Shown here one piece after another: positions 1 through 56,003 of a DNA stretch of 56,003 nucleotides. The position numbers were made by a program, and so were the translations under genes. The notes under the pieces are model-generated. The model was given only the letters and a program-made list of their open reading frames with translations. It was not told where the DNA came from and made no database searches. Source of the stretch: a virus. The first letter of the stretch is position 1. Every line of letters begins with the position of its first letter. The DNA is taken from positions 1 to 56,003 of the IMG/VR virus record IMGVR_UViG_3300020179_000039. The stretch is one strand, 5' to 3'.

Positions 1-169
1 AAAGAGGCATTTCTACCTTCTGTGTCATTGCCCACAAGTCTACAGGACCCAAATCCATGGGTTCTGCACTCTTGAGCATGTTCACCAGGTGGTAGCTGTC
101 CACGTGAGAGCTAACTTTATAGCTAGTGTCTCTCAGGAATAGACCATTGTTAAGAACAGGTGTACTCAT
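1..169 (-). CDS. Probable major capsid protein, N-terminus (partial)
   Basis: This is an open minus-strand frame that starts at an ATG ending at base 169 and runs off the left edge, leaving 56 visible residues that begin MSTPVLNNGLFLRD. The visible part has no diagnostic motif. The capsid call rests on position: it directly follows the scaffold-like, portal and terminase genes on the same strand, and in crAss-like phages the major capsid protein lies next to portal and terminase. The codons are GC-richer than those of the neighbours (CTG, CTC, GTG, AAG), as expected for a very highly expressed virion protein. Another virion protein remains possible. Confidence 0.6.
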   Translation of the reverse strand, partial: MSTPVLNNGLFLRDTSYKVSSHVDSYHLVNMLKSAEPMDLGPVDLWAMTQKVEMPL

Positions 170-212
170 TTTTGAAAGGGTTTTAGGATTAAATTGTTAT
201 TTTGTTAAAGGT

Positions 213-1457
213 TTAACTTCTTCTGAATATGTTTGACGGACGAGGAATTTTTCTTCCGGCTTTTTCTTCTTTTTCGTCAGCTACTGTTCCTGCAATTTTT
301 CTTGCCTCTTCAGATTTCAGCTTTCGAACTGTATCTTGTGTTGCTTGATTCTTTGCTTGTTGACGAATCTGATCTTTATAAGCATCAGGATCTGCTAACA
401 ACCAAAGCGCTTCAGCAACTAAATCATATCTAGGTTCTTGGAATTGGTATTTCTCAAGGAGGTGTCCTAGTAGATTTGTTTGCTTACCCGACATAGATTG
501 ATATTTGGCATCAGTCAATTCTGAGAACAAGAATGTTTGTGTACGCTTATCGATTTTTACACCATTTAAGTCACCAACTTTCAGCGTTTCGTATACATTA
601 TTCATGTAATCACGAGCAGCTTTTTCTTGTTGCTTTTTGTATTGCTCTTGACGCTGAATCTGCTCTTCAAGAATTTCTTCTTGCATTTTTTCAAGTTTGG
701 GTTTGAAACTTCCCGCTTTTTTCTCAAGCGTTCCAAAGTCTTCCCATTCTTTAATTTGCTCTTCAATATCTGTGTCACTTCCAAAATTGGTTGCTCTCAA
801 ATATTGACGTACCACATGATGAGCATCTGCTTCAGGATCAAAAGACTTAGTCTCTTCAACTTGAGCTAGTGCTCTGAACAAACCTTTAATGTCTGTTCCA
901 CCATTTGCTACGTAACGAGCTGCATATTGCAGTTCATCGGGTAGTGATTCAAAGAACTCTTTAGGAGTTTGATCTCTAATCGCTTTTTCGCGCTCTTGGA
1001 AATTTGCTTCAATAAGCTCTTTCCAGTCTTTCATAGAGTACTCCTCTAATTTTTTATCATCTTCAAAGGGGATGATAAGACCCTCTTCAATCAACTTAGC
1101 GAATGTTTCAACCATTCCGCTTTTGTTAACTTTTTTTCTTCCAGCTTTTGAATCAGCTTCGTCTGATTCATCCTCATCGGAAGGATTCAAATCATCCAAA
1201 ACATCATCTGTGTTAATTGGATCTTTTTTATCATCTGCTGAATCATTTTTCTTGTCATCAGCAGGTTCATTTTTTTCATCATCTTCAAGAAAACTCATAT
1301 CAACTGCTGCATTTCTTGAAAAGAGACTTGGTTTTTTTGCATCACTTCTACCATCTCCGGTTAATACATCCTCTGCACTTGGCATAGGAAGAAAATCATC
1401 GATGTCAGAGAGCGTTACAGATTCTACATTTGTAGATTGGTTTTTGTCTGTAGCCAT
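213..1457 (-). CDS. Acidic scaffold-like or capsid-associated protein
   Basis: This 414-residue protein lies between portal and the probable capsid gene, the usual place for a scaffold or capsid cargo protein. Residues 1-110 are low complexity and very acidic, with imperfect ADDKK/DDKK repeats around residues 65-80. The middle and the C-terminal part (about residues 115-400) are helical and rich in E, K and Q, including a probable coiled coil near 255-285. The tail is basic (KIPRPSNIFRRS). Charged, helical, disordered proteins of this size are typical scaffolds. No protease motif was seen. The function is inferred from position and composition only. Confidence 0.6.
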   Translation of the reverse strand: MATDKNQSTNVESVTLSDIDDFLPMPSAEDVLTGDGRSDAKKPSLFSRNAAVDMSFLEDDEKNEPADDKKNDSADDKKDPINTDDVLDDLNPSDEDESDEADSKAGRKKVNKSGMVETFAKLIEEGLIIPFEDDKKLEEYSMKDWKELIEANFQEREKAIRDQTPKEFFESLPDELQYAARYVANGGTDIKGLFRALAQVEETKSFDPEADAHHVVRQYLRATNFGSDTDIEEQIKEWEDFGTLEKKAGSFKPKLEKMQEEILEEQIQRQEQYKKQQEKAARDYMNNVYETLKVGDLNGVKIDKRTQTFLFSELTDAKYQSMSGKQTNLLGHLLEKYQFQEPRYDLVAEALWLLADPDAYKDQIRQQAKNQATQDTVRKLKSEEARKIAGTVADEKEEKAGRKIPRPSNIFRRS

Positions 1458-1597
1458 AATTTAAAGTGTTGGTTTCTTTGTTGTTCTACATTAATAATCT
1501 ACACATTATAATTTATTTCTAAACTTTTGAAAGTTAGTTTTAGAAAAGAATGTGTGACATTTTTGGGATTATATCGCTAACGTATTTTTAGCTTTTA

Positions 1598-4315
1598 TCA
1601 ATCTTTCTTATCAAAGCGGTTTTTATTAGTCTTTGCGACCTCTACTTGCTTCTGAGCGATCTCTTTTCTTGCTTGTAACTCTTGTCTTTGCAAATCAAGT
1701 TTTTGCTGATCAATTGCGTTCTTTGCAACAGATGCTTCACGACGCATATTTAATTCTTGATCCGCACGATCTTTTTTATCTAAATAATCAAGAGTATCTC
1801 TAAAGTCAGATTGACTATTCTTATCAAGATCAACCATAGCACCATACCCAGCAGATCTAATCTCAGCAACTCGTACATCATTGTCACGCTCAAGCTGCGC
1901 TTGTTCTGCTTTGTATTGTTGCTCTGCCATTAAACGCTTATCAAGACCTTCTTGCTTCATACGCTCAATTTCTTGCATTTGCTGCATTTCTTGTTGCTTA
2001 GCTTTAGTAGTCTTCTCTTCAATACCTTTAAGGGTATGGCTAATTTCAGCAAGAGAATCGGCTTGAACAAGCTTACCAAGATCATAAATAGAAGCGCCTG
2101 AAGTATTGTTACTTAAAGCAAGCTGACGTATTTGCTCCATTATCTGTTTTTGATTCACCTTTGTTGTAACAAAGATGTTAAGATCTCTAGCAAGCATTTC
2201 AGTACCGCTCATTTCAAAATTCACCTTTTCATCCATTCCTGTCATATACTGAAGACGAACAGAAGGTTTATGTGAATGATAGTATTGCGCAAGATCTGTA
2301 CGCATCTGATGAACTCTGGGCATCAAATACTCAGAATGCTGAATAAAATAAGTTTCAGTTTGTGAATAAGAATTATTTACAGCTTGCTGAATTCCTTGAG
2401 CAGTTTCCTGAGCATTAACAGCACCAAGACGTTGAGGTGAAATACCAATAGTTTCAAATGCTTGTGATTTAAAATAATTTGCTAGTTGAATTCTAGACAT
2501 CAAACGTTGTGTTTGTTCTAAATTCAACACTTGATAATGCTGAAAATTAAGTGCATTTTCAGTATTTGTAATAGAAGTATCCAGAGGCAACATCTGGAAA
2601 GACTTCATTGCTACATAAGCTTTTGCAAAATTGTTCTGTCCCCAGTCTTCACCCATTGATTGACGAGGTAAAGCATTTTGATCAAGCATAATAACAGTAC
2701 CCAGCTCGTCAATAAGAATATCTGCAATCTGATTATTTACAAGATTATAACCAATCTGAAAAGGTTTCATCTTATCCACAAGAGCTACTGAACGACTGTT
2801 TCTATCTGAGAAAACAGAACCTTCTACGGGTAGCTTACATCCGTATGGTGTAAAGTCACCTTTAAATTGGAATTTTACAGGTTTTACGTTAAGATAAATA
2901 GGTGCAAGTCCCGTTGCATCTGCATTACCATAAAAAGTAGGTCTATTAGGTCCAATTTTAAGTCCTCCCCAAACCTCATTAATCCAGATCCACTCAACGT
3001 GTTCACCATAGACTAAGTTATCTGCTGTCTTTCTTTTAACAACAGATGTGTCATACATGGGTTTAGTTGTTACTTTGAAGTTCTCATCCACAATCATTTT
3101 AATTTCGCTACCGTCATCTTCAATACGTGTCAAATAACCAAGCATACGCTGAGATTTCCAATAAACAGTAGTAACTCTTAAAAGATTTGTAGTACCATAA
3201 TCATAAAGGTCCTCGGATTCTTCCAAGATTTGTGTGATCACATCGTCACCTTGTCCAAGGAAGCGGTCGTTAACACTGACGAACTGACGGTAACCCAATG
3301 ACGGACCTTCTGTATTCCATTTGTGAGAACGTGTAGCATCGTAAAAAGTACCATCGTTTTGATATCCTGAAATTGCATAACCGGCTGCTTTAACGGGATA
3401 GATTGCTTCTAACGATCTCAGTTGCTCTTCAGTCATCATATAACCATATTTGTCAATGATATCTGAAGGACTCATAAGATCTACTTTACCAGCCCAGTTA
3501 CCCTGTGAAATGTATCTTACTTCAGGTGATTTATGATAAAAAGTCAATACAGGATTCCACAATTCAATTTCGTAGTCATCCTCATTCATTTTAAAATGCC
3601 AGAACTCTCTATCGGTAATAAGCATATCCTTGAAAGCCATGTTCTCAAGTTCTTTCAATTTAAAACGCTCTTCATCAACAAGATGCTGATGCATAGCCCA
3701 TTGCTCAATCATTGAGCGATAGTCTTTTTTAAAGTATGCTTCAATTTCGGGTAAAGACTTAAGATTTTCAGGATTTAAAGCTTGTTGAGCTTCTTCAGAA
3801 TCCATTTGCATTCCTTGTGCCATCAGCATTTCCATCATCTTTGCTTCAGCATGAGATAATAGATATTGCTCTACCATAAGACGCTTCTCTTCAAGCATTT
3901 CATTATAAGAGATCTCATCAACAGCACGATACATTATCCGGTCATTACGTTTAGCAAATTCACCGGACAGGACATTAATCACATTAGGAATGATTGGGAA
4001 AAACTTAAGCTCTAAAGCCGACTCATCAGTCTTTGTGAGAATATTGATAAGATCCGCCTGTTCATTATCTTCTTCAATAATGTAGTCAGTCTTATCAATT
4101 ACACCATTCGCAAGCTTATAGTTTTTGAGAAGTTTACGGGCGTTTCTTCGAATCTGCTTAAGTCCTTGCATTTCATACCAGTCCATATTCCAAGCACCCC
4201 ATTCTTCTGTTTTGTCTTTTGTAGACAAAAACTGTATGGGTTGAGTAATTGTACCCAACCGATTATATTCAGCTTTAGCGCCGTTTTTTATCTGTAATGC
4301 ATTAAATATTTGCAT
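1598..4315 (-). CDS. Portal protein
   Basis: This 905-residue protein sits immediately downstream of the large terminase and upstream of the scaffold-like gene. It would form the dodecameric portal ring at the capsid vertex through which DNA is packaged and ejected. Portals of crAss-like phages are unusually long, and this length fits that group and exceeds most siphovirus portals. The body is mixed alpha/beta with many aromatic residues. The last ~135 residues are a strongly charged Q/E/K/R coiled coil (runs such as EMQQMQEIERMKQE), as expected for a portal crown or barrel helix. The start is followed by MQIFNALQIK. Identification rests on size and gene order. Confidence 0.8.
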   Translation of the reverse strand: MQIFNALQIKNGAKAEYNRLGTITQPIQFLSTKDKTEEWGAWNMDWYEMQGLKQIRRNARKLLKNYKLANGVIDKTDYIIEEDNEQADLINILTKTDESALELKFFPIIPNVINVLSGEFAKRNDRIMYRAVDEISYNEMLEEKRLMVEQYLLSHAEAKMMEMLMAQGMQMDSEEAQQALNPENLKSLPEIEAYFKKDYRSMIEQWAMHQHLVDEERFKLKELENMAFKDMLITDREFWHFKMNEDDYEIELWNPVLTFYHKSPEVRYISQGNWAGKVDLMSPSDIIDKYGYMMTEEQLRSLEAIYPVKAAGYAISGYQNDGTFYDATRSHKWNTEGPSLGYRQFVSVNDRFLGQGDDVITQILEESEDLYDYGTTNLLRVTTVYWKSQRMLGYLTRIEDDGSEIKMIVDENFKVTTKPMYDTSVVKRKTADNLVYGEHVEWIWINEVWGGLKIGPNRPTFYGNADATGLAPIYLNVKPVKFQFKGDFTPYGCKLPVEGSVFSDRNSRSVALVDKMKPFQIGYNLVNNQIADILIDELGTVIMLDQNALPRQSMGEDWGQNNFAKAYVAMKSFQMLPLDTSITNTENALNFQHYQVLNLEQTQRLMSRIQLANYFKSQAFETIGISPQRLGAVNAQETAQGIQQAVNNSYSQTETYFIQHSEYLMPRVHQMRTDLAQYYHSHKPSVRLQYMTGMDEKVNFEMSGTEMLARDLNIFVTTKVNQKQIMEQIRQLALSNNTSGASIYDLGKLVQADSLAEISHTLKGIEEKTTKAKQQEMQQMQEIERMKQEGLDKRLMAEQQYKAEQAQLERDNDVRVAEIRSAGYGAMVDLDKNSQSDFRDTLDYLDKKDRADQELNMRREASVAKNAIDQQKLDLQRQELQARKEIAQKQVEVAKTNKNRFDKKD

Positions 4316-4336
4316 CTTTCATAGGATTAATGTCTA

Positions 4337-6544
4337 TTATCGAAAGTTCTTAAACGGGTTCCTAGGCTTTCCTGAGCTTAAAGTAGTGTTTCTGGAACCT
4401 CCAATATGCCTAAAGGGACTCATGTTTAAGTTACTATTTTTTGGTGATTTCTCCAAATTGGTGTTCTCATACTCAGTTTTTCTAGCGTAACCTCGGTTAG
4501 AGTGTTGTATTTTAGAAAAAGCAACAAGTGCTGCAAAGCTAACCAAGCGGTCAACGTTCAAACCTTCCCTATATGCTTGCATCTCTTTAAGCAGCATTGG
4601 GTCCGGAATTCTCTCTATACCATATGTTGTCTTTACAATTTCCCCGTCACTTTTTGTGACGTGATCCAGTTCTTCCGTCAAAAAAGAAACTGCATAACTC
4701 AAAAGGTGCGTTTTAAATATACTACCAACATTACGCCATCCATATTCCTGGAAGACGTTTGTATTTGCACCTAAGTCCTTAAGAAAAAGAATTTGATTTT
4801 TGGGTACAAGATATCGCTGTTTTCTTCGAGCTATCATATGCTGAATAAACAACGAAATGTTATTTTCGACAATAGTCCAAGCATTGTACCACTCAATTAT
4901 ATTTTCTAATCTCTCATGGGTTTTGTTTAAGTCATCAAATCTCCCACACCATACAGCAACTACCTTATCACGTTCAACATGACTTTCAACAGAACCATCA
5001 CTTTTCTTCTTGGTAATTTCTACAGGGGTTTTGTAGACAATTATCGAGCACAGTGAATCTGATGTAGTTGTTTTACCTTCAGATACAGGGTCAACGGAAG
5101 CATAATACATTCCAAAAGTAGGATCTTCAACAGGTCGCTCATATACTACAATTGTACCTTCCTTGTCAGTAGTCTTTGGAGAAAGCGGAAATTCACTAAT
5201 CGGCAGTTTTCGCGATTCGCGAACAGTGATCTTGCCATTTTCGTCTTTGTATAAATCTACATGTTCAGTATAATATTCTCTTTCTTCAATTCTTCTTAAC
5301 TGTGCATTTACCAAATGTAATGGAAATATTGAAACCTTTCTGTTTGCAAAAGCCTCTTCAATGTTAATAGGTTTCTGCGAAATACGGAGTTGATAATCTT
5401 GAGCTTTAAGTTTTTTCTTCCAATCTTTACGCTCTTTAATAATCATTTCTAAGGCTTGCTCAATAAGAGAGTTACCGAATTCGTCAATACATGGTAACAT
5501 TGACCATTGTTCAGGAATAAACAAACCACATTCAGCGTATTCCCAGTTTTCATTAAGCAGATTAGTACCGACTGCAAGAATATCTTTTGAGTCAGGTTGC
5601 AGAATCATTTCTTTTAACGGTTCGCACTGATCCAAATCACCGACAGAACCTGCAGCTACAAACATCCCTGTATAAATCATACCAGACTTTAATGCTGGTA
5701 AAAGATACTCCATAGTTTTATCCATGTTTGGAGCAATACCAGCCTCCTCATGAAAGAACAGATTACAAGGACCACCGACACCGTTTGTAGGATCTTTGTC
5801 AAGTGATAAACCAATAATCACAGAGTTAAGACCTACGTCTTTCTTTCTTCCACCAGCATTCACTTCAATCTTCTGTTGCCAGTTAAGAATTTTATCAGGA
5901 TTACAAGGTCTGTACCAAGCGGTATGTTGATTCAAGAAGTTTCTGTATTCCTCCATAAATCTCCATGTCCCCTTTTCATTAATGTAATCTTTTAATGACC
6001 CTGCCATTTTATTGATAGACCCTTCTTCAAACCAGAAGTTATTAATCATCTTAGCGGCATGAAAATAAGAAGATGCAATCTGACGTTTTTTAAGAATTGC
6101 GACATGCTTGTAACTATATTTTGCAATGTCTTCATAAAGAGCCATATGATATTGTGCATCTCGAATATCAGGAAATGTAAATTTTCCCTGCTCTTTGTTG
6201 TAAATAGGTAAAAAGTTTAACCACATATAGTAGTCTCTTGTAAGATACCATACCTTACCAAGAGGACTTTTATATATTACACCCTTTCTACATTTTTCTT
6301 TTTCACAATTCCAATAGTCAATAAAATCTTTACTACGAAATGGTGCAGCACAATACACCTTCTGATGATTAAACTTTTTAGCTTGATCATTAAAAAGTCG
6401 TGTAGTTTCATCAAACGCATACTGTCCGGGTTCCTTAAAAATTGATTTAAGGAAATTTACAAAGTGTTCGCGAGTAGAATAACTAGTAGTACTCCATTCA
6501 CCAACAGATGCATCATAGGTTGGTATGTCAATAAATGCTTCCAA
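4337..6544 (-). CDS. terL: Terminase large subunit
   Basis: This 735-residue packaging motor pumps DNA into the procapsid by ATP hydrolysis and cuts the concatemer. The N-terminal ATPase half has a deviant Walker A region (KKRQIASSYFHAA, near residue 152) and a Walker B-like NLFFHEEAG near residue 262, with His in place of the usual Asp. The C-terminal RNase H-like nuclease half begins at MYYASVDPVSEGKT (near residue 480), which supplies the first metal-binding Asp. A second acidic motif is plausible near KDLGANTN. It lies 21 bases upstream of portal on the same strand, in the expected order. No small terminase is recognisable nearby. Confidence 0.85.
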   Translation of the reverse strand: MEAFIDIPTYDASVGEWSTTSYSTREHFVNFLKSIFKEPGQYAFDETTRLFNDQAKKFNHQKVYCAAPFRSKDFIDYWNCEKEKCRKGVIYKSPLGKVWYLTRDYYMWLNFLPIYNKEQGKFTFPDIRDAQYHMALYEDIAKYSYKHVAILKKRQIASSYFHAAKMINNFWFEEGSINKMAGSLKDYINEKGTWRFMEEYRNFLNQHTAWYRPCNPDKILNWQQKIEVNAGGRKKDVGLNSVIIGLSLDKDPTNGVGGPCNLFFHEEAGIAPNMDKTMEYLLPALKSGMIYTGMFVAAGSVGDLDQCEPLKEMILQPDSKDILAVGTNLLNENWEYAECGLFIPEQWSMLPCIDEFGNSLIEQALEMIIKERKDWKKKLKAQDYQLRISQKPINIEEAFANRKVSIFPLHLVNAQLRRIEEREYYTEHVDLYKDENGKITVRESRKLPISEFPLSPKTTDKEGTIVVYERPVEDPTFGMYYASVDPVSEGKTTTSDSLCSIIVYKTPVEITKKKSDGSVESHVERDKVVAVWCGRFDDLNKTHERLENIIEWYNAWTIVENNISLFIQHMIARRKQRYLVPKNQILFLKDLGANTNVFQEYGWRNVGSIFKTHLLSYAVSFLTEELDHVTKSDGEIVKTTYGIERIPDPMLLKEMQAYREGLNVDRLVSFAALVAFSKIQHSNRGYARKTEYENTNLEKSPKNSNLNMSPFRHIGGSRNTTLSSGKPRNPFKNFR

Positions 6545-6547
6545 TTA

Positions 6548-6952
6548 TTATTCTTTAACAGCTAAATCAATAATTTCTTCAATAAATGAAGGATCACCTT
6601 CTGAAGTATTCACTACGTAAATCAAAGTTTTTATATCCTTTGATTTAACTACTGGATATTTAGTTTCACTACCATTCCAGTAAGCAGTATAATCTTCACG
6701 ATGAATTATTGACCAAAGTTGTGTATAAGGATTAAAATGGAATATCCAATTGTAAAACCCGTCGTTTAACATAAATTCTTCATTATTAATATTTTTATAC
6801 AAACTATAAAACCAAACACCAATGCTGTAAAAGAATGATGAAAATGACTCATTTTTCCATTTCAACATTGATATAAAAGATATCTGACAAAATATCCATC
6901 CTAGCTTTTCAGTAATAATATTTCTTATCCTATATAAATAGGTCATCATGGG
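6548..6952 (-). CDS. Unknown small protein beside terminase
   Basis: This is a 134-residue protein of unknown function that ends 3 bases before the terminase start. I place the start at the ATGATG overlapping the end of the upstream membrane-protein gene (MMTYLYRIRN). A longer frame reaching base 7003 would overlap that gene by over 70 bases. The N-terminal half is hydrophobic and aromatic (FCQISFISMLKW, FFYSIGVWFYSL) and may contain one or two membrane segments. The C-terminus is soluble and acidic (GDPSFIEEIIDLAVKE). Confidence 0.6.
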   Translation of the reverse strand, partial: PMMTYLYRIRNIITEKLGWIFCQISFISMLKWKNESFSSFFYSIGVWFYSLYKNINNEEFMLNDGFYNWIFHFNPYTQLWSIIHREDYTAYWNGSETKYPVVKSKDIKTLIYVVNTSEGDPSFIEEIIDLAVKE

Positions 6953-7166
6953 GATGTCTTTTATTTTTTTTAACCGACTTGCGCAATAAGATATATAGTC
7001 CAAAGAACAATCCCGAAACGCAATAGAAAATTATATCCGTAATCCAATAAGAACCTGTCAAGTCCATTACTAGTTTGAATAAAGCATCGAATCCAAAGGG
7101 GTTGAAAAACATTGCAATCATAAGTACTACTGTCGCCAACTTCTGTTTGTCTACTGTCACCTTCAT
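6930..7166 (-). CDS. Small two-segment membrane protein
   Basis: This 78-residue protein has two predicted transmembrane helices, about residues 10-32 (ATVVLMIAMFFNPFGFDALF) and 42-62 (ITDIIFYCVSGLFFGLYILL), followed by a basic tail (RKSVKKNKRHPHDDLFI). Its size and shape resemble holins, but the lysis cassette lies elsewhere at 46732-48579. It is embedded among virion and packaging genes, so a role in morphogenesis or ejection is as likely. Its end overlaps the next gene's ATG. Confidence 0.6.
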   Translation of the reverse strand: MKVTVDKQKLATVVLMIAMFFNPFGFDALFKLVMDLTGSYWITDIIFYCVSGLFFGLYILLRKSVKKNKRHPHDDLFI

Positions 7167-7193
7167 TACTCATATTTATTTCTTTTCGTTAAA

Positions 7194-7706
7194 CTATTGG
7201 TCATATGCAAGTTGCTGACCACCTCTTGCTGTACCTTTTTGCTCTTCCATGAGATCTTTATATGCACCTTTAAACGACATTCTTATTTGTTCAAATTTAG
7301 CTGCTGCATTTACTAGTGAGTTAATATTACCATCTCTACCGTGCTCAATAGGTGTATTTTCCATATATCTTGCCAATCTATCAAGCATTTGCTTTATACC
7401 CATGTATGCTCTATATGTAGGTGTCTCATATAATTTTTCACAAAACTTAATCGCGTCTCTTATAGCAATGTCTTCAGTTGAAAACTCTGCATTAACCTCT
7501 CTAAGTATAAGCTCTTCCTTATCATTCTCAATAATATCAAAGAAAGGATTCAACTCTGGATTAGGGCACGTCATATAAAAAACATATGCATAAATTGACA
7601 AATAATCTTCAGGATACTCGTCATATATTTTTTTAAGTGTTTCCAAAACAAAGCAATGCTCTGTGGGAACTACTGTACCATTTTGGATATCAAACAGCTT
7701 GACCAT
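7194..7706 (-). CDS. Conserved-block protein of unknown function
   Basis: This 170-residue soluble, mostly helical acidic protein has a Gln- and Gly-rich C-terminus (GTARGGQQLAYDQ). It overlaps the end of the nuclease gene at 7690 by 17 bases. No motif is recognisable. Its position between the nuclease and terminase genes suggests a role in head completion or connection, but nothing in the sequence proves this. Confidence 0.65.
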   Translation of the reverse strand: MVKLFDIQNGTVVPTEHCFVLETLKKIYDEYPEDYLSIYAYVFYMTCPNPELNPFFDIIENDKEELILREVNAEFSTEDIAIRDAIKFCEKLYETPTYRAYMGIKQMLDRLARYMENTPIEHGRDGNINSLVNAAAKFEQIRMSFKGAYKDLMEEQKGTARGGQQLAYDQ

Positions 7707-8547
7707 ACTTTTTTACTAATAGTTTTTCTTTGTTGTCCTGATAGTGTTTTAAAAGACTTACAACTTCATCTTTTAAATATGGTAATCTATATATCACCAC
7801 TTCTTTTACTTTTGGAAAACCTCTTTCATCATAGATAACAAGAGGAAAACCATTCTCATCTTTTTCATCCCTTTCTTCAAACATTATATGATGAATTGTA
7901 AGTTCACCGGGTTGAAGCTTTGGATTATGCTTTAGCACTATATACATGTATAAAGAAAGCTGAAGATTGTAATGATTTAAATTACAATCATCTAAATGTG
8001 AAACAGGATATTCCATTTTTTGTGAAATACCTTCCCAGTTACGATAACTTTCTTTTTTAATCTCTTTATTTGTCTTGTAGTCAGTAATATACACTTTACC
8101 GTTTGCTACTTCAACTAAATCACTTTGTCCACAAATACCAGCAGACTTTAAGTACACCATGTGTTCTGGATATATACCTTCTGTGAGTTTTTGATTAGGA
8201 GCTACTTTATATCCCTCAGCATCCACAATAGGTGCAACTATTGCTAATTCCGTATTGTATCGTACAATTGTATTACATCCAAGCAAATCATCTTCTCTTT
8301 GTTTATGATACCAGTTACCTAAAGATGTTGCACGGTCAGCTTCTTTTTTCCAAATAGCACGTATTTCTTCAGGTTTCATTCCGTACCATTTACTTTTAGC
8401 ATTGCGAGAAGACTTTTCAGAAATTGACTTTGGATCAAAAGGTTGCTTATAAAAACTTAAAAGTGATGTAGCACTTACCCACTTAATAGGATCTGACTTA
8501 TCAATTGAGTGATAAGAATGATCTGACTCGTTAAAAAATATTTCCAT
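7690..8547 (-). CDS. PD-(D/E)XK superfamily nuclease
   Basis: This 285-residue protein has the layout of RecB/Cas4-type PD-(D/E)XK nucleases. An N-terminal helical part (SATSLLSFYKQPFD) precedes the core, in which GQSDLVEV (near residue 140) supplies the motif II Asp and ITDYKTNK (near 155) the D-x-K catalytic motif. A following YNLQLSLYMYIV helix matches the QxxxY helix of this superfamily. It would cut or resect DNA. Its place in the packaging block suggests processing of replicated or packaged DNA. It is distinct from the RecE-like nuclease at 40598. Confidence 0.75.
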   Translation of the reverse strand: MEIFFNESDHSYHSIDKSDPIKWVSATSLLSFYKQPFDPKSISEKSSRNAKSKWYGMKPEEIRAIWKKEADRATSLGNWYHKQREDDLLGCNTIVRYNTELAIVAPIVDAEGYKVAPNQKLTEGIYPEHMVYLKSAGICGQSDLVEVANGKVYITDYKTNKEIKKESYRNWEGISQKMEYPVSHLDDCNLNHYNLQLSLYMYIVLKHNPKLQPGELTIHHIMFEERDEKDENGFPLVIYDERGFPKVKEVVIYRLPYLKDEVVSLLKHYQDNKEKLLVKKYGQAV

Positions 8548-8558
8548 AGGGTTTGGTT

Positions 8559-8867
8559 TTAAAGTCCTAATTTTTGTTCAAGCTTTTGAGCTTCTTCATC
8601 TGAAAGCTCTTCTCTCCATTTACCTATAGGACAACTGCTTGATAAGCTTCTAGTTTTCCAAAGAAGTTTGCAACCGCATTCACCACAACATGGCTGTGTA
8701 CCTGGTACAAAACACTTGTCACCTTTTCTATCAATATGCTCGCAACTGTCGCATATATACATTCTTTCACTAGCAATGGATTCAACATCTTCTGTAGTAA
8801 ATATTGAGTTCTTAATACCCTCAAATATTTGTCCTTTGTTCTTCCAAATTCGTATTACGCTGTTCAT
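8559..8867 (-). CDS. Small zinc-ribbon protein
   Basis: This 102-residue protein has a central Cys-rich stretch: CDSC, then KCFV, PCCGECGCKL and SSCPIGKW. The paired Cys motifs indicate one or two bound zinc ions. The N-terminus (about 35 residues) and the acidic C-terminus are helical. Its stop overlaps the ATG side of the IHF-like gene. Small zinc ribbons with a CPxGKW ending are common in phages, but their role is not established. Confidence 0.7.
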   Translation of the reverse strand: MNSVIRIWKNKGQIFEGIKNSIFTTEDVESIASERMYICDSCEHIDRKGDKCFVPGTQPCCGECGCKLLWKTRSLSSSCPIGKWREELSDEEAQKLEQKLGL

Positions 8868-9232
8868 CTTTTTTTTCTTTGGTTTTTTATTTCAGCTTTT
8901 TCCTGATCAAGAATAGCAACTTTTTCTTTTAAGTCTAAAAGTTTATCAAGTTGATCATACTTCTCTTTCAGGATACTATATTGTTGTAATGTCTTTGGTG
9001 CACCTATAGCTTCAATCAGTCTCTGAAGTCGAGCTATTTTATTTTCAAGTGACCAGGGTTTAACTACAAATGTTCCTAAATTGGGAACTTGAATATGCGT
9101 ATGTTTTACCTGAGACATTTGATTATGCACATATTTCCAATACTGTACAATAACCGAATCAACTAACTCCTGATTTAGATTAAGCTTTTCCGCTGTCTTC
9201 TTTACTATTGGGTTTCTCTTGGTTGGTTTCAA
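8864..9232 (-). CDS. IHF/HU-like DNA-bending protein
   Basis: This 122-residue protein has an N-terminal ~60 residues matching the IHF/HU fold. A two-helix part (VKKTAEKLNLNQELVDSVI) precedes the strand motif IQVPNLGTFVVKP, where IHF/HU proteins have V-x-L-x-x-x-G-x-F. The C-terminal half is a predicted coiled coil (LKEKYDQLDKLLDLKEK) ending in basic residues, which replaces the normal DNA-binding arms and is longer than in bacterial IHF. IHF-like subunits are a hallmark of crAss-like genomes. The first 17 codons overlap the end of the upstream gene in another frame. Confidence 0.75.
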   Translation of the reverse strand: MKPTKRNPIVKKTAEKLNLNQELVDSVIVQYWKYVHNQMSQVKHTHIQVPNLGTFVVKPWSLENKIARLQRLIEAIGAPKTLQQYSILKEKYDQLDKLLDLKEKVAILDQEKAEIKNQRKKR

Positions 9233-9602
9233 CTGCTAGAAAATTATAGTTTAGTAAAATGTTTCCTTTCTTTGCAACACTCAATGCATCTACAAGTCGG
9301 ATGATTTTTTTACCCTTCCTAGACTTTATTACGTATCCTCTCTTTTCAAGACTTACCATACGATTTCGCACGTTCTGTGAACGCACCTCTGGTTTTTCAG
9401 TATGCTTATATACAATACCAGAAGCACGATCACAGAATAGTCGTAGTTCAATTGGTCCCCATAAGCCCAACAATGTCAGAAGCTCCAAATCACTAGGAAC
9501 AATGTTCTCCTTTTTGAAGAACATTACTTCTGTAATGATTTGGTACTTTACCAGATCGTAGTGATCCAGTCTTACCTTTTTTGTTATTTTGTTTACTTCC
9601 AT
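9180..9602 (-). CDS. Unknown protein, possible winged-helix
   Basis: This 140-residue protein has a basic, helical N-terminus and a segment RNRMVSLEKRGYVIKSRKGKKIIRLV (about residues 80-106) that reads like the recognition helix and wing of a winged-helix DNA-binding domain. The C-terminal tail is polar (TNQEKPNSKEDSGKA) and is encoded in the 53 bases that also encode the start of the IHF-like protein. A DNA- or capsid-associated role is possible. The fold call is only suggestive. Confidence 0.6.
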   Translation of the reverse strand: MEVNKITKKVRLDHYDLVKYQIITEVMFFKKENIVPSDLELLTLLGLWGPIELRLFCDRASGIVYKHTEKPEVRSQNVRNRMVSLEKRGYVIKSRKGKKIIRLVDALSVAKKGNILLNYNFLAVETNQEKPNSKEDSGKA

Positions 9603-9747
9603 TTTGGTTTTGTTTCTTAATGAATGTCAGTGAGCGAGTTTCACGCTCATTACCTAATATCCAGGATATACTTGCGAGTAAACCCTGTAACCCTTTCCAC
9701 CAAGTGGGGATAGGCGTGTTATTTTTACGCTTACACCAACACGACAT
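9493..9747 (-). CDS. Possible small basic protein overlapping the next gene
   Basis: This is an open frame of 84 codons starting MSCWCKRKNNTP, with a Trp-rich part (TWWKGLQGLLASISWILG) and a basic polar tail. It begins just after the tmRNA 3' end and overlaps the next gene by 110 bases in another frame, which argues against full translation. Only the 5' 145 bases would be free of overlap. A hairpin (TGAGCG/CGCTCA) lies in it. It may be a real leader gene or a chance frame. Confidence 0.25.
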   Translation of the reverse strand: MSCWCKRKNNTPIPTWWKGLQGLLASISWILGNERETRSLTFIKKQNQNGSKQNNKKGKTGSLRSGKVPNHYRSNVLQKGEHCS

Positions 9748-9754
9748 TGACTTG

Positions 9755-10129
9755 TGGAGGTGGTGGGATTCGAACCCACGTCCAATAAAGAAGCAGTTCA
9801 ATGCAGCTTATCACATGCTTAGTACTGATCATTTTGTTGACGTCAACGAAATGGTCTGCACCGTAAAGGCACACCAAGTAGGTCGCACTCCACCACTTAG
9901 TTTTACGAACTAAGAAACGTGTTTGTGACTTTCTGTTCCAAGGTTGTCACCACCCGATGACTAGGCAGCAAGTTCTAACTCAGCACCCACGAAAGACATA
10001 GCGTCTTCCCAAGTCATAGACGAAAGTTCAGTTTCGCCGGTTATATTCTGGTACGTGATTATAGAGAGCAGGACCATCTCTCTGCATGTGCATTGACCCT
10101 CGCAGTACTGTCGAAAGCCTTTCACCCCC
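9755..10129 (-). ncRNA. ssrA: tmRNA (transfer-messenger RNA)
   Basis: This 375-base tmRNA frees stalled ribosomes by adding a degradation tag. The minus-strand 5' end GGGGGTG pairs with the 3' end CACCTCC over seven base pairs with one G-U. The segment GGCTTTCGACAG matches the conserved tmRNA GGATTCGAC region. A T-arm with loop TTCGAAT lies just before the 3' acceptor strand. The internal tag frame (9961-10038) starts near GETELSSMTW, ends GAELELAA and stops with TAG. Discriminator A is present and the terminal CCA is not fully encoded. The ~25-residue tag is much longer than the roughly 10-residue tags usual in bacteria. Confidence 0.88.
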
Positions 10130-10130
10130 C

Positions 10131-10461
10131 ATATTATAACTGATTTCATTAGGTGGGAATCCTGACTACCCACAAGTCCAACGTATACCCCTTTTAACCT
10201 ATAGTCCAACAGAGTAGCTAATTCTGTTGTGTTGACTAGCTGGATTATCTACCAGCACCTGCTGCAGAGATCAGTATAGTATACTTCGCAGGACTACAGA
10301 GCTTATTGGTTGCGCTCACCTTTAAGATGCATGGTTTTATCTCATATACATGACAACGTGCTTCCTAGTGCTTTTCAGCACAGTGACACTACCTTAACCC
10401 CTCTCAAGAGTTTGTTCAGTCACAAATGAAAATCAGATTTTTCAAAGAACGATTTATTCTG
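10131..10461 (-). other. Gene-free stretch with several stable hairpins
   Basis: About 330 bases without a coding frame lie between the tmRNA 5' end and the tRNA-Met 3' end. On the minus strand I see at least three perfect hairpins: GTGCT-GAAA-AGCAC at 10368-10381 with a GNRA tetraloop, GCTGG/CCAGC at 10239-10256, and CAACAGA/TCTGTTG at 10207-10229. This is more structure than expected of a spacer. It could be a separate RNA, or the processed leader of a transcript running through tRNA-Met and tmRNA. No known RNA family is recognised. Confidence 0.4.
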
Positions 10462-10536
10462 TTGCGGGGGTGAGATTCGAACTCACGTGGTTTGGCTTAT
10501 GAGACCAAGCTGGAACCTACTCCAGTCCACCCCGCC
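10462..10536 (-). tRNA. tRNA-Met (CAT), initiator-like
   Basis: This minus-strand tRNA has the anticodon loop CTCATAA (anticodon CAT) and a T-arm GTGAG-TTCGAAT-CTCAC. The acceptor GGCGGGG pairs with CCCCGCA except at the first position, where G1 faces A72. An unpaired 1-72 position and two G-C pairs in the anticodon stem are features of bacterial initiator tRNA, and the stretch GCGGGGTGGA also matches initiator sequences. The D-arm is irregular (CTGG/CCAG set two bases late). CCA is not fully encoded. Elongator Met or a lysidine-modified Ile tRNA are the alternatives. Confidence 0.8.
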
Positions 10537-10541
10537 TTTAA

Positions 10542-10817
10542 TTACCAGACAATTGCAATGTCTCTTTCAGCAATCATCAAACGAGTTTCACCTTCCACTT
10601 CAATAATCTCTGTGTTCTGAAGAATAATGGCAGGGATGTAAACCTTATCGCCAACTTTTACCAGAGATACCTCCTCACCTACAGCATAAACTTCGAGAGC
10701 TGTCCACTGCTTCATCATTGTTTTTTCAAGCTCTGCTTCTCCTTCTGGAGTAAGGATAACCTTGGATTCAGGTTTTACAGGCTTATTTAATAAAATTCTT
10801 GTTCCTACTAATTTCAT
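10542..10817 (-). CDS. GroES-like co-chaperonin
   Basis: This 91-residue protein has the order and length of GroES. An N-terminal strand (GTRILLNKPVKPESKVILTPEG) precedes a mobile-loop region, followed by LEVYAVGEEVSLVKVGDKVYIP and the C-terminal IEVEGETRLMIAERDIAIVW. The last two match the GroES core, V-x-x-G-x-x-V-x-x-G-D-x-V and E-x-x-I-x-x-x-D-I-x-A-I. It would cap host GroEL during folding of phage proteins, as T4 gp31 does. It lies between tRNA genes on the virion strand, consistent with a late role. The mobile loop (AELEKTMMKQW) differs from the usual GGI form. Confidence 0.8.
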   Translation of the reverse strand: MKLVGTRILLNKPVKPESKVILTPEGEAELEKTMMKQWTALEVYAVGEEVSLVKVGDKVYIPAIILQNTEIIEVEGETRLMIAERDIAIVW

Positions 10818-10820
10818 AAC

Positions 10821-10892
10821 TTATTTTTTACACCAACCAAAACATATTTTTCCAAAAGTGAGTTTATTGATTAAATTACAGATGTGTTTCAT
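10821..10892 (-). CDS. Possible 23-residue peptide
   Basis: A short minus-strand frame (MKHICNLINKLTFGKICFGW plus three residues) ends four bases before the GroES-like start. It could be a leader peptide or chance. The spacing is typical of this genome, but no other support exists. Confidence 0.25.
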   Translation of the reverse strand: MKHICNLINKLTFGKICFGWCKK

Positions 10893-10917
10893 ATTTTTTA
10901 GTTTTTTAGTTTTTTAG

Positions 10918-10991
10918 AGCCACCAGTAGGAATCGAACCCACAACCTACTGAGTACAAATCAGTTGCTCTACCAGATTGAGCTATGGTGGC
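10918..10991 (-). tRNA. tRNA-Thr (TGT)
   Basis: This is a full minus-strand cloverleaf. The acceptor GCCACCA pairs with TGGTGGC, the D-arm is GCTC-AATCTGGTA-GAGC, the anticodon stem ACTGA/TCAGT encloses loop TTTGTAC (anticodon TGT, reading ACA), and the T-arm GTGGG-TTCGATT-CCTAC has one G-U pair. The discriminator is T and CCA is not encoded. ACA is a frequent Thr codon in these AT-rich genes. Confidence 0.92.
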
Positions 10992-10996
10992 AGGAC

Positions 10997-11122
10997 CTAA
11001 TCAGTTTTCTTTTTTTGTTGGTTTTTCTTAGAAAACTTTTCAAAACCACGGTTTTCGTAGTTCTTATCCTCCATCTCCTCAATCCAACGGTTTCGCTTAG
11101 GTCCTCCTCGTTGCTTTTTCAT
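10997..11122 (-). CDS. Small basic protein
   Basis: This 41-residue protein begins MKKQRGGPKRNRWIEEMEDK and ends in a Lys-rich tail (KKNQQKKKTD). It starts with ATG and ends with TAG, and lies between tRNA-Thr and the coiled-coil gene on the same strand. The strongly basic composition suggests nucleic-acid binding. No family is recognised. Codon use looks coding throughout. Confidence 0.5.
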   Translation of the reverse strand: MKKQRGGPKRNRWIEEMEDKNYENRGFEKFSKKNQQKKKTD

Positions 11123-11148
11123 TTTAAAGAATTTTGTGAATGGATAAA

Positions 11149-11170
11149 CCCCCCGCGTTTATGCGGAGGG
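11149..11170 (-). terminator. Intrinsic terminator
   Basis: On the minus strand CCCTCCGC and GCGGGGGG form a GC-rich hairpin with loop ATAAAC, followed by TTTAT. It lies downstream of the coiled-coil gene at 11220. Confidence 0.55.
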
Positions 11171-11219
11171 CTTATTCCATAGGTTTTCACAGGTATTGGA
11201 TTTCACTTTCACACCTTTC

Positions 11220-11504
11220 TTAACTATTGCGTTTGAGAGTTCTTCCACCTCCAGACGCCGGTTCTTCATTAGGGGTAATATTTTCATCCTGCTCACCTTC
11301 TTCCTGTGAAGCCTGCATTGCACTCATAGTCATAATAGCATTTATTCGCTGTGCATCAGCAATAGCTGCTTTACTGTTCAGATCTGCAAGTTGGTGTCTA
11401 AGACTTGCCAACTCAATCTGTGCTTTGTACCATGCAATAATCTCGTCTCGCGAAGGCTGCTCTTGCTTTTGAGCGTCCTGTGCAAGGTTTTCATTTGTAT
11501 CCAT
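11220..11504 (-). CDS. Small coiled-coil protein
   Basis: This 94-residue protein has a polar acidic N-terminus, a helix with coiled-coil heptads (about residues 20-65) and a disordered, acidic, glycine-rich tail (EEPASGGGRTLKRNS). It is the first gene of the long minus-strand virion block. A matching Bacteroidota promoter lies at 11532-11563. The function is unknown; a minor virion or chaperone-like role fits its position. Confidence 0.65.
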   Translation of the reverse strand: MDTNENLAQDAQKQEQPSRDEIIAWYKAQIELASLRHQLADLNSKAAIADAQRINAIMTMSAMQASQEEGEQDENITPNEEPASGGGRTLKRNS

Positions 11505-11531
11505 ATTCTTATTGGTTTAAGGTCTACAATA

Positions 11532-11563
11532 CAAATATACTTAGAAAGTTTAAATTCTACAAA
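11532..11563 (-). promoter_or_regulatory. Bacteroidota-type promoter for the minus block
   Basis: On the minus strand TTTG (11563-11560), exactly 20 bases, then TATATTTG (11539-11532). This fits the TTTG / TAnnTTTG promoter of Bacteroidota. Transcription would start near 11525, about 20 bases before the gene at 11504. Confidence 0.6.
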
Positions 11564-11571
11564 TTTATTAC

Positions 11572-11579
11572 TATTTTTG
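11572..11579 (+). promoter_or_regulatory. Possible -7 element for the plus block
   Basis: TATTTTTG fits TAnnTTTG and lies 31 bases before the ATG of the first plus-strand gene, followed by TAGAG. The upstream TTTG element is poor. It makes a divergent pair with the minus promoter at 11532-11563. Confidence 0.4.
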
Positions 11580-11610
11580 TAGAGGTGAGGTTAAACTTTT
11601 AAAGTGTAAT

Positions 11611-11811
11611 ATGCCAGATAGGTATACTTCGAGCTTGAAACTTAAGAAGATACGTGATATCTTACTTAAGAAGGGGTTTAAATACCTTGACGAATATAAG
11701 ACTATCAAAGTCTACAAGAATCGGGAATACAAGTTGTACAGAACCGAAACTGTAGATATTATTACAGATGCAAAAGACAACCGATTGGGTATTATAACGC
11801 AAGACCTATGA
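11611..11811 (+). CDS. Small unknown protein opening the plus block
   Basis: This 66-residue basic protein has a helix (LKLKKIRDILLKKGFKYL) followed by strands (TIKVYKNREYKLYRTETVDII). The layout recalls small double-stranded-RNA-binding-like folds such as HicA, but the conserved His of HicA is not visible, so I make no assignment. Its ATGA overlaps the start of the next gene. As the first gene after the divergent promoter it is probably early. Confidence 0.6.
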   Translation: MPDRYTSSLKLKKIRDILLKKGFKYLDEYKTIKVYKNREYKLYRTETVDIITDAKDNRLGIITQDL

Positions 11812-12305
11812 AAGTCAATAGAGAATTAGAATGGGAAGCCATTGTAAAAGTATGTAGCCAGCTAGAAGAACTAGCTGTATACCATGAATTAAGTCCTCAG
11901 AACACTGTAGTTGCAATGGTTTCTCCTGACTACAGTGCTACTGTTGCTATGCATGTAGCACATCATCTCAGTAAGAATGGTGAAATGCTTGATATTATAC
12001 CTGTGGATATACCTTATCCAGACGAAGATCCTGCACATTTTCAAGATGACTTTATACATTTTGTTTCTCATAAGTTTGACTCTTACGAGCATGTAATCAT
12101 TGTAGAAGGAGGTGTCATTTCTGGAAAAACCTTTGAGTTTATTCATTCAGATCTTAAGGATAAGGGACTTAATGTAATCTCGGTTGCGTTATTTGAAAAT
12201 GTACACAGTGTATTTTGGTCTGACATAGTAGGCTTCTATTATGACTGGAAAAAAGAACCTCTAGAGTTTTATTGGGAGAGAGAAAATAAACATTGGAATT
12301 TTTAA
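11808..12305 (+). CDS. Phosphoribosyltransferase-fold-like protein
   Basis: This 165-residue protein has the pattern of type I PRTases: an N-terminal helix, strand VVAMVSPDYSATVAMHVAHHL, then HVIIVEGGVISGKTFEFI (about residues 96-113), which occupies the place of the PRPP-binding loop. That loop is normally VDDVxxTGxT; here E-G-G replaces the acidic pair, so catalytic activity is doubtful. A later strand (LNVISVALFEN) also fits. It may be a non-catalytic or regulatory relative. It overlaps the previous gene by four bases. Confidence 0.45.
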   Translation: MKVNRELEWEAIVKVCSQLEELAVYHELSPQNTVVAMVSPDYSATVAMHVAHHLSKNGEMLDIIPVDIPYPDEDPAHFQDDFIHFVSHKFDSYEHVIIVEGGVISGKTFEFIHSDLKDKGLNVISVALFENVHSVFWSDIVGFYYDWKKEPLEFYWERENKHWNF

Positions 12306-12306
12306 T

Positions 12307-12741
12307 ATGGCAAAGAAAAAAGCAATATTCAAGTTCAACGGTGGTCAGGGAGCACTGTTATGTAGTAAATGTAGTAAAATCATTAAAACAGGAAAACAGA
12401 TGAGTAAAAAAGAAATCGCTGCTATGAAAGGTGAGCAGCACTTAGATGCACAATACTGTGAAGATTGTGGTGGTCAAAAGCCTGAACCCAAAATATTTTA
12501 TTTGAAACGTGAAGAGGATAATAAACTTATTGCTGGTTTGAGTTATAAGTTTGTTGAATGGAACGAAAACGGTACGGGTAAAGATTTACATGATGAACCT
12601 AAAGAAGGTTACAGCTTTATTATGGACCCCAATCCTATTGACTTTACTTGGTTAACTACTCAAATTACTGAAATTCTCACAGACGATGAGAAACTCTTAA
12701 AGTTTAAAACCAAAAACTCCACGTATACACTGGAAAAATAA
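12307..12741 (+). CDS. Zinc-finger protein of unknown function
   Basis: This 144-residue protein has an N-terminal four-Cys zinc site, CSKC (near residue 19) and CEDC (near residue 57). A mostly beta C-terminal part follows, with FVEWNENGTG and a strand-rich end. The first residues are basic (MAKKKAIFKF). It starts one base after the previous stop. No family is recognised. Confidence 0.65.
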   Translation: MAKKKAIFKFNGGQGALLCSKCSKIIKTGKQMSKKEIAAMKGEQHLDAQYCEDCGGQKPEPKIFYLKREEDNKLIAGLSYKFVEWNENGTGKDLHDEPKEGYSFIMDPNPIDFTWLTTQITEILTDDEKLLKFKTKNSTYTLEK

Positions 12742-12751
12742 AACCAACCTT

Positions 12752-13084
12752 ATGACAGACGAACAAATCCTCAAATATGGTGAAATTCAATATTTGAAAG
12801 GTCGTATTGATGAGCTTGAAAAAGCGGCAGCCGTTGTATTAAGTACACAATCTGTACGCAGAGTTGATGCTCGTTTAGATAAATACTATACCAAGCTTAG
12901 AGAAGCTGATGAAATATCATACTTCTTGCATTTTGTGGAATCTCAAAATGTTAGAATGAGTAAACAAAAAAGCAAAAGACATCTTCAAGAGTTACTAAAA
13001 GAAGTTATAGAACATGTAAGTGACATAGACTTAAAGATTAAAATTGCAGAACATATTTCAAAAGTAAGTGATGAGAGAAGCTAA
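12752..13084 (+). CDS. Unknown helical protein
   Basis: This 110-residue helical protein has alternating charged residues (ILKYGEIQYLKGRIDELEKAA and LLKEVIEHVSDIDLKIKIAE) that suggest coiled coils. Its end overlaps the start of the PhoH-like gene by 14 bases, so the two are probably translated together. No motif is recognised. Confidence 0.6.
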   Translation: MTDEQILKYGEIQYLKGRIDELEKAAAVVLSTQSVRRVDARLDKYYTKLREADEISYFLHFVESQNVRMSKQKSKRHLQELLKEVIEHVSDIDLKIKIAEHISKVSDERS

Positions 13085-13718
13085 CCGTACCCGTAAGAAT
13101 GAGATTCGATACAAAGTAGATCTGAATGAAGAACAAAAAGAAGTTAAAAGATTAATTCGTGAGAATCAAGTTGTGGTTATAACAGGTAGAGCCGGCTGCG
13201 GTAAATCGCTTGTATCTGCACAAACTGCTTTAGATTTCTTATTTAAAAAAGAAGCAGAGAGAATTTTAGTTACTCGTGCCACTATTGAAGTAGGAAACTC
13301 TCTTGGCTTTTTACCAGGTTCTCTAGATGAAAAGTTTAATCCTTATCTAGAAGCGTTTCAAGAAAACCTATTAAAATGTTACGATCGTCTGCGCATTGAA
13401 GAATTGATTAAGGACAAGGTTATTGAAGCCATGCCTGTACAGTTTATTCGTGGTAAAACAATCGATGACGTGCTAGTTGTAGAAGAAGCTCAGAACCTAA
13501 ATAAATCTCAGATGCTAGCTATTCTCACTCGTCTCGGAAAGACTGGTAAAATCATTATCAATGGTGATAATGAGCAAAAGGATATCAAAGATGAGTACAA
13601 TGGACTAAGCTACGTAATTGAACTTAGTAAAAAGATTGAAGAAATCAAATGGATCAAGCTAAAAGTTAACCACCGATCCGATTTGGTCGGAAAAATTCTA
13701 GACTATGAATACAAATGA
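13071..13718 (+). CDS. phoH: PhoH-like P-loop ATPase
   Basis: This 215-residue ATPase has a Q-motif-like lead (LNEEQKEVKRLI), Walker A GRAGCGKS (near residue 37), Walker B VLVVEEAQN (near 134) and the downstream IIINGDNEQKD and KVNHRSDLVGKI segments typical of the PhoH core of superfamily 1. PhoH-like proteins are frequent in phages; their role is not settled, with RNA or nucleic-acid unwinding most often proposed. I take the ATG at 13071 as the start rather than the GTG one codon earlier. It overlaps the next gene by 14 bases. Confidence 0.82.
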   Translation: MREANRTRKNEIRYKVDLNEEQKEVKRLIRENQVVVITGRAGCGKSLVSAQTALDFLFKKEAERILVTRATIEVGNSLGFLPGSLDEKFNPYLEAFQENLLKCYDRLRIEELIKDKVIEAMPVQFIRGKTIDDVLVVEEAQNLNKSQMLAILTRLGKTGKIIINGDNEQKDIKDEYNGLSYVIELSKKIEEIKWIKLKVNHRSDLVGKILDYEYK

Positions 13719-14241
13719 TGAAATAGAAAAAATTCGTGAGCTAAGGCAAAAGCTTGCTAAACAAATCGTAGACATTTATCCTAAGATGTTTACTTTTTGT
13801 GTAAGACTTAATTGTGAACCCGATCCTTATGAGGACTATGGTAAAGATATGGGTGTAGGTATTGGGTGGTATCCCATTATTAAAAAGCTTGTAGAGACCA
13901 TTCACGAAAACGATACCCGTTTAAATCTAGAAAAAAATATAAATCATATTACCAAAGTCACACAAATTAAAGAGAAGTTCGGCGGTCTTCGGTTCTATGT
14001 AACAGCTACATCAGATGAAAACTGGGAAGCTATTAAGAAAGCTGAAGAAGAATCCTTTTTTACTTGCGAAGAATGTGGTTCTAAAGAAGATGTCGGCAGA
14101 TGGAACGATGGATGGATACTTACTAAATGTAAGAAATGTGCAATAAAAGAATTTGAAAGCCGGCAATGGAAAGAGGGTGTAACTTTTGCTGATATATTCC
14201 AAACCTGGAATGATATTGAGCAAAACAAATACGATGACTAG
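13705..14241 (+). CDS. Phage zinc-finger protein of a common unknown family
   Basis: This 178-residue protein has an N-terminal part with GVGIGWYPIIKKLVETI and ITQIKEKFGGLRFY-like segments, then a four-Cys zinc site (CEEC near residue 121, CKKC near 145) separated by a GRWNDGWILT stretch. This combination recurs in many unrelated phages as an uncharacterised protein. The end overlaps the convergent minus-strand gene by four bases. Confidence 0.7.
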   Translation: MNTNDEIEKIRELRQKLAKQIVDIYPKMFTFCVRLNCEPDPYEDYGKDMGVGIGWYPIIKKLVETIHENDTRLNLEKNINHITKVTQIKEKFGGLRFYVTATSDENWEAIKKAEEESFFTCEECGSKEDVGRWNDGWILTKCKKCAIKEFESRQWKEGVTFADIFQTWNDIEQNKYDD

Positions 14242-14441
14242 CTTATAGCAAAGGACAGCGTCCATTTTAACCAACTAAGCTCGAGGTTGTAGTGGTAATA
14301 TTTACCAACAACCTTGGGCTTTTTTGTTTTCTGGTCTACTACAACCTTAAAGTCTTCCTCATACCACAAAGTAAGTGCGGGTAAAATGAAGAAGTTGTTA
14401 AAGTTCGGCATCAGCGCGAAACGGTTAAAAATTATTTTCAT
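14238..14441 (-). CDS. Small unknown protein
   Basis: This 67-residue protein, beginning MKIIFNRFALMPNF, is aromatic and basic with a strand-like centre (FKVVVDQKTKKPKVVGKYYHY). It lies three bases downstream of the peptidase-like gene, whose start also reads MKIIF, and both belong to a small minus-strand island that includes tRNA-Arg. No motif is recognised. Confidence 0.55.
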   Translation of the reverse strand: MKIIFNRFALMPNFNNFFILPALTLWYEEDFKVVVDQKTKKPKVVGKYYHYNLELSWLKWTLSFAIS

Positions 14442-14443
14442 GG

Positions 14444-14767
14444 TTACTTTGATTTAGGTAGGAACTCTTGTATAACTGAAGCAAATATGGACGTGTTTAT
14501 TTCAAACTGTTTATGGTCCATAAAGAAATGGTAGTTGCCTTGCACCGAGGTGTCTGAAAACCTCGTCGCGGTAATCACCGCAATAGCCTCCATCACCTCA
14601 TGACATATAATACTAAACGTATATGTAGGATCACTCTTTAGAAAGAGCGTGCCTATTACCATCTCATTACGGGAGAAGTCAAATGATCCGCCCGCCTCAT
14701 CCTTTCTCTGTATTACAGTAAATGTATGAGAGAGGATCTTAATGTTTTTAGGGAATATAATTTTCAT
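14444..14767 (-). CDS. Small HE-motif protein, possible metallopeptidase relative
   Basis: In this 107-residue protein the helix SIICHEVMEAIAV (near residue 54) contains an HE pair, as in zincin metallopeptidases and small phage proteins related to them, preceded by a strand-rich part. A second metal ligand may be the His in YHFFMDHKQFE. The full HExxH is absent (HEVME), so catalysis is uncertain. Similar short phage proteins exist, but I cannot name the family. Confidence 0.5.
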   Translation of the reverse strand: MKIIFPKNIKILSHTFTVIQRKDEAGGSFDFSRNEMVIGTLFLKSDPTYTFSIICHEVMEAIAVITATRFSDTSVQGNYHFFMDHKQFEINTSIFASVIQEFLPKSK

Positions 14768-14818
14768 AAACTACATATATGTCCAGTTTATACACTAAAA
14801 AACTGGACAGGGTTTTAG

Positions 14819-14892
<74 letters not shown>

Positions 14893-14898
14893 ATGTCA

Positions 14899-14928
14899 CA
14901 AATATATACAAATTATTCTTCAGTTCTA
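14899..14928 (-). promoter_or_regulatory. Promoter candidate for the tRNA-Arg island
   Basis: TATATTTG on the minus strand at 14906-14899 matches the -7 element. About 22 bases upstream the sequence reads ATGTAGAAC, a weak form of the TTTGTAGAA seen at other promoters. The start point would fall at the tRNA 5' end. Confidence 0.4.
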
Positions 14929-14930
14929 CA

Positions 14931-14946
14931 TGTTCCACGTGGAACG
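14931..14946. promoter_or_regulatory. parS-like palindrome
   Basis: TGTTCCACGTGGAACG contains the perfect 14-base palindrome GTTCCACGTGGAAC (14932-14945). It matches the chromosomal parS site bound by ParB proteins as known from Pseudomonas (TGTTCCACGTGGAACA type) in 15 of 16 positions. It lies just upstream of the tRNA-Arg promoter in a gene-free region. It could recruit host ParB, or be an operator for an unrelated regulator. Confidence 0.55.
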
Positions 14947-15125
14947 TCTACAATATGTAGAATTTACTACCCCCGTAGTTCTAACAGGAAAAAGACACCC
15001 CCCCCTATACGGTGCTCAGATGCATACAAGGGAGAAAGAGGGGGGAGGGATTATAATAACTATCCCAAGGTTCAAAAAAAACTGTACCCACCCCCGGTGT
15101 AATCCAGCATGAAAAAGCACTGAGT

Positions 15126-15227
15126 ATGTATCACTGGTACATCATTTCGGGAGTCAGTATCCTTGCAAAGTCCCTGCGAGAAGCGTATCGCTACTTCAGA
15201 GACAACTGCAAGGAGAAAGGTGAGTAA
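15126..15227 (+). CDS. Possible 33-residue protein
   Basis: This short frame, MYHWYIISGVSILAKSLREA continuing with YRYFRDNCKEKGE, has a hydrophobic N-terminal half and a charged helix with plausible codon use. It is followed by a hairpin at 15257. No ribosome-binding site is evident. It may be a small membrane-associated peptide or part of a structured RNA. Confidence 0.35.
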   Translation: MYHWYIISGVSILAKSLREAYRYFRDNCKEKGE

Positions 15228-15256
15228 GGATTACTCACGCCCGGCAGCAACACACA

Positions 15257-15295
15257 GGTGGTAGTAGTATGTAGTAAGTATATACTATTACCACC
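15257..15295 (+). terminator. Long hairpin, possible terminator
   Basis: GGTGGTAGTAGTAT pairs with ATACTATTACCACC (14 pairs, one G-U), followed by TTTTA. It separates the small frame at 15126 from the membrane-protein gene. Confidence 0.45.
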
Positions 15296-15355
15296 TTTTA
15301 CATGCAAATACTCACCACCTTAAGTAATCAACTAAAACCCCTAAATATCACAGTT

Positions 15356-15583
15356 ATGAAAAACCTCAAGCACTTCGTACTACCCGTACAAATTGTAGCA
15401 CTCTTCGTGTTACCCGCAATGATGTTAACTATTATCATCAGTGCTATCGCAACTATGTTCGTCATCCTATCAGACCTTACGTTCATGGACGTCACCACCA
15501 GCGGTATTACCGCAATCTTCGGTGTGTTCGGATACATAGGGATGCTGATAGCAGTAGGACAATGGATGTGGGACGAGCAATAA
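15356..15583 (+). CDS. Small membrane protein
   Basis: This 75-residue protein (MKNLKHFVLPVQ...) has two hydrophobic segments, about residues 8-36 and 48-68, and an acidic end (QWMWDEQ). I prefer this ATG over one 54 bases upstream because the basic N-terminus followed directly by a membrane helix is the usual form. The function is unknown. It is followed by a strong hairpin. Confidence 0.6.
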   Translation: MKNLKHFVLPVQIVALFVLPAMMLTIIISAIATMFVILSDLTFMDVTTSGITAIFGVFGYIGMLIAVGQWMWDEQ

Positions 15584-15609
15584 CTCACCACCTCATCCTT
15601 TAAGACAAT

Positions 15610-15650
15610 ACCCCGTTTCAGTGCTTAAAGAGCGTGCACTGATTCGGGGT
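15610..15650 (+). terminator. Hairpin terminator
   Basis: ACCCCG and TCAGTGC pair with GCACTGA and CGGGGT (13 pairs with a 2x2 internal loop), followed by TTTATAATT. It ends the membrane-protein transcript before the paralogous pair. Confidence 0.55.
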
Positions 15651-15716
15651 TTATAATTAATACGCTCTAAAAATCCCTAAAACCTTGTCGGTGTATAGGT
15701 AACCGCATCACTAGTC

Positions 15717-16232
15717 ATGAGTAAATTAACTCTTTCGCCCGAAGTCTCTGACTTCAAAGAAGGTCTGTTCATCCTTACAGACGAAGCCGGTAACTCTGTC
15801 CGTCGTTACGAAGATGACCCTGAGCAGGGTTACATCGTACTGAAAGATGTGCAGTTCCGCGAAATCACCCTGTTAACTTCCACTCGTCTCCAACTGAAGA
15901 CACGTCAGGCGCTTTATGCAGGTCCTGTAGAAGTGCTTGAGAAGAAGATTGCTATGTGGGAAAAAGCAGGTAAGATTCCAGGTCGCATCCAGTCTCTGGA
16001 TATCCTGGAAGGTGACCCAATCCTTGACAACCTCAAGAACTTGGACCGCTATGTAAAGCGTGCTGGAGAAGACGGACCAGTGCTTACTAAGGAAGGTAAA
16101 AAGATTTACCACTTCCGTAAGTATACCGCTAACCCTGACGCTTTAGACATGCTCATCGAGCACGACAACAAAGCGGAAGTAGTCACACACCGTGCTGCAG
16201 CGCGTCTTGCATCTGCAGACCTCGACGCTTAA
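15717..16232 (+). CDS. Twin unknown protein 1, probably highly expressed
   Basis: This 171-residue protein is paralogous to the gene at 16495. Both share a DP-x-QG motif (DDPEQGYI), then L-Y-x-G, a helix (VLEKKIAMWEKAGKIPGRIQ), a variable middle and the C-terminal A-x-R-L-x-SADLDA. Codons are unlike most neighbours and favour CGT, CTG, AAG, ACC and GGT, which suggests strong expression. It has no recognisable enzymatic motif and no membrane segment. It is isolated by hairpins on both sides, so it is probably its own transcription unit. The function is unknown; an abundant nucleic-acid or host-protein binder is possible. Confidence 0.8.
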   Translation: MSKLTLSPEVSDFKEGLFILTDEAGNSVRRYEDDPEQGYIVLKDVQFREITLLTSTRLQLKTRQALYAGPVEVLEKKIAMWEKAGKIPGRIQSLDILEGDPILDNLKNLDRYVKRAGEDGPVLTKEGKKIYHFRKYTANPDALDMLIEHDNKAEVVTHRAAARLASADLDA

Positions 16233-16244
16233 GTCAACTCTCCT

Positions 16245-16287
16245 CTGATAAGCAGGGTCATCCTTCGGGGTGACCTTGCTCTATCAG
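16245..16287 (+). terminator. Very stable UUCG-capped hairpin
   Basis: CTGATA, AGCAGGGTCATCC, loop TTCG, GGGTGACCTTGCT, TATCAG form a near-perfect 43-base hairpin closed by a C(UUCG)G tetraloop. There is no clear T-run after it, so it may protect the mRNA 3' end as much as terminate transcription. Confidence 0.6.
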
Positions 16288-16289
16288 CA

Positions 16290-16461
16290 GGAACAAAAAC
16301 AATACTCACCAACGCAGAAGTACACTACTGCAGTTTTTTGATCATCAACTTGACATGTCTGATAATCTGCAAAATCCGGTAGTTTTTGGTGGGACTCGCA
16401 GCCCTAACCTGCAGTATCAACACTCTTTCGACGGAACAAAAACAGTACCCACCACCGCAAT
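16290..16461 (+). repeat. Duplicated leader motif, two copies
   Basis: GGAACAAAAACAATACTCAC (16290 onward) recurs as GGAACAAAAACAGTACCCAC (16434 onward). Each copy continues with CA-(A/C)-CGCA. The copies are 144 bases apart, between the twin genes. Related ACTCACCACCT strings occur near 15310 and 15584. Conserved non-coding copies in front of a gene suggest a leader element, perhaps copied with the genes. Confidence 0.5.
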
Positions 16462-16494
16462 TAATCACTAACAAAACAATTTAAAAGTTCAATT

Positions 16495-16974
16495 ATGAGC
16501 AAAAACATCAATCCCAATTTGAAGGTTGTCACAGAGTTGACAGCTTACGAGTCTGATCCCAACCAAGGTTGGGTACGCATGGAAGAGACTTCTTATGTAG
16601 ATAAGGAGATTTCCCCATTGCGCACAATTGCTGTAGCAGAGAAGCGCAGCTGTCTTTATTCCGGTTCTATGGAAGCTTTGCAAGCCAAGCTTGCAGAGTG
16701 GAAGCGTCAAGGTGGTATCACCGGTCGCATCCGCGTAGTAGAGATGGTAGAGTCTGAAGCAAAGCAATTTGTCAAAGACATTACCACTCGTGAACCTAAA
16801 AAAGCCGGTGACACTGGTGTAATCTGCTGTGTAGGTGGTGAACCTATCTATCGCTTTAGCGCATACGACGCTACTGGTGAGAAGACAGACACCATGGTAA
16901 TGCACGATAATGGTGACGCCATCCGTGCTATTAACGCTCAACGTCGTCTTGAGTCTGCAGATTTAGACGCATAA
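16495..16974 (+). CDS. Twin unknown protein 2, probably highly expressed
   Basis: This 159-residue paralogue of the 15717 product has SDPNQGWV, then L-Y-S-G, the helix LQAKLAEWKRQGGITGRIRV and the same C-terminus RRLESADLDA. The N-terminal ~30 residues of the first protein are shortened here. The middle holds CC and GGEP turns absent from the twin. Codon use is again optimised (CGT/CGC, AAG, GGT). It is followed by a strong hairpin at 16994. The function is unknown. Confidence 0.8.
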   Translation: MSKNINPNLKVVTELTAYESDPNQGWVRMEETSYVDKEISPLRTIAVAEKRSCLYSGSMEALQAKLAEWKRQGGITGRIRVVEMVESEAKQFVKDITTREPKKAGDTGVICCVGGEPIYRFSAYDATGEKTDTMVMHDNGDAIRAINAQRRLESADLDA

Positions 16975-16993
16975 GACGTTATGCGTCTACTAT

Positions 16994-17038
16994 ATAGGGA
17001 TACAGTAGTGGGGTAATACCTGCTACTGTACTCTCTAT
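16994..17038 (+). terminator. Terminator after twin gene 2
   Basis: ATAGGGAT and ACAGTAG pair with CTACTGT and CTCTCTAT around the loop TGGGGTAATACCTG. The hairpin is followed by TTAGTTTTTGTTT. Confidence 0.65.
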
Positions 17039-17070
17039 TTAGTTTTTGTTTGGGTTAGTCTACAATTCCA

Positions 17071-17149
17071 ACGGTAAATGAATAATTTTCAGCGTGTTCG
17101 AGAGAGCACGAATGAGTGAGAGCACCACACCTCACCATATCATTACCGT
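17071..17149 (+). ncRNA. Candidate branched structured RNA
   Basis: A long-range stem ACGGTAAATGA/TCATTACCGT (one bulge) closes a domain of about 79 bases. Inside are the hairpin CGTGTTC-GAGA-GAGCACG (17093-17110), seven pairs with a GNRA tetraloop, and a second stem GTGAG/CTCAC. The arrangement is that of a three-way junction. No known family is recognised. Confidence 0.4.
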
Positions 17150-17403
17150 CAAACAGTTCTCAAAACCACATATTAGGTTCATCAGAACACGGATTAGATA
17201 GCTAACTCATTCTTAACGTCCGTACATAAAGGGTATATTCTCTCTATGTATGATTGACTACTATATATTAAAATAAGAGCTTTCTACTATAGGGTTTTTG
17301 TTAGGGATTCTCCCTTAGTAGAGTAGTACTTCCCCGGGGATTACCGTTTGTGACGGGTGTAGTAACATCGCGTCTTGTAATCTTTGAGACCACAAGTCTC
17401 ATA

Positions 17404-17588
17404 ACGCAGGCTAAAGTTTAGGTGTCTCATAGTAACGATAAATAACAGACAATTGGTAGTATCAAGCGTTTTTGTTACATCTTCCATTTTTTTGAGTTTG
17501 GAATCAAATTTGTGACAATCACCAATGATCAAACCATAGGCTCTAACGTCTATCGTCTATGCTGCGGGTTCGATTCCCGCTCTGCGTT
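17404..17588 (+). other. tRNA-like acceptor and T-arm bracketing a 153-base insert
   Basis: A canonical T-arm GCGGG-TTCGATT-CCCGC (17564-17580) is followed directly by TCTGCGT, which pairs with ACGCAGG at 17404-17410 (seven pairs, one G-U, with an eighth A-T possible). The D and anticodon arms of a normal tRNA are not present between them. It may be a decayed or interrupted tRNA, a tRNA 3' end kept as an attachment site, or a tmRNA-like RNA. Confidence 0.4.
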
Positions 17589-17613
17589 CAAACCAATCCA
17601 AATATTATACAGT

Positions 17614-17736
17614 ATGAAAAATCAAGGTAAAACAGACCGCCAGGTCCACGATGCTGACCGTAACGCTATGATAGCTGTAGCAGGTCTTATTATTACAGTA
17701 GTGCTCTGCATATTAGTTGACATTTTAAAACGCTAA
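17614..17736 (+). CDS. Small single-pass membrane protein
   Basis: This 40-residue protein (MKNQGKTDRQVHDADRNAMI...) has one C-terminal membrane helix (MIAVAGLIITVVLCILVDIL) and a basic end (KR). It begins 26 bases after the tRNA-like 3' end. It sits two bases before another single-pass membrane protein, so the two are probably co-expressed. A longer frame upstream runs through the T-arm and is rejected. Confidence 0.6.
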   Translation: MKNQGKTDRQVHDADRNAMIAVAGLIITVVLCILVDILKR

Positions 17737-17738
17737 CC

Positions 17739-17981
17739 ATGAACTTAAAAATCAACTTCTACACAGTGTTTTTTACCCTCATTGTAGGGTATGGTATCTT
17801 CCAATACGGAAGAGTATACGATAGGTCTCCAAAGACCATAGTTGACCAAGCCGAATACAACCACGTTGTGCTCGGGTCCAATGAATGTACAATCGTTACA
17901 GATACAGCAGGAAACGTTAATTCCATATGGTTTAAGGACCAACCTTATACCCTTGATACTGCTATCCTTAATGATTTATAG
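17739..17981 (+). CDS. Membrane-anchored small protein
   Basis: This 80-residue protein has an N-terminal signal-anchor (INFYTVFFTLIVGYGIFQYG) and a soluble C-terminal part that probably faces the periplasm (SNECTIVTDTAGNVNSIWFKDQPY). It pairs with the preceding 40-residue membrane protein. Both could act at the host inner membrane. No family is recognised. Confidence 0.6.
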   Translation: MNLKINFYTVFFTLIVGYGIFQYGRVYDRSPKTIVDQAEYNHVVLGSNECTIVTDTAGNVNSIWFKDQPYTLDTAILNDL

Positions 17982-18085
17982 TTCGCACACGCGAACATGG
18001 TTCTAGACATGCGTACACATCTATATAACATGTCTATATACATATATTCGCCCACGCGAACATAGTATGACCGCATACGCGAACA
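17981..18085. repeat. Three palindromic repeats TTCGCnnnnGCGAA
   Basis: GTTCGCACACGCGAAC (17981-17996), TTCGCCCACGCGAA (18047-18060) and the degenerate CCGCATACGCGAAC (18071-18084) share the form TTCGC-N4-GCGAA followed by A or CA. Between the first two lies another inverted repeat, TAGACATG/CATGTCTA. The array fills the 120 bases before the gene at 18102 and overlaps the stop of the previous gene. It could be operators or an origin-like iteron set. Confidence 0.6.
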
Positions 18086-18101
18086 GCTAATCGTAAAAGA
18101 A

Positions 18102-18365
18102 ATGACCAAAACAGAATTCTTTAAAACCTATGGACCATACCTACATGTAGTCTTTTATGACAACAGTGAGTTTGGTGACTTTCTAATTCTTCATCCAGAA
18201 GAAGTTGAAATTGCTAAGAAATTACTTGCCGAAGGGTTAACCATTGTATCAGTTCATGAAAATGAAGATGGAGAAGACCTAGTCGATGTTTCACAACCAT
18301 GTGATTTCGGTAGTCAACCTTTTAAACTTGGATACTTTGCAATTAACACAAGTATCCGAGAGTAA
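18102..18365 (+). CDS. Unknown small acidic protein
   Basis: This 87-residue soluble acidic protein of mixed structure contains FGDFLILHPEEVEIAKKLLAEGLT. It is the first gene after the TTCGCnnnnGCGAA array and is followed by an intrinsic terminator, so it may be a single-gene unit controlled by those repeats. No family is recognised. Confidence 0.6.
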   Translation: MTKTEFFKTYGPYLHVVFYDNSEFGDFLILHPEEVEIAKKLLAEGLTIVSVHENEDGEDLVDVSQPCDFGSQPFKLGYFAINTSIRE

Positions 18366-18415
18366 TTAATGCAATCAGTACTCTATACAAGTGCTCTTTC
18401 ATAGCAAACAAAGTT

Positions 18416-18440
18416 AAGGGGATGGTATAGCATCCCCTTT
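18416..18440 (+). terminator. Intrinsic terminator
   Basis: AAGGGGATG/CATCCCCTT hairpin with loop GTATAG, followed by TTGTTTTT. Confidence 0.75.
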
Positions 18441-18464
18441 TGTTTTTAAAATCCCTTAACTAAA

Positions 18465-18725
18465 ATGGAAAAAGAACTCCAAAGAATGCATGTGCTAGGA
18501 ATAACAGCACGTGATCTAAAAACAAACGAAGTACAAAAAAATGTATTCGTATTTGACAATGAGCATACATGTAAAACCTTTGCTCTATTGGTTAAACTTG
18601 TTGTTCACCCACCTCACAAGTTCAATGTAACTCTTGAAGTAACAGAAACAGATCTCGTCACAAGAGAAAAAGTATCTAATCTTCTTGAGAAGACTAAAGA
18701 AATGGCTGAAAAAATTAATGCATAA
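18465..18725 (+). CDS. Unknown small protein
   Basis: This 86-residue protein has a strand-rich centre (VQKNVFVFDNEHTCKTFALLVKLVV) and a C-terminal Lys/Glu helix (VSNLLEKTKEMAEKINA). It starts 25 bases after the terminator and opens a run of small genes. No family is recognised. Confidence 0.6.
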   Translation: MEKELQRMHVLGITARDLKTNEVQKNVFVFDNEHTCKTFALLVKLVVHPPHKFNVTLEVTETDLVTREKVSNLLEKTKEMAEKINA

Positions 18726-18746
18726 GTTTAAATTAATCTAATTAAC

Positions 18747-19088
18747 ATGAAAAACTATCAACACGTTTATCGTTACTGGACTAAATCAGAAGAGAAAACC
18801 ATCATCAGTTGTATTAAAAACAACCCTGAAAACCTTACAAAAGCATTTGAATGCGCCGCAGAATTAATTAATCGTAGTAAAGGTGCTGTATGTCAGCGCT
18901 ACTATAATTATATCCGCTTGCGCAAGCAGTTGTTTACCACTTCTTCTGACAAGTCAACTTACGTAAATCGTAAGAATATTTCTCGTCGCCGTAATCAAAA
19001 TAATGATGACCGCGTACAAGTATTCTCAAACATGTTTCGATTGTTGAGTACTGATGAGAAAGCAAGAGTTTTAATGAGCATGCTCTAG
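18747..19088 (+). CDS. Myb/SANT-like DNA-binding protein
   Basis: In this 113-residue protein, residues 8-60 carry the spaced aromatic pattern of a Myb/SANT three-helix domain: YRYWTKSEEKTIISCI, then AAELINRSKGAVCQRYYNYI. The remainder is basic (NRKNISRRRNQNN) and ends in a helix. It probably binds DNA as a phage regulator. The gene ends with TAG. Confidence 0.6.
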   Translation: MKNYQHVYRYWTKSEEKTIISCIKNNPENLTKAFECAAELINRSKGAVCQRYYNYIRLRKQLFTTSSDKSTYVNRKNISRRRNQNNDDRVQVFSNMFRLLSTDEKARVLMSML

Positions 19089-19091
19089 AGT

Positions 19092-19247
19092 ATGAAATGC
19101 GGTGGGTATTCCCTTAAAGAACACTATTGGTATTTAGGAGTCATTAATAACTGTCGCCGCAGTTTCAAACTATTCAAATTTAAATCTTATGCGTTTATCA
19201 TATTCAAACATCCGACGTTTTTACAGGTTGTTAACCACATACCGTAA
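19092..19247 (+). CDS. Possible 51-residue basic aromatic protein
   Basis: This frame beginning MKCGGYSLKEHYWYLGVINN starts three bases after the previous stop and ends inside the next gene, overlapping it by 59 bases in another frame. Either this frame is real and the next gene starts later, or it is chance. The composition is basic and aromatic. Confidence 0.35.
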   Translation: MKCGGYSLKEHYWYLGVINNCRRSFKLFKFKSYAFIIFKHPTFLQVVNHIP

Positions 19248-19536
19248 GTTTAAAAAAGCATGTAAGTCTTGTTTTTCAGATCAATATGTTGAACCAGTCC
19301 GTTTTGAAATATGGGCTATCAATCATATGAATAGAAAATCTAAGATATACGCTTTTGAAACAATGAAAGAAGCGATGAATTTTGTTACCATGGAAGACAG
19401 ATTAGACACTGAAATTGAATACTTATTCATAAAACGTGTAAAAGAAAATTGTCAAACATTGCGATTAAATATTCATCCAATTAAAAGTCCCATCCACAAA
19501 CCCTACGATATATGTCTAAATCAGAAGCTTTCATGA
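19189..19536 (+). CDS. Unknown basic protein
   Basis: This 115-residue protein has a very basic helical N-terminus (MRLSYSNIRRFYRLLTTYRKFKKACKS). A mixed central part follows, with FEIWAINHMNRKSKIYAFETMKEAMNF and EYLFIKRVKEN. The C-terminus overlaps the next gene by 25 bases. No family is recognised. Confidence 0.6.
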   Translation: MRLSYSNIRRFYRLLTTYRKFKKACKSCFSDQYVEPVRFEIWAINHMNRKSKIYAFETMKEAMNFVTMEDRLDTEIEYLFIKRVKENCQTLRLNIHPIKSPIHKPYDICLNQKLS

Positions 19537-19853
19537 TTATGCGTTACGCTGACGCAAGAGAAACCGAAACACACTGGCACACACCAGAGAACTATGTGCA
19601 ATACAATAATAAAGATGAAGAATTTGCAACTGATCAAATTGCAGTAATTCAAGATTTGAGTTCGGGTATCATCTCCATTCACCCTATTGAAAAAGGTAGT
19701 GTGTTAAAAGACATTACGCTTGCTGAAATGACACCCAGGGATTTGTATACAGAAGATGAGACTGTTGCTAAAGCTATTGAAAAATACTACAAGCAACGTT
19801 TTAATTTCTTTGACCTCATTGACCCTGACGACACTTATTTTACATTTATTTAA
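19512..19853 (+). CDS. Unknown small acidic protein
   Basis: This 113-residue acidic protein contains an H-W-H-T-P-E-N stretch and a C-terminus rich in acidic and aromatic residues (FFDLIDPDDTYFTFI). It overlaps the previous gene and is followed after ten bases by the next, consistent with one operon. No family is recognised. Confidence 0.6.
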   Translation: MSKSEAFMIMRYADARETETHWHTPENYVQYNNKDEEFATDQIAVIQDLSSGIISIHPIEKGSVLKDITLAEMTPRDLYTEDETVAKAIEKYYKQRFNFFDLIDPDDTYFTFI

Positions 19854-19863
19854 AAAAACCTTT

Positions 19864-20190
19864 ATGGGCAAAATGAAAGAAATCTACGCGGAAATGTTAG
19901 AAAAAGGAGAAATATTTCCTACAATAACAGAACCAGTAGTAATGAAAATGTATGCTTCTTTCACATGGAAAGAACAAAACTATCTCATCATGGGTGATTC
20001 TTTAGAAGAAATCCGTGATAAAGCAGCTTACCATTTCGGAACAGATACTGAAAAGTTAGAAATTGTTGAAGAATACTCAGAATACGGTGCATTTGGTGCA
20101 TACGTTATGAAAGGTGTGCTTCCAAACAATGAACCTATTTTCCCATTTATTTCAGTATCTATTTATACACCACAAATTATCCTTTACTAA
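19864..20190 (+). CDS. Unknown small protein
   Basis: This 108-residue protein begins MGKMKEIYAEMLEKGEIFPT. An earlier in-frame start lies inside the previous gene and is not used here. The central strands and acidic helix show no motif. Its stop shares one base with the start of the following membrane protein (TAATG). Confidence 0.65.
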   Translation: MGKMKEIYAEMLEKGEIFPTITEPVVMKMYASFTWKEQNYLIMGDSLEEIRDKAAYHFGTDTEKLEIVEEYSEYGAFGAYVMKGVLPNNEPIFPFISVSIYTPQIILY

Positions 20191-20399
20191 TGGCAGACTT
20201 TTTAATATATTATTTAGTTATTACCTATCTTATACAATTCGGTATTCTTACCGTAGAATGGACAGAAAGAGATATAATCAATATGGATATTCTTATGCTT
20301 ATACTTGCTCCATTTAGTATTGTTCCGGTAATAGCTTCACACTTGATCTCATTTATTGTAGATCTAGACGGTGTGTTTTTAGAAAAGCATAATAGTTAG
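20190..20399 (+). CDS. Small two-helix membrane protein
   Basis: This 69-residue protein has two hydrophobic helices, residues 3-22 (DFLIYYLVITYLIQFGILTV) and 33-57 (DILMLILAPFSIVPVIASHLISFIV), with a polar tail. It is coupled to the upstream gene by TAATG, ends with TAG and is followed by a strong terminator. The role is unknown. Confidence 0.6.
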   Translation: MADFLIYYLVITYLIQFGILTVEWTERDIINMDILMLILAPFSIVPVIASHLISFIVDLDGVFLEKHNS

Positions 20400-20433
20400 G
20401 TGTATAGTTGATAGATGGTTGGTAAGTAAAATT

Positions 20434-20466
20434 AGGGGTGCTCTCTTGTAGAGCATCCCTTTTTTA
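20434..20466 (+). terminator. Intrinsic terminator
   Basis: AGGGGTGCTCT pairs with AGAGCATCCCT (one G-U) around CTTGT, followed by TTTTT. It ends the operon that begins at 18465. Confidence 0.8.
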
Positions 20467-20503
20467 CGATTCTAACTGTCTGATTATCAATGTATACAAA
20501 ACA

Positions 20504-20536
20504 TTTTGTAGAGTAATTCTACAATTTGTATATTTT
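20504..20536 (+). promoter_or_regulatory. Bacteroidota-type promoter
   Basis: TTTTG (20504-20508), 20 bases, then TATATTTT (20529-20536). The spacer begins TAGAG, as in the other TTTGTAGA promoters of this genome, and holds the inverted repeat TTGTAGA/TTCTACAA. Transcription would begin near 20543, supporting the ATG at 20577. Confidence 0.5.
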
Positions 20537-20576
20537 ACTCAAGTTTTTGTACAAATTAATAAATAACCAATCCATC

Positions 20577-21122
20577 ATGTCAAAAACCATCCACTGTACC
20601 GCAAAAGGTATTCTCATCCACCACGAGAATTACCACAAATCGCACTTTGTTCCCTATTCTGAGGAACTAGATCAAAAGTATTACCAAAATAAAGCAGCAA
20701 AAAAATCAATTGTTGCTGAAATGGAAATGCTTCACTTAAACCCTGTTCAAAGCACGATGTATGATCGTCTTGTAAGAGGTATGGGTTATTTCTCTAAATC
20801 AGAAATAGCAAACATGCCTCAAAAGACTAAATCTAAAATCGAAGCTGAGCACAGTAAAGCACAATTTCTTGTAAGAAAGCTACGTGTTGATGCGTATTAT
20901 CGAGCAGAAACAAAGCTTCTTAATGCAATTTTCCCTCATGCCAAACTTGGTTCTAAAGTTAGTGACTACTATATGGGAGCAGATGTTCCTCGTCATGTTA
21001 CTAATCAAAAACTAGGTATCAGCAAAAAAGTAATGATTGAAACTTTTATTCAAAATCGTTTATTACCCTTAAACTTTTTTGACATAACTGTTGAAAGTAC
21101 TGCTTTGTCACTCAATTCTTAA
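20577..21122 (+). CDS. Unknown basic protein opening an operon
   Basis: This 181-residue protein begins MSKTIHCTAKGILIHHENYH. The in-frame start 51 bases upstream would fall before the likely transcript start and is not used. It is basic and His-rich at the N-terminus, with helices (KTKSKIEAEHSKAQFLVRKLRV) in the middle. No family is recognised. It opens the operon that leads to the MoxR/VWA pair. Confidence 0.65.
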   Translation: MSKTIHCTAKGILIHHENYHKSHFVPYSEELDQKYYQNKAAKKSIVAEMEMLHLNPVQSTMYDRLVRGMGYFSKSEIANMPQKTKSKIEAEHSKAQFLVRKLRVDAYYRAETKLLNAIFPHAKLGSKVSDYYMGADVPRHVTNQKLGISKKVMIETFIQNRLLPLNFFDITVESTALSLNS

Positions 21123-21126
21123 TTAT

Positions 21127-21429
21127 ATGAGCGCTCAAGAAAAGTTCGCAGGATTAGATAATGTTGAAATCAGCATGATCTATTATCGGTTTTCTCAAGT
21201 ATTAAAGAAAATTAATAAGAACATGGAGCAAGGAATCATTACAAAGACTGTCAATTTACCGGGAAGTGGTGCTCGTATTGAGGCACCACTCCCGATGACT
21301 GACAAAATTAAAGATGATTTGACTGACTCTTTGTTTTACAAAACAGTTCAATCTATTGTAGATAAGCTTGAACCTATTGTAGAAATTATTGAAGAGTACG
21401 ACTCTTCTATTAAAGAAAAGCTTAATTAA
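21127..21429 (+). CDS. Unknown small helical protein
   Basis: This 100-residue protein (MSAQEKFAGLDNVEISMIYY...) is helical with a central turn rich in Gly and Pro (LPGSGARIEAPLP) and an acidic C-terminal helix. It follows the previous gene by four bases. No family is recognised. Confidence 0.65.
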   Translation: MSAQEKFAGLDNVEISMIYYRFSQVLKKINKNMEQGIITKTVNLPGSGARIEAPLPMTDKIKDDLTDSLFYKTVQSIVDKLEPIVEIIEEYDSSIKEKLN

Positions 21430-21434
21430 AGATT

Positions 21435-21704
21435 ATGCGGAAAATATCCTATGCTAAAATACCTAATACGGTTGCTTACAACAGCAATATAGATTTGGAA
21501 GCTAGGATGCTGTACGTAATTCTTTCTTGCCTGCAAGGACCTAATGAGTTTTGTTATCCTTCTATTAGATGGATGTCTGAGAAATGCAATTGTAAACGCA
21601 CTAAAACCAGCAGACTTCTGAAAATATTAGTTGAACACAATTTAATAGAACGCATGAAAGATCCTGTTGCTCGCAAAACAGTAACAAAGGTTTATAAAAT
21701 CTAA
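21435..21704 (+). CDS. Helix-turn-helix (HTH_36-like) DNA-binding protein
   Basis: This 89-residue protein follows the HTH_36 pattern seen in replication initiators and phage regulators. An opening strand (YAKIPNTVAYNSNID) and a helix (LEARMLYVILSCLQ) precede CYPSIRWMSEKCNCKRTKTSRLLKILVEHNLIER, where CYPS marks the turn into the HTH, and a terminal wing follows. It probably binds DNA as a small regulator or initiator fragment, and is shorter than full initiators. Confidence 0.7.
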   Translation: MRKISYAKIPNTVAYNSNIDLEARMLYVILSCLQGPNEFCYPSIRWMSEKCNCKRTKTSRLLKILVEHNLIERMKDPVARKTVTKVYKI

Positions 21705-21717
21705 CGTCCAATCAACC

Positions 21718-22176
21718 ATGTCCAAATCCAAAGAAATTATTAACCGTATTCGTGAACTAACAGATGATATGCCAGATGGTAAAAATCCATATATCATTGC
21801 TATAGTTCACAATGACACTGATTCAGAATGTCCTTCTTTTATTAAAAGTGGAGGTAATCCACAAGATTTAATGAAGTTAGGTGAAGTTCTCTACAAACAA
21901 GTAGATAGTCTTCGTACTCGATTTATTGCTCAAGCATTATTTACAGATGCTATGAATCAATTTATGAATGTTTTAGATGCTGATAAAAGAGATCTTCTTT
22001 TTGAAGCAATGCATAAACATGCAGATGAAATCATGGACAAAATATTATCTAGTCTTGGTGATAAACTAAGTTATGATTTAGGTCAATTAGATAACGATCA
22101 AGATAAAAATAATACTAAACCAGATTCATCATCTAAAGATGACTTAGACAATTATCTCAGAGACATTTTTAATTAA
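21718..22176 (+). CDS. Unknown acidic protein upstream of the MoxR/VWA pair
   Basis: This 152-residue protein has a globular N-terminal two thirds (YIIAIVHNDTDSECPSFIKSG, then helices) and a disordered acidic tail rich in D, N, K and S ending DDLDNYLRDIFN. Tails of this type often carry short peptide-binding motifs. It shares the operon with the ATPase/VWA pair. No family is recognised. Confidence 0.65.
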   Translation: MSKSKEIINRIRELTDDMPDGKNPYIIAIVHNDTDSECPSFIKSGGNPQDLMKLGEVLYKQVDSLRTRFIAQALFTDAMNQFMNVLDADKRDLLFEAMHKHADEIMDKILSSLGDKLSYDLGQLDNDQDKNNTKPDSSSKDDLDNYLRDIFN

Positions 22177-22181
22177 AAATT

Positions 22182-22796
22182 ATGGGAGTAGATATCTACG
22201 GTATTTCACCGAAAATTATTGGTATAAAACCTGAATTTCCAAATGATGATATTTGGAATAATTTATCTTCTGAAGAGAAAGATGCTCATTTCAAAGCAAT
22301 AGATGACTTTGAAAATAACAACCCTGGTTATTATTTCAGAAATAACTGGTGGGCTTGGAGACCTATTCAATATTTAATGATAGGTCTAAATGACAATTAT
22401 GGTTTAGGATTAACAGATGAACAATGCAAACTGTTAGGTGAAAACAGTGGTCTTGTAACTGATGACTCAGACACATGTAATCGTTTAGCAAATGCATTAG
22501 AAACAATCATCAATGATTTAAAACAAGATAACACCGAAGTTGTATGGATGCTTTCAGGAAGCTGGTCTCAACGTGCTGTAATGGATGGTGGTAGAATAAC
22601 ATCTATCATGCCTTCTAAATCAGTAATTAACACACTAAACAATAAGTATGGTGTAAACAGACTTTCTTTTGAAAAAGAATTTACAACAGATGATAAACCT
22701 GATGTTTTGTACGAACCTTCTCACGGAAGCTCTCTAAAAAACATTGAACGGTTCATTGCGTTTTTACGCAATTGTAATGGATTTGAAATTCATTAA
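22182..22796 (+). CDS. Unknown conserved phage protein
   Basis: This 204-residue protein starts MGVDIYGISPK and contains NPGYYFRNNWWAWRPIQYL (near residues 49-67), then a helical part and LSGSWSQRAVMDGG. Proteins with this GVDIYGxxP opening and a Trp-rich WWAWRP motif recur in phages and bacteria without assigned function. It lies 13 bases upstream of the MoxR-type ATPase. Confidence 0.65.
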   Translation: MGVDIYGISPKIIGIKPEFPNDDIWNNLSSEEKDAHFKAIDDFENNNPGYYFRNNWWAWRPIQYLMIGLNDNYGLGLTDEQCKLLGENSGLVTDDSDTCNRLANALETIINDLKQDNTEVVWMLSGSWSQRAVMDGGRITSIMPSKSVINTLNNKYGVNRLSFEKEFTTDDKPDVLYEPSHGSSLKNIERFIAFLRNCNGFEIH

Positions 22797-22809
22797 TAAA
22801 AAAACTAAC

Positions 22810-24153
22810 ATGCAGCATCATATTTTATTTAAAGCAGAAGCCACATCAGGTGGTGTAAGTATTAAAGTTCTTAATTTTAAGGACATCAAAAAACAATTCC
22901 CTCATTTTGAGGAAGATACACTTAAAGTATCTTGTAATCTAGGCAACTTACTTCGTTTTCCTATTCAAACATGGTTTATTTCTACTATGTCTAATACTCC
23001 AGGTGAAGAAGTAAATCAGTATCAAGTAGCCGGCGAACATCATATTCATATTGCAGAACAAAAAGCATTATTTTTAAACGATAATGTTTTTGTTTTACCA
23101 AGTACTCCTGCAAGTAATCCTACAAGTGATGAGCTTGTATACTTGTTTAATCACATTCTATCAAATGAATATGACTTTGGTGTACCTGCTGATGAAAAAG
23201 TACGGACTCTTGCAGAGCTGTATGCTCCATATGGATATACAATTGATGTTGATGCTATATTGAATCCGCCAGTACCAGAGACTATTGAAGAAGCAGTAGA
23301 AATTGGTAGTTCTCTACATGATTTTATTAAATCTAAGTACCCTGTACCAGATATTAAAAAAGCAGGATTCTCTATTGATCCTGATATCTGGTATTTGCTT
23401 GTTCGTAACGTACTTCGTGGAGAAAATACACTTATTATTGGACCTACAGGTACTGGTAAAACAGAATTGATTTCTCTACTTGCACAGTCTATGGGATTAC
23501 CAATGCATACACAAGATATGGGTACTGTGCAAGATGCTCAATCTGCATTACTTGGTGTACACCGTCTTAATAGTGATGGTAAAAGTGAATTTGATTATGC
23601 ACCTTTTGTGCATAATATTCAACAAGAAGGTGTTATTCTGCTAGATGAGCTTAACCGTTCACCTCTCGCTGCAAATAATATCTTATTTCCTTGTCTAGAC
23701 CGTCGTCGTTATTTACCTGTTGATATTGCTGATTCAGATGCTGATCGTCGCATTCCAGTGCACGAGAAAGCAATTTTCTTTGCTACTGCAAACTTGGGTT
23801 CAGAATATTCAGGTACACAGATGATTGACCGTGCGTTATTAGACCGCTTTTTTCCGATTGAATTGGATTACCCAATTGAAAAAGAAGAAGTACGTGTTCT
23901 TGTAAACCGTACAGGTGTAGATGAAAAGAGTGCAAAAGCTATTGTAAAAGTTGGTAATCAGATTCGCAGACAGTTTAAAGAACAAGAATTGTCTAATGCT
24001 ATTTCTGTACGTCATACTTTACAAGCAGCTAATCTTGTAAAAGATGGATTTGCTCTTGAAAAAGCTCTATCAAGTACTATTATGCCGTTGTTTGAAGACG
24101 GTATTGGTGCAAGTGAGCGCAGTAAAGTCAAATCAATTATTGCAGCATTTTAA
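22810..24153 (+). CDS. MoxR-type AAA+ ATPase
   Basis: In this 447-residue AAA+ protein the first ~180 residues are a family-specific N-terminal region. The ATPase core then has Walker A GPTGTGKT (near residue 211), Walker B VILLDELNR (near 275), sensor 1 FFATANL (near 320) and the arginine-finger region RALLDRFFP. The DELNR and LDRF forms are typical of MoxR/CobS-like members. Such ATPases work with VWA partners to remodel or activate target complexes. The VWA gene follows by ten bases. An earlier frame start inside the upstream gene is not used. Confidence 0.85.
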   Translation: MQHHILFKAEATSGGVSIKVLNFKDIKKQFPHFEEDTLKVSCNLGNLLRFPIQTWFISTMSNTPGEEVNQYQVAGEHHIHIAEQKALFLNDNVFVLPSTPASNPTSDELVYLFNHILSNEYDFGVPADEKVRTLAELYAPYGYTIDVDAILNPPVPETIEEAVEIGSSLHDFIKSKYPVPDIKKAGFSIDPDIWYLLVRNVLRGENTLIIGPTGTGKTELISLLAQSMGLPMHTQDMGTVQDAQSALLGVHRLNSDGKSEFDYAPFVHNIQQEGVILLDELNRSPLAANNILFPCLDRRRYLPVDIADSDADRRIPVHEKAIFFATANLGSEYSGTQMIDRALLDRFFPIELDYPIEKEEVRVLVNRTGVDEKSAKAIVKVGNQIRRQFKEQELSNAISVRHTLQAANLVKDGFALEKALSSTIMPLFEDGIGASERSKVKSIIAAF

Positions 24154-24163
24154 TTAATTAATT

Positions 24164-26086
24164 ATGGGTTTCAGAGATTGGTTTAACCGAAAAGAAGAGA
24201 ATAATTACTCTTATTATGACAGTTCTCGTAGACTTATATCTTGGGATACTGGTTACAAAAACTACTCTGACTTTCTTGTTGATTCTAAACGTGGTAAAAA
24301 AGGTATTTCTGATGTTTCTAGCATCTTAAATTCTATGTTGCGTGTAATGGGTGTCCCTAAAAGCACCCGTTTCACCAGCAAAGCCACAGCTTCAACATCT
24401 ACTTTAGAGTTACCTATTGGTATTCTTAAAAATGATGAAGGTAAAGTAGAATTGACAGGTGAAAAAGTAGATGCTTTTTATGGTAAAAGTGTACTGAATG
24501 CAAGTTTAAACACACTTATGACAAGTGCAGATAAAACAGCATATGTACACGCCGTAAATAAATCTAAAAAATCTGGTGATTTACAGTCTATGATACGTGT
24601 TCTTCTTGATGATGAACGTATTCACAGAGAATTGTCAGAATCATATCCAGGATACAGTCGATTTGCTCAAAAGCATAAAGAACATATTTATGCAAAAGCA
24701 GAAGATTGGTTAAGTAAACCAGCTGAATCTGAGATGGAAGAAGTAGTTCAGCTTTTGACAATGTTGATTCGTTATCCTAAAGATGTTCCAAAAGAACTTC
24801 TTGAAAAATATTCAAAACTTGTAGACTATTTACAGAAAATATTCAATAAGTTTGATGGTATTCCAAGAACGTCTGAAGATGCTGATAAAATCACTAAAGC
24901 AATCTATAATACTGTAATTAAGTACATAGATGAAACTTTACCCCCACCTCCACCTCCAGGTCCTGGAGAAGATGGAGAGAGTGATGAAGGTGATGAGGGT
25001 GACGATACTAGTGACAGTTCTGATGATTCTACTAAACCTGACAGCGAAAAAACACCTTCTGACAAACGTAGAGATACAAGAAAACGTAAATCTAGTTTGA
25101 GTGCAGCATTTGCTGATTCTGTTAAATCAGTATATGAAAATTTAGTAGATCAAATTGAAACACCTGAAGAATCAGAAAAGAATGAAGAAATAGCTAAATC
25201 TATTACTGAAGAAATAGAAAAAGCTGAAGAAGCAAGCAAGTTTACATATGGTAAAGATGATGCAGACCCTACAAAAACGGGAATTCATTTTCTAACACCA
25301 GATGCTAACAAATCAAGATACGATGCTACAAAATCTAAAATAGATATTGCAAAAGCACAAGTTCTTAAAAAGCTTCTTTCTCGTAAAAGTAAAGATTATG
25401 ATTTTGCTTTAAAATCTATGCGTTCAGGTAGACTTGATACAAACAAAATTGCAGAAGCAGTTCAACATGTCCCTACTATTTATGAAAGAATAGGGAATGT
25501 AAAGACTAATAAAATTTGCATTGGTGTTTTGATTGACGAGTCAGGTTCAATGAGTGGGGATTCAATTGATAAAGCAAGAGAAGCTGCTATATTTATTAAT
25601 GAAGCATTAGGTAAACTACCTGATGTTGAATTATTTATTTATGGTCACTCTGCTGATCAAATGGGTTCACGTACTACAGAAATTTATACTTATCGCGAAC
25701 CAGGTAAATCAGTATCTCCTTATGCTTTAGGTGGTTGTAAAGCACGTTACGAAAATCGTGATGGTGTTGCAATACTTGAAACTGCTAAACGTATCCGAAA
25801 ATTTACTCAGAACAATGGTGTGCTATTCGTTTTATCAGATGGTGCACCAGCTGCTTCAGGATATAATGGTGGTACAGGAATTAGAGATACTAAAGAAAAA
25901 GTTAACCAAGTTGAGAAATTAATAGGTTTTCAAGTAATTCAAATTGCTATTAATAACCATGTTCCTTCAGAGCAAATGTTTAATCATTTTGTAAAAATGA
26001 CAGACATTAAAACTCTACCAATTGACATGGTTAATTACTTGTCTCGCCACATTAACAGGTTGGTTAAAGAAAAGTACACAATGTAA
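24164..26086 (+). CDS. VWA-domain protein (CobT-like partner of the ATPase)
   Basis: In this 640-residue protein the N-terminal ~260 residues are helical. A Pro-rich hinge (PPPPPPGPG) and a highly acidic linker follow to about residue 310, with further acidic helices. The C-terminal VWA domain has a complete MIDAS core DESGSMS near residue 458 and LSDGAPAASG near 558. The acidic linker before the VWA is as in CobT-like proteins. It would bind a metal ion and a target protein and work with the adjacent AAA+ ATPase. A strong terminator follows, closing the operon. Confidence 0.82.
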   Translation: MGFRDWFNRKEENNYSYYDSSRRLISWDTGYKNYSDFLVDSKRGKKGISDVSSILNSMLRVMGVPKSTRFTSKATASTSTLELPIGILKNDEGKVELTGEKVDAFYGKSVLNASLNTLMTSADKTAYVHAVNKSKKSGDLQSMIRVLLDDERIHRELSESYPGYSRFAQKHKEHIYAKAEDWLSKPAESEMEEVVQLLTMLIRYPKDVPKELLEKYSKLVDYLQKIFNKFDGIPRTSEDADKITKAIYNTVIKYIDETLPPPPPPGPGEDGESDEGDEGDDTSDSSDDSTKPDSEKTPSDKRRDTRKRKSSLSAAFADSVKSVYENLVDQIETPEESEKNEEIAKSITEEIEKAEEASKFTYGKDDADPTKTGIHFLTPDANKSRYDATKSKIDIAKAQVLKKLLSRKSKDYDFALKSMRSGRLDTNKIAEAVQHVPTIYERIGNVKTNKICIGVLIDESGSMSGDSIDKAREAAIFINEALGKLPDVELFIYGHSADQMGSRTTEIYTYREPGKSVSPYALGGCKARYENRDGVAILETAKRIRKFTQNNGVLFVLSDGAPAASGYNGGTGIRDTKEKVNQVEKLIGFQVIQIAINNHVPSEQMFNHFVKMTDIKTLPIDMVNYLSRHINRLVKEKYTM

Positions 26087-26090
26087 TTAT

Positions 26091-26119
26091 CCCCGGAGTG
26101 TAATGCTCCGGGGTTTTTT
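26091..26119 (+). terminator. Strong intrinsic terminator
   Basis: CCCCGGAG/CTCCGGGG, eight G-C-rich pairs with loop TGTAATG, followed by seven T. It ends the MoxR/VWA operon. Confidence 0.9.
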
Positions 26120-26154
26120 TACTTACAAGTAACTTGCTTAACACTTATTAAAAT

Positions 26155-26640
26155 ATGCCATACAATCAATTCTTAGGAGTTGCTGGAGTAGACTCTGGAC
26201 AACTTCTTATTTGTGATCCCTGCTACATAGATAGCGAATGGGAAAAAGAAGATTTTATAGATATCCGTATTTATAAAAATAAATCTACGGGTAAAACTTT
26301 GCAGTACCGAGTAGACTTTGAAAATTTTGAAAGTCCTATTGCAGAGTTTGACAACCAAACAATGAATCAGTTATTAGAAACAGGTAATTGGGAATCTATT
26401 GATACTTTTGAAGTTGAAAATAGTTTTAGTTACAATGCCTGCGCAAGAGAAACTCTTTCAGAAGATGGTTTTGGTCAACTTAATTATAAGCTAGGTCATC
26501 CAGGTGTTGGTGTAGTATTTTCAACTACAATTGGTGACGGTATGTATCCTGTATTTGGAAATTTTAGTGATGATGGGACTCTTATCAGTGTTACAATTAA
26601 AATTACAGAACATGACGACGAATCCATCGAAGAATTTTGA
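26155..26640 (+). CDS. DUF4241-like protein
   Basis: This 161-residue protein, with GVDSGQLLICDPCYID near the start and VVFSTTIGDGMYPVFGN in the second half, matches the pattern S-G-x-L-x-x-x-D-P-C ... G-D-G-x-Y-P-V of DUF4241-type proteins found in bacteria and phages. The biochemical function of that family is not established. It overlaps the next gene by 29 bases. Confidence 0.6.
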   Translation: MPYNQFLGVAGVDSGQLLICDPCYIDSEWEKEDFIDIRIYKNKSTGKTLQYRVDFENFESPIAEFDNQTMNQLLETGNWESIDTFEVENSFSYNACARETLSEDGFGQLNYKLGHPGVGVVFSTTIGDGMYPVFGNFSDDGTLISVTIKITEHDDESIEEF

Positions 26641-27079
26641 TATTAACAGGCAGCTTGTATATAATGCTGTACGTTGTCTAAGTTGTAATGAAGTACTTGT
26701 TTCATACTATGGTCACGATTACAAAACATGTAAATGTGATAATCGTACTATGGTCGATGGTGGAAATAACTATCAACGCTATGGTGGTAAAGATTTAGAT
26801 CTTGTTGAAACTATTGCATACTACGACGATGATCCTTATGAAATAGTTCGCACTGTTGCTACACGAGGAACTAGAGGTAAGGACATAAATGAAAATCTTA
26901 AGTGGATTACACTAGATAAACTTACAGATAATCATTTACAAGCTATTGTAGACTATTACGGTTTACATGAAACTGAAAAAACATTAAACCTAAGAGAAAA
27001 AAGCTGGCATTTAAAGCTTATTCTTAAAGAGATCGAGTACAGAAAACAGAATAACATTACAATATCAGAAAATGAGTAA
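26612..27079 (+). CDS. Unknown Cys-rich phage protein
   Basis: This 155-residue protein has CLSC (near residue 22) and CKC (near residue 41), which could bind one zinc. A conserved-looking stretch (TMVDGGNNYQRYGGKDLDLVETI) follows, then a helical C-terminus. The same combination is seen in many phages as an uncharacterised protein. It overlaps both neighbours by short distances, so translation is coupled. Confidence 0.6.
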   Translation: MTTNPSKNFDINRQLVYNAVRCLSCNEVLVSYYGHDYKTCKCDNRTMVDGGNNYQRYGGKDLDLVETIAYYDDDPYEIVRTVATRGTRGKDINENLKWITLDKLTDNHLQAIVDYYGLHETEKTLNLREKSWHLKLILKEIEYRKQNNITISENE

Positions 27080-27350
27080 GAAAACCGACATCAACATTAG
27101 CAAACGACCTTACGGTCAGACAACTTATCACTCAGGATCTTATGTAACAAGTGGTATTTTATGGGAAGATGAATATCAACCCGACGAAGTATTCCCTTTT
27201 AGCGTAGAACTTCATCATGACTTAGACAATGCACTTTTTGAAGTGGGTAAAATTGAATGGCAAGATGGTATAAAACCTTCAAACCATGAAGAAATTGAAG
27301 AAAGAATTACGTTAAATTTTTACAATCAACAAACAAGTCATTCTTTATGA
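27072..27350 (+). CDS. Unknown small protein
   Basis: This 92-residue acidic protein with strand-like segments overlaps the previous gene by eight bases and ends in ATGA shared with the radical SAM gene, so the two are translationally coupled. No family is recognised. Confidence 0.6.
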   Translation: MSKKTDINISKRPYGQTTYHSGSYVTSGILWEDEYQPDEVFPFSVELHHDLDNALFEVGKIEWQDGIKPSNHEEIEERITLNFYNQQTSHSL

Positions 27351-28204
27351 AACTATTGGAGAGGAAGTCTATGTTAATTCGTGAGAGCGGAAGAAGCACA
27401 GACTTTATCTCTCCGAGTTTTGGACACGGTTGTTTATTCAATTGTACTTATTGCTATATGAAGCGACATAAACCGGAAGGACTAGATGTTGCAACAAATA
27501 CAGGTGACATTCTTACAGCTATTAATAATCATGCTTGGTTTGCTGTTGTAGATAAACCTAATCAAACACATCCAGAATATGTTACATATGACATATCCTG
27601 TAATGAAGACTTTGCACTTCATTTAAAATATCATAAGTGGCAGAAAATATTTGACTTTTTTGTAGATCATCCCCGTGCTATGGGTTCATTTGCTACAAAG
27701 TATGTTAATTCAGATTTACTCACTTATAACCCAAATAAAAAAATTCGCATACGATTTAGTTTAATGCCTCAAAAGTATGCTGATGTATTGGAACCAAATA
27801 CTACAAAAATTATAGATAGGATAAGAGCTATTAATAATTTTATAGAAGCTGGTTACGATGTACACATTAACTTTTCTCCTGTTATTGTGACAGAAAATTG
27901 GTTAACGCAGTACAGAATGTTATTTGAAGGTGTTGATGCTATTGTGGATAGAAAGTATAAAGATCAGGTTAAAGCTGAAGTTATATTTCTTACACACAAT
28001 CGTAATAAACATCAATATAACATTTCTAATCACCTAACTGGTGAAGAATTATTATGGAATCCTCAAATACAAGAAGATAAAATTTCTCAATATGGTGGAC
28101 TTAACATACGTTATAAACACGATTTAAAGTCTCAATATATTAATGAGTTTGTTCAACTACATAATGAGGTTATTCCTTGGAATCACATTAGATATATATT
28201 TTAA
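27347..28204 (+). CDS. Radical SAM protein, spore photoproduct lyase-like
   Basis: This 285-residue protein has the [4Fe-4S] motif CLFNCTYC (CxxxCxxC) near residue 27, preceded by SPSFGHG. It has the layout of SPL-like radical SAM enzymes: YDISCNEDFALH (near residue 82), MGSFATKYVN, RIRFSLMPQ and a VHINFSPVIV strand. Spore photoproduct lyase reverses a UV thymine lesion; relatives in phages are uncharacterised and may repair or modify DNA. It overlaps its neighbour and is followed by a tiny membrane protein. Confidence 0.75.
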   Translation: MKLLERKSMLIRESGRSTDFISPSFGHGCLFNCTYCYMKRHKPEGLDVATNTGDILTAINNHAWFAVVDKPNQTHPEYVTYDISCNEDFALHLKYHKWQKIFDFFVDHPRAMGSFATKYVNSDLLTYNPNKKIRIRFSLMPQKYADVLEPNTTKIIDRIRAINNFIEAGYDVHINFSPVIVTENWLTQYRMLFEGVDAIVDRKYKDQVKAEVIFLTHNRNKHQYNISNHLTGEELLWNPQIQEDKISQYGGLNIRYKHDLKSQYINEFVQLHNEVIPWNHIRYIF

Positions 28205-28207
28205 ATT

Positions 28208-28285
28208 ATGACAGGTATTGGAATTATTGTTATAATATTACTTTATGCAATTTTAAAAGCTATTGATAAAAATAAAAAGGAATGA
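28208..28285 (+). CDS. 25-residue single-pass membrane peptide
   Basis: MTGIGIIVIILLYAILKAID followed by KNKKE: one membrane helix with a lysine-rich cytosolic tail. It starts three bases after the radical SAM stop and ends in ATGA shared with the next gene, which supports real translation. Confidence 0.6.
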   Translation: MTGIGIIVIILLYAILKAIDKNKKE

Positions 28286-28662
28286 GTCATCCATTACACC
28301 ACAGTATTAGCTCAGTAAAAAAGTATGGTGGAATAGTTGAAGATTATTTACCCATTCATAACTGGTTTGATGAGACAAAAGCTCATTATCCAGACATGCG
28401 TCATCGCGCTTTACGGCATCACTCAGAAGGTATCTTTTGGTGTGAAGAAAAATTTGGTATTTATATTACTAATTCAGATGGTAAAATGGTACCAGTAAGA
28501 GCAATCGGTGAGCAGCATTGTATTGAAGATATAGGTTTTATACCTACAATCAAAGATTATTTAGATAATATGTCTCAAACAGGTTGGATGTACAAACCTG
28601 GAGAAGGACGTAAAATTTTAAAAGAAATTAATCAAGAAAAACTCGACTATGTCAAAAACTGA
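28282..28662 (+). CDS. Unknown conserved phage protein
   Basis: This 126-residue protein is His-rich in the first half (HPLHHSI, HYPDMRHRALRHHSEG) and has a strand part with WCEEKFGIYITNSDGKMVPVRAIGEQHCIEDIGF. Proteins with the pattern MRHRA..HH.EG..W.E..FG are frequent in phages and unnamed. The clustered His could bind metal. It overlaps the next gene by 14 bases. Confidence 0.6.
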   Translation: MSHPLHHSISSVKKYGGIVEDYLPIHNWFDETKAHYPDMRHRALRHHSEGIFWCEEKFGIYITNSDGKMVPVRAIGEQHCIEDIGFIPTIKDYLDNMSQTGWMYKPGEGRKILKEINQEKLDYVKN

Positions 28663-29365
28663 AACTATTAAAATTGAAGACGTAATTACCTGGTTAGATA
28701 AGTTATCTGACGAAGGTAAAGAAATTGAAATCTGCTGGGAAGGCGGTGGAGATTCAGGATGGGCTTATTTCCAAATAGACGGAGAACAAGTAGCTGACAA
28801 TCCAATGATTGATGTATTAGTAGACAGAATGTATGATCTTTTAGACTATGGTTCATGGGCAGGTGAATATTCTGCAAATGGTTCTGCTCAGTATAGTTCT
28901 ACACAAAAAGCATTTATTGGTATCGACTACTATTCTGAAGATGAAACCATGCAGTTTGATTGTAAGTTTCAAATTGAAGTTCCAAAAATTTTAGGATTTG
29001 AAGAACTAAGAGTAAACATTGACGGTGATTACAATGATGATTTCAATATTGAAACAACTTACTTTATAAAAAATGGTTTTATTTCTAAAGAGCATGAAAA
29101 ATTCAGTGATCATTTAGAAAATACTTTAGAAGAAACCATTAATGATCATTTAGATACTAGTGATTATTCAAATGATGATATGAGGTATTGGAATACTAGT
29201 ATTGCAATAACACAGGAAGATCTGAAACCTCATCCTAAAAATCCAGAATTACTTGTATTTGATAACCGTCATGTATCTATTTCAGTAGCAAATACTGAAG
29301 AAAAAGGTATCTATTTAGATTTAGATTTGGCAAATCATGACGAAAACTATGATGAAAATGAGTAA
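28649..29365 (+). CDS. Unknown acidic protein
   Basis: This 238-residue strongly acidic protein has ICWEGGGDSGWAYFQIDG (near residues 26-43), a motif recurring in phage and bacterial proteins of unknown role. A strand-rich middle and a very acidic end follow (LDLANHDENYDENE). A DNA-mimic role is conceivable from charge alone but is not shown. It overlaps the next gene by eight bases. Confidence 0.6.
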   Translation: MSKTETIKIEDVITWLDKLSDEGKEIEICWEGGGDSGWAYFQIDGEQVADNPMIDVLVDRMYDLLDYGSWAGEYSANGSAQYSSTQKAFIGIDYYSEDETMQFDCKFQIEVPKILGFEELRVNIDGDYNDDFNIETTYFIKNGFISKEHEKFSDHLENTLEETINDHLDTSDYSNDDMRYWNTSIAITQEDLKPHPKNPELLVFDNRHVSISVANTEEKGIYLDLDLANHDENYDENE

Positions 29366-30095
29366 TTTAAAAGAACACAAGTATATTGTTGATCATGTAA
29401 ACAATTTCACTTTTGATGAAGCCTGTAAAGCTTGGAAAACAAAATACGAGAACTACAGTGATTTTCAAAAAGAAGTTATTACGCATGAATCTTATAATGA
29501 ACTTTCAGTAACTTTGTTTGATATGTGGGATAGTATAACACCAATATCAGTCAATGAAGCATTGCAAGAAAGTAACATTGAAAAAAGACGTGTTTACTTT
29601 AATTGTATAGGTGTAAGTAAATTATTTAAAGATCTCGGACCAGAACTTTTAGATAAACAGACTATTAAAAAGGAAAGAACGCGCTGGGATGCAGATAATA
29701 AACCTTATACACACAAGTTTTTAGATGTTTATGAACTATATCGAATACCTGCACAAAAATTATATCGTGGAGGTCAAGATCGTTGGGGAAGAACAAGATT
29801 AGAAGACTCGAATGATGCATATGCTGTTCGTTGTTGGTGTACTACTACTAATCGTGAATATTGGCTATATGTTCCAAGAGAAGCTGCTTTAGGCACACGA
29901 TGGAGAACTGATACAGATAAACCTGATGCAATTCGTGCAATTGCATGGACGATACGTGTAGATCAAAGTCATATTGAAAAAATATATCGTCAAGGGGACA
30001 TCATTGTAGCTAAAACATCGATAGATTCTAAACCTGTTAATCCTTATCATCTAGATAAAGAACAGTATTTAACTTTAATGTATTCAGAAACCTAA
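29358..30095 (+). CDS. Unknown protein, possible DUF6745-like C-terminus
   Basis: This 245-residue protein starts MSNLKEHKYI and has a helical N-terminal half. Its C-terminal half contains FLDVYELYRIPAQKLYRG, DAYAVRCWCTTTNREYWLYVP and AIRAIAWTIRV. The R-C-x-C-T-T-x-R-E-Y segment followed by an A-x-A-W helix resembles the C-terminal part of a family annotated DUF6745 in Bacteroidota and phages. I recall that loosely, so the link is tentative. The next gene (GEVVGHKH) probably works with it. Confidence 0.55.
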   Translation: MSNLKEHKYIVDHVNNFTFDEACKAWKTKYENYSDFQKEVITHESYNELSVTLFDMWDSITPISVNEALQESNIEKRRVYFNCIGVSKLFKDLGPELLDKQTIKKERTRWDADNKPYTHKFLDVYELYRIPAQKLYRGGQDRWGRTRLEDSNDAYAVRCWCTTTNREYWLYVPREAALGTRWRTDTDKPDAIRAIAWTIRVDQSHIEKIYRQGDIIVAKTSIDSKPVNPYHLDKEQYLTLMYSET

Positions 30096-30100
30096 TTTAT

Positions 30101-30382
30101 ATGAAAAAGCCATATCAAAAATCATCTAAACGTATTGTTTTAGGTGAAGGTGAAGTTGTAGGACATAAGCACATCTTAGAATCTACAGCTCAAATTCATT
30201 ACACCCAGACTACTGAACAGTCTTGGCGTAGTATTCCATCAATTGAGTTCTTATTGGAAGGAACTGGTGTATTAACACATGACGAACACGATAAAATGTT
30301 GTTTGATAATGGTCAGTACTATAGCTACAACCAAGTTGAATTTAACCCCTTTGATGAAACCATTTCAAGGGTATTTGATTGA
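30101..30382 (+). CDS. Unknown small protein with GEVVGHKH motif
   Basis: This 93-residue beta-rich protein has LGEGEVVGHKHIL near residue 18. The GEVxGHxH string recurs in small Bacteroidota and phage proteins placed beside the larger protein type found just upstream, which suggests a functional pair. The two His could bind a metal. The function is unknown. It is followed by a terminator. Confidence 0.6.
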   Translation: MKKPYQKSSKRIVLGEGEVVGHKHILESTAQIHYTQTTEQSWRSIPSIEFLLEGTGVLTHDEHDKMLFDNGQYYSYNQVEFNPFDETISRVFD

Positions 30383-30390
30383 TTAAAAAA

Positions 30391-30420
30391 GGGGGGTGTA
30401 TAAAAGCACCCCCTACTTTT
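30391..30420 (+). terminator. Intrinsic terminator
   Basis: GGGGGTG/CACCCCC hairpin with loop TATAAAAG, then TACTTTTT. It directly precedes the next gene's ATG. Confidence 0.75.
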
Positions 30421-30421
30421 T

Positions 30422-30631
30422 ATGTTTGAGATAGTAAAACAATCCAAGCGCATGACTCCTGATGAAATGGCACAAGATTATATTCATCGACATCGCGAGT
30501 CAGCATATGCACAATTTGCAACAGTAGTGAATTTTCTAGAGCATGCAGGTGTTACTGATATGCAGTACTTTTACGAAGTAAGAAATATTTTAAAAGAAGC
30601 TAAAACTTCTCCAAAATATCTATATTTGTAG
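30422..30631 (+). CDS. Unknown small protein
   Basis: This 69-residue helical protein begins MFEIVKQSKRMTPDEMAQDY. It starts two bases after the terminator, so its own promoter may overlap the terminator or read-through may be used. Its last codons overlap a TATATTTG element (30621-30628). Confidence 0.55.
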   Translation: MFEIVKQSKRMTPDEMAQDYIHRHRESAYAQFATVVNFLEHAGVTDMQYFYEVRNILKEAKTSPKYLYL

Positions 30632-30680
30632 AACTTATCACATAAAACATACCTGTTTTTGTGAAAAAATCACAATAATC

Positions 30681-30929
30681 ATGCTTAACTATTCAAAAAC
30701 ACCAGAACCATTTCAGCTTACAATTAAGCACTATGACGTAAAAGTTACTATAGAACTTCCTTGGGACACTAGTTTAGAAGAAGTATTTAATACTTTACGA
30801 GGTGCTTTAGTTGCTGCAGGATGGTCTAGCTCTCAATTTGATAGCGAGATTAAAAATCAAGCTGAAAGTCTCCAAGACTTAGAAGATTATCTTGAAAGAC
30901 AATCAAAAAACAATGATGAATTAACCTAG
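30681..30929 (+). CDS. Unknown small protein
   Basis: This 82-residue protein has strand-like TIKHYDVKVTIELPWDTSL followed by helices LEEVFNTLRGALVAAGW and an acidic tail. A TATATTTGTAGAAC element about 55 bases upstream may promote it. No family is recognised. Confidence 0.6.
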   Translation: MLNYSKTPEPFQLTIKHYDVKVTIELPWDTSLEEVFNTLRGALVAAGWSSSQFDSEIKNQAESLQDLEDYLERQSKNNDELT

Positions 30930-30994
30930 TTCTGGTTTAATTTTTCTCGTTTTTTGATACTTATAGTACCAATTTACGCTAATATTTAAACCAA

Positions 30995-31219
30995 ATGAGT
31001 CAAACTAACTGTCACAACTGCGTTCATTCTCGCAGTAATAAAGACAAAAATTCAGCACATATTCATTGTCATTTGTACTGGTCATATTATAAAAAGCAAA
31101 AATCTACACATCCAAAAGCTAATGAGTATGCTGTAAAAAGTGGATGGTGGGACTTTCCTTATGACTATGATCCTGTATGGATGGAAGAAGACTGTAAAGA
31201 TTTTAATCAAAAACCGTAA
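30995..31219 (+). CDS. Small zinc-binding-like protein upstream of dUTPase
   Basis: This 74-residue protein has CHNC (near residue 6), then HIHCHLYW, and C in EEDCKDFN, which together could bind zinc. The rest is Trp/Tyr-rich (SGWWDFPYDYDPVWM). It is five bases upstream of the dUTPase gene. The pattern CxxC..R......C recurs in small phage proteins of unknown function. Confidence 0.6.
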   Translation: MSQTNCHNCVHSRSNKDKNSAHIHCHLYWSYYKKQKSTHPKANEYAVKSGWWDFPYDYDPVWMEEDCKDFNQKP

Positions 31220-31224
31220 ATTAT

Positions 31225-31653
31225 ATGAACATTCGTGTTGCGTGTAAGAAACTTCGTTCAGACGCAGTAATCCCACAATATGCAAAACCAGGTGACGCTG
31301 GTTTAGATCTTGTTGCAACTCAAATTATTAGTCAAGATACCCAACAAGTTACTTATGGAACAGGACTAGCTGTTGAGATTCCAGAAGGTTATGTTGGTTT
31401 AATTTTTCCACGTAGCTCTATTCGTAAATACGAACTTGCGTTAAGCAATTCCGTAGGAGTTATTGATAGCGGTTATAGAGGTGAAATTCAAGCAACATTT
31501 AATACCCGTTATTACGGTGAAATTGTTTACAAGAAGGGTGATAAAATTGCTCAACTTGTAATAATCCCTTACCCTCAAGTAGAATTGTATGAATCAGATG
31601 AACTATCAGAATCAGAACGAGGATCAGGAGGATTTGGTTCCACAGGTAATTAA
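31225..31653 (+). CDS. dut: dUTPase (dUTP diphosphatase)
   Basis: This 142-residue trimeric dUTPase converts dUTP to dUMP and pyrophosphate, keeping uracil out of DNA and feeding dTMP synthesis. All five motifs are present in order: PGDAGLDLVA, PRSSIRK, GVIDSGYRGEI, GDKIAQLVI and RGSGGFGSTG. The length is normal for the family. It complements the UDG gene at 35169. The adjacent frame downstream may overlap its C-terminal motif. Confidence 0.95.
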   Translation: MNIRVACKKLRSDAVIPQYAKPGDAGLDLVATQIISQDTQQVTYGTGLAVEIPEGYVGLIFPRSSIRKYELALSNSVGVIDSGYRGEIQATFNTRYYGEIVYKKGDKIAQLVIIPYPQVELYESDELSESERGSGGFGSTGN

Positions 31654-31690
31654 AGATTATACCGGGCAGGTAGAGATAAGAGACCTGAAT

Positions 31691-32020
31691 ATGGCTCTTT
31701 ATCTCTATACTGTCAGGTATGGTAAGCAAATAATACAAGACCTGTATGTAGTGCTTTCAAAGAAATTACACTGGGATAAACCAGATATCCTTGCAAGAAT
31801 GATATTCTGCCGAATGCTTCCTCCAGAAGAACAGTATTTAGATACAGGATTTGGTATCAGCTTAGTAAGTTATCTTAATGTGGATGTAAAAATTACATTA
31901 AACTGTGAAATGCAAATAGTTAGTGTCTACTCTAAAGGTAATCGTGCACCTGTTTGGTCAGGTACTTTTCAGAAATTCATTGATGATTACACTTTTCCTG
32001 AAGCAAAATTAGATTTATAA
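31691..32020 (+). CDS. Unknown protein downstream of dUTPase
   Basis: This 109-residue protein, with start MALYLYTVRYG, is helical in the first half (DKPDILARMIFCRMLPPEEQYL) and strand-rich in the second (VDVKITLNCEMQIVSVY). An in-frame ATG at 31589 or 31598 would add about 34 residues but overlap the conserved dUTPase C-terminus by over 55 bases; I prefer the later start. A strong terminator follows. Confidence 0.55.
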   Translation: MALYLYTVRYGKQIIQDLYVVLSKKLHWDKPDILARMIFCRMLPPEEQYLDTGFGISLVSYLNVDVKITLNCEMQIVSVYSKGNRAPVWSGTFQKFIDDYTFPEAKLDL

Positions 32021-32052
32021 ATGTCACGCTTTTTTGAAAAATTGTGACATAG

Positions 32053-32083
32053 AACCGGTTGCATTTTGTAACCGGTTTTTTTA
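32053..32083 (+). terminator. Strong intrinsic terminator
   Basis: AACCGGTT pairs with AACCGGTT around GCATTTTGT, followed by a run of T. It ends the dUTPase operon. Confidence 0.88.
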
Positions 32084-32118
32084 TTAGCGATATATTCCTG
32101 TTTTTATAGAACTTGTTG

Positions 32119-32126
32119 TATATTTG
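32119..32126 (+). promoter_or_regulatory. Promoter -7 element candidate
   Basis: TATATTTG exactly matches TAnnTTTG, just after the terminator and about 43 bases before the preferred ATG at 32169. TAGAACTTG lies 12 bases upstream; the TTTG element is weak. Confidence 0.45.
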
Positions 32127-32168
32127 TTCTACAATATGGTTATCTTAGCTGTCATAATTCTGAGAATC

Positions 32169-32456
32169 ATGATAGTGAGTTTGCCAAATGGTAAAGTCGT
32201 TGAAATGAGTCTAGAGCAGTATCTCAGAATGACCGATGAGGATTTTCAATTCATGGTTGCGCAAAACTGGGGTGAAGAAGTAAATAACCCCTTCCATGGT
32301 TCTGTATTGGAAGACGGCGAATATGCTGATATACCAATTCCTGAAACATTTGCTGAAGAAGTTAGAATTGAAGAAGCGTTTGAAGACCTAACCGACATCG
32401 ATCTTTCTGAAAAACTCTCAGACGCAGATTTTATCGACGATAACCTAGAGACTTAA
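32169..32456 (+). CDS. Unknown small acidic protein
   Basis: This 95-residue protein, starting MIVSLPNGKVVEMSLEQYLR, is acidic with the pattern of a short beta start followed by helices. An ATG at 32136 would add a hydrophobic stretch but would lie almost at the predicted transcript start, so the later start is chosen. The 'VSLPNGKVVEMS.EQ.L.M.DEDF' form is common in small phage proteins. Confidence 0.6.
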   Translation: MIVSLPNGKVVEMSLEQYLRMTDEDFQFMVAQNWGEEVNNPFHGSVLEDGEYADIPIPETFAEEVRIEEAFEDLTDIDLSEKLSDADFIDDNLET

Positions 32457-32511
32457 AAAAGTTAAATGAAATTTCTTTAATCAACTATATGTTGACAAGG
32501 ATTTACTGTCT

Positions 32512-32925
32512 ATGATTAAACCAAAATTAAAAACCTGTGCTGCTTGTGGGGAACAAAAAGTTATTTGGAAAAACTTTGAAGGTGATAAGTACTGCAAAGA
32601 TTGCTGGTATCGTAAAGAACCTCCAAAGTATCCTGCAAAAAGCACTATTAAACCTGTATCTGATAAAAGAAAGCCTCTGGATGAACTTTATTCTGTATTA
32701 CGTAGACGATTCTTATCTGAACCCGGAAGACAATGTTGTGCAGCTAAACTACCAGGTTGTCAAGGATGCGGACCAGAAAACCTTACAATACACCATAAAC
32801 GTGGAAGAGGAAAATATTACCTTGACCCAACTACATGGATTCAATTATGTCTCAACTGTCACAAGTGGGTAGAAGAACATCCAGCTGAAGCTAAAGAATT
32901 AAATCTTTCAGAATCAAGAGTATAA
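32512..32925 (+). CDS. HNH-type zinc-binding nuclease-like protein
   Basis: This 137-residue protein has an N-terminal zinc ribbon, CAACGEQK...CKDC (residues 8-33). The C-terminal HNH-like core has CCAAKLPGC, LTIHHKRGRGKYYLD (near residue 92) and LCLNCHKWVEEHP (near 112). The IHH and the later CxxCH supply catalytic His and zinc ligands. Similar proteins are common in Bacteroidota phages and may nick or cut DNA in recombination or packaging. It stands free and is not within an intron. Confidence 0.7.
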   Translation: MIKPKLKTCAACGEQKVIWKNFEGDKYCKDCWYRKEPPKYPAKSTIKPVSDKRKPLDELYSVLRRRFLSEPGRQCCAAKLPGCQGCGPENLTIHHKRGRGKYYLDPTTWIQLCLNCHKWVEEHPAEAKELNLSESRV

Positions 32926-32952
32926 CACAAAAATTAATTTAAAATCAAAACT

Positions 32953-33297
32953 ATGAGAAAATTTGTAGGCTACTATTGCTTAGGAGCAACAAGTAAAGAA
33001 GATGCACTAGCGGAAAAAGGATTCTGCTTATGGTATGAGGTAAAACCTAATACACTGCGTCGTTTTTTAATGCTTAAACTTTTAGGCTTTTACTGGGTAG
33101 ACAAAACACGTACTGTTGGTGGTAATCAAGAAACCAATACGAAATCTCAGCAAAACTTACAAACTAACCCCGGACCAAAAAAACAAAGGGGTCCACGTAA
33201 ACCAAAACCTGCAGCACTTGCTCAAACACCTGTTGAAGAAACAGTAATTGCAGATGCTCCTGTTATTAAAAGAACACCCAGACAACCGATCAGATAA
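32953..33297 (+). CDS. Unknown small protein with basic tail
   Basis: This 114-residue protein has an N-terminal folded half (GYYCLGATSKEDALAEKGFCLWYEV). The C-terminal half is a long disordered basic, proline-rich tail (NPGPKKQRGPRKPKPAALAQ, then RTPRQPIR). The tail suggests binding to DNA or a partner. It shares one base with the SF2 helicase start (ATAATG). Confidence 0.6.
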   Translation: MRKFVGYYCLGATSKEDALAEKGFCLWYEVKPNTLRRFLMLKLLGFYWVDKTRTVGGNQETNTKSQQNLQTNPGPKKQRGPRKPKPAALAQTPVEETVIADAPVIKRTPRQPIR

Positions 33298-34400
33298 TGA
33301 ATAATCGCGAGAATATCCAGCAGCAGGCTTTAGAATCTGTTGCTGGAAGAACTCGCAGCGGTCTTGGTATTTCTATGGGAGTTGGTAAAACACTCATAGG
33401 TCTAAAACATATGAATGACTTATATGTCAATCAAGGAATGCGCAAATTCTTAGTTGTTGCACCCAAAAAGTCAATTTATACGACATGGGTTGATGATGCT
33501 AAGAAGTTTGCGCTTTCTCATTTAGAAGACTGTATGGAATTTACAACATACTTAAGTCTTACCAAAAAAGACAATGCTGCATATCAAGCTATTTATTTAG
33601 ATGAATGTCACAGTCTCCTTTATTCTCATGAGCTTTGGTTAGCTACATATGGGGGTATAATTTTAGGACTGACGGGTACACCTCCACGATTTAAAAACAG
33701 TGAGAAGGGGTACATGGTAGACCGATTCTGCCCAATCACTTATACTTATATTACAGATGATGCTGTTGAAGACGGTATATTAAATGACTATCGAATAATT
33801 ATTCATCCGATTATATTATCTGATAGAAAAGATTACTTGGTTAAAACTGCTAAAAAAGAATTCTATTCAAGCGAACAAGCTAATTATGCTTACTGGTGCG
33901 ATAGAGTTTATAATGCTGTAGGTCCAAAAGATGAACAAATTACACGCATTATGCGGATGACTTCTCTTATGAACTATCCAGGTAAGATGAGATATGCTAA
34001 ACGCCTTCTTCAGAATATTGAAGGTAAGTGCTTAGTATTTTGTAATACACAAGCACAAGCTGATAATATTTTACCAAACAGTTATCATAGTAATAATCCT
34101 CACAGCGACGAAAATCTAATAGCTTTTAAGACTGGTGAAATAGATAGATTAAGTTGCGTACTTTCTCTTAGTGAAGGTGTAAATATACCTGACTTAAGAA
34201 ATTGCATCATCATGCACGCTTATAGTAATGAGCGAAAAAGCACTCAAAGAATAGGTCGTCTATTACGTTTAAATCCTGATGAAACAGCGACAATTCATAT
34301 TCTTATGTATAAGAATACTGTTGATGAAAGTTGGGTAAACAAAGCTTTAGAAGACTTAGATCCTTCAAAAATTCACATCTTAGAAAATACCTATGCATAA
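33297..34400 (+). CDS. Superfamily 2 helicase
   Basis: In this 367-residue ATP-dependent helicase, motif I is SMGVGKT (near residue 25), motif Ia VVAPKKS, motif II YLDECHS (near 101) and motif III GLTGTPP (near 124). The C-terminal RecA-like domain has CLVFCNTQAQAD, LSLSEGVNIPDLRNC and motif VI QRIGRLLRLNP (near 321). The compact size and DECH box suggest a DEAD/SNF2-type phage helicase or translocase. SF2 helicases are part of the usual crAss-like replication set. Confidence 0.88.
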   Translation: MNNRENIQQQALESVAGRTRSGLGISMGVGKTLIGLKHMNDLYVNQGMRKFLVVAPKKSIYTTWVDDAKKFALSHLEDCMEFTTYLSLTKKDNAAYQAIYLDECHSLLYSHELWLATYGGIILGLTGTPPRFKNSEKGYMVDRFCPITYTYITDDAVEDGILNDYRIIIHPIILSDRKDYLVKTAKKEFYSSEQANYAYWCDRVYNAVGPKDEQITRIMRMTSLMNYPGKMRYAKRLLQNIEGKCLVFCNTQAQADNILPNSYHSNNPHSDENLIAFKTGEIDRLSCVLSLSEGVNIPDLRNCIIMHAYSNERKSTQRIGRLLRLNPDETATIHILMYKNTVDESWVNKALEDLDPSKIHILENTYA

Positions 34401-34776
34401 CGAAATAATTCGATTTGCTATAAAAGAAGGAAAGCTTGTACCTGCAAACTCAGTAGAGGAAGCAAAGTACAAGCTGTTTCTTAAATCGCTTCATGAAGGT
34501 GATACCATTGAAGCATTTATGAACTTGCATAAAGCTGATAAAACTTTAAGTCAAGTTGCATATGCTCACGTTCTTATACGTGAGCTTGCAAATTATACAG
34601 GTCACTCTTTTGAAGAGATGAAAGCATTAGTAAAGCAAAAAACAGGTCTTTATGTTAAAACACATGAGGGAAGAACTACTTACAAAAGTCTTGGTGACTG
34701 TTCTAAAGCAGAGCTTTCAAATGTTATAGAAACCTGTTTACTTTTGGGTAATGATATCGGATGCTACTTAAGATAA
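34393..34776 (+). CDS. Unknown protein downstream of SF2 helicase
   Basis: This 127-residue helical protein contains EEAKYKLFLKSLHEGDTIEAFM and a basic middle (MKALVKQKTGLYVKTHEGRTTYKSL). It overlaps the helicase end by eight bases, so it may be its partner. It ends nine bases inside the convergent minus-strand gene. Confidence 0.6.
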   Translation: MHNEIIRFAIKEGKLVPANSVEEAKYKLFLKSLHEGDTIEAFMNLHKADKTLSQVAYAHVLIRELANYTGHSFEEMKALVKQKTGLYVKTHEGRTTYKSLGDCSKAELSNVIETCLLLGNDIGCYLR

Positions 34777-35094
34777 TTCTTCTTCTGTAGCATCGCGAAC
34801 AAAACCTTTTTCTTTAGCTAATTTTTCAAATTCATATACAAAAATTAGACAGGTTTCATAATGTTGCACCCAAGAGGTCACAATTTTCTGATTTTGAATT
34901 TCTTGATGTGCATTATTAATTGTCTCAGAGTCTAATTGTCCGTCTTTCATTGCATTTTGGTTAACAAGATATTCAGTAAGAGCTATTACTCTTGCCTGAA
35001 AACCAGCGGACACTTCCATAGATACAATAGCAGAGCTATCAATTACTTGTAAATTTTCCTCCTTTTCTTTTTGCTGAGGGTTGGATTTTTTCAT
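34768..35094 (-). CDS. Isolated minus-strand unknown protein
   Basis: This 108-residue acidic helical protein begins MKKSNPQQKEKEENLQVIDS. It is the only minus-strand gene inside the long plus block and has its own promoter (35116-35147), so it may be regulated separately, for example as a regulator of the block. No DNA-binding motif is clear. Confidence 0.65.
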   Translation of the reverse strand: MKKSNPQQKEKEENLQVIDSSAIVSMEVSAGFQARVIALTEYLVNQNAMKDGQLDSETINNAHQEIQNQKIVTSWVQHYETCLIFVYEFEKLAKEKGFVRDATEEELS

Positions 35095-35115
35095 ACATGT
35101 TATTTATGAGTTCTA

Positions 35116-35147
35116 CAAATGTAATGATAAACAACAAGAGTATCAAC
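35116..35147 (-). promoter_or_regulatory. Bacteroidota-type promoter
   Basis: On the minus strand GTTG (35147-35144), 20 bases, then TACATTTG (35123-35116), followed by TAGAAC. It lies 22 bases upstream of the ATG at 35094. Confidence 0.5.
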
Positions 35148-35168
35148 TTATTATACAAAATTTAAAAA

Positions 35169-35885
35169 ATGAACCAAGTAAATCAAAACTGTTATGAGAT
35201 TGCTGAAAAACTTTCTCAGAAACTTAAAGAATCAGGTTGGTCAGACTTACTAAAAAGTTTTTTAGTTAGTGAAGACTTTAAAAGCATTTTTTGTACCCTT
35301 GAACAAACCGTTCAGGATGGTCTAAGATTTACACCACCACTAAAGGATGTTTTTCGGGCTTTTGAAGCATGTCCTTATGATAAACTCCGAGTAGTGATTG
35401 TAGGTCAAGATCCATATCCACAGCTGGGTGTAGCCGATGGTATTGCGTTTTCATGCTCGAAAACAGGTAAACCAGAAGCATCTTTGAGGTATATCCAAGA
35501 AGCAATACAAAGGACTGTTTATCAAGATGTTAAAGCCGATCAATCAGCAGACTTATCAAGATGGTCAAACCAGGGAGTCCTACTATTAAATACCGCTCTT
35601 ACTACACAAGTGGGTAAAGTAGGTAAGCATTATGATATATGGCACCCTTTTATAATGTTTCTTATAGATATTTTGAATTACAAACGAAATGATATTACTT
35701 GGATATTTATGGGGAAAAAAGCATCAGAATACAGCAATTTTCTCTTTTTAAACCCAAATCAATTATTTTGTTCTCATCCGGCAAGTGCAGCATATGCTAG
35801 ACAGCAACAATGGGATTGCAATGATGTCTTTAATCAGTGCAACAAACTACAAGAATTAGCAGGATTACCAGCCATTATTTGGTAG
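35169..35885 (+). CDS. ung: Uracil-DNA glycosylase, family 1
   Basis: This 238-residue enzyme removes uracil from DNA. The water-activating motif is VGQDPYPQLGVADGIAFS (Asp near residue 79), where the usual H of GQDPYH is P. The middle has LLLNTALT and the C-terminal loop HPASAAYARQQ replaces HPSPLSxxR. The order and length fit Ung. UDG is part of the crAss-like core set. With dUTPase it keeps uracil from phage DNA. The Pro in the first motif and the Ala in HPSP are deviations worth noting. Confidence 0.88.
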   Translation: MNQVNQNCYEIAEKLSQKLKESGWSDLLKSFLVSEDFKSIFCTLEQTVQDGLRFTPPLKDVFRAFEACPYDKLRVVIVGQDPYPQLGVADGIAFSCSKTGKPEASLRYIQEAIQRTVYQDVKADQSADLSRWSNQGVLLLNTALTTQVGKVGKHYDIWHPFIMFLIDILNYKRNDITWIFMGKKASEYSNFLFLNPNQLFCSHPASAAYARQQQWDCNDVFNQCNKLQELAGLPAIIW

Positions 35886-35886
35886 A

Positions 35887-35920
35887 TTTTGTAGATTTTC
35901 TTGGTAAAGTTCTACATTTT
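35887..35920 (+). promoter_or_regulatory. Bacteroidota-type promoter
   Basis: TTTTG (35887-35891), 21 bases beginning TAGA, then TACATTTT (35913-35920). The predicted start near 35927 supports the ATG at 35949 for the helicase. Confidence 0.45.
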
Positions 35921-35948
35921 AGTTACCTTAGCAGTTCATTTAGCATTC

Positions 35949-36938
35949 ATGATGAAACCAACATCACTTCCAAGTGCGTATAAACACATCAGTGTTGGAT
36001 ATGCAGAAGCTTTAGACCACATATATAAACGAAAAACGGGTGAAATCCGTTCACTTGTAACTCCCTGGAAAAAATTTAATAATGCGATTATGGGAGGACT
36101 TGATTGGAATACAATCAATGTCATAGCAGGAAGACCTGGATCAGGTAAAACTTTAATGGCTGCTATTATATCACAAGAATCATTTAATTTAAATCCGCAT
36201 GAAAAGATTGCTGTTTTAGACTTTCAGTTTGAAATGCTTACACGTATCAGTGCTCAACGTCAGATAGCTGGTAAGTTGTCAAAAAGCATGCAAGAATTGA
36301 ATAGTGTAGGATCTGTATTGTCAGATGCTGACTATGAAGCTGCTTGCAGGTATGTAGCTTCAATTCCAAAAGATCTACCCTACCACTTTATAGAAAAACC
36401 ACAAACAGTTGCGGGAATTAAGGAAGCTGTCAGAATATACTGCGAAAACCATCCTGACAGTAAAATAATTGTAACTCTAGACCATACCCTTTTGGTGAAA
36501 GGAAGTTCAGAAGAACGGACCGTCATTGATAAATTATATGGTTTAGGTGAAGCTTTAACAGAATTAAAGAGACAATACAACTGTCTTTTTATAGTGTTGA
36601 CGCAAATGAACAGAGAAATTGAAGGAGTAGAACGTAGAAAACCACGTAGTACGGGAAACTTCCCTACTCCTAGCGATGTATTTGGCTCTGATGCTTTATT
36701 GCAACATGCTGATACACTTATCGCAATCAATAGACCTGGTGACTTTAACATTTTTGAATATGGTCCACAAGGTTATGTCATTCATGATAAAAATATAATG
36801 GCTATGCATATTCTTAAATCACGGAATTCAGAAACAGGCATGCTTTGGTTTTTAGGTGAATTCAGGAATTTTAAACTCCATGAACTAAATAATACCGACA
36901 AGCTTTATCCCGTATCAACAGTATCAATTAAAAAGTAA
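35949..36938 (+). CDS. DnaB-like replicative helicase
   Basis: In this 329-residue SF4 helicase, start MMKPTSLPSAYKH, a RecA-like core follows a short N-terminus: LDWNTINVIAGRPGSGKTLMAAI (Walker A near residue 66), IIVTLDHTLLV (Walker B near 178), CLFIVLTQMNRE (near 215) and HADTLIAINRPGDF. The large N-terminal domain of bacterial DnaB is missing, as in many phage helicases. It would unwind DNA ahead of PolB with the primase at 39123. A frame starting upstream at a TTG crosses the promoter and is not used. Confidence 0.88.
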   Translation: MMKPTSLPSAYKHISVGYAEALDHIYKRKTGEIRSLVTPWKKFNNAIMGGLDWNTINVIAGRPGSGKTLMAAIISQESFNLNPHEKIAVLDFQFEMLTRISAQRQIAGKLSKSMQELNSVGSVLSDADYEAACRYVASIPKDLPYHFIEKPQTVAGIKEAVRIYCENHPDSKIIVTLDHTLLVKGSSEERTVIDKLYGLGEALTELKRQYNCLFIVLTQMNREIEGVERRKPRSTGNFPTPSDVFGSDALLQHADTLIAINRPGDFNIFEYGPQGYVIHDKNIMAMHILKSRNSETGMLWFLGEFRNFKLHELNNTDKLYPVSTVSIKK

Positions 36939-36941
36939 TAT

Positions 36942-37502
36942 ATGTATTCAACACCAGTATCTGATGAGAAACCAGCTTATGCTAAACCAGATTCAGAAGT
37001 AAGAATCGAAAAAACAAAAGCAATTAAAGATTTTTGGAAGGAATCTCTAGTTGCTACAACATTCAAAGACATGTATGTTGTACCTAAAGTTTTATATAAA
37101 CCTTCCGGCAAAAATTATCAAGTAATTAGTTGCTATGGAACCGAGCTATCAAAAGGTGATATGCTTGTCGAGTACGTTAATTTTCAATATGATGTAATCG
37201 AAGAAGATAGGTGTTTATACTTATTAAAGTATAACCCAAACTTCGAAAGTGATTATGAAGATCGCGGAAATGGAAGCTTCACCATTAAAGCGGAACATTT
37301 ACAAAAAGTTATTAGTTACAACGATGTACGTAAAGCATCTTCTGAAAAGACAGAAGCTGAAGTAGCAACTTTTTTAGAGCATGGAGAAGAGGAAGATGCA
37401 AACTTTAACAAACTAACAGTTCGTGATTTGTATGCTATCATTCAAAACAAACCAGTCTCTAACAAACCTTGGTTGAACAAGGTCATTTTGAAAAACAAAT
37501 AA
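36942..37502 (+). CDS. Unknown protein in the replication block
   Basis: This 186-residue protein lies between the DnaB-like helicase and the Sak4-like ATPase, separated by three and one bases. It is acidic with strands (DMYVVPKVLYKPSGKNYQVI) in the first half and helices in the second. A helicase loader or accessory role is plausible from position only. Confidence 0.65.
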   Translation: MYSTPVSDEKPAYAKPDSEVRIEKTKAIKDFWKESLVATTFKDMYVVPKVLYKPSGKNYQVISCYGTELSKGDMLVEYVNFQYDVIEEDRCLYLLKYNPNFESDYEDRGNGSFTIKAEHLQKVISYNDVRKASSEKTEAEVATFLEHGEEEDANFNKLTVRDLYAIIQNKPVSNKPWLNKVILKNK

Positions 37503-37503
37503 T

Positions 37504-38289
37504 ATGGCAGTAACGACAGAAGCAAAACGACCAGCTGCTGTGTCAGCACCGGGAATAGTACTCCCGACAAAGAAGGCACCAGCACTAACTAAAAGTCCCA
37601 AGACTATGGTGATTTTTAGTAAACCAAAAGTTGGTAAGACCAGTCTACTTGCAGGATTAGAAAATTGTCTCATTCTTGACTTAGAGAATGGAACAGACTA
37701 CTTAGAAGCAATGAAGCTTAAAGTAAATTCTGCACAAGACATCAAACCAATTGTATCTGCAATTATTGAAGCGGGTAAACCGTATAAATACATTGCAATT
37801 GACACAATCACAGCATTAGAAGACATGTGTATTCCTGTTGCTGAAAGATTGTACAGTGATTCACCTATGGGTAAAAACTGGTTTACAGAAGGTAAACCAA
37901 AGTATGGTTCAATTTTGAATCTTCCTAATGGTGCAGGATATCCCTGGTTGCGTGAAGCATTTACCAGAGCTATCGATTTAATCCGTCACGCTGCGGATAA
38001 TATTATTCTAGTAGGTCATATTAAAGACACGCTACTAGAAAAAAATGGTTCAGAGTTTTCAGCTTTGGATCTTGATTTGACAGGTAAACTAAAACGTATT
38101 ACTACATCTAATGCTGATGCTATTGGTTATCTGTATCGTAAAGGAGATAAGAACTTTTTAAGTTTTAAAACAACAGACGAAATAAGTTGTGGTGCAAGAC
38201 CAGAACATCTTCGTAATAAAGAGTTTGTAATCTCAGAAGTAGTAGAAGGTGAGGTAGTCACTCACTGGAATGAAGTTTATATTGACTAA
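37504..38289 (+). CDS. Sak4-like RecA-fold ATPase
   Basis: In this 261-residue ATPase, KTMVIFSKPKVGKTSLLAGL gives Walker A (near residue 43), CLILDLENGTDYL the next strand, KYIAIDTITALEDM Walker B (near 98) and NIILVGHIKDT a following strand. This is the single-domain RecA-like layout of Sak4 recombinases and related phage nucleotide-binding proteins. Sak4 proteins promote strand annealing with a cognate SSB; an SSB-like gene follows directly. The N-terminal 30 residues are Ala/Pro-rich and probably flexible. Confidence 0.75.
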   Translation: MAVTTEAKRPAAVSAPGIVLPTKKAPALTKSPKTMVIFSKPKVGKTSLLAGLENCLILDLENGTDYLEAMKLKVNSAQDIKPIVSAIIEAGKPYKYIAIDTITALEDMCIPVAERLYSDSPMGKNWFTEGKPKYGSILNLPNGAGYPWLREAFTRAIDLIRHAADNIILVGHIKDTLLEKNGSEFSALDLDLTGKLKRITTSNADAIGYLYRKGDKNFLSFKTTDEISCGARPEHLRNKEFVISEVVEGEVVTHWNEVYID

Positions 38290-38316
38290 AAACTAACAAT
38301 TTAAATAATAAAAACC

Positions 38317-39057
38317 ATGAATTTTAGAATTGATGACTTTGACGTAAACAAAGACTTAAACCAATCAGGTGGAAACAGTAACTCACCGCTTCTTGAACCG
38401 GGAACACATCAAGTTCGTCTGGTAGACATGTATCTCAAAACCCCTGGTTATGATGTAAAGAAGGAAAAGTATGAACTAGTTCTTGTACTAGAAGGTCCTA
38501 ACATGGGTCCCGATTTCAAAGGTTGGTTAAAAGATCCAATGAATCCAACTCGTGGTAGCTTTGAAGGTAAAAGTGCAAATGTTAAGCATGACTTCTGGGC
38601 ATTTAGTACATACACTAATAAGCGTGGTGAAACTGTAGATCGTGACCAACAGATTTTTCGTTGGGTAAACTCTTTTGCTTTTTACATTGGTAAAATGGAA
38701 GCACTACGTGCAGCAAATATTGATGAAGCTACAATTGAGGACTACGTTGCTGCTGCTAAAAATGTACTATCTGATCAAAATTATTGGTTTTATACAACTA
38801 TTGCTGGTCAGCAATACAAGAACAAAAATGGTTATGATGCTTACACATTGTTTTTCCCAAAACCTACAAAGCTTCAGCAACCTTATGCGTATTCACCTGA
38901 TGGTGATATGCCAAGTAACATTCTTGCATTTAATCCTGAAGAACATATTACAGTTAAAAAAGAGCGTGAAGCAGAATCATTATCTGATGGTTTTAGCGTA
39001 AATGGCGCAGGTGGTTATGCACCTGTTAATAACGGGTTCAACGACTTGTCACTTTAA
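38317..39057 (+). CDS. Single-stranded DNA-binding-like protein
   Basis: In this 246-residue protein, after a flexible start, strands LLEPGTHQVRLVDMYLKT and YELVLVLEGPNMGPDFKGWLKDP suggest an OB-like fold. The C-terminus is Gly/Asn-rich and ends FNDLSL. SSB-like proteins of this form are typically encoded next to Sak4-like ATPases. Codon use suggests high expression. A terminator follows. Confidence 0.65.
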   Translation: MNFRIDDFDVNKDLNQSGGNSNSPLLEPGTHQVRLVDMYLKTPGYDVKKEKYELVLVLEGPNMGPDFKGWLKDPMNPTRGSFEGKSANVKHDFWAFSTYTNKRGETVDRDQQIFRWVNSFAFYIGKMEALRAANIDEATIEDYVAAAKNVLSDQNYWFYTTIAGQQYKNKNGYDAYTLFFPKPTKLQQPYAYSPDGDMPSNILAFNPEEHITVKKEREAESLSDGFSVNGAGGYAPVNNGFNDLSL

Positions 39058-39082
39058 TTTTTAACTAAATAAGAATGTAATT

Positions 39083-39110
39083 GGGGTGCGGGTAATACTG
39101 CACCCCTTTA
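39083..39110 (+). terminator. Intrinsic terminator
   Basis: GGGGTGC/GCACCCC hairpin around GGGTAATACT, followed by TTTACTTT. Confidence 0.65.
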
Positions 39111-39122
39111 CTTTACAATTGT

Positions 39123-40133
39123 ATGTTCAGGGTTCGAGATTATGTTCACGATTTTACAGAAGTACCTTCCACTTGGATTTTTGAGTACTATCTCAGTCTA
39201 TCTCAACCGCTGCACGGACAAACCGTCTTAATACGCAGTGTGTTTAACAGTAAGGACCAAAACCCTTCGCTGTCTATTTATTATAATCGTCACCTCCAAC
39301 AGTACAGGTTCAAATGTTTTTCGACAGGTATTGGGGGTTCAGCGATTGACCTCATGCAACACTTATGGAAGATTGATTTTCATGCTGCAACTAAGAAAAT
39401 TATTGATGATTATGTCGAGTTTCTTAATAGCGGTAAGACTTTTAATCGCGCTATTTATGAAGGTGCTACCTGGAGAGTCAAAGATTACACACCTCGAATC
39501 TGGAATACAAATGATGCAAAATACTGGACAGCATATAATATTGACAGCAATCTTTTAGAACATTACAATGTGGTTCCTTTGGACAACTATGTAATGTATC
39601 GTAAAAAAGGTTCTGAGTGTCAAGATGATGAGTCCTTTATAACTAAAGGTGAACATATGTATGGGTTTTTTAATAAGGACGGTAAACTATACAAAATTTA
39701 TCGACCCTTAGATAAAGAACGTAAATTCTTAAAGGTTGGAAACTATTTACAAGGTTCAGATCAACTACAAATGTTAGACTACCTTGTAATAGTTTCTTCC
39801 CTTAAGGATATAATGTGCATGCGTTCATTAGGATTTAGAATAGATTTTATAGCTCCAGACAGTGAAAACTCTACGTTATCAAGAGAACAAATAGATGAAT
39901 TTAAAGCTAATTATAAAGCTGTAATTACTCTTTTTGATAATGATGACGCCGGTATTAAAAACATGAAAAAGTATGAAGAACTCTACAATCTTCCTTTTGT
40001 GTATTTACCAATGAGTAAAGATGTAAGTGACTCTGTTAAGCAATACGGTAAAGACAATGTCTTACGTGAGCTTGCACCCAAGTTGCAAAGAGCAATAGAG
40101 AAATATGAAGAATATCATCCTGAAAATACGTGA
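39123..40133 (+). CDS. DNA primase (TOPRIM)
   Basis: In this 336-residue primase, the N-terminal domain (NPSLSIYYNRHLQQYRFKCF then GGSAIDLMQHL) matches the CHC2-like part of DnaG-type primases, though the Cys/His zinc ligands are mostly lost. The C-terminal TOPRIM domain has LVIVSSLKDIMCM (near residue 222), where the usual Glu is replaced by Ser, and ITLFDNDDAGIKN (near 267) with the DxD pair. It makes RNA primers for PolB with the DnaB-like helicase. The replaced Glu is unusual. Confidence 0.8.
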   Translation: MFRVRDYVHDFTEVPSTWIFEYYLSLSQPLHGQTVLIRSVFNSKDQNPSLSIYYNRHLQQYRFKCFSTGIGGSAIDLMQHLWKIDFHAATKKIIDDYVEFLNSGKTFNRAIYEGATWRVKDYTPRIWNTNDAKYWTAYNIDSNLLEHYNVVPLDNYVMYRKKGSECQDDESFITKGEHMYGFFNKDGKLYKIYRPLDKERKFLKVGNYLQGSDQLQMLDYLVIVSSLKDIMCMRSLGFRIDFIAPDSENSTLSREQIDEFKANYKAVITLFDNDDAGIKNMKKYEELYNLPFVYLPMSKDVSDSVKQYGKDNVLRELAPKLQRAIEKYEEYHPENT

Positions 40134-40149
40134 GTTCTAAAAAATAGGT

Positions 40150-40157
40150 TAATTTTG
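40150..40157 (+). promoter_or_regulatory. Promoter -7 element candidate
   Basis: TAATTTTG followed by TAGAA lies 16 bases before the ATG at 40174. The upstream TTTG element is not clear. Confidence 0.35.
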
Positions 40158-40173
40158 TAGAAATCCGTATCCT

Positions 40174-40605
40174 ATGTTGATATTTATACCCGGTGCTGTA
40201 CCCTCGTCCAAAAACAGCAGAATTCGTACAAAATCAGGATTGTTCATTGCTTCTAAAGCAACTCAAACCTGGAGGAAAAACACTATGCAATACTGGAGTT
40301 TTTACAGAAAAGCTTTTGTAGAGCAATGTATAGGAAAATCCCAACCCTTTTTTGTAGGATTCCATTTTGTACGGGGTACTAAGCATCGATGGGACTTTAT
40401 TAATCCATGTCAAACAATCCAAGATGAGATGACTCATCACGGGTGGTTAGCGGATGACTCTGTTGAAGAGATGCTACCACTACCCCTTATGGTAGATGGT
40501 AGTTACTGGTCTTATGACAAGAACCATGCAGGTGTATATATAAAAGTATTGTCTACACCTGAAGAAGCAAATTTTAATTTTTCAAAGACCTCAGTCCATG
40601 TATAA
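40174..40605 (+). CDS. RusA-like Holliday junction resolvase
   Basis: This 143-residue enzyme follows the RusA pattern: IPGAVPSSKNSR at the start, ATQTWRKNTM, then KHRWDFINPCQTIQDEMTHHGWLADDSVEEM (near residues 69-99), which supplies the conserved Asp residues that bind metal (D-x-x-N ... D-x-M ... DD). It would cut branched DNA before packaging. Overlap of eight bases with the RecE-like gene suggests joint expression. Confidence 0.8.
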   Translation: MLIFIPGAVPSSKNSRIRTKSGLFIASKATQTWRKNTMQYWSFYRKAFVEQCIGKSQPFFVGFHFVRGTKHRWDFINPCQTIQDEMTHHGWLADDSVEEMLPLPLMVDGSYWSYDKNHAGVYIKVLSTPEEANFNFSKTSVHV

Positions 40606-41638
40606 ATTTAATTCAGATGCAATCGACGCTGGAACAAGGTTAAGATTAGAAGAAGAGTTTTTCTCTAATCGTTTTACCCTTTCTTATAGCGGTCTTAATA
40701 GATTGCTTTATTCACCACAGCTGTTTTACAATGACTATGTGCTTAAAGGTAAGCAAGAGTCAATTGACAAATATCTGGTAGAAGGTAAACTAATACATTG
40801 TTTATTACTTACTCCCAGTGAATTTGACAAACAATTTGCTATTACACCAAAAGATCTTCCTTCAGATAGCGCAAAAGCACTTTTGCATGCGTTATTTAAC
40901 CATCACACAGAGCTGTCTCAAACAGAAGAATATGATGGTAGAACACAACTGGAAGAATATGGAAATGCAATACTTGATATTTTAGTCGATATGAATCTAC
41001 ACCAGTCTCTTAAAACAGACGCCCAAAGGTTAGAAAAAATCATTATTGATAAAAACATTGAGTATTGGAACTATCTCTTAAATGCAGATGGTCGAAGTAT
41101 TATTGATGACAATCAATTAGACTTTGCTAAACAAGTAGTTGAAACTATTAAAGCAAAATCTAAAATTAATAAGTTAATGGGTTTATCAGTAGATCCTTTT
41201 GATAAAGTTCAAGTTTTAAATGAGTTTTATGTTCACCTTCCGGCTGAGCATTTACCATTTGATCTTAAAGGTTTTATCGACAATCTTGTGATTGATCATA
41301 ATGCTAAAGTAATTCGTATAAACGATTTGAAGAAGTCTTCAAAAGACATACAAAACTTTAAAGACTCAATTGATTATTACCGATATGATCTCCAAGCAGC
41401 AATGTATTATACCTTGATCACTAATACACTAGCTAAAGAATATGGGTATGATGTAGAGTTTCGATTTATTGTAGTAGACTCTTTGATGCAAGTAGCTCCA
41501 TATAAGGTTTCTTACAAAACTATGTTTGAATGGGTCAATAATCTCAACACTAAATTGGAAGAAGCATCTTACCATTTTAACAATAGAGATTTTGACTTAC
41601 CCTACATTTTTGCAGTAAACCACGAAGTAGAGCTATGA
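40598..41638 (+). CDS. RecE-like PD-(D/E)XK exonuclease
   Basis: In this 346-residue nuclease, LSYSGLNRLLYSPQLFYNDYV and VEGKLIHCLLLTPSEF near the start match the helix and E-G-x-x-x-H motif of RecE/DUF3799 exonucleases. The catalytic core is LPFDLKGFIDNLVID (Asp near residue 229) and RINDLKKSSKD (D-x-K near 245), followed by YRYDLQAAMYY. It would resect double-stranded ends for the Sak4-like annealing system. It is the second PD-(D/E)XK nuclease in the window. Confidence 0.8.
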   Translation: MYKFNSDAIDAGTRLRLEEEFFSNRFTLSYSGLNRLLYSPQLFYNDYVLKGKQESIDKYLVEGKLIHCLLLTPSEFDKQFAITPKDLPSDSAKALLHALFNHHTELSQTEEYDGRTQLEEYGNAILDILVDMNLHQSLKTDAQRLEKIIIDKNIEYWNYLLNADGRSIIDDNQLDFAKQVVETIKAKSKINKLMGLSVDPFDKVQVLNEFYVHLPAEHLPFDLKGFIDNLVIDHNAKVIRINDLKKSSKDIQNFKDSIDYYRYDLQAAMYYTLITNTLAKEYGYDVEFRFIVVDSLMQVAPYKVSYKTMFEWVNNLNTKLEEASYHFNNRDFDLPYIFAVNHEVEL

Positions 41639-42204
41639 TTCAAGATCTTTATAAAACGTATTTTCAAAAATCCAAGGTATTTCTCTATCCTCTTATAGGG
41701 ATAAGCAGAAAGGCAGCTTACCGTCCCAGCAATACTTATATTGCCTGGGATGGTAAGTTTAAACCTGAAGACTGCAAGCTTATTGCAGTTTACAAGGTTG
41801 ATGATTCTGATGAGTGGAAACAGTTTCATTTAAATATTCTTTTGAAAAATAGAATGTTTAATTCCTTTTACACTTCAAAAGACTTGACCGAAAATATATA
41901 TGTCTTTGACCTGTTTTATCACAAAGCAGATTACAAGAATATATTAAAAGGTCAATATTCAAAAGTCCAATCGCATCCTAGAGGATTAATACTTAATCAC
42001 TTTGGACATAATACTCCAGAATGGGCATATGTTGAAAGCTTTTTAATACCAAAAAAGCACTTTAAAAGATATGCTGAAATGCTGGGTGTAGACGAAGAAG
42101 ATCTCCAATATGTAGGTGAATTATGTTCCCCACCAGATCTTGATAAAGAAACTTTATCTCTTGAGACAGTTGATTATTTTGGAGAACTTGTAAAAGAAAT
42201 TTAA
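41635..42204 (+). CDS. Unknown protein between RecE-like and PolB genes
   Basis: This 189-residue protein, joined to the RecE-like gene by an ATGA overlap, contains LYPLIGISRKAAYRPSNTYIAWDG and FGHNTPEWAYVESFLIPKKHF. It is aromatic and mixed in structure, with an acidic end. The tight coupling suggests a role in recombination or replication. No family is recognised. Confidence 0.65.
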   Translation: MIQDLYKTYFQKSKVFLYPLIGISRKAAYRPSNTYIAWDGKFKPEDCKLIAVYKVDDSDEWKQFHLNILLKNRMFNSFYTSKDLTENIYVFDLFYHKADYKNILKGQYSKVQSHPRGLILNHFGHNTPEWAYVESFLIPKKHFKRYAEMLGVDEEDLQYVGELCSPPDLDKETLSLETVDYFGELVKEI

Positions 42205-42209
42205 ATTTG
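42177..42209 (+). promoter_or_regulatory. Bacteroidota-type promoter
   Basis: TTTTG (42177-42181), exactly 20 bases, then TAAATTTG (42202-42209), followed by TAGAAC. The start near 42216 lies about 18 bases before the ATG at 42234. It is one of the best matches in the window. Confidence 0.65.
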
Positions 42210-42233
42210 TAGAACTTGTAAAAAACCAATGTC

Positions 42234-42596
42234 ATGGCAGAAAAATCAATGCTTGTAACAACTATGGAATGGAACGGTGTACCGACATTCCGAATGATTC
42301 CTATTAACATCGACTGTCCTTATGTTGATGTAATCTTTGATCCACGTGAAAAAACACTTGCTGTTATCAGTTCAAGTGTAAAAGAAAAACCGCAAATGCT
42401 ACCTAAGTTGAATGATAAGGGTCAGCTAATTCAGGTGCGTGGTACTGATTATGCTCAAGAGCGTCGTATCATGGAAGCATATTACGAGTACTATATCCAA
42501 GACTTATCGGATATTCAAACTTTTGTAAACCACTTTGCAGTAAACCCCGATAATCCTGTTATTAAAACAGCAATCGAAACAGATTATAATAAGTGA
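42234..42596 (+). CDS. Unknown protein upstream of PolB
   Basis: This 120-residue protein begins MAEKSMLVTTMEWNGVPTF. It is strand-rich at first (MIPINIDCPYVDVIFDP, LAVISSS) and helical later. It has its own strong promoter and more optimised codons, so it is probably abundant. A polymerase accessory or DNA-binding role is possible but not shown. Confidence 0.65.
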   Translation: MAEKSMLVTTMEWNGVPTFRMIPINIDCPYVDVIFDPREKTLAVISSSVKEKPQMLPKLNDKGQLIQVRGTDYAQERRIMEAYYEYYIQDLSDIQTFVNHFAVNPDNPVIKTAIETDYNK

Positions 42597-42620
42597 TTAC
42601 AATAGTTTTATCCCGCGTCT

Positions 42621-44588
42621 ATGAATCGTACATTTTGGATAATGGATTATGAGACAATTACTAATTGTTTCATAGCAGTTTTTGAAGCGTATGACCGGGA
42701 TGAACGTAAAGTATTTGTAATCAACCGTGAAAGAAATGACGCAGCAGCATTTATAAAATTTTTAGATGAATGTATTGTAAGCGACAGCTGGCACTTTGGT
42801 TACAATAATATTGCTTTTGACGCCCAGATTACGCAATATATCCTAGTTAACCGTGAAGCTATACTGAAAGGTACAAGTGATGAAGTCACTATGCTAATTT
42901 CTCAGTATGCAGGAGTGGTTATTAATAAGTCTAGGAACAACGAATTCCACGATTTTAGAGAGGAAGACTTTTCTATCAAAGTGATTGACATATTTAAGCT
43001 CAATCACTGGGATAATCCTGCAAAGAGATCTAGCTTAAAGTGGATACAATACTCATTAGACTGGAAAAATGTCCAGGAAATGCCACATAAGCATACAGAA
43101 CCGGTATTAACAAATAAAATACTGGACAATGTTGTGAGTTATTGTATTAATGATGTTGCTTCTACAAAAAACATATTTCATTACAAAGATGAGAATGGTG
43201 TAGAAGTAATGAAAGAACAAATCCGTTTACGATCTGAGCTTAGTAAGCAGTATGGTATTAATCTATACAGTGCTTCAGAGCCTAGAATCAGTAAAGAAAT
43301 GTTCTTACACTTCTTAAGTGAACGTCTTGGTCAGGAAAAACGAACTATCAGAGGTTACAGAACTAGCAGAGATAAAATTAAAATCAGCGATATACTGCTT
43401 CCATACATTGAATTCCATACCCCGGAATTTAAAGCTATGTTTAATTGGTTTAAAAACCTAACAGTAGATATCAGAGAAGATAACAGCTCTGACACAGAAA
43501 GTAAAGGTCCAAAATATACAATGCACTACAAACAAGTAGAAACAGTATATGGTCTCGGCGGATTACACGGTTGTGCTAAATCCGGTATATACGAGGCAAC
43601 AGACGATATGATTCTTGTGACAGCAGATGTTACTTCATTTTATCCTAATCTAGCTATACGCAATAAATGGAGTCCAGCTCATATAAAGAACGACGTGTTC
43701 TGTGAATTATATGAGTGGTTCTTTGAAGAGCGTAAAAAGTATCCTAAAGGTTCTACCCTAAATTATCTTTTTAAGATTATTCTAAACTCCACATATGGTT
43801 TGAGTAAGAATGTTTATTCTTTCTTGTATGACCCCATGTTTACATTTAGAATTACCATCAACGGACAGCTTTTACTGAGTATGTTGTATGAAATGGTTAT
43901 TACTAAAATTCCTAATTCTGTTGCTATTATGCAAAATACAGATGGTTGTGAATTTTTAATACCCAAAGAATATAAAGCAATGTTTGAGCAGATATGCAAA
44001 GATTGGGAAGTAATGACTAATCTTGAATTGGAAGTAGATGAGTACAGAAAGATGATTATATCAGATGTAAACAATTACATCGCGATGTATAAAAAAGAGG
44101 GTAAAGAACCAAAATGTAAAGGTCGTTTTGAGTTTTCTAATCTAGCACTGCACAAAAACAAATCTTATCAGGTAGTACCTAAAGCATTATATGCATATTT
44201 TGTTAAAGGTATAGACCCTAAAGATTATTTAGTATCTAATAAGAATATTTATGATTACTGTGCAGGTGCAAAAATTAAAGGTGACTGGCACTTCGTGGAA
44301 CGAAAAGTCATTGACGGATGCTACATTGAAAATAATTTACAAAATCTTGTAAGATATTACATCAGCAAGCATGGTGTAAAGATTATTAAATGCAGCTCTG
44401 ACGGTAGAGAAATACAATTAGAAAGTGGTAAATGGATGCAATCCATTTTCAATGTATTTGAAGAAAAAGAATGGAATACTTATGATATAGATGAGTCTTT
44501 CTATCTTGACAAAATCTATCGTGAAATAGCAAAAATTGAGGAGTCTAATCCTCTAGTAAATTCTAACAAGCAACTTAGTTTATTTTAA
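42621..44588 (+). CDS. Family B DNA polymerase with proofreading exonuclease
   Basis: In this 655-residue protein the exonuclease domain has Exo I MDYETITN (near residue 8), Exo II HFGYNNIAFDAQ (near 57) and Exo III YCINDVAST (near 174), so proofreading should be intact. The polymerase domain has motif A ADVTSFYPN (near 335), motif B KIILNSTYGLSKN (near 385) and motif C IMQNTDGCEF (near 440). Motif C is NTDG rather than DTDS: the second, metal-binding Asp is kept. It is compact compared with cellular PolB and of the crAss-like type. It replicates the genome. Confidence 0.9.
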   Translation: MNRTFWIMDYETITNCFIAVFEAYDRDERKVFVINRERNDAAAFIKFLDECIVSDSWHFGYNNIAFDAQITQYILVNREAILKGTSDEVTMLISQYAGVVINKSRNNEFHDFREEDFSIKVIDIFKLNHWDNPAKRSSLKWIQYSLDWKNVQEMPHKHTEPVLTNKILDNVVSYCINDVASTKNIFHYKDENGVEVMKEQIRLRSELSKQYGINLYSASEPRISKEMFLHFLSERLGQEKRTIRGYRTSRDKIKISDILLPYIEFHTPEFKAMFNWFKNLTVDIREDNSSDTESKGPKYTMHYKQVETVYGLGGLHGCAKSGIYEATDDMILVTADVTSFYPNLAIRNKWSPAHIKNDVFCELYEWFFEERKKYPKGSTLNYLFKIILNSTYGLSKNVYSFLYDPMFTFRITINGQLLLSMLYEMVITKIPNSVAIMQNTDGCEFLIPKEYKAMFEQICKDWEVMTNLELEVDEYRKMIISDVNNYIAMYKKEGKEPKCKGRFEFSNLALHKNKSYQVVPKALYAYFVKGIDPKDYLVSNKNIYDYCAGAKIKGDWHFVERKVIDGCYIENNLQNLVRYYISKHGVKIIKCSSDGREIQLESGKWMQSIFNVFEEKEWNTYDIDESFYLDKIYREIAKIEESNPLVNSNKQLSLF

Positions 44589-44589
44589 T

Positions 44590-45438
44590 ATGAAAAGAAC
44601 CGTAAACGGATTCGATGCATATAATCGAATCATTACAGCAGAACAACCGGCGCGTACAGATAGTTACACGCCCATTATGCACTCAAATGTAATTAGTCAG
44701 GTCCGGAAAGAAATTGGTAAAGCCGGATTTATTATTACTGCGGAAGACTACCGCAGCACCAATAACGGACAAGTCGCTATTGGTAACTACAGGATTAACT
44801 ATAAGTCTGATCCTGATATTGAACTTACTGCTTCATTTATGAACTCTTACAACAAGCAGTTTGCTTTCCGTTTCACCATTGGTGCTATGGTAAGAGTTTG
44901 CTTAAACGGAATGTTTGTAAGCGACGGTAAGTTTGGTTTCTTTAAACGTGTCCATAAAGGAGACGCTGACATTCTATCTGGTAGTGTGATTAGTGACTAC
45001 TTGAAAAATGCTGATGATTACTGGGGTACTTTAGTTCAAGCAAAAGATGAGTTAAAAGATAAGACTTTGAATAAAGCTGATAAGTATAACTTATTAGGTC
45101 AATTATTCTTTGACGATAAGCTTTTGACAACTCTTCAAATGAATATTGTTCGTAAAGAGATGGAAAAACCATCTTTTGAGTACGGTGTTCATGATGATAC
45201 AGCTTGGGCTTTATACAATCACATAACATTAGCTCTTAAAGAGTCTCATCCAGCTAATTGGATGGATGACCACTATGCAATTCACGATCGTTTTGCAGAG
45301 TATTTAGACTTAAGCAGTCATCGTACAAAGTATATGCATGAGCTTAGTACTGTTGGTGAAACAGAATTAGCTTTTGCCGATACAGATAGATCAGTTATTG
45401 AAATACCAGTTGAAGATTCAACTACTATTTTATTGTAA
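44590..45438 (+). CDS. DUF932-like protein
   Basis: In this 282-residue protein, INYKSDPDIELTASFMNSYNKQFAFRFTIGAMVRVCLNGMFVSDGKFGFFKRVHKGD (near residues 77-133) has the pattern of the DUF932 family of phage and plasmid proteins: a polar sheet, then N-G-M, then HxG. The second half is helical. The function is unknown; some members sit beside replication genes, as here. Codon use suggests high expression. A terminator follows. Confidence 0.65.
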   Translation: MKRTVNGFDAYNRIITAEQPARTDSYTPIMHSNVISQVRKEIGKAGFIITAEDYRSTNNGQVAIGNYRINYKSDPDIELTASFMNSYNKQFAFRFTIGAMVRVCLNGMFVSDGKFGFFKRVHKGDADILSGSVISDYLKNADDYWGTLVQAKDELKDKTLNKADKYNLLGQLFFDDKLLTTLQMNIVRKEMEKPSFEYGVHDDTAWALYNHITLALKESHPANWMDDHYAIHDRFAEYLDLSSHRTKYMHELSTVGETELAFADTDRSVIEIPVEDSTTILL

Positions 45439-45448
45439 ATAATAATTA

Positions 45449-45480
45449 GAGGGGTCCTTGTGACCCCTCATTATTTTTTT
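45449..45480 (+). terminator. Strong intrinsic terminator
   Basis: GAGGGGTC/GACCCCTC hairpin around CTTGT, followed by ATTATTTTTTT. Confidence 0.88.
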
Positions 45481-45484
45481 AATC

Positions 45485-45646
45485 ATGAAAGATGTTATTA
45501 TAGAATCTATTCAATCGTTTTTTTCTAAAAAGAGAAAACACACTTCTTTTTATGTAGTTCGACGCTATTTGAGAATGAAATACAAAATTCAAATTTCAAA
45601 ATCTGCATTGTTATCACGATTTAAATCTTTATGTAAACATGAATAA
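45485..45646 (+). CDS. Small basic protein
   Basis: This 53-residue protein (MKDVIIESIQSFFSKKRKHT...) is strongly basic (VVRRYLRMKYK, SRFKSL). It starts just after the terminator and overlaps the dNMP kinase start by eight bases. Plausible codon use and coupling support it as a real gene. It may bind nucleic acid. Confidence 0.6.
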   Translation: MKDVIIESIQSFFSKKRKHTSFYVVRRYLRMKYKIQISKSALLSRFKSLCKHE

Positions 45647-46361
45647 ATCACCAAACCTTATTGGTATTTCTGGTAAAATTGGTACAGGTAAAGACACAGT
45701 TGCTACATTAATCAACATTATTTGTCGTTATCCTGATTTTTCTACATCAACAATAGAACATTTCTATACTAACAATAATAAGTTCATTGCAAAGATGTGG
45801 GAAATTAAAAAGTTTGCAGGTAAACTAAAGTCTATAGCATCTATACTTACAGGTATTCCTGAGTACAAATTTGAAGACCAAGAGTTTAAAAAAGCATTGC
45901 TAGGACCAGAATGGGGTTCAGTAAGTAAAGACACTCCTTTAAATACTATAGATCCTTTCAGAGATATTGAATTTAATAACTTAATGTCTATACGAGAGTT
46001 TTTACAAAAGCTTGGTACTGATGCTATGCGAAAAGGACTTCATGATAATACCTGGGTTAATGCTCTTTTTAATAGCTACAGTAGTTCTTCCAAATGGATT
46101 GTAACAGACGTAAGATTCCCTAACGAAGCTGTAGCAATTAAATCACGAGGAGGATTACTAATTAGAATGGTAAGAGACAATACTAAAGTAAAATCAGATC
46201 ATGCTTCGGAAACAAGTCTAGATAACTTTGAATTTGACATTTACCTAGTAAACGAAGGTGGTCTTGGAGAACTTGTTGAAAAAGTAAAAGATATTGTCAA
46301 ACTTTACAATTTAAATGTACCAGAGGATGAGTATCATTCTCATAATGAAGGTTTCTTTTAA
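45639..46361 (+). CDS. Deoxynucleoside monophosphate kinase
   Basis: This 240-residue P-loop kinase has GISGKIGTGKDTVA (near residue 5) as Walker A with the GKDT ending typical of phage dNMP kinases such as T4 gp1. It also has LQKLGTDAMRKGLHDNTWVNAL (near 118), VTDVRFPNEAVAI (near 150) and the later LIRMVRDN. It would phosphorylate dNMPs to dNDPs for the dNTP pool, acting with the ribonucleotide reductase and dUTPase genes. An insertion of about 25 residues follows the P-loop. Confidence 0.82.
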   Translation: MNKSPNLIGISGKIGTGKDTVATLINIICRYPDFSTSTIEHFYTNNNKFIAKMWEIKKFAGKLKSIASILTGIPEYKFEDQEFKKALLGPEWGSVSKDTPLNTIDPFRDIEFNNLMSIREFLQKLGTDAMRKGLHDNTWVNALFNSYSSSSKWIVTDVRFPNEAVAIKSRGGLLIRMVRDNTKVKSDHASETSLDNFEFDIYLVNEGGLGELVEKVKDIVKLYNLNVPEDEYHSHNEGFF

Positions 46362-46371
46362 GATTTAAACT

Positions 46372-46683
46372 ATGAAAAAACAAATCTACTACGTCATGGG
46401 TGGATTAAACCAGCATGATATAGAATACGTAATTGAGGTCCCTTATGATGAAGATGTTGTCATCATGAAATATTCTGATTCAACTAACTGGGCAGAGCAT
46501 GTACGTAATACTAAAGTGTTAGAAGCTCTAAATTCAGGTGATGGTTATAAAATCAATTGGAAAAATAAACCCGGTAAAGTTTTAGATTATGCACAGACAG
46601 CAGAGCTTACAATACTACTTAACTTTTTAGATAAGTATGATGGTAAACCCTTAAACTATACTTTTTTAAAAGCTGCAGAATAA
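46372..46683 (+). CDS. Unknown small protein
   Basis: This 103-residue acidic protein begins MKKQIYYVMGGLNQHDIEYV. It is the last gene of the plus replication block and is followed by a bidirectional terminator. No family is recognised. Confidence 0.6.
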   Translation: MKKQIYYVMGGLNQHDIEYVIEVPYDEDVVIMKYSDSTNWAEHVRNTKVLEALNSGDGYKINWKNKPGKVLDYAQTAELTILLNFLDKYDGKPLNYTFLKAAE

Positions 46684-46712
46684 AAAAACCCCTCGATAAT
46701 GAGGGGTTTTCT
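46684..46712. terminator. Bidirectional terminator
   Basis: ACCCCTC/GAGGGGT hairpin around GATAAT, with A-run before and T-run after. It lies between the convergent plus operon and the minus lysis cassette and can serve both strands. Confidence 0.88.
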
Positions 46713-46731
46713 TTATATACTAGTCGCTAAC

Positions 46732-47382
46732 TTAAAGAGATTTAAGCATCTCAATAAGTTTAGGATGAGGGTAAACATCCACTTTATCTTTTCTAACAGA
46801 GTTATGTGTAAAAACACCTGCATCACCTTTTAAAGCTCGCGGTGTAATATCCCAGATATCATCTTTATAGTCAATAGGAATACCGTATTTTTCTTTCCAC
46901 AACAAAAGCAACTCCTTAGTAGACTCAATTTGTGCATCTGTGTAATTGTGAAAATACTTATAACCTTTGAAAGGTTTATCAAGCTGACACACCTGATCAG
47001 CAGGTACTTCTTTATTAACGTAGTTGTAATACTTACCGTCTTTAAGAGTAAGCTGACCCCAGTTACAAATCTCAATACCTATAGAAATCTTATCCAGACT
47101 CTGATAAGGTACTTTATGTTTTGTAAAAATATCTTGCTTGAGACCTAAATGATAAGCCCAAAACTTTGATGAAAATCCTTGTACAATCTGTCCATCTACA
47201 GATAACTTTCCAGGTCCTGATATAGATACACATGTTGCAATTCTTTCAGTGTTTGCAGCCCATCCTTTAAACACAGCTTCACCGCTTGAGTTACCAGCAG
47301 TATGGTGAAGATAAATTTGCTTTTTAGGAAATACATCCTGCATGTATTGACTTGCAGGAAATTCTATCTGCTTGATGTTCAT
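46732..47382 (-). CDS. N-acetylmuramoyl-L-alanine amidase (endolysin)
   Basis: This 216-residue amidase of the Amidase_2/PGRP fold has IYLHHTAGN (first zinc His near residue 26), FWAYHLG (near 74), ISIGIEICNWG (near 100) and FTHNSVRKDKVDVYPHP (near 191), supplying the remaining zinc and catalytic residues. It cleaves the bond between the glycan and the peptide of peptidoglycan to release progeny. There is no signal peptide, so it would need the holin-like proteins encoded next to it. It overlaps the spanin-like gene by four bases. Confidence 0.9.
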   Translation of the reverse strand: MNIKQIEFPASQYMQDVFPKKQIYLHHTAGNSSGEAVFKGWAANTERIATCVSISGPGKLSVDGQIVQGFSSKFWAYHLGLKQDIFTKHKVPYQSLDKISIGIEICNWGQLTLKDGKYYNYVNKEVPADQVCQLDKPFKGYKYFHNYTDAQIESTKELLLLWKEKYGIPIDYKDDIWDITPRALKGDAGVFTHNSVRKDKVDVYPHPKLIEMLKSL

Positions 47383-47987
47383 TTCTTAGATAATTTAAGT
47401 TTCCACTGAGTACCGACACCAAAATAAGGACCTTGTTCAGGAATAATAATCCCGTTTAAATAGTAAATCTTATCGGATTTTGTTTTAAGAGACAGGTTTA
47501 GTTCTGCTCCCAGAGTATTTAAATCGGTGTTTGTAAAGATTCCACCCCCTACGTACACCTGATTGCGTTTTTGGACTACTGTTGTCTTTTCTTTTACAAC
47601 AGGTAAAGTATACTTGTAGTCATAAATTCTGTTTTTTAATGCATTAAATTGAACAGAGTCTACAACAAAGACATACCCTAGAGAATCTAGTTTTAAAGTA
47701 TCAGCATAAATATTTAATGCTGTATGCTCTTTCACAAGGTTCTGGAATTGCTTTTTTAATACCACATAATTAGTGTCAGGTAAATACTTAGTTTCACCTG
47801 GTAGATATGTGGTATCTCTTTTAATTCTAGGTACTTTGCGAACTATCAAAGAGTCTTTAGTAATGTACACAGTATCAATTTCAGTTTTAACACTAACCGG
47901 TTCTGTGACACTTGGTCCTGAGCAGGACCTTTGTAATAGAATAATTAATACTAATACACCTATTACTGCTAAATAAAATTTATTCAT
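47379..47987 (-). CDS. Membrane-anchored periplasmic protein, possible spanin
   Basis: In this 202-residue protein, N-terminal MNKFYLAVIGVLVLIILLQR is a signal-anchor. A polar strand-rich stretch with many T/Y/D residues (about 30-85) and a middle helical part follow. The last ~65 residues alternate as in outer-membrane or beta-sheet proteins (VYVGGGIFTNTDLNTLGAEL ... GPYFGVGTQWKLKL). Position between endolysin and holin-like genes fits a protein joining inner and outer membranes, as a unimolecular spanin does. The Cys after the anchor (RSCSG) lies late for a lipobox. The assignment is inferred. Confidence 0.6.
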   Translation of the reverse strand: MNKFYLAVIGVLVLIILLQRSCSGPSVTEPVSVKTEIDTVYITKDSLIVRKVPRIKRDTTYLPGETKYLPDTNYVVLKKQFQNLVKEHTALNIYADTLKLDSLGYVFVVDSVQFNALKNRIYDYKYTLPVVKEKTTVVQKRNQVYVGGGIFTNTDLNTLGAELNLSLKTKSDKIYYLNGIIIPEQGPYFGVGTQWKLKLSKK

Positions 47988-48002
47988 ATGGTTTTTAATA
48001 AG

Positions 48003-48269
48003 TTATACTTCAGGGTCTTGCTTTTCTTCTTCTTTCTTAATAGGTCTTTTCATAACTTGACCTAGAGTACCAATTCCCAACGCCGCAGCGCATAAAATCA
48101 AAAAACCATCAAATACATACTGATGAATGTTTAAGGTTTTTCCGATTAAACCTGTAACTAGATCAGCAATAAGTACAATAACGCAAGCAGCTAAAGCTAC
48201 TAGACCAACAAAAGTCTTTTCGTTGATGTCATTATCGTCTCTAATTAGCTTTTTGAAAAAGTCAAGCAT
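48003..48269 (-). CDS. Holin-like membrane protein
   Basis: This 88-residue protein, start MLDFFKKLIRDDNDINEKTF, has two membrane helices, about residues 20-42 (FVGLVALAACVIVLIADLVTGL) and 52-70 (VFDGFLILCAAALGIGTLGQ), and a charged C-terminus (KKEEEKQDPEV). Size, topology and position are those of a holin. An in-frame start upstream would overlap the next gene and is not used. Confidence 0.7.
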   Translation of the reverse strand: MLDFFKKLIRDDNDINEKTFVGLVALAACVIVLIADLVTGLIGKTLNIHQYVFDGFLILCAAALGIGTLGQVMKRPIKKEEEKQDPEV

Positions 48270-48270
48270 A

Positions 48271-48579
48271 TTATTTCTTTTTAAAGTCAATCTCATTTTC
48301 AGGCTTAATATAGTAAGTCTGAGATCTTTCGTCTGGGACTTCTTGAGCAGGTCCAACAGGAAATTTACTTGGAGTACTATATAAATAGTTCTTCAGCATC
48401 GATACATCTGATTCCAGCTGTTCAATTTTAACACGATCGGCACTCTCGTTTGTTAGGAGTGTCTTAACGTCAGTACGCATCTCAGTGATATCCCTCCACA
48501 ATAGGATACCAACCAGTCCAATAAGCATTGGACTAGCCCACTCTTTGACAGTGCTGATTACTCTTTCTTTATCTTGCAT
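48271..48579 (-). CDS. Single-pass membrane protein with coiled coil, lysis-associated
   Basis: This 102-residue protein has one membrane helix (SPMLIGLVGILLW, residues 16-28), a coiled coil (MRTDVKTLLTNESADRVKIEQLESDVSML) and a polar tail. Proteins of this shape are found as holin or antiholin partners in lysis cassettes. It is one base from the holin-like gene. Confidence 0.6.
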   Translation of the reverse strand: MQDKERVISTVKEWASPMLIGLVGILLWRDITEMRTDVKTLLTNESADRVKIEQLESDVSMLKNYLYSTPSKFPVGPAQEVPDERSQTYYIKPENEIDFKKK

Positions 48580-48922
48580 GGTAGATTTTAAATAGATTTT
48601 TTAAAAAAACTGATTAATTCTACCACCTCCCTCATATAAAATATACCCAATAGTTTCTATTTCTCCAAGAAATTCGTTTACTTTGTAGACCTTTACCAAG
48701 AATAATTTACCCCTATGATTTCAAAGTACTGTAACAGAAGTATTTGTGGTTTACGCATGAAAAATTCGGAAAAATTCATGCACAAACGAACGAGACTTCT
48801 TGTAGAACTTTGTAAATTATATATGTAACTCCGATTTATTTATTGACCCTTCATGTCCTTCAGTTTCATAGGACGTGGGAGGTCTTTTTGTCTCTATATG
48901 CAACTAACAAAACTCTAAGAAT
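48580..48922. promoter_or_regulatory. Divergent intergenic region between lysis and RNR genes
   Basis: About 340 bases without a gene. It contains TTTGTAGA and CTTGTAGAAC strings like those at promoters elsewhere, an inverted repeat GCATGAA/TTCATGC at 48755-48781, and a G-rich string before TTTTTG near 48877-48890. It should hold promoters for both the minus lysis cassette and the plus RNR operon, but I cannot place either start with confidence. Confidence 0.45.
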
Positions 48923-49897
48923 ATGGGAATTTTTGACAAGCGTATTGCTTTTAAGCCGTATGAGTATCCTGAAATTATAAAATACAGGGATGCAATTAAA
49001 CACAGTCGCTGGGACGTTGAAGAATTCAACTTTGACAGTGACGCCTATGATTTTAAACACAAGCTTTCTGACTCAGAAAAAGAAGCTATTAAAAGAACTC
49101 TTCTTGCTATTTCTCAGATTGAGATTAGCGTTAAGACTTTCTGGGCTAAGTTGGGTGAACACATCCCTAAACCAGAATTTAATTCTGTAGGTATTACGTT
49201 TGCTGAAAATGAAGTAGTTCACTCTGAAGCATATTCTAAGCTTCTTGAAGTACTTGGCTTTAACAGCGAATTTGATTTACTATTACAAAATCCTGTAATT
49301 GGTGGAAGGGTTGAATACCTAACAAAGTACTTAAAAAACAGCGGTGATAACGCAAAACAGGTTTATACCCTAAACCTAGCTTTGTTTTCAATGTTTATTG
49401 AGAATGTATCTCTATTTAGTCAGTTTGCTATTGTAAAGTCGTTTATTGAGAAAAAGAATCTTCTAAAAGAAGTAGATACAGTTATTGAAGCTACTATGAA
49501 AGAAGAAATCATTCATGCTCAACTAGGCATGCATGTCATTAATCTGATTAAAAAAGAGTATCCTGAATGGTTTGACCAAGATTTTTATGAAAAAATCTAT
49601 CGAGCATGCAAAAAAGCTTTTGATGCTGAGGTGAAAATCATTGACTGGATATTTGAAGAGGGTGAAATTGACACTGTATCTAAAAAAGCCGTAGTCGAGT
49701 TTATAAAAAATCGTTTTAACAACTCCCTTACTGCTATTGGAGGTGAGGAATTATTCGAAATAAACGAAACAGTATTATCTGAGCTTTACTGGATGGTTGA
49801 AGCTATTTACGGATATGTGCGTAATGATTTCTTTAACACACAAGGTACGAACTACACTAAGTTTCAAAAATCAATAACAAGTAAAGATTTATTTTAA
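48923..49897 (+). CDS. nrdB: Ribonucleotide reductase, class I small subunit
   Basis: This 324-residue subunit holds the diiron centre and tyrosyl radical. The iron-binding motifs are visible: E-x-x-H in AENEVVHSEAY (near residue 97), with the Tyr four residues after the His as in tyrosyl-radical enzymes, and EEIIHAQLG (near 195). The helix SQIEISVKTFWAKLG supplies the Glu before them. It works with the large subunit encoded two bases downstream to reduce ribonucleotides for phage DNA synthesis. Confidence 0.92.
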   Translation: MGIFDKRIAFKPYEYPEIIKYRDAIKHSRWDVEEFNFDSDAYDFKHKLSDSEKEAIKRTLLAISQIEISVKTFWAKLGEHIPKPEFNSVGITFAENEVVHSEAYSKLLEVLGFNSEFDLLLQNPVIGGRVEYLTKYLKNSGDNAKQVYTLNLALFSMFIENVSLFSQFAIVKSFIEKKNLLKEVDTVIEATMKEEIIHAQLGMHVINLIKKEYPEWFDQDFYEKIYRACKKAFDAEVKIIDWIFEEGEIDTVSKKAVVEFIKNRFNNSLTAIGGEELFEINETVLSELYWMVEAIYGYVRNDFFNTQGTNYTKFQKSITSKDLF

Positions 49898-49898
49898 T

Positions 49899-51545
49899 AT
49901 GGCAAAAATGGACTGGTATACTCCCTTAAGTGAGGAGTTTATGGGGAGAGGGTATTTTCACAATGATAGTACAATCTATGATCGAATTGACTCAATCGCT
50001 AAACTTGTAGGTGACACTTATAATAGTCAAGAACTTAGAGGTAAGGTAAAAGAATATATTGAGAATGGATATTATGTATTACCATCACCCGTATGGAGCA
50101 ATGCTGGAACTGGAAGAGGTTCCGGCATTTCATGCTTTAACACGCACGTCAGTGACAGCATTGAATCTATTATTAGAGGTAATGCTGAAGTAGGGATGCT
50201 TTGTAAAATCGGAGGCGGTACATCGGGGTACTTTGGTGATATTCGTCCTGCTGGTAGTAAGATTTCTACTGGAGGGGATACTTACGGTGCAGTACATTTT
50301 ATGCAAATGTTTGATACTACCAAAAATGTAATTTCTCAGAACAATGTTCGCAGAGGAGAATTTGCTGCTTACCTGGATATTACACACGGCGATATCAAAG
50401 ATTTCTTACGGATTAACGCGGAAGGTCATAAACTACAGCGTTTTCCTTTTGGTGTTTGTGTTACTGACAAATGGTTAGAAGACATGAAAGCTGGAGATAT
50501 TGACAAACGCGAGCTTTGGGCTATGGTTATTGACTCCAGAAACCGTACAGGATTTCCCTATATCTTTTACACAGATAACGTAAACAATAACACTGTAGAT
50601 GTCTATAAAGATACTGGTGCTAAAATCAATTCATCAAACATGTGTACAGAAATTCTGCTTCCTTCAACAGAAGAGGAATCCTTTGTATGTGACCTGGTTG
50701 GAATGAACCTGGTTAAATTTGATGAATGGAAAGATACCGATGCTGTCAGAGTTGCTGTATATATAGCAGATGCTGTATTGCAGGAGTTTATTGATAGATA
50801 TAAAGAAACACCATTTATATCTAGAGCAATACGCTTTGCTGAAAGACACCGTGCTATTGGTATCGGTGCTTCAGGATATCACTCTTATTTGCAAAGTCAT
50901 ATGATTGCATTTGAGTCCCTTCGTGCTAAGTTTTTGAATTCTCAGATTTTTCAGACGATTCAGAATCAAGCATGGGCTGCATCAAAAGAAATGGCAGAAC
51001 TTTACGGAGAACCTGAAGCACTAAAAGGTTATGGTAGAAGGCATACTACATTAACTGCTGTAGCACCGAATACATCTTCATCCTTTATTATGGGACAGCA
51101 ATCTCAATCTATTGAACCCTATACTTCTAATTACTATATCAAAAAGACAGCAAAAGTTAAACATGCAGTTAAAAACCCTTATTTAAAAAAACTTCTTGCT
51201 GAAAAAGGTAAAGACACAATGGATGTATGGGAATCTATTTTACAAAAAGCCGGTAGTGTTCAACACTTAAGCTTCTTGTCAGAAGAAGAGAAACTAGTCT
51301 TTAGAACCTTTATGGAAATTTCACAGATGGAAATTATTATACAAGCTTCACAAAGACAAAAGTTTATTGATCAAGGACAATCATTAAATTTGATGATCCA
51401 TCCTGCAACGCCTACACGGGACATTAATACTATTCTTTTAAAAGCTCACGAAATTGGTGTCAAGACTCTTTATTATCAACTGGGTCAAAACGCTGCTCAA
51501 GAGTTTGCAAGGGATATTTTAAGCTGTGAATCCTGTGCAGGATAA
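49899..51545 (+). CDS. nrdA: Ribonucleotide reductase, class I large subunit (short form)
   Basis: This 548-residue catalytic subunit has the active-site Cys in SGISCFN (near residue 77), the N-x-C-x-E motif in SNMCTEI (near 247), the paired radical-transfer tyrosines in LYYQLG (near 527) and the redox pair CESC at the C-terminus. The N-terminal ATP cone is absent, so dATP feedback through that domain is lost. It is shorter than the E. coli enzyme by about 200 residues. No glutaredoxin or thioredoxin gene is visible nearby. Confidence 0.92.
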   Translation: MAKMDWYTPLSEEFMGRGYFHNDSTIYDRIDSIAKLVGDTYNSQELRGKVKEYIENGYYVLPSPVWSNAGTGRGSGISCFNTHVSDSIESIIRGNAEVGMLCKIGGGTSGYFGDIRPAGSKISTGGDTYGAVHFMQMFDTTKNVISQNNVRRGEFAAYLDITHGDIKDFLRINAEGHKLQRFPFGVCVTDKWLEDMKAGDIDKRELWAMVIDSRNRTGFPYIFYTDNVNNNTVDVYKDTGAKINSSNMCTEILLPSTEEESFVCDLVGMNLVKFDEWKDTDAVRVAVYIADAVLQEFIDRYKETPFISRAIRFAERHRAIGIGASGYHSYLQSHMIAFESLRAKFLNSQIFQTIQNQAWAASKEMAELYGEPEALKGYGRRHTTLTAVAPNTSSSFIMGQQSQSIEPYTSNYYIKKTAKVKHAVKNPYLKKLLAEKGKDTMDVWESILQKAGSVQHLSFLSEEEKLVFRTFMEISQMEIIIQASQRQKFIDQGQSLNLMIHPATPTRDINTILLKAHEIGVKTLYYQLGQNAAQEFARDILSCESCAG

Positions 51546-51556
51546 TTTCATAAGAG

Positions 51557-51590
51557 CTTGAGGTTATGTTGTATAACCTCAAGTTTCTTT
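51557..51590 (+). terminator. Intrinsic terminator
   Basis: CTTGAGGTTAT/ATAACCTCAAG, 11 perfect pairs around GTTGT, then TTTCTTT. It ends the RNR operon. Confidence 0.85.
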
Positions 51591-51612
51591 AAAAAACTAA
51601 ATTTATATACCT

Positions 51613-52236
51613 ATGGTACTACAAGAAAAGTTATTTAATCATTTATTTAAATCGGGTATAACACCAAACGCATGGTGTGTACTATACTCAATCTATAAGA
51701 ATGTTTCTTATAGAGCGTACTTCCCAGATATGGCGGAGTATAGTAAATTAGTTGATGGACAATTCATTCGTCAAGTAGAAATTCGTGATGAAGACAATTT
51801 TGTTCAAGCAAGAAAGTTTGAGTTGACAGCAAAAGGTTTAGCTTTTGTAGAAGAAATGGAAAAAATACTGAGTGCAAAACTTAAAAAACAAGCGCTAAGT
51901 ACATCTCAAAAAGAAGAATGGGCACCAAAGATAACCGAGTACCGAAATAAGTTTCCTGCAGGAGGTCCACATAGGGGTAATCCTCGTGATGTTATGCAAA
52001 GATTTATATGGTTTTTTAGTGAGTATCCTGAGTTTAACTGGGATATTGTAATGAAAGCAACAGATCTTTATATGCATGAAGCATCAAACCACACATACTT
52101 AAAACAGTGTCAGTACTTTATCCAAAAAGCAGATTCACATAAAATTATTACATCTATTTTAGCTAATTACTGTCAACGTATACTTGATGGAGATGAAACT
52201 CCTGAGACACAGCAATTTGCTGTTACTGTATTTTGA
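51613..52236 (+). CDS. Unknown protein, possible winged-helix N-terminus
   Basis: In this 207-residue protein, the first ~80 residues (LFNHLFKSGITPNAWCVLYSI ... FVQARKFELTAKGLAFVEEME) read like a winged-helix domain with ELTAKG as the start of a helix after the wing. The C-terminal half has PRDVMQRFIWFFSEYPEFNWDIVMKATDLY. It stands between two terminators as a single gene and could be a regulator or a virion-associated protein. Confidence 0.6.
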   Translation: MVLQEKLFNHLFKSGITPNAWCVLYSIYKNVSYRAYFPDMAEYSKLVDGQFIRQVEIRDEDNFVQARKFELTAKGLAFVEEMEKILSAKLKKQALSTSQKEEWAPKITEYRNKFPAGGPHRGNPRDVMQRFIWFFSEYPEFNWDIVMKATDLYMHEASNHTYLKQCQYFIQKADSHKIITSILANYCQRILDGDETPETQQFAVTVF

Positions 52237-52265
52237 TGCCCATGTTTTGTTAGAATTAGTGGAAT

Positions 52266-52297
52266 AAAAAACCCCCCGGCTGCATCACCGAGGGGGT
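52266..52297. terminator. Convergent terminator
   Basis: ACCCCC-CGG/CCG-AGGGGGT hairpin around CTGCATCA. On the minus strand it is followed by a T-run, so it mainly ends the minus transcript from 52742, and it may also stop the plus gene. Confidence 0.8.
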
Positions 52298-52322
52298 CCA
52301 CTTACTAATACATCACTATAAA

Positions 52323-52742
52323 TCAACCAAACAACTTGAAAAGAACTGTAAAGTTCGATTCAGTTTCAATGTTTTTGAATTCATCTACGCTAAGTTTAAT
52401 ATGTTCAACTTCGCGTTCAGTTTTCATTAGTTCATCCATCTGTTTACGAAATTCAATAATGTTGGGATTAACTACACCATCAATTTCATTTTTAATCTCA
52501 AAAGATCCGTCTTCAGTTTCTGTTCCCAAAGACTTAATTAGTTCATTACGCTGTTCACCAATATACTTCTTATCTTCTTGTAGAGAAGTCAAGAGTTTAT
52601 TTAAGTGATACTTTGTGGCAATTGAAAGCTTGTGTTGGAGCAATCCTTTAGAAACAATTCCTGTTTCATTAGCAACGCCGCCAATTTCCGCTTCCAGGAA
52701 GAGAATCTCTTCCAGAGTTAGACTGGTTTTTACTGTTTCCAT
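52323..52742 (-). CDS. Unknown coiled-coil protein
   Basis: This 139-residue protein, starting METVKTSLTLEEILFLEAEI, is helical with charged heptads (LLTSLQEDKKYIGEQRNELIKSL and FRKQMDELMKTEREVEHIKL). An ATG 39 bases upstream is in frame but lies inside the promoter -7 element, so this later ATG is the true start. It is located beside tail genes. No family is recognised. Confidence 0.7.
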   Translation of the reverse strand: METVKTSLTLEEILFLEAEIGGVANETGIVSKGLLQHKLSIATKYHLNKLLTSLQEDKKYIGEQRNELIKSLGTETEDGSFEIKNEIDGVVNPNIIEFRKQMDELMKTEREVEHIKLSVDEFKNIETESNFTVLFKLFG

Positions 52743-52770
52743 ATACGTATTTTTGGATTTGTTAACTCTA

Positions 52771-52802
52771 CAAATATACAAGAGTTCTACAATTAAAACA
52801 AA
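52771..52802 (-). promoter_or_regulatory. Bacteroidota-type promoter
   Basis: On the minus strand TTTG (52802-52799), exactly 20 bases, then TATATTTG (52778-52771), followed by TAGAG. The start near 52764 lies about 22 bases before the ATG at 52742 and excludes the longer reading frame. Confidence 0.65.
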
Positions 52803-52813
52803 GAATTAGGGTA

Positions 52814-52951
52814 TTATCTGCCCTGACCCCTATAATTTTTTTCTTTGCGGTTGTGCTTATTAAAGCTCTTTGCATGCTTTCCTAGCTTACGCTTACCGAA
52901 AGTTACTTTAGCAGCCTTATTAGAACCGAGTAATCCTTTCTTTGCTGCCAT
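52814..52951 (-). CDS. Small, highly basic protein
   Basis: This 45-residue protein begins MAAKKGLLGSNKAAKVTFGK and continues with RKLGKHAKSFNKHNRKEKN. It is rich in Lys and Arg, with ATG start, TAA stop and codons (GCT, CGT, AAG, GGT) like those of highly expressed genes. It starts two bases after the stop of the gene at 52954, so it is probably co-translated with it. It may bind DNA or RNA, or be packaged with the genome. Confidence 0.65.
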   Translation of the reverse strand: MAAKKGLLGSNKAAKVTFGKRKLGKHAKSFNKHNRKEKNYRGQGR

Positions 52952-52953
52952 TT

Positions 52954-53469
52954 TTAGCAATCATCTACATTCTCTGCGCCAAAGATGCCTACGAGTTTCT
53001 CTTTAAGCTTAGAATAACCGAATTCAAAGATGTCAATTCCTTCAGCTCCAGAAAGATCCGGAACAGTTTTTTGAATACCTTCTTCAACATCTTTCTCTAC
53101 ATAAACAGTTTGAGTTCTTGTAACTGTCTGAGTTGTAGATTCACCACCCTCTTCTGAAGGAGGAAGGGTAATAGTTTCACTGATTTCCTGCTCTTCAGGA
53201 ACAGTGCGTTTTACAGTTTGTGTAACTGTAATCACTTTTGTCATAGGGACCATCAAGCTATCACCAATTTGTGCATTGCGGGCTACTGGACCAGCAATTC
53301 CTAAGGGTCCTGAAGCAGATACTTCTGTAGCGTCTTCTTCAGATTTAAAAAGCTGAATGCTGAAATATGCATTACCAATTTTATTAATTTGGTAAGACAT
53401 AATACGCACATAAGCTTCACTGGTAATACCCTGATCTGTACCAATTTGAGCTGTAATTTTAAGTGCCAT
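52954..53469 (-). CDS. Probable virion structural protein
   Basis: This 171-residue protein has an N-terminal sheet-rich domain (MALKITAQIGTDQGITSEAYVRI, then FSIQLFKSEED). A long polar T/V/E stretch (VTQTVKRTVPEEQEISETIT ... TQTVTRTQTVYVEKD) and an acidic helical end follow. The start MALKI and beta-rich opening resemble small phage tail or head-decoration proteins. It lies next to tail genes and has optimised codons. Confidence 0.6.
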   Translation of the reverse strand: MALKITAQIGTDQGITSEAYVRIMSYQINKIGNAYFSIQLFKSEEDATEVSASGPLGIAGPVARNAQIGDSLMVPMTKVITVTQTVKRTVPEEQEISETITLPPSEEGGESTTQTVTRTQTVYVEKDVEEGIQKTVPDLSGAEGIDIFEFGYSKLKEKLVGIFGAENVDDC

Positions 53470-53544
53470 TTTTATATAAGTTTTTAGGTAAGTTCTACAT
53501 TTATAATATACAAAATTTTATTAAACTCTCCAAGTTTAAATATT

Positions 53545-54159
53545 TTATTCAAAACCACCGACTTCTCCATCACAACCACAAGTAGGATGATTAGGATAAT
53601 TTACTCTGTATGTACCACAAGTACCATCATTATATATTTCAAAGTAATCACATCCTTCGCAGCCTGAAGTAACAAATGTATCAGATCCAGGACAAGTGGT
53701 AACTGAGCGAATACTACTATATGCACTATACTGACCTGATGACGCACATCTAATTCTAACTCTGAAAAGATAAGTTGTAGATGGTGCTAAGTTGTACACA
53801 TATTTGGTTGATACACAACCGACGTTACCTTCTTGAGTCCAGGTTTGACCTCCATTTGAGCTATAAAATACCTCCATTATGTCACAGTTAGCGTATTGAA
53901 TATAAAGAATAGCTGAAGTACTGGTTCTGTCAGACCCTGTAATGACTGGTGCATTACATGCTGCTGCATTATGATTATAACAATGCCACTCACTCATAGC
54001 TGCCGGATTAGACGCATTAGGTCTAGAAGCACTATTCTGATTAATAGCACCATAGTCCCCATTTTCAGCAGCATCAAGGGATATAGTAGCAGAAGCTGAA
54101 CGATTAAGTTCAGTATTTATCTGCGACATTGCTATTTGACCAGAACAAGGTAGTGCCAT
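53545..54159 (-). CDS. Fibronectin type III-like virion protein
   Basis: In this 204-residue protein, residues 1-60 (MALPCSGQIAMSQINTELN ... AMSEWHCYNH) are a conserved phage tail-associated opening. About 68-155 form a fibronectin type III domain: NAPVITGSDRTSTSAILYI, then YVYNLAPSTTYLFRVRIRCA and a final VTTCPG strand. A Cys-rich C-terminus (GCEGCDYFEIYNDGTCGTY) may be disulphide-linked or metal-bound. It probably decorates the tail and helps contact the host surface. It lies two bases downstream of the tail-fibre gene. Confidence 0.75.
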   Translation of the reverse strand: MALPCSGQIAMSQINTELNRSASATISLDAAENGDYGAINQNSASRPNASNPAAMSEWHCYNHNAAACNAPVITGSDRTSTSAILYIQYANCDIMEVFYSSNGGQTWTQEGNVGCVSTKYVYNLAPSTTYLFRVRIRCASSGQYSAYSSIRSVTTCPGSDTFVTSGCEGCDYFEIYNDGTCGTYRVNYPNHPTCGCDGEVGGFE

Positions 54160-54161
54160 TT

Positions 54162-56003
54162 TTATGCAAGCTTAGCTTTAAGTTCTTCAATTTGTTTCTG
54201 TTGCTCTTTGATAGCTTCAATGAGAACACCCACTATGTTACCATATTTTACACCATATTCATCAACATCAGCAGCATATGTTACAGCTTCAGGTAATACT
54301 TCGTTCATTTCCTGAGCAATTACACCAACCTGTCTACCTTTATGAGCTTCATCAATTTTGGTATAGAAAACACCACGCATATCTTTAACCTTTGATAATG
54401 CGTCTTCAATCGTAATAATGTCAGTTTTCTTTCTCTTATCAGAAAAAGCTACAATATCTCCTGTTGCATAAATTGCACCTGTTACATAAAGTTTATAACT
54501 ACTTGATGTAGTAGATTCACCTATACCTAAGCTTCTGTTTCCTGTGTGCCAATACCATCCCCAGCCATAATTATTATCATGCAAACCAAGATCAGTACCC
54601 ACTCTACCCATAATGACAAACTGCGACCCAATCCCGTAACCACTCCAACCATTTCTACCAGTTCCATAAGTTGCAACGTTACCGTATGAATTACCTTCAC
54701 ATTCAGGTGCTCTTAATCCATAACCGTAACTTTGAAAATATAGTCCAGTACATCCGTTTGCTCTAAACCAGTCATTTGTGTAAATTCCATTAAATGTAGG
54801 AGCATCCGAAGTTCTAACATACTGATTCATGTTAGAAGGATATGGATGGCTGTTTGAAGTTAAAACATTATACCAACCATTCCAGTTATTATTACCATAC
54901 CACCCATATCTATGTAGTATATTTCCTTGATAGAAATAGAATTGGTCTTGCTGGTGTCCACTTAAACCATACATATCTACTATAGTTCCATAACCACTAG
55001 GTGCTCCTCCTTGAGTATAGTTGTCCCATATACTAATAGACATTGGAGTTGTTACAGTATGTGAACCCCAACCAAAATCCCATTCTTGATAATCAGATTG
55101 TATTTTTTTAGAAACATTTGCTGTTGTAGCAGTAGTAGCAGTAGTAGCATTACCTGATATATTGAAATGACCTGTACCACTTGTAAATCTACCTACCCAT
55201 CCTACACCTTCTCTGTGGAATCCAAACTCACCCTCATTCATCATAAGGGTTATACCTGTGCCTTCACCAAAATGTAACCCCCTCCATCCGTTTCTTTCTC
55301 CTATAATTTTCCACGCTCCATAGCTATTGTTATTAGGATAAAGGTGAGCACCATTTGTACCAGAATAAAAACCGTAATGCCCGTCAAGTCTTACCCATGA
55401 ATTAAATACCCCGTAGTTAGAACCACCCTGTTGTATTTCAAATCCATTTGCTAAACGTAAAGTGGTAAATAATGAAATTGGAGAGTTTGTTGTAAAGTTT
55501 AAATAAGATCCATCCCAATACCATCCTCTTCTACTTGACCATGTATTACTACCATCCATAGACCAGTATCCGTTATTTTCTCCTGCTACATACGCACCAT
55601 CAATAAGAATACCCATTTGACCAGCATTAGGAAGTCCATCACCAAATACAATCTCACCACCACTCACACTATATCCATTCCAACGATAACCCGGTAATCC
55701 TGATCCATACCAACCACCACCAGAAGGAATTGTATATGAACCTATATTACCACTGTGTATCATCTCCACCCAACTTCTTATATTGGGCCATGCACTTCTC
55801 CAGAAGAATCTGTTGTTTGCTTCACCTGCACACGCCATCTGGAAACCATATGCTTGGGAGCTATTTTGAAAATTATAATGTAATCCTTGTAATCCTACGT
55901 AGTGAGAAGACCCACCAGGAGCATTACCTGGAGAACTCCATGTATCAATATATCCAGAACCCCAGTTAGAGAAAATAGTATTAAAGTCTGTTGTCCCCCA
56001 ACC
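54162..56003 (-). CDS. Tail fibre with C-terminal S74 chaperone (partial)
   Basis: The frame is open to the right edge with no upstream stop (613 visible residues), so the true start is outside. A methionine at 55838 is internal. The body is rich in G, Y, W, N and S with repeated W-x-G and NGYW/GW elements, typical of beta-helical fibres. The last ~105 residues are an intramolecular chaperone of peptidase family S74: AFSDKRKKTDI marks the self-cleavage site, followed by GVIAQEMNEVLPEAV and a terminal coiled coil (EAIKEQQKQIEELKAKLA). It would form the trimeric receptor-binding fibre. Confidence 0.88.
   Translation of the reverse strand, partial: GWGTTDFNTIFSNWGSGYIDTWSSPGNAPGGSSHYVGLQGLHYNFQNSSQAYGFQMACAGEANNRFFWRSAWPNIRSWVEMIHSGNIGSYTIPSGGGWYGSGLPGYRWNGYSVSGGEIVFGDGLPNAGQMGILIDGAYVAGENNGYWSMDGSNTWSSRRGWYWDGSYLNFTTNSPISLFTTLRLANGFEIQQGGSNYGVFNSWVRLDGHYGFYSGTNGAHLYPNNNSYGAWKIIGERNGWRGLHFGEGTGITLMMNEGEFGFHREGVGWVGRFTSGTGHFNISGNATTATTATTANVSKKIQSDYQEWDFGWGSHTVTTPMSISIWDNYTQGGAPSGYGTIVDMYGLSGHQQDQFYFYQGNILHRYGWYGNNNWNGWYNVLTSNSHPYPSNMNQYVRTSDAPTFNGIYTNDWFRANGCTGLYFQSYGYGLRAPECEGNSYGNVATYGTGRNGWSGYGIGSQFVIMGRVGTDLGLHDNNYGWGWYWHTGNRSLGIGESTTSSSYKLYVTGAIYATGDIVAFSDKRKKTDIITIEDALSKVKDMRGVFYTKIDEAHKGRQVGVIAQEMNEVLPEAVTYAADVDEYGVKYGNIVGVLIEAIKEQQKQIEELKAKLA

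Follow-up and report, generated by a model that had tools for sequence, protein, structure and literature searches.

In trans-translation, a tmRNA charged with alanine acts together with SmpB, translation resumes on the tag that the tmRNA encodes, the ribosome is released and the tagged protein undergoes proteolysis. The reason why phages carry a tmRNA is an open question in the field. Phage-encoded one-piece tmRNAs are known from Bacillus phage G, the mycobacteriophages Bxz1 and Wildcat, and others (PMC4131195), and phage tmRNAs have also been described elsewhere (PMC7162821, PMC9004378); in mycobacteriophage Wildcat, no lytic gene is expressed more highly than the tmRNA (PMC7474061). A two-piece tmRNA of the Melnitz type is found in marine phages (PMC9004378). 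Outside phages, the extended ssrA tag of Mycoplasma is read by Lon, the specific protease with which it is known to have co-evolved (Gur and Sauer 2008; Ge and Karzai 2009; as cited in PMC11986505).

The tmRNA analyzed here resembles those of phage G, Bxz1 and Wildcat in being a complete ssrA gene in a phage genome, but it differs from them in the other likely host phylum and in a long tag with a phage-specific insert that is common to unrelated lineages. The lengthened tag is also a feature of Mycoplasma; however, the Mycoplasma tags are bacterial and end in AFA-type residues, whereas the present tag belongs to a phage, keeps a host-type ...AA end, and has another insert sequence and a putative partner. 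Like the Melnitz-type tmRNA, it comes from an aquatic phage and has an RNA element of cis-regulatory type inside the gene or close to it; the Melnitz-type RNA, in contrast, is two-piece, of the alphaproteobacterial type and associated with a glutamine riboswitch, whereas the element here is a wcaG-like hairpin. A search of the literature, with most subscription papers outside its coverage, found no match to five stretches taken from the two inserts described below and, judging from titles and abstracts, brought up no paper that apparently deals with tmRNA in Crassvirales.

The tmRNA gene

The whole stretch of DNA that was analyzed, 56,003 nucleotides in length, is referred to as the window. 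Its first-pass annotation had proposed a phage-encoded tmRNA, and both the Rfam covariance model RF00023 and ARAGORN bear this out: the model matches positions 9752-10129 of the minus strand over its full length with 88.5 bits (E 4e-33; the cut-off, or gathering score, is 47 bits), and ARAGORN calls a tmRNA with the tag GETELSSMTWEDAMSFVGAELELAA. The proposed tag of about 25 residues thus agrees with that read by ARAGORN; the strand, which had not been named, is minus. The features of the locus are collected in Table 1.

The ends of the tRNA-like domain, predicted to pair over seven bases, do so as GGGGGUG/CACCUCC with one G-U wobble, G3-U70, which is the alanine identity element. The T-arm with its UUCGAAU T-loop, the GGCUUUCGACAG segment and an internal frame ending in ...LELAA followed by TAG were all found as first described. 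The 3' CCA is absent from the gene, the discriminator A being followed by CAA. As had been noted, no SmpB gene is visible in the window, and none was found in 37 related records, many of which are fragments.

Table 1. Features of the tmRNA locus and its neighbourhood in the window.
Feature	Position	Strand	Evidence or remark
One-piece tmRNA gene	9754..10129	minus	RF00023 (88.5 bits) and ARAGORN
Acceptor stem, 5' strand GGGGGUG	10123..10129	minus	Sequence and alignment; G3 in G-U wobble
Acceptor stem, 3' strand CACCUCC	9756..9762	minus	Sequence; discriminator A at 9755
Tag frame, resume codon GGC to stop TAG, GETELSSMTWEDAMSFVGAELELAA	9961..10038	minus	ARAGORN; resume context like that of Bacteroidota tmRNAs
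Conserved tag insert ELSSMTWEDAMSFV (family core ELSxMTFEDAMxFV)	9988..10029	minus	47 contigs with the core; pN/pS 0.46
Tag C-terminal end GAELELAA, host-degron-like	9964..9987	minus	Compare Bacteroidota ...NYALAA / ...DYALAA
Hairpin UUU-stem-AAA-stem'-UGGUGGA, pseudoknot domain	9887..9919	minus	33 nt identical to cyanophage leader DNA
tRNA, anticodon CAU by inspection, closed by U-G pair	10461..10536	minus	Could not be named by ARAGORN
manA-RNA-like stretch between tRNA and tmRNA, weak, tentative	10143..10441	minus	29.3 bits

The phage and its likely host

The record is a linear fragment of 56 kb, and close relatives measure 97-121 kb. The window contains the terminase and portal by which crAss-like phages are recognized; both match members of this group, among them phages of Bacteroides, Flavobacterium and Cellulophaga, although the identities are low (~22-27%). 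Because the phage is crAss-like, a host in the Bacteroidota is likely and is our best guess from these matches.

A cyanobacterial host was also considered. It is suggested by the 33-nt match to cyanophage DNA (Table 1), by the nearest portal, that of Leptolyngbya phage Lbo-JY46 (35%), and by the capsid of Microcystis phage Mel-JY01, which is 51% identical to that of a T4-like member of the tag family described below. Several observations make this host less likely: the terminase falls together with those of crAss-like and Flavobacterium phages, the start and ends of the tags fit Bacteroidota, Lbo-JY46 has little else in common with the window, and neither Lbo-JY46 nor Mel-JY01 has a tmRNA over the cut-off.

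A modular tag

Bacteroidota tags were collected from one genome sample and one pattern-selected set. In both they comprise 9-10 residues (in the genome sample GENNYALAA, GEYNYALAA, DNYDYALAA, ANDYSYAMAA and DNNYSYRLAA). The phage tags begin with G, D or A, as the Bacteroidota tags do, and their ends (GADYALAA, GADYAVAA, NEYDMAA, GANEYALAA and GAELELAA) are in Bacteroidota style; the resume context is also alike. Between this host-like start and end, the phage tags hold about 15 extra residues. The original description of the tag as far longer than usual therefore holds against Bacteroidota, but long tags are not unique, since the tags called in a tag-blind sample of viral tmRNAs range from 8 to 33 residues and Mycoplasma tags are lengthened as well. 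Going beyond that first view, the phage tag is modular and common to unrelated phages.

A second tmRNA in one Bacteroidota genome (G143), examined as a candidate phage tmRNA, turned out to be a degraded GENNYALAA copy. At L349 (1262-1673), a Bacteroidota genome carries a second tmRNA copy that is degraded.

Two families of conserved inserts

A terminase search of viral contigs recovered two relatives, L016 and L082, whose terminases are ~67-68% identical to that of the window and whose tmRNAs encode the tags GNVELSEMTFEDAIEFVNEYDMAA and GNVQLSEMTFEKAIEFVNEYEMAA, respectively. A degenerate scan of viral contigs for the core ELSxMTFEDAMxFV then placed it in the tmRNAs of 47 metagenomic contigs; the tmRNA was called by ARAGORN in 38 of them, and the remaining nine plainly show this tag frame on inspection. 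One of these nine loci (L125) stops within the tag, and its record has a full Rfam tmRNA match. Every match to the core pattern, in this family and in the second one described below, is a tmRNA frame, and each phage genome has the ELS core a single time, within the tmRNA. The tag frame is kept in related phages; with this and with the covariance-model match, the initial proposal withstands the refuting conditions that had been set for it.

The carriers are of more than one kind, crAss-like as well as T4-like. Of the 37 records examined, 12 contain a capsid gene of the T4 type (Gp23). By terminase, another six of the 37 are closely related to the window: two have the ELS core (L016 and L082), one has a tmRNA of the second family (L015) and three have no tmRNA. 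The core is also carried by L151, a distant crAss-like relative (terminase 29%). It is absent from the GTDB species genomes when searched with the strict pattern, the ELS-type tag has no tblastn match among 50,697 named phage records, and the tag family has no match in the PDB. Conservation of the insert across unrelated phages, together with its absence from the bacterial genomes, suggests that the tag, and not only ribosome release, is under selection.

A second recurring core, ANMNKVFSLL, was exposed by a tag-blind scan on the tRNA-like end, which yielded 55 viral tmRNA calls. This core was found in 72 contigs, always in tag frames or parts thereof, and 49 of the contigs have ARAGORN tmRNA calls. 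The tags comprise about 35 residues (for example GKNNSRVVALGANAQIEANMNKVFSLLREEVAVAA) when translation is taken to resume at the codon that the TTAAATGGC context points to, a probable start that ARAGORN often places later. Their layout is that of the ELS type. The second family is present in 29 records of cultured Flavobacterium psychrophilum phages, so the question of why phages carry a tmRNA can be tested in culture. In one of these phages, Fpv20, the place of the tmRNA is unannotated; Rfam finds the tmRNA with 58.2 bits and ARAGORN misses it.

Further viral tags were observed in the course of the analysis. L386 has a 33-residue tag, GEITNEVGTRADVEAVIRFIAPVAQEVELELAA, and the same hairpin element as the window, and possibly represents a third tag type. 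The tags of L362 and L387, AKLQAVGLIRTEEVTVA and GNVLDKMETLGLVRESEVTVA, have similar ...EVTVA ends and are perhaps another family. In a huge phage, L188 (LR756508.1 92434-92880) is a tmRNA with an open frame suggestive of a further long tag; L193 (LR756508.1 414804-414915) is a 112-nt match that may be a tRNA-like domain only.

Selection on the insert and its possible function

Since a tag pattern biases the sample, selection was estimated from nine members found by other means, namely terminase, hairpin or tRNA-like-domain searches. Over the 14 insert codons, which represent few independent lineages, pN/pS is 0.46; this value replaces a first estimate of 0.27 that came mostly from members found by the tag pattern. 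For the core of the second family, pN/pS is 0.33 in four independently found members. The insert is conserved at the protein level; the core varies mostly silently, and selection, as estimated from these codons, acts on the insert peptide.

The reading that we favour, and consider rather probable, is that of a functional accessory phage tmRNA that would use host SmpB, keeps a host-type degron and carries the insert as a docking peptide. Because the anatomy is intact and the tag constrained, we infer activity in trans-translation. The tmRNA would be expressed and, during infection, charged with alanine, and with host SmpB it would enter ribosomes stalled on broken or cleaved mRNAs. Translation would resume at GGC and add a 25-residue tail composed of a host-type start (G/D/A), the ELSxMTFEDAMxFV peptide, which is phage-specific, conserved and about 15 residues long, and a host-type end (...DYALAA or ...ELAA). 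As the end is of host type, it should stay readable by ClpXP-like proteases of the host. The insert would be a putative docking segment for a partner, such as a host or phage adaptor, a protease or another protein, which may set the speed or the place of destruction of the tagged proteins. A changed fate of these proteins is plausible because the insert is conserved while the C-terminal end is host-like, and these phages seem to have changed what rescue does to proteins. The inserts are not significantly amphipathic as helices, which gives no direct backing to a model of docking by a helix. Four of 20 phage records have a ClpP gene at a distance of ~3.6-7.3 kb from the tmRNA; the proximity is suggestive of a partner in these phages, and phage ClpP was rejected as a general one.

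Alternatively, the long tag could be a mere spacer, serving protease engagement or reflecting lax selection, in a tmRNA that boosts rescue while host mRNA is degraded. The widely varying lengths of viral tags and their host-like ends would agree with this, but length alone does not explain residues conserved in two separate families at the pN/pS values given above, and we regard a spacer as unlikely. It is still more doubtful that the tag is a label other than for degradation, or a decoy, which keeps tagged proteins away from the proteases of the host or inhibits a host factor by binding to it: an insert that is phage-specific, without a match in the GTDB species genomes, and conserved across phage lineages would suit such a role, whereas C-terminal ends that are still host-degron-like speak against it. 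There is little to recommend the idea that the coding sequence of the insert is kept for RNA structure, through folding with the pseudoknots, rather than for the peptide. The tag-coding DNA is indeed well conserved among the T4-like members; however, differences between insert codons are most frequent at the third position (238, versus 128 at the first and 88 at the second), and the observed pN/pS lies below all 1000 column-order shuffles, whose minimum is 0.485.

Gain and loss of the tmRNA

In a tree of tmRNA backbones with the tag removed, the second-family tmRNAs cluster together (support 100/99), and all phage tmRNAs stand apart from seven Bacteroidota ones (88/91, at an open fork). The terminase of L015 is ~69% identical to that of the window, yet its tmRNA lies inside the second family, which indicates that whole tmRNAs have been exchanged or replaced. 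In L010 and L077 the tmRNA alone is missing from an otherwise aligned stretch, and in L005, L030 and L067 the missing part extends from the 3' end of the tRNA through the 3' end of the tmRNA; the whole records behind L005, L010 and L077 contain no tmRNA over the cut-off. Because close relatives lack it, the tmRNA is accessory and dispensable, and its presence in more distant relatives favours loss as the probable course of events. These absences and the missing CCA might hint at a tmRNA that was picked up from a host by chance and is now decaying without function, but this is hardly credible in view of the full-length model match, the intact acceptor stem and frame, the constrained tag, the homologues in many phages and a backbone that groups with phage tmRNAs.

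A hairpin in common with wcaG leaders

The wcaG RNA (RF01761) is a riboswitch candidate of cyanophages (PMC2864571). The 33 nucleotides of the hairpin in the window are found unchanged in Synechococcus phage leader DNA, directly upstream of the wcaG RNA (cyanophage S-H68). They were considered as a sign of a shared tmRNA, and this was rejected, as the cyanophage copy is leader DNA beside wcaG. The first searches had yielded 32 distinct phage tmRNAs; a scan with the pattern UUU-stem-loop-AA-stem'-UGG(U/C)G detected the hairpin in seven of them, compared with 0.19% of dinucleotide shuffles, in 3 of the 55 tmRNAs of the tag-blind sample (one already among the seven), and three times in the cyanophage leader. 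Among host-type tmRNAs, about 100 in number and mostly from Bacteroidota (103 rows, including two phage loci and a few duplicates), the same scan found it in none, a second difference from the host tmRNAs besides tag length. Stem sequences differ while pairing is kept, and the element is therefore structural.

The UUU-stem-AAA-stem'-UGGUG hairpin is the only module in common with wcaG RNA, to which the window scores 15.8 bits against a cut-off of 42. Whereas wcaG is a 5' leader element, the window has one copy within the tmRNA. The common hairpin opens a new way to approach the wcaG RNA, which is so far unexplained. A bolder combination, which we put forward tentatively and hold to be possible but doubtful, is that Bacteroidota phages re-engineered trans-translation, placing a conserved phage-specific peptide, of which there are at least two unrelated versions, into every rescued protein and so directing it to a dedicated partner, and that the hairpin module was reused in tmRNAs and wcaG leaders, with wcaG perhaps assembled from such a general phage RNA module and not a sugar sensor.

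Neighbourhood of the gene

The Bacteroidota-type promoter pattern has no match just upstream of the tmRNA and is not clearly enriched in the window. The manA-RNA-like stretch (Table 1) scores below the cut-off for manA RNA (RF01745), which is 55.2 bits, and a similar stretch with 29.8 bits was observed in the relative L110; apart from this, manA RNA is known in cyanophages and in marine metagenomes. Elsewhere in the window, on the plus strand, a pair of CobS/CobT-like AAA+ and VWA genes was observed at 22744-26086, and a spore-photoproduct-lyase-like radical SAM protein is encoded at 27347-28204.
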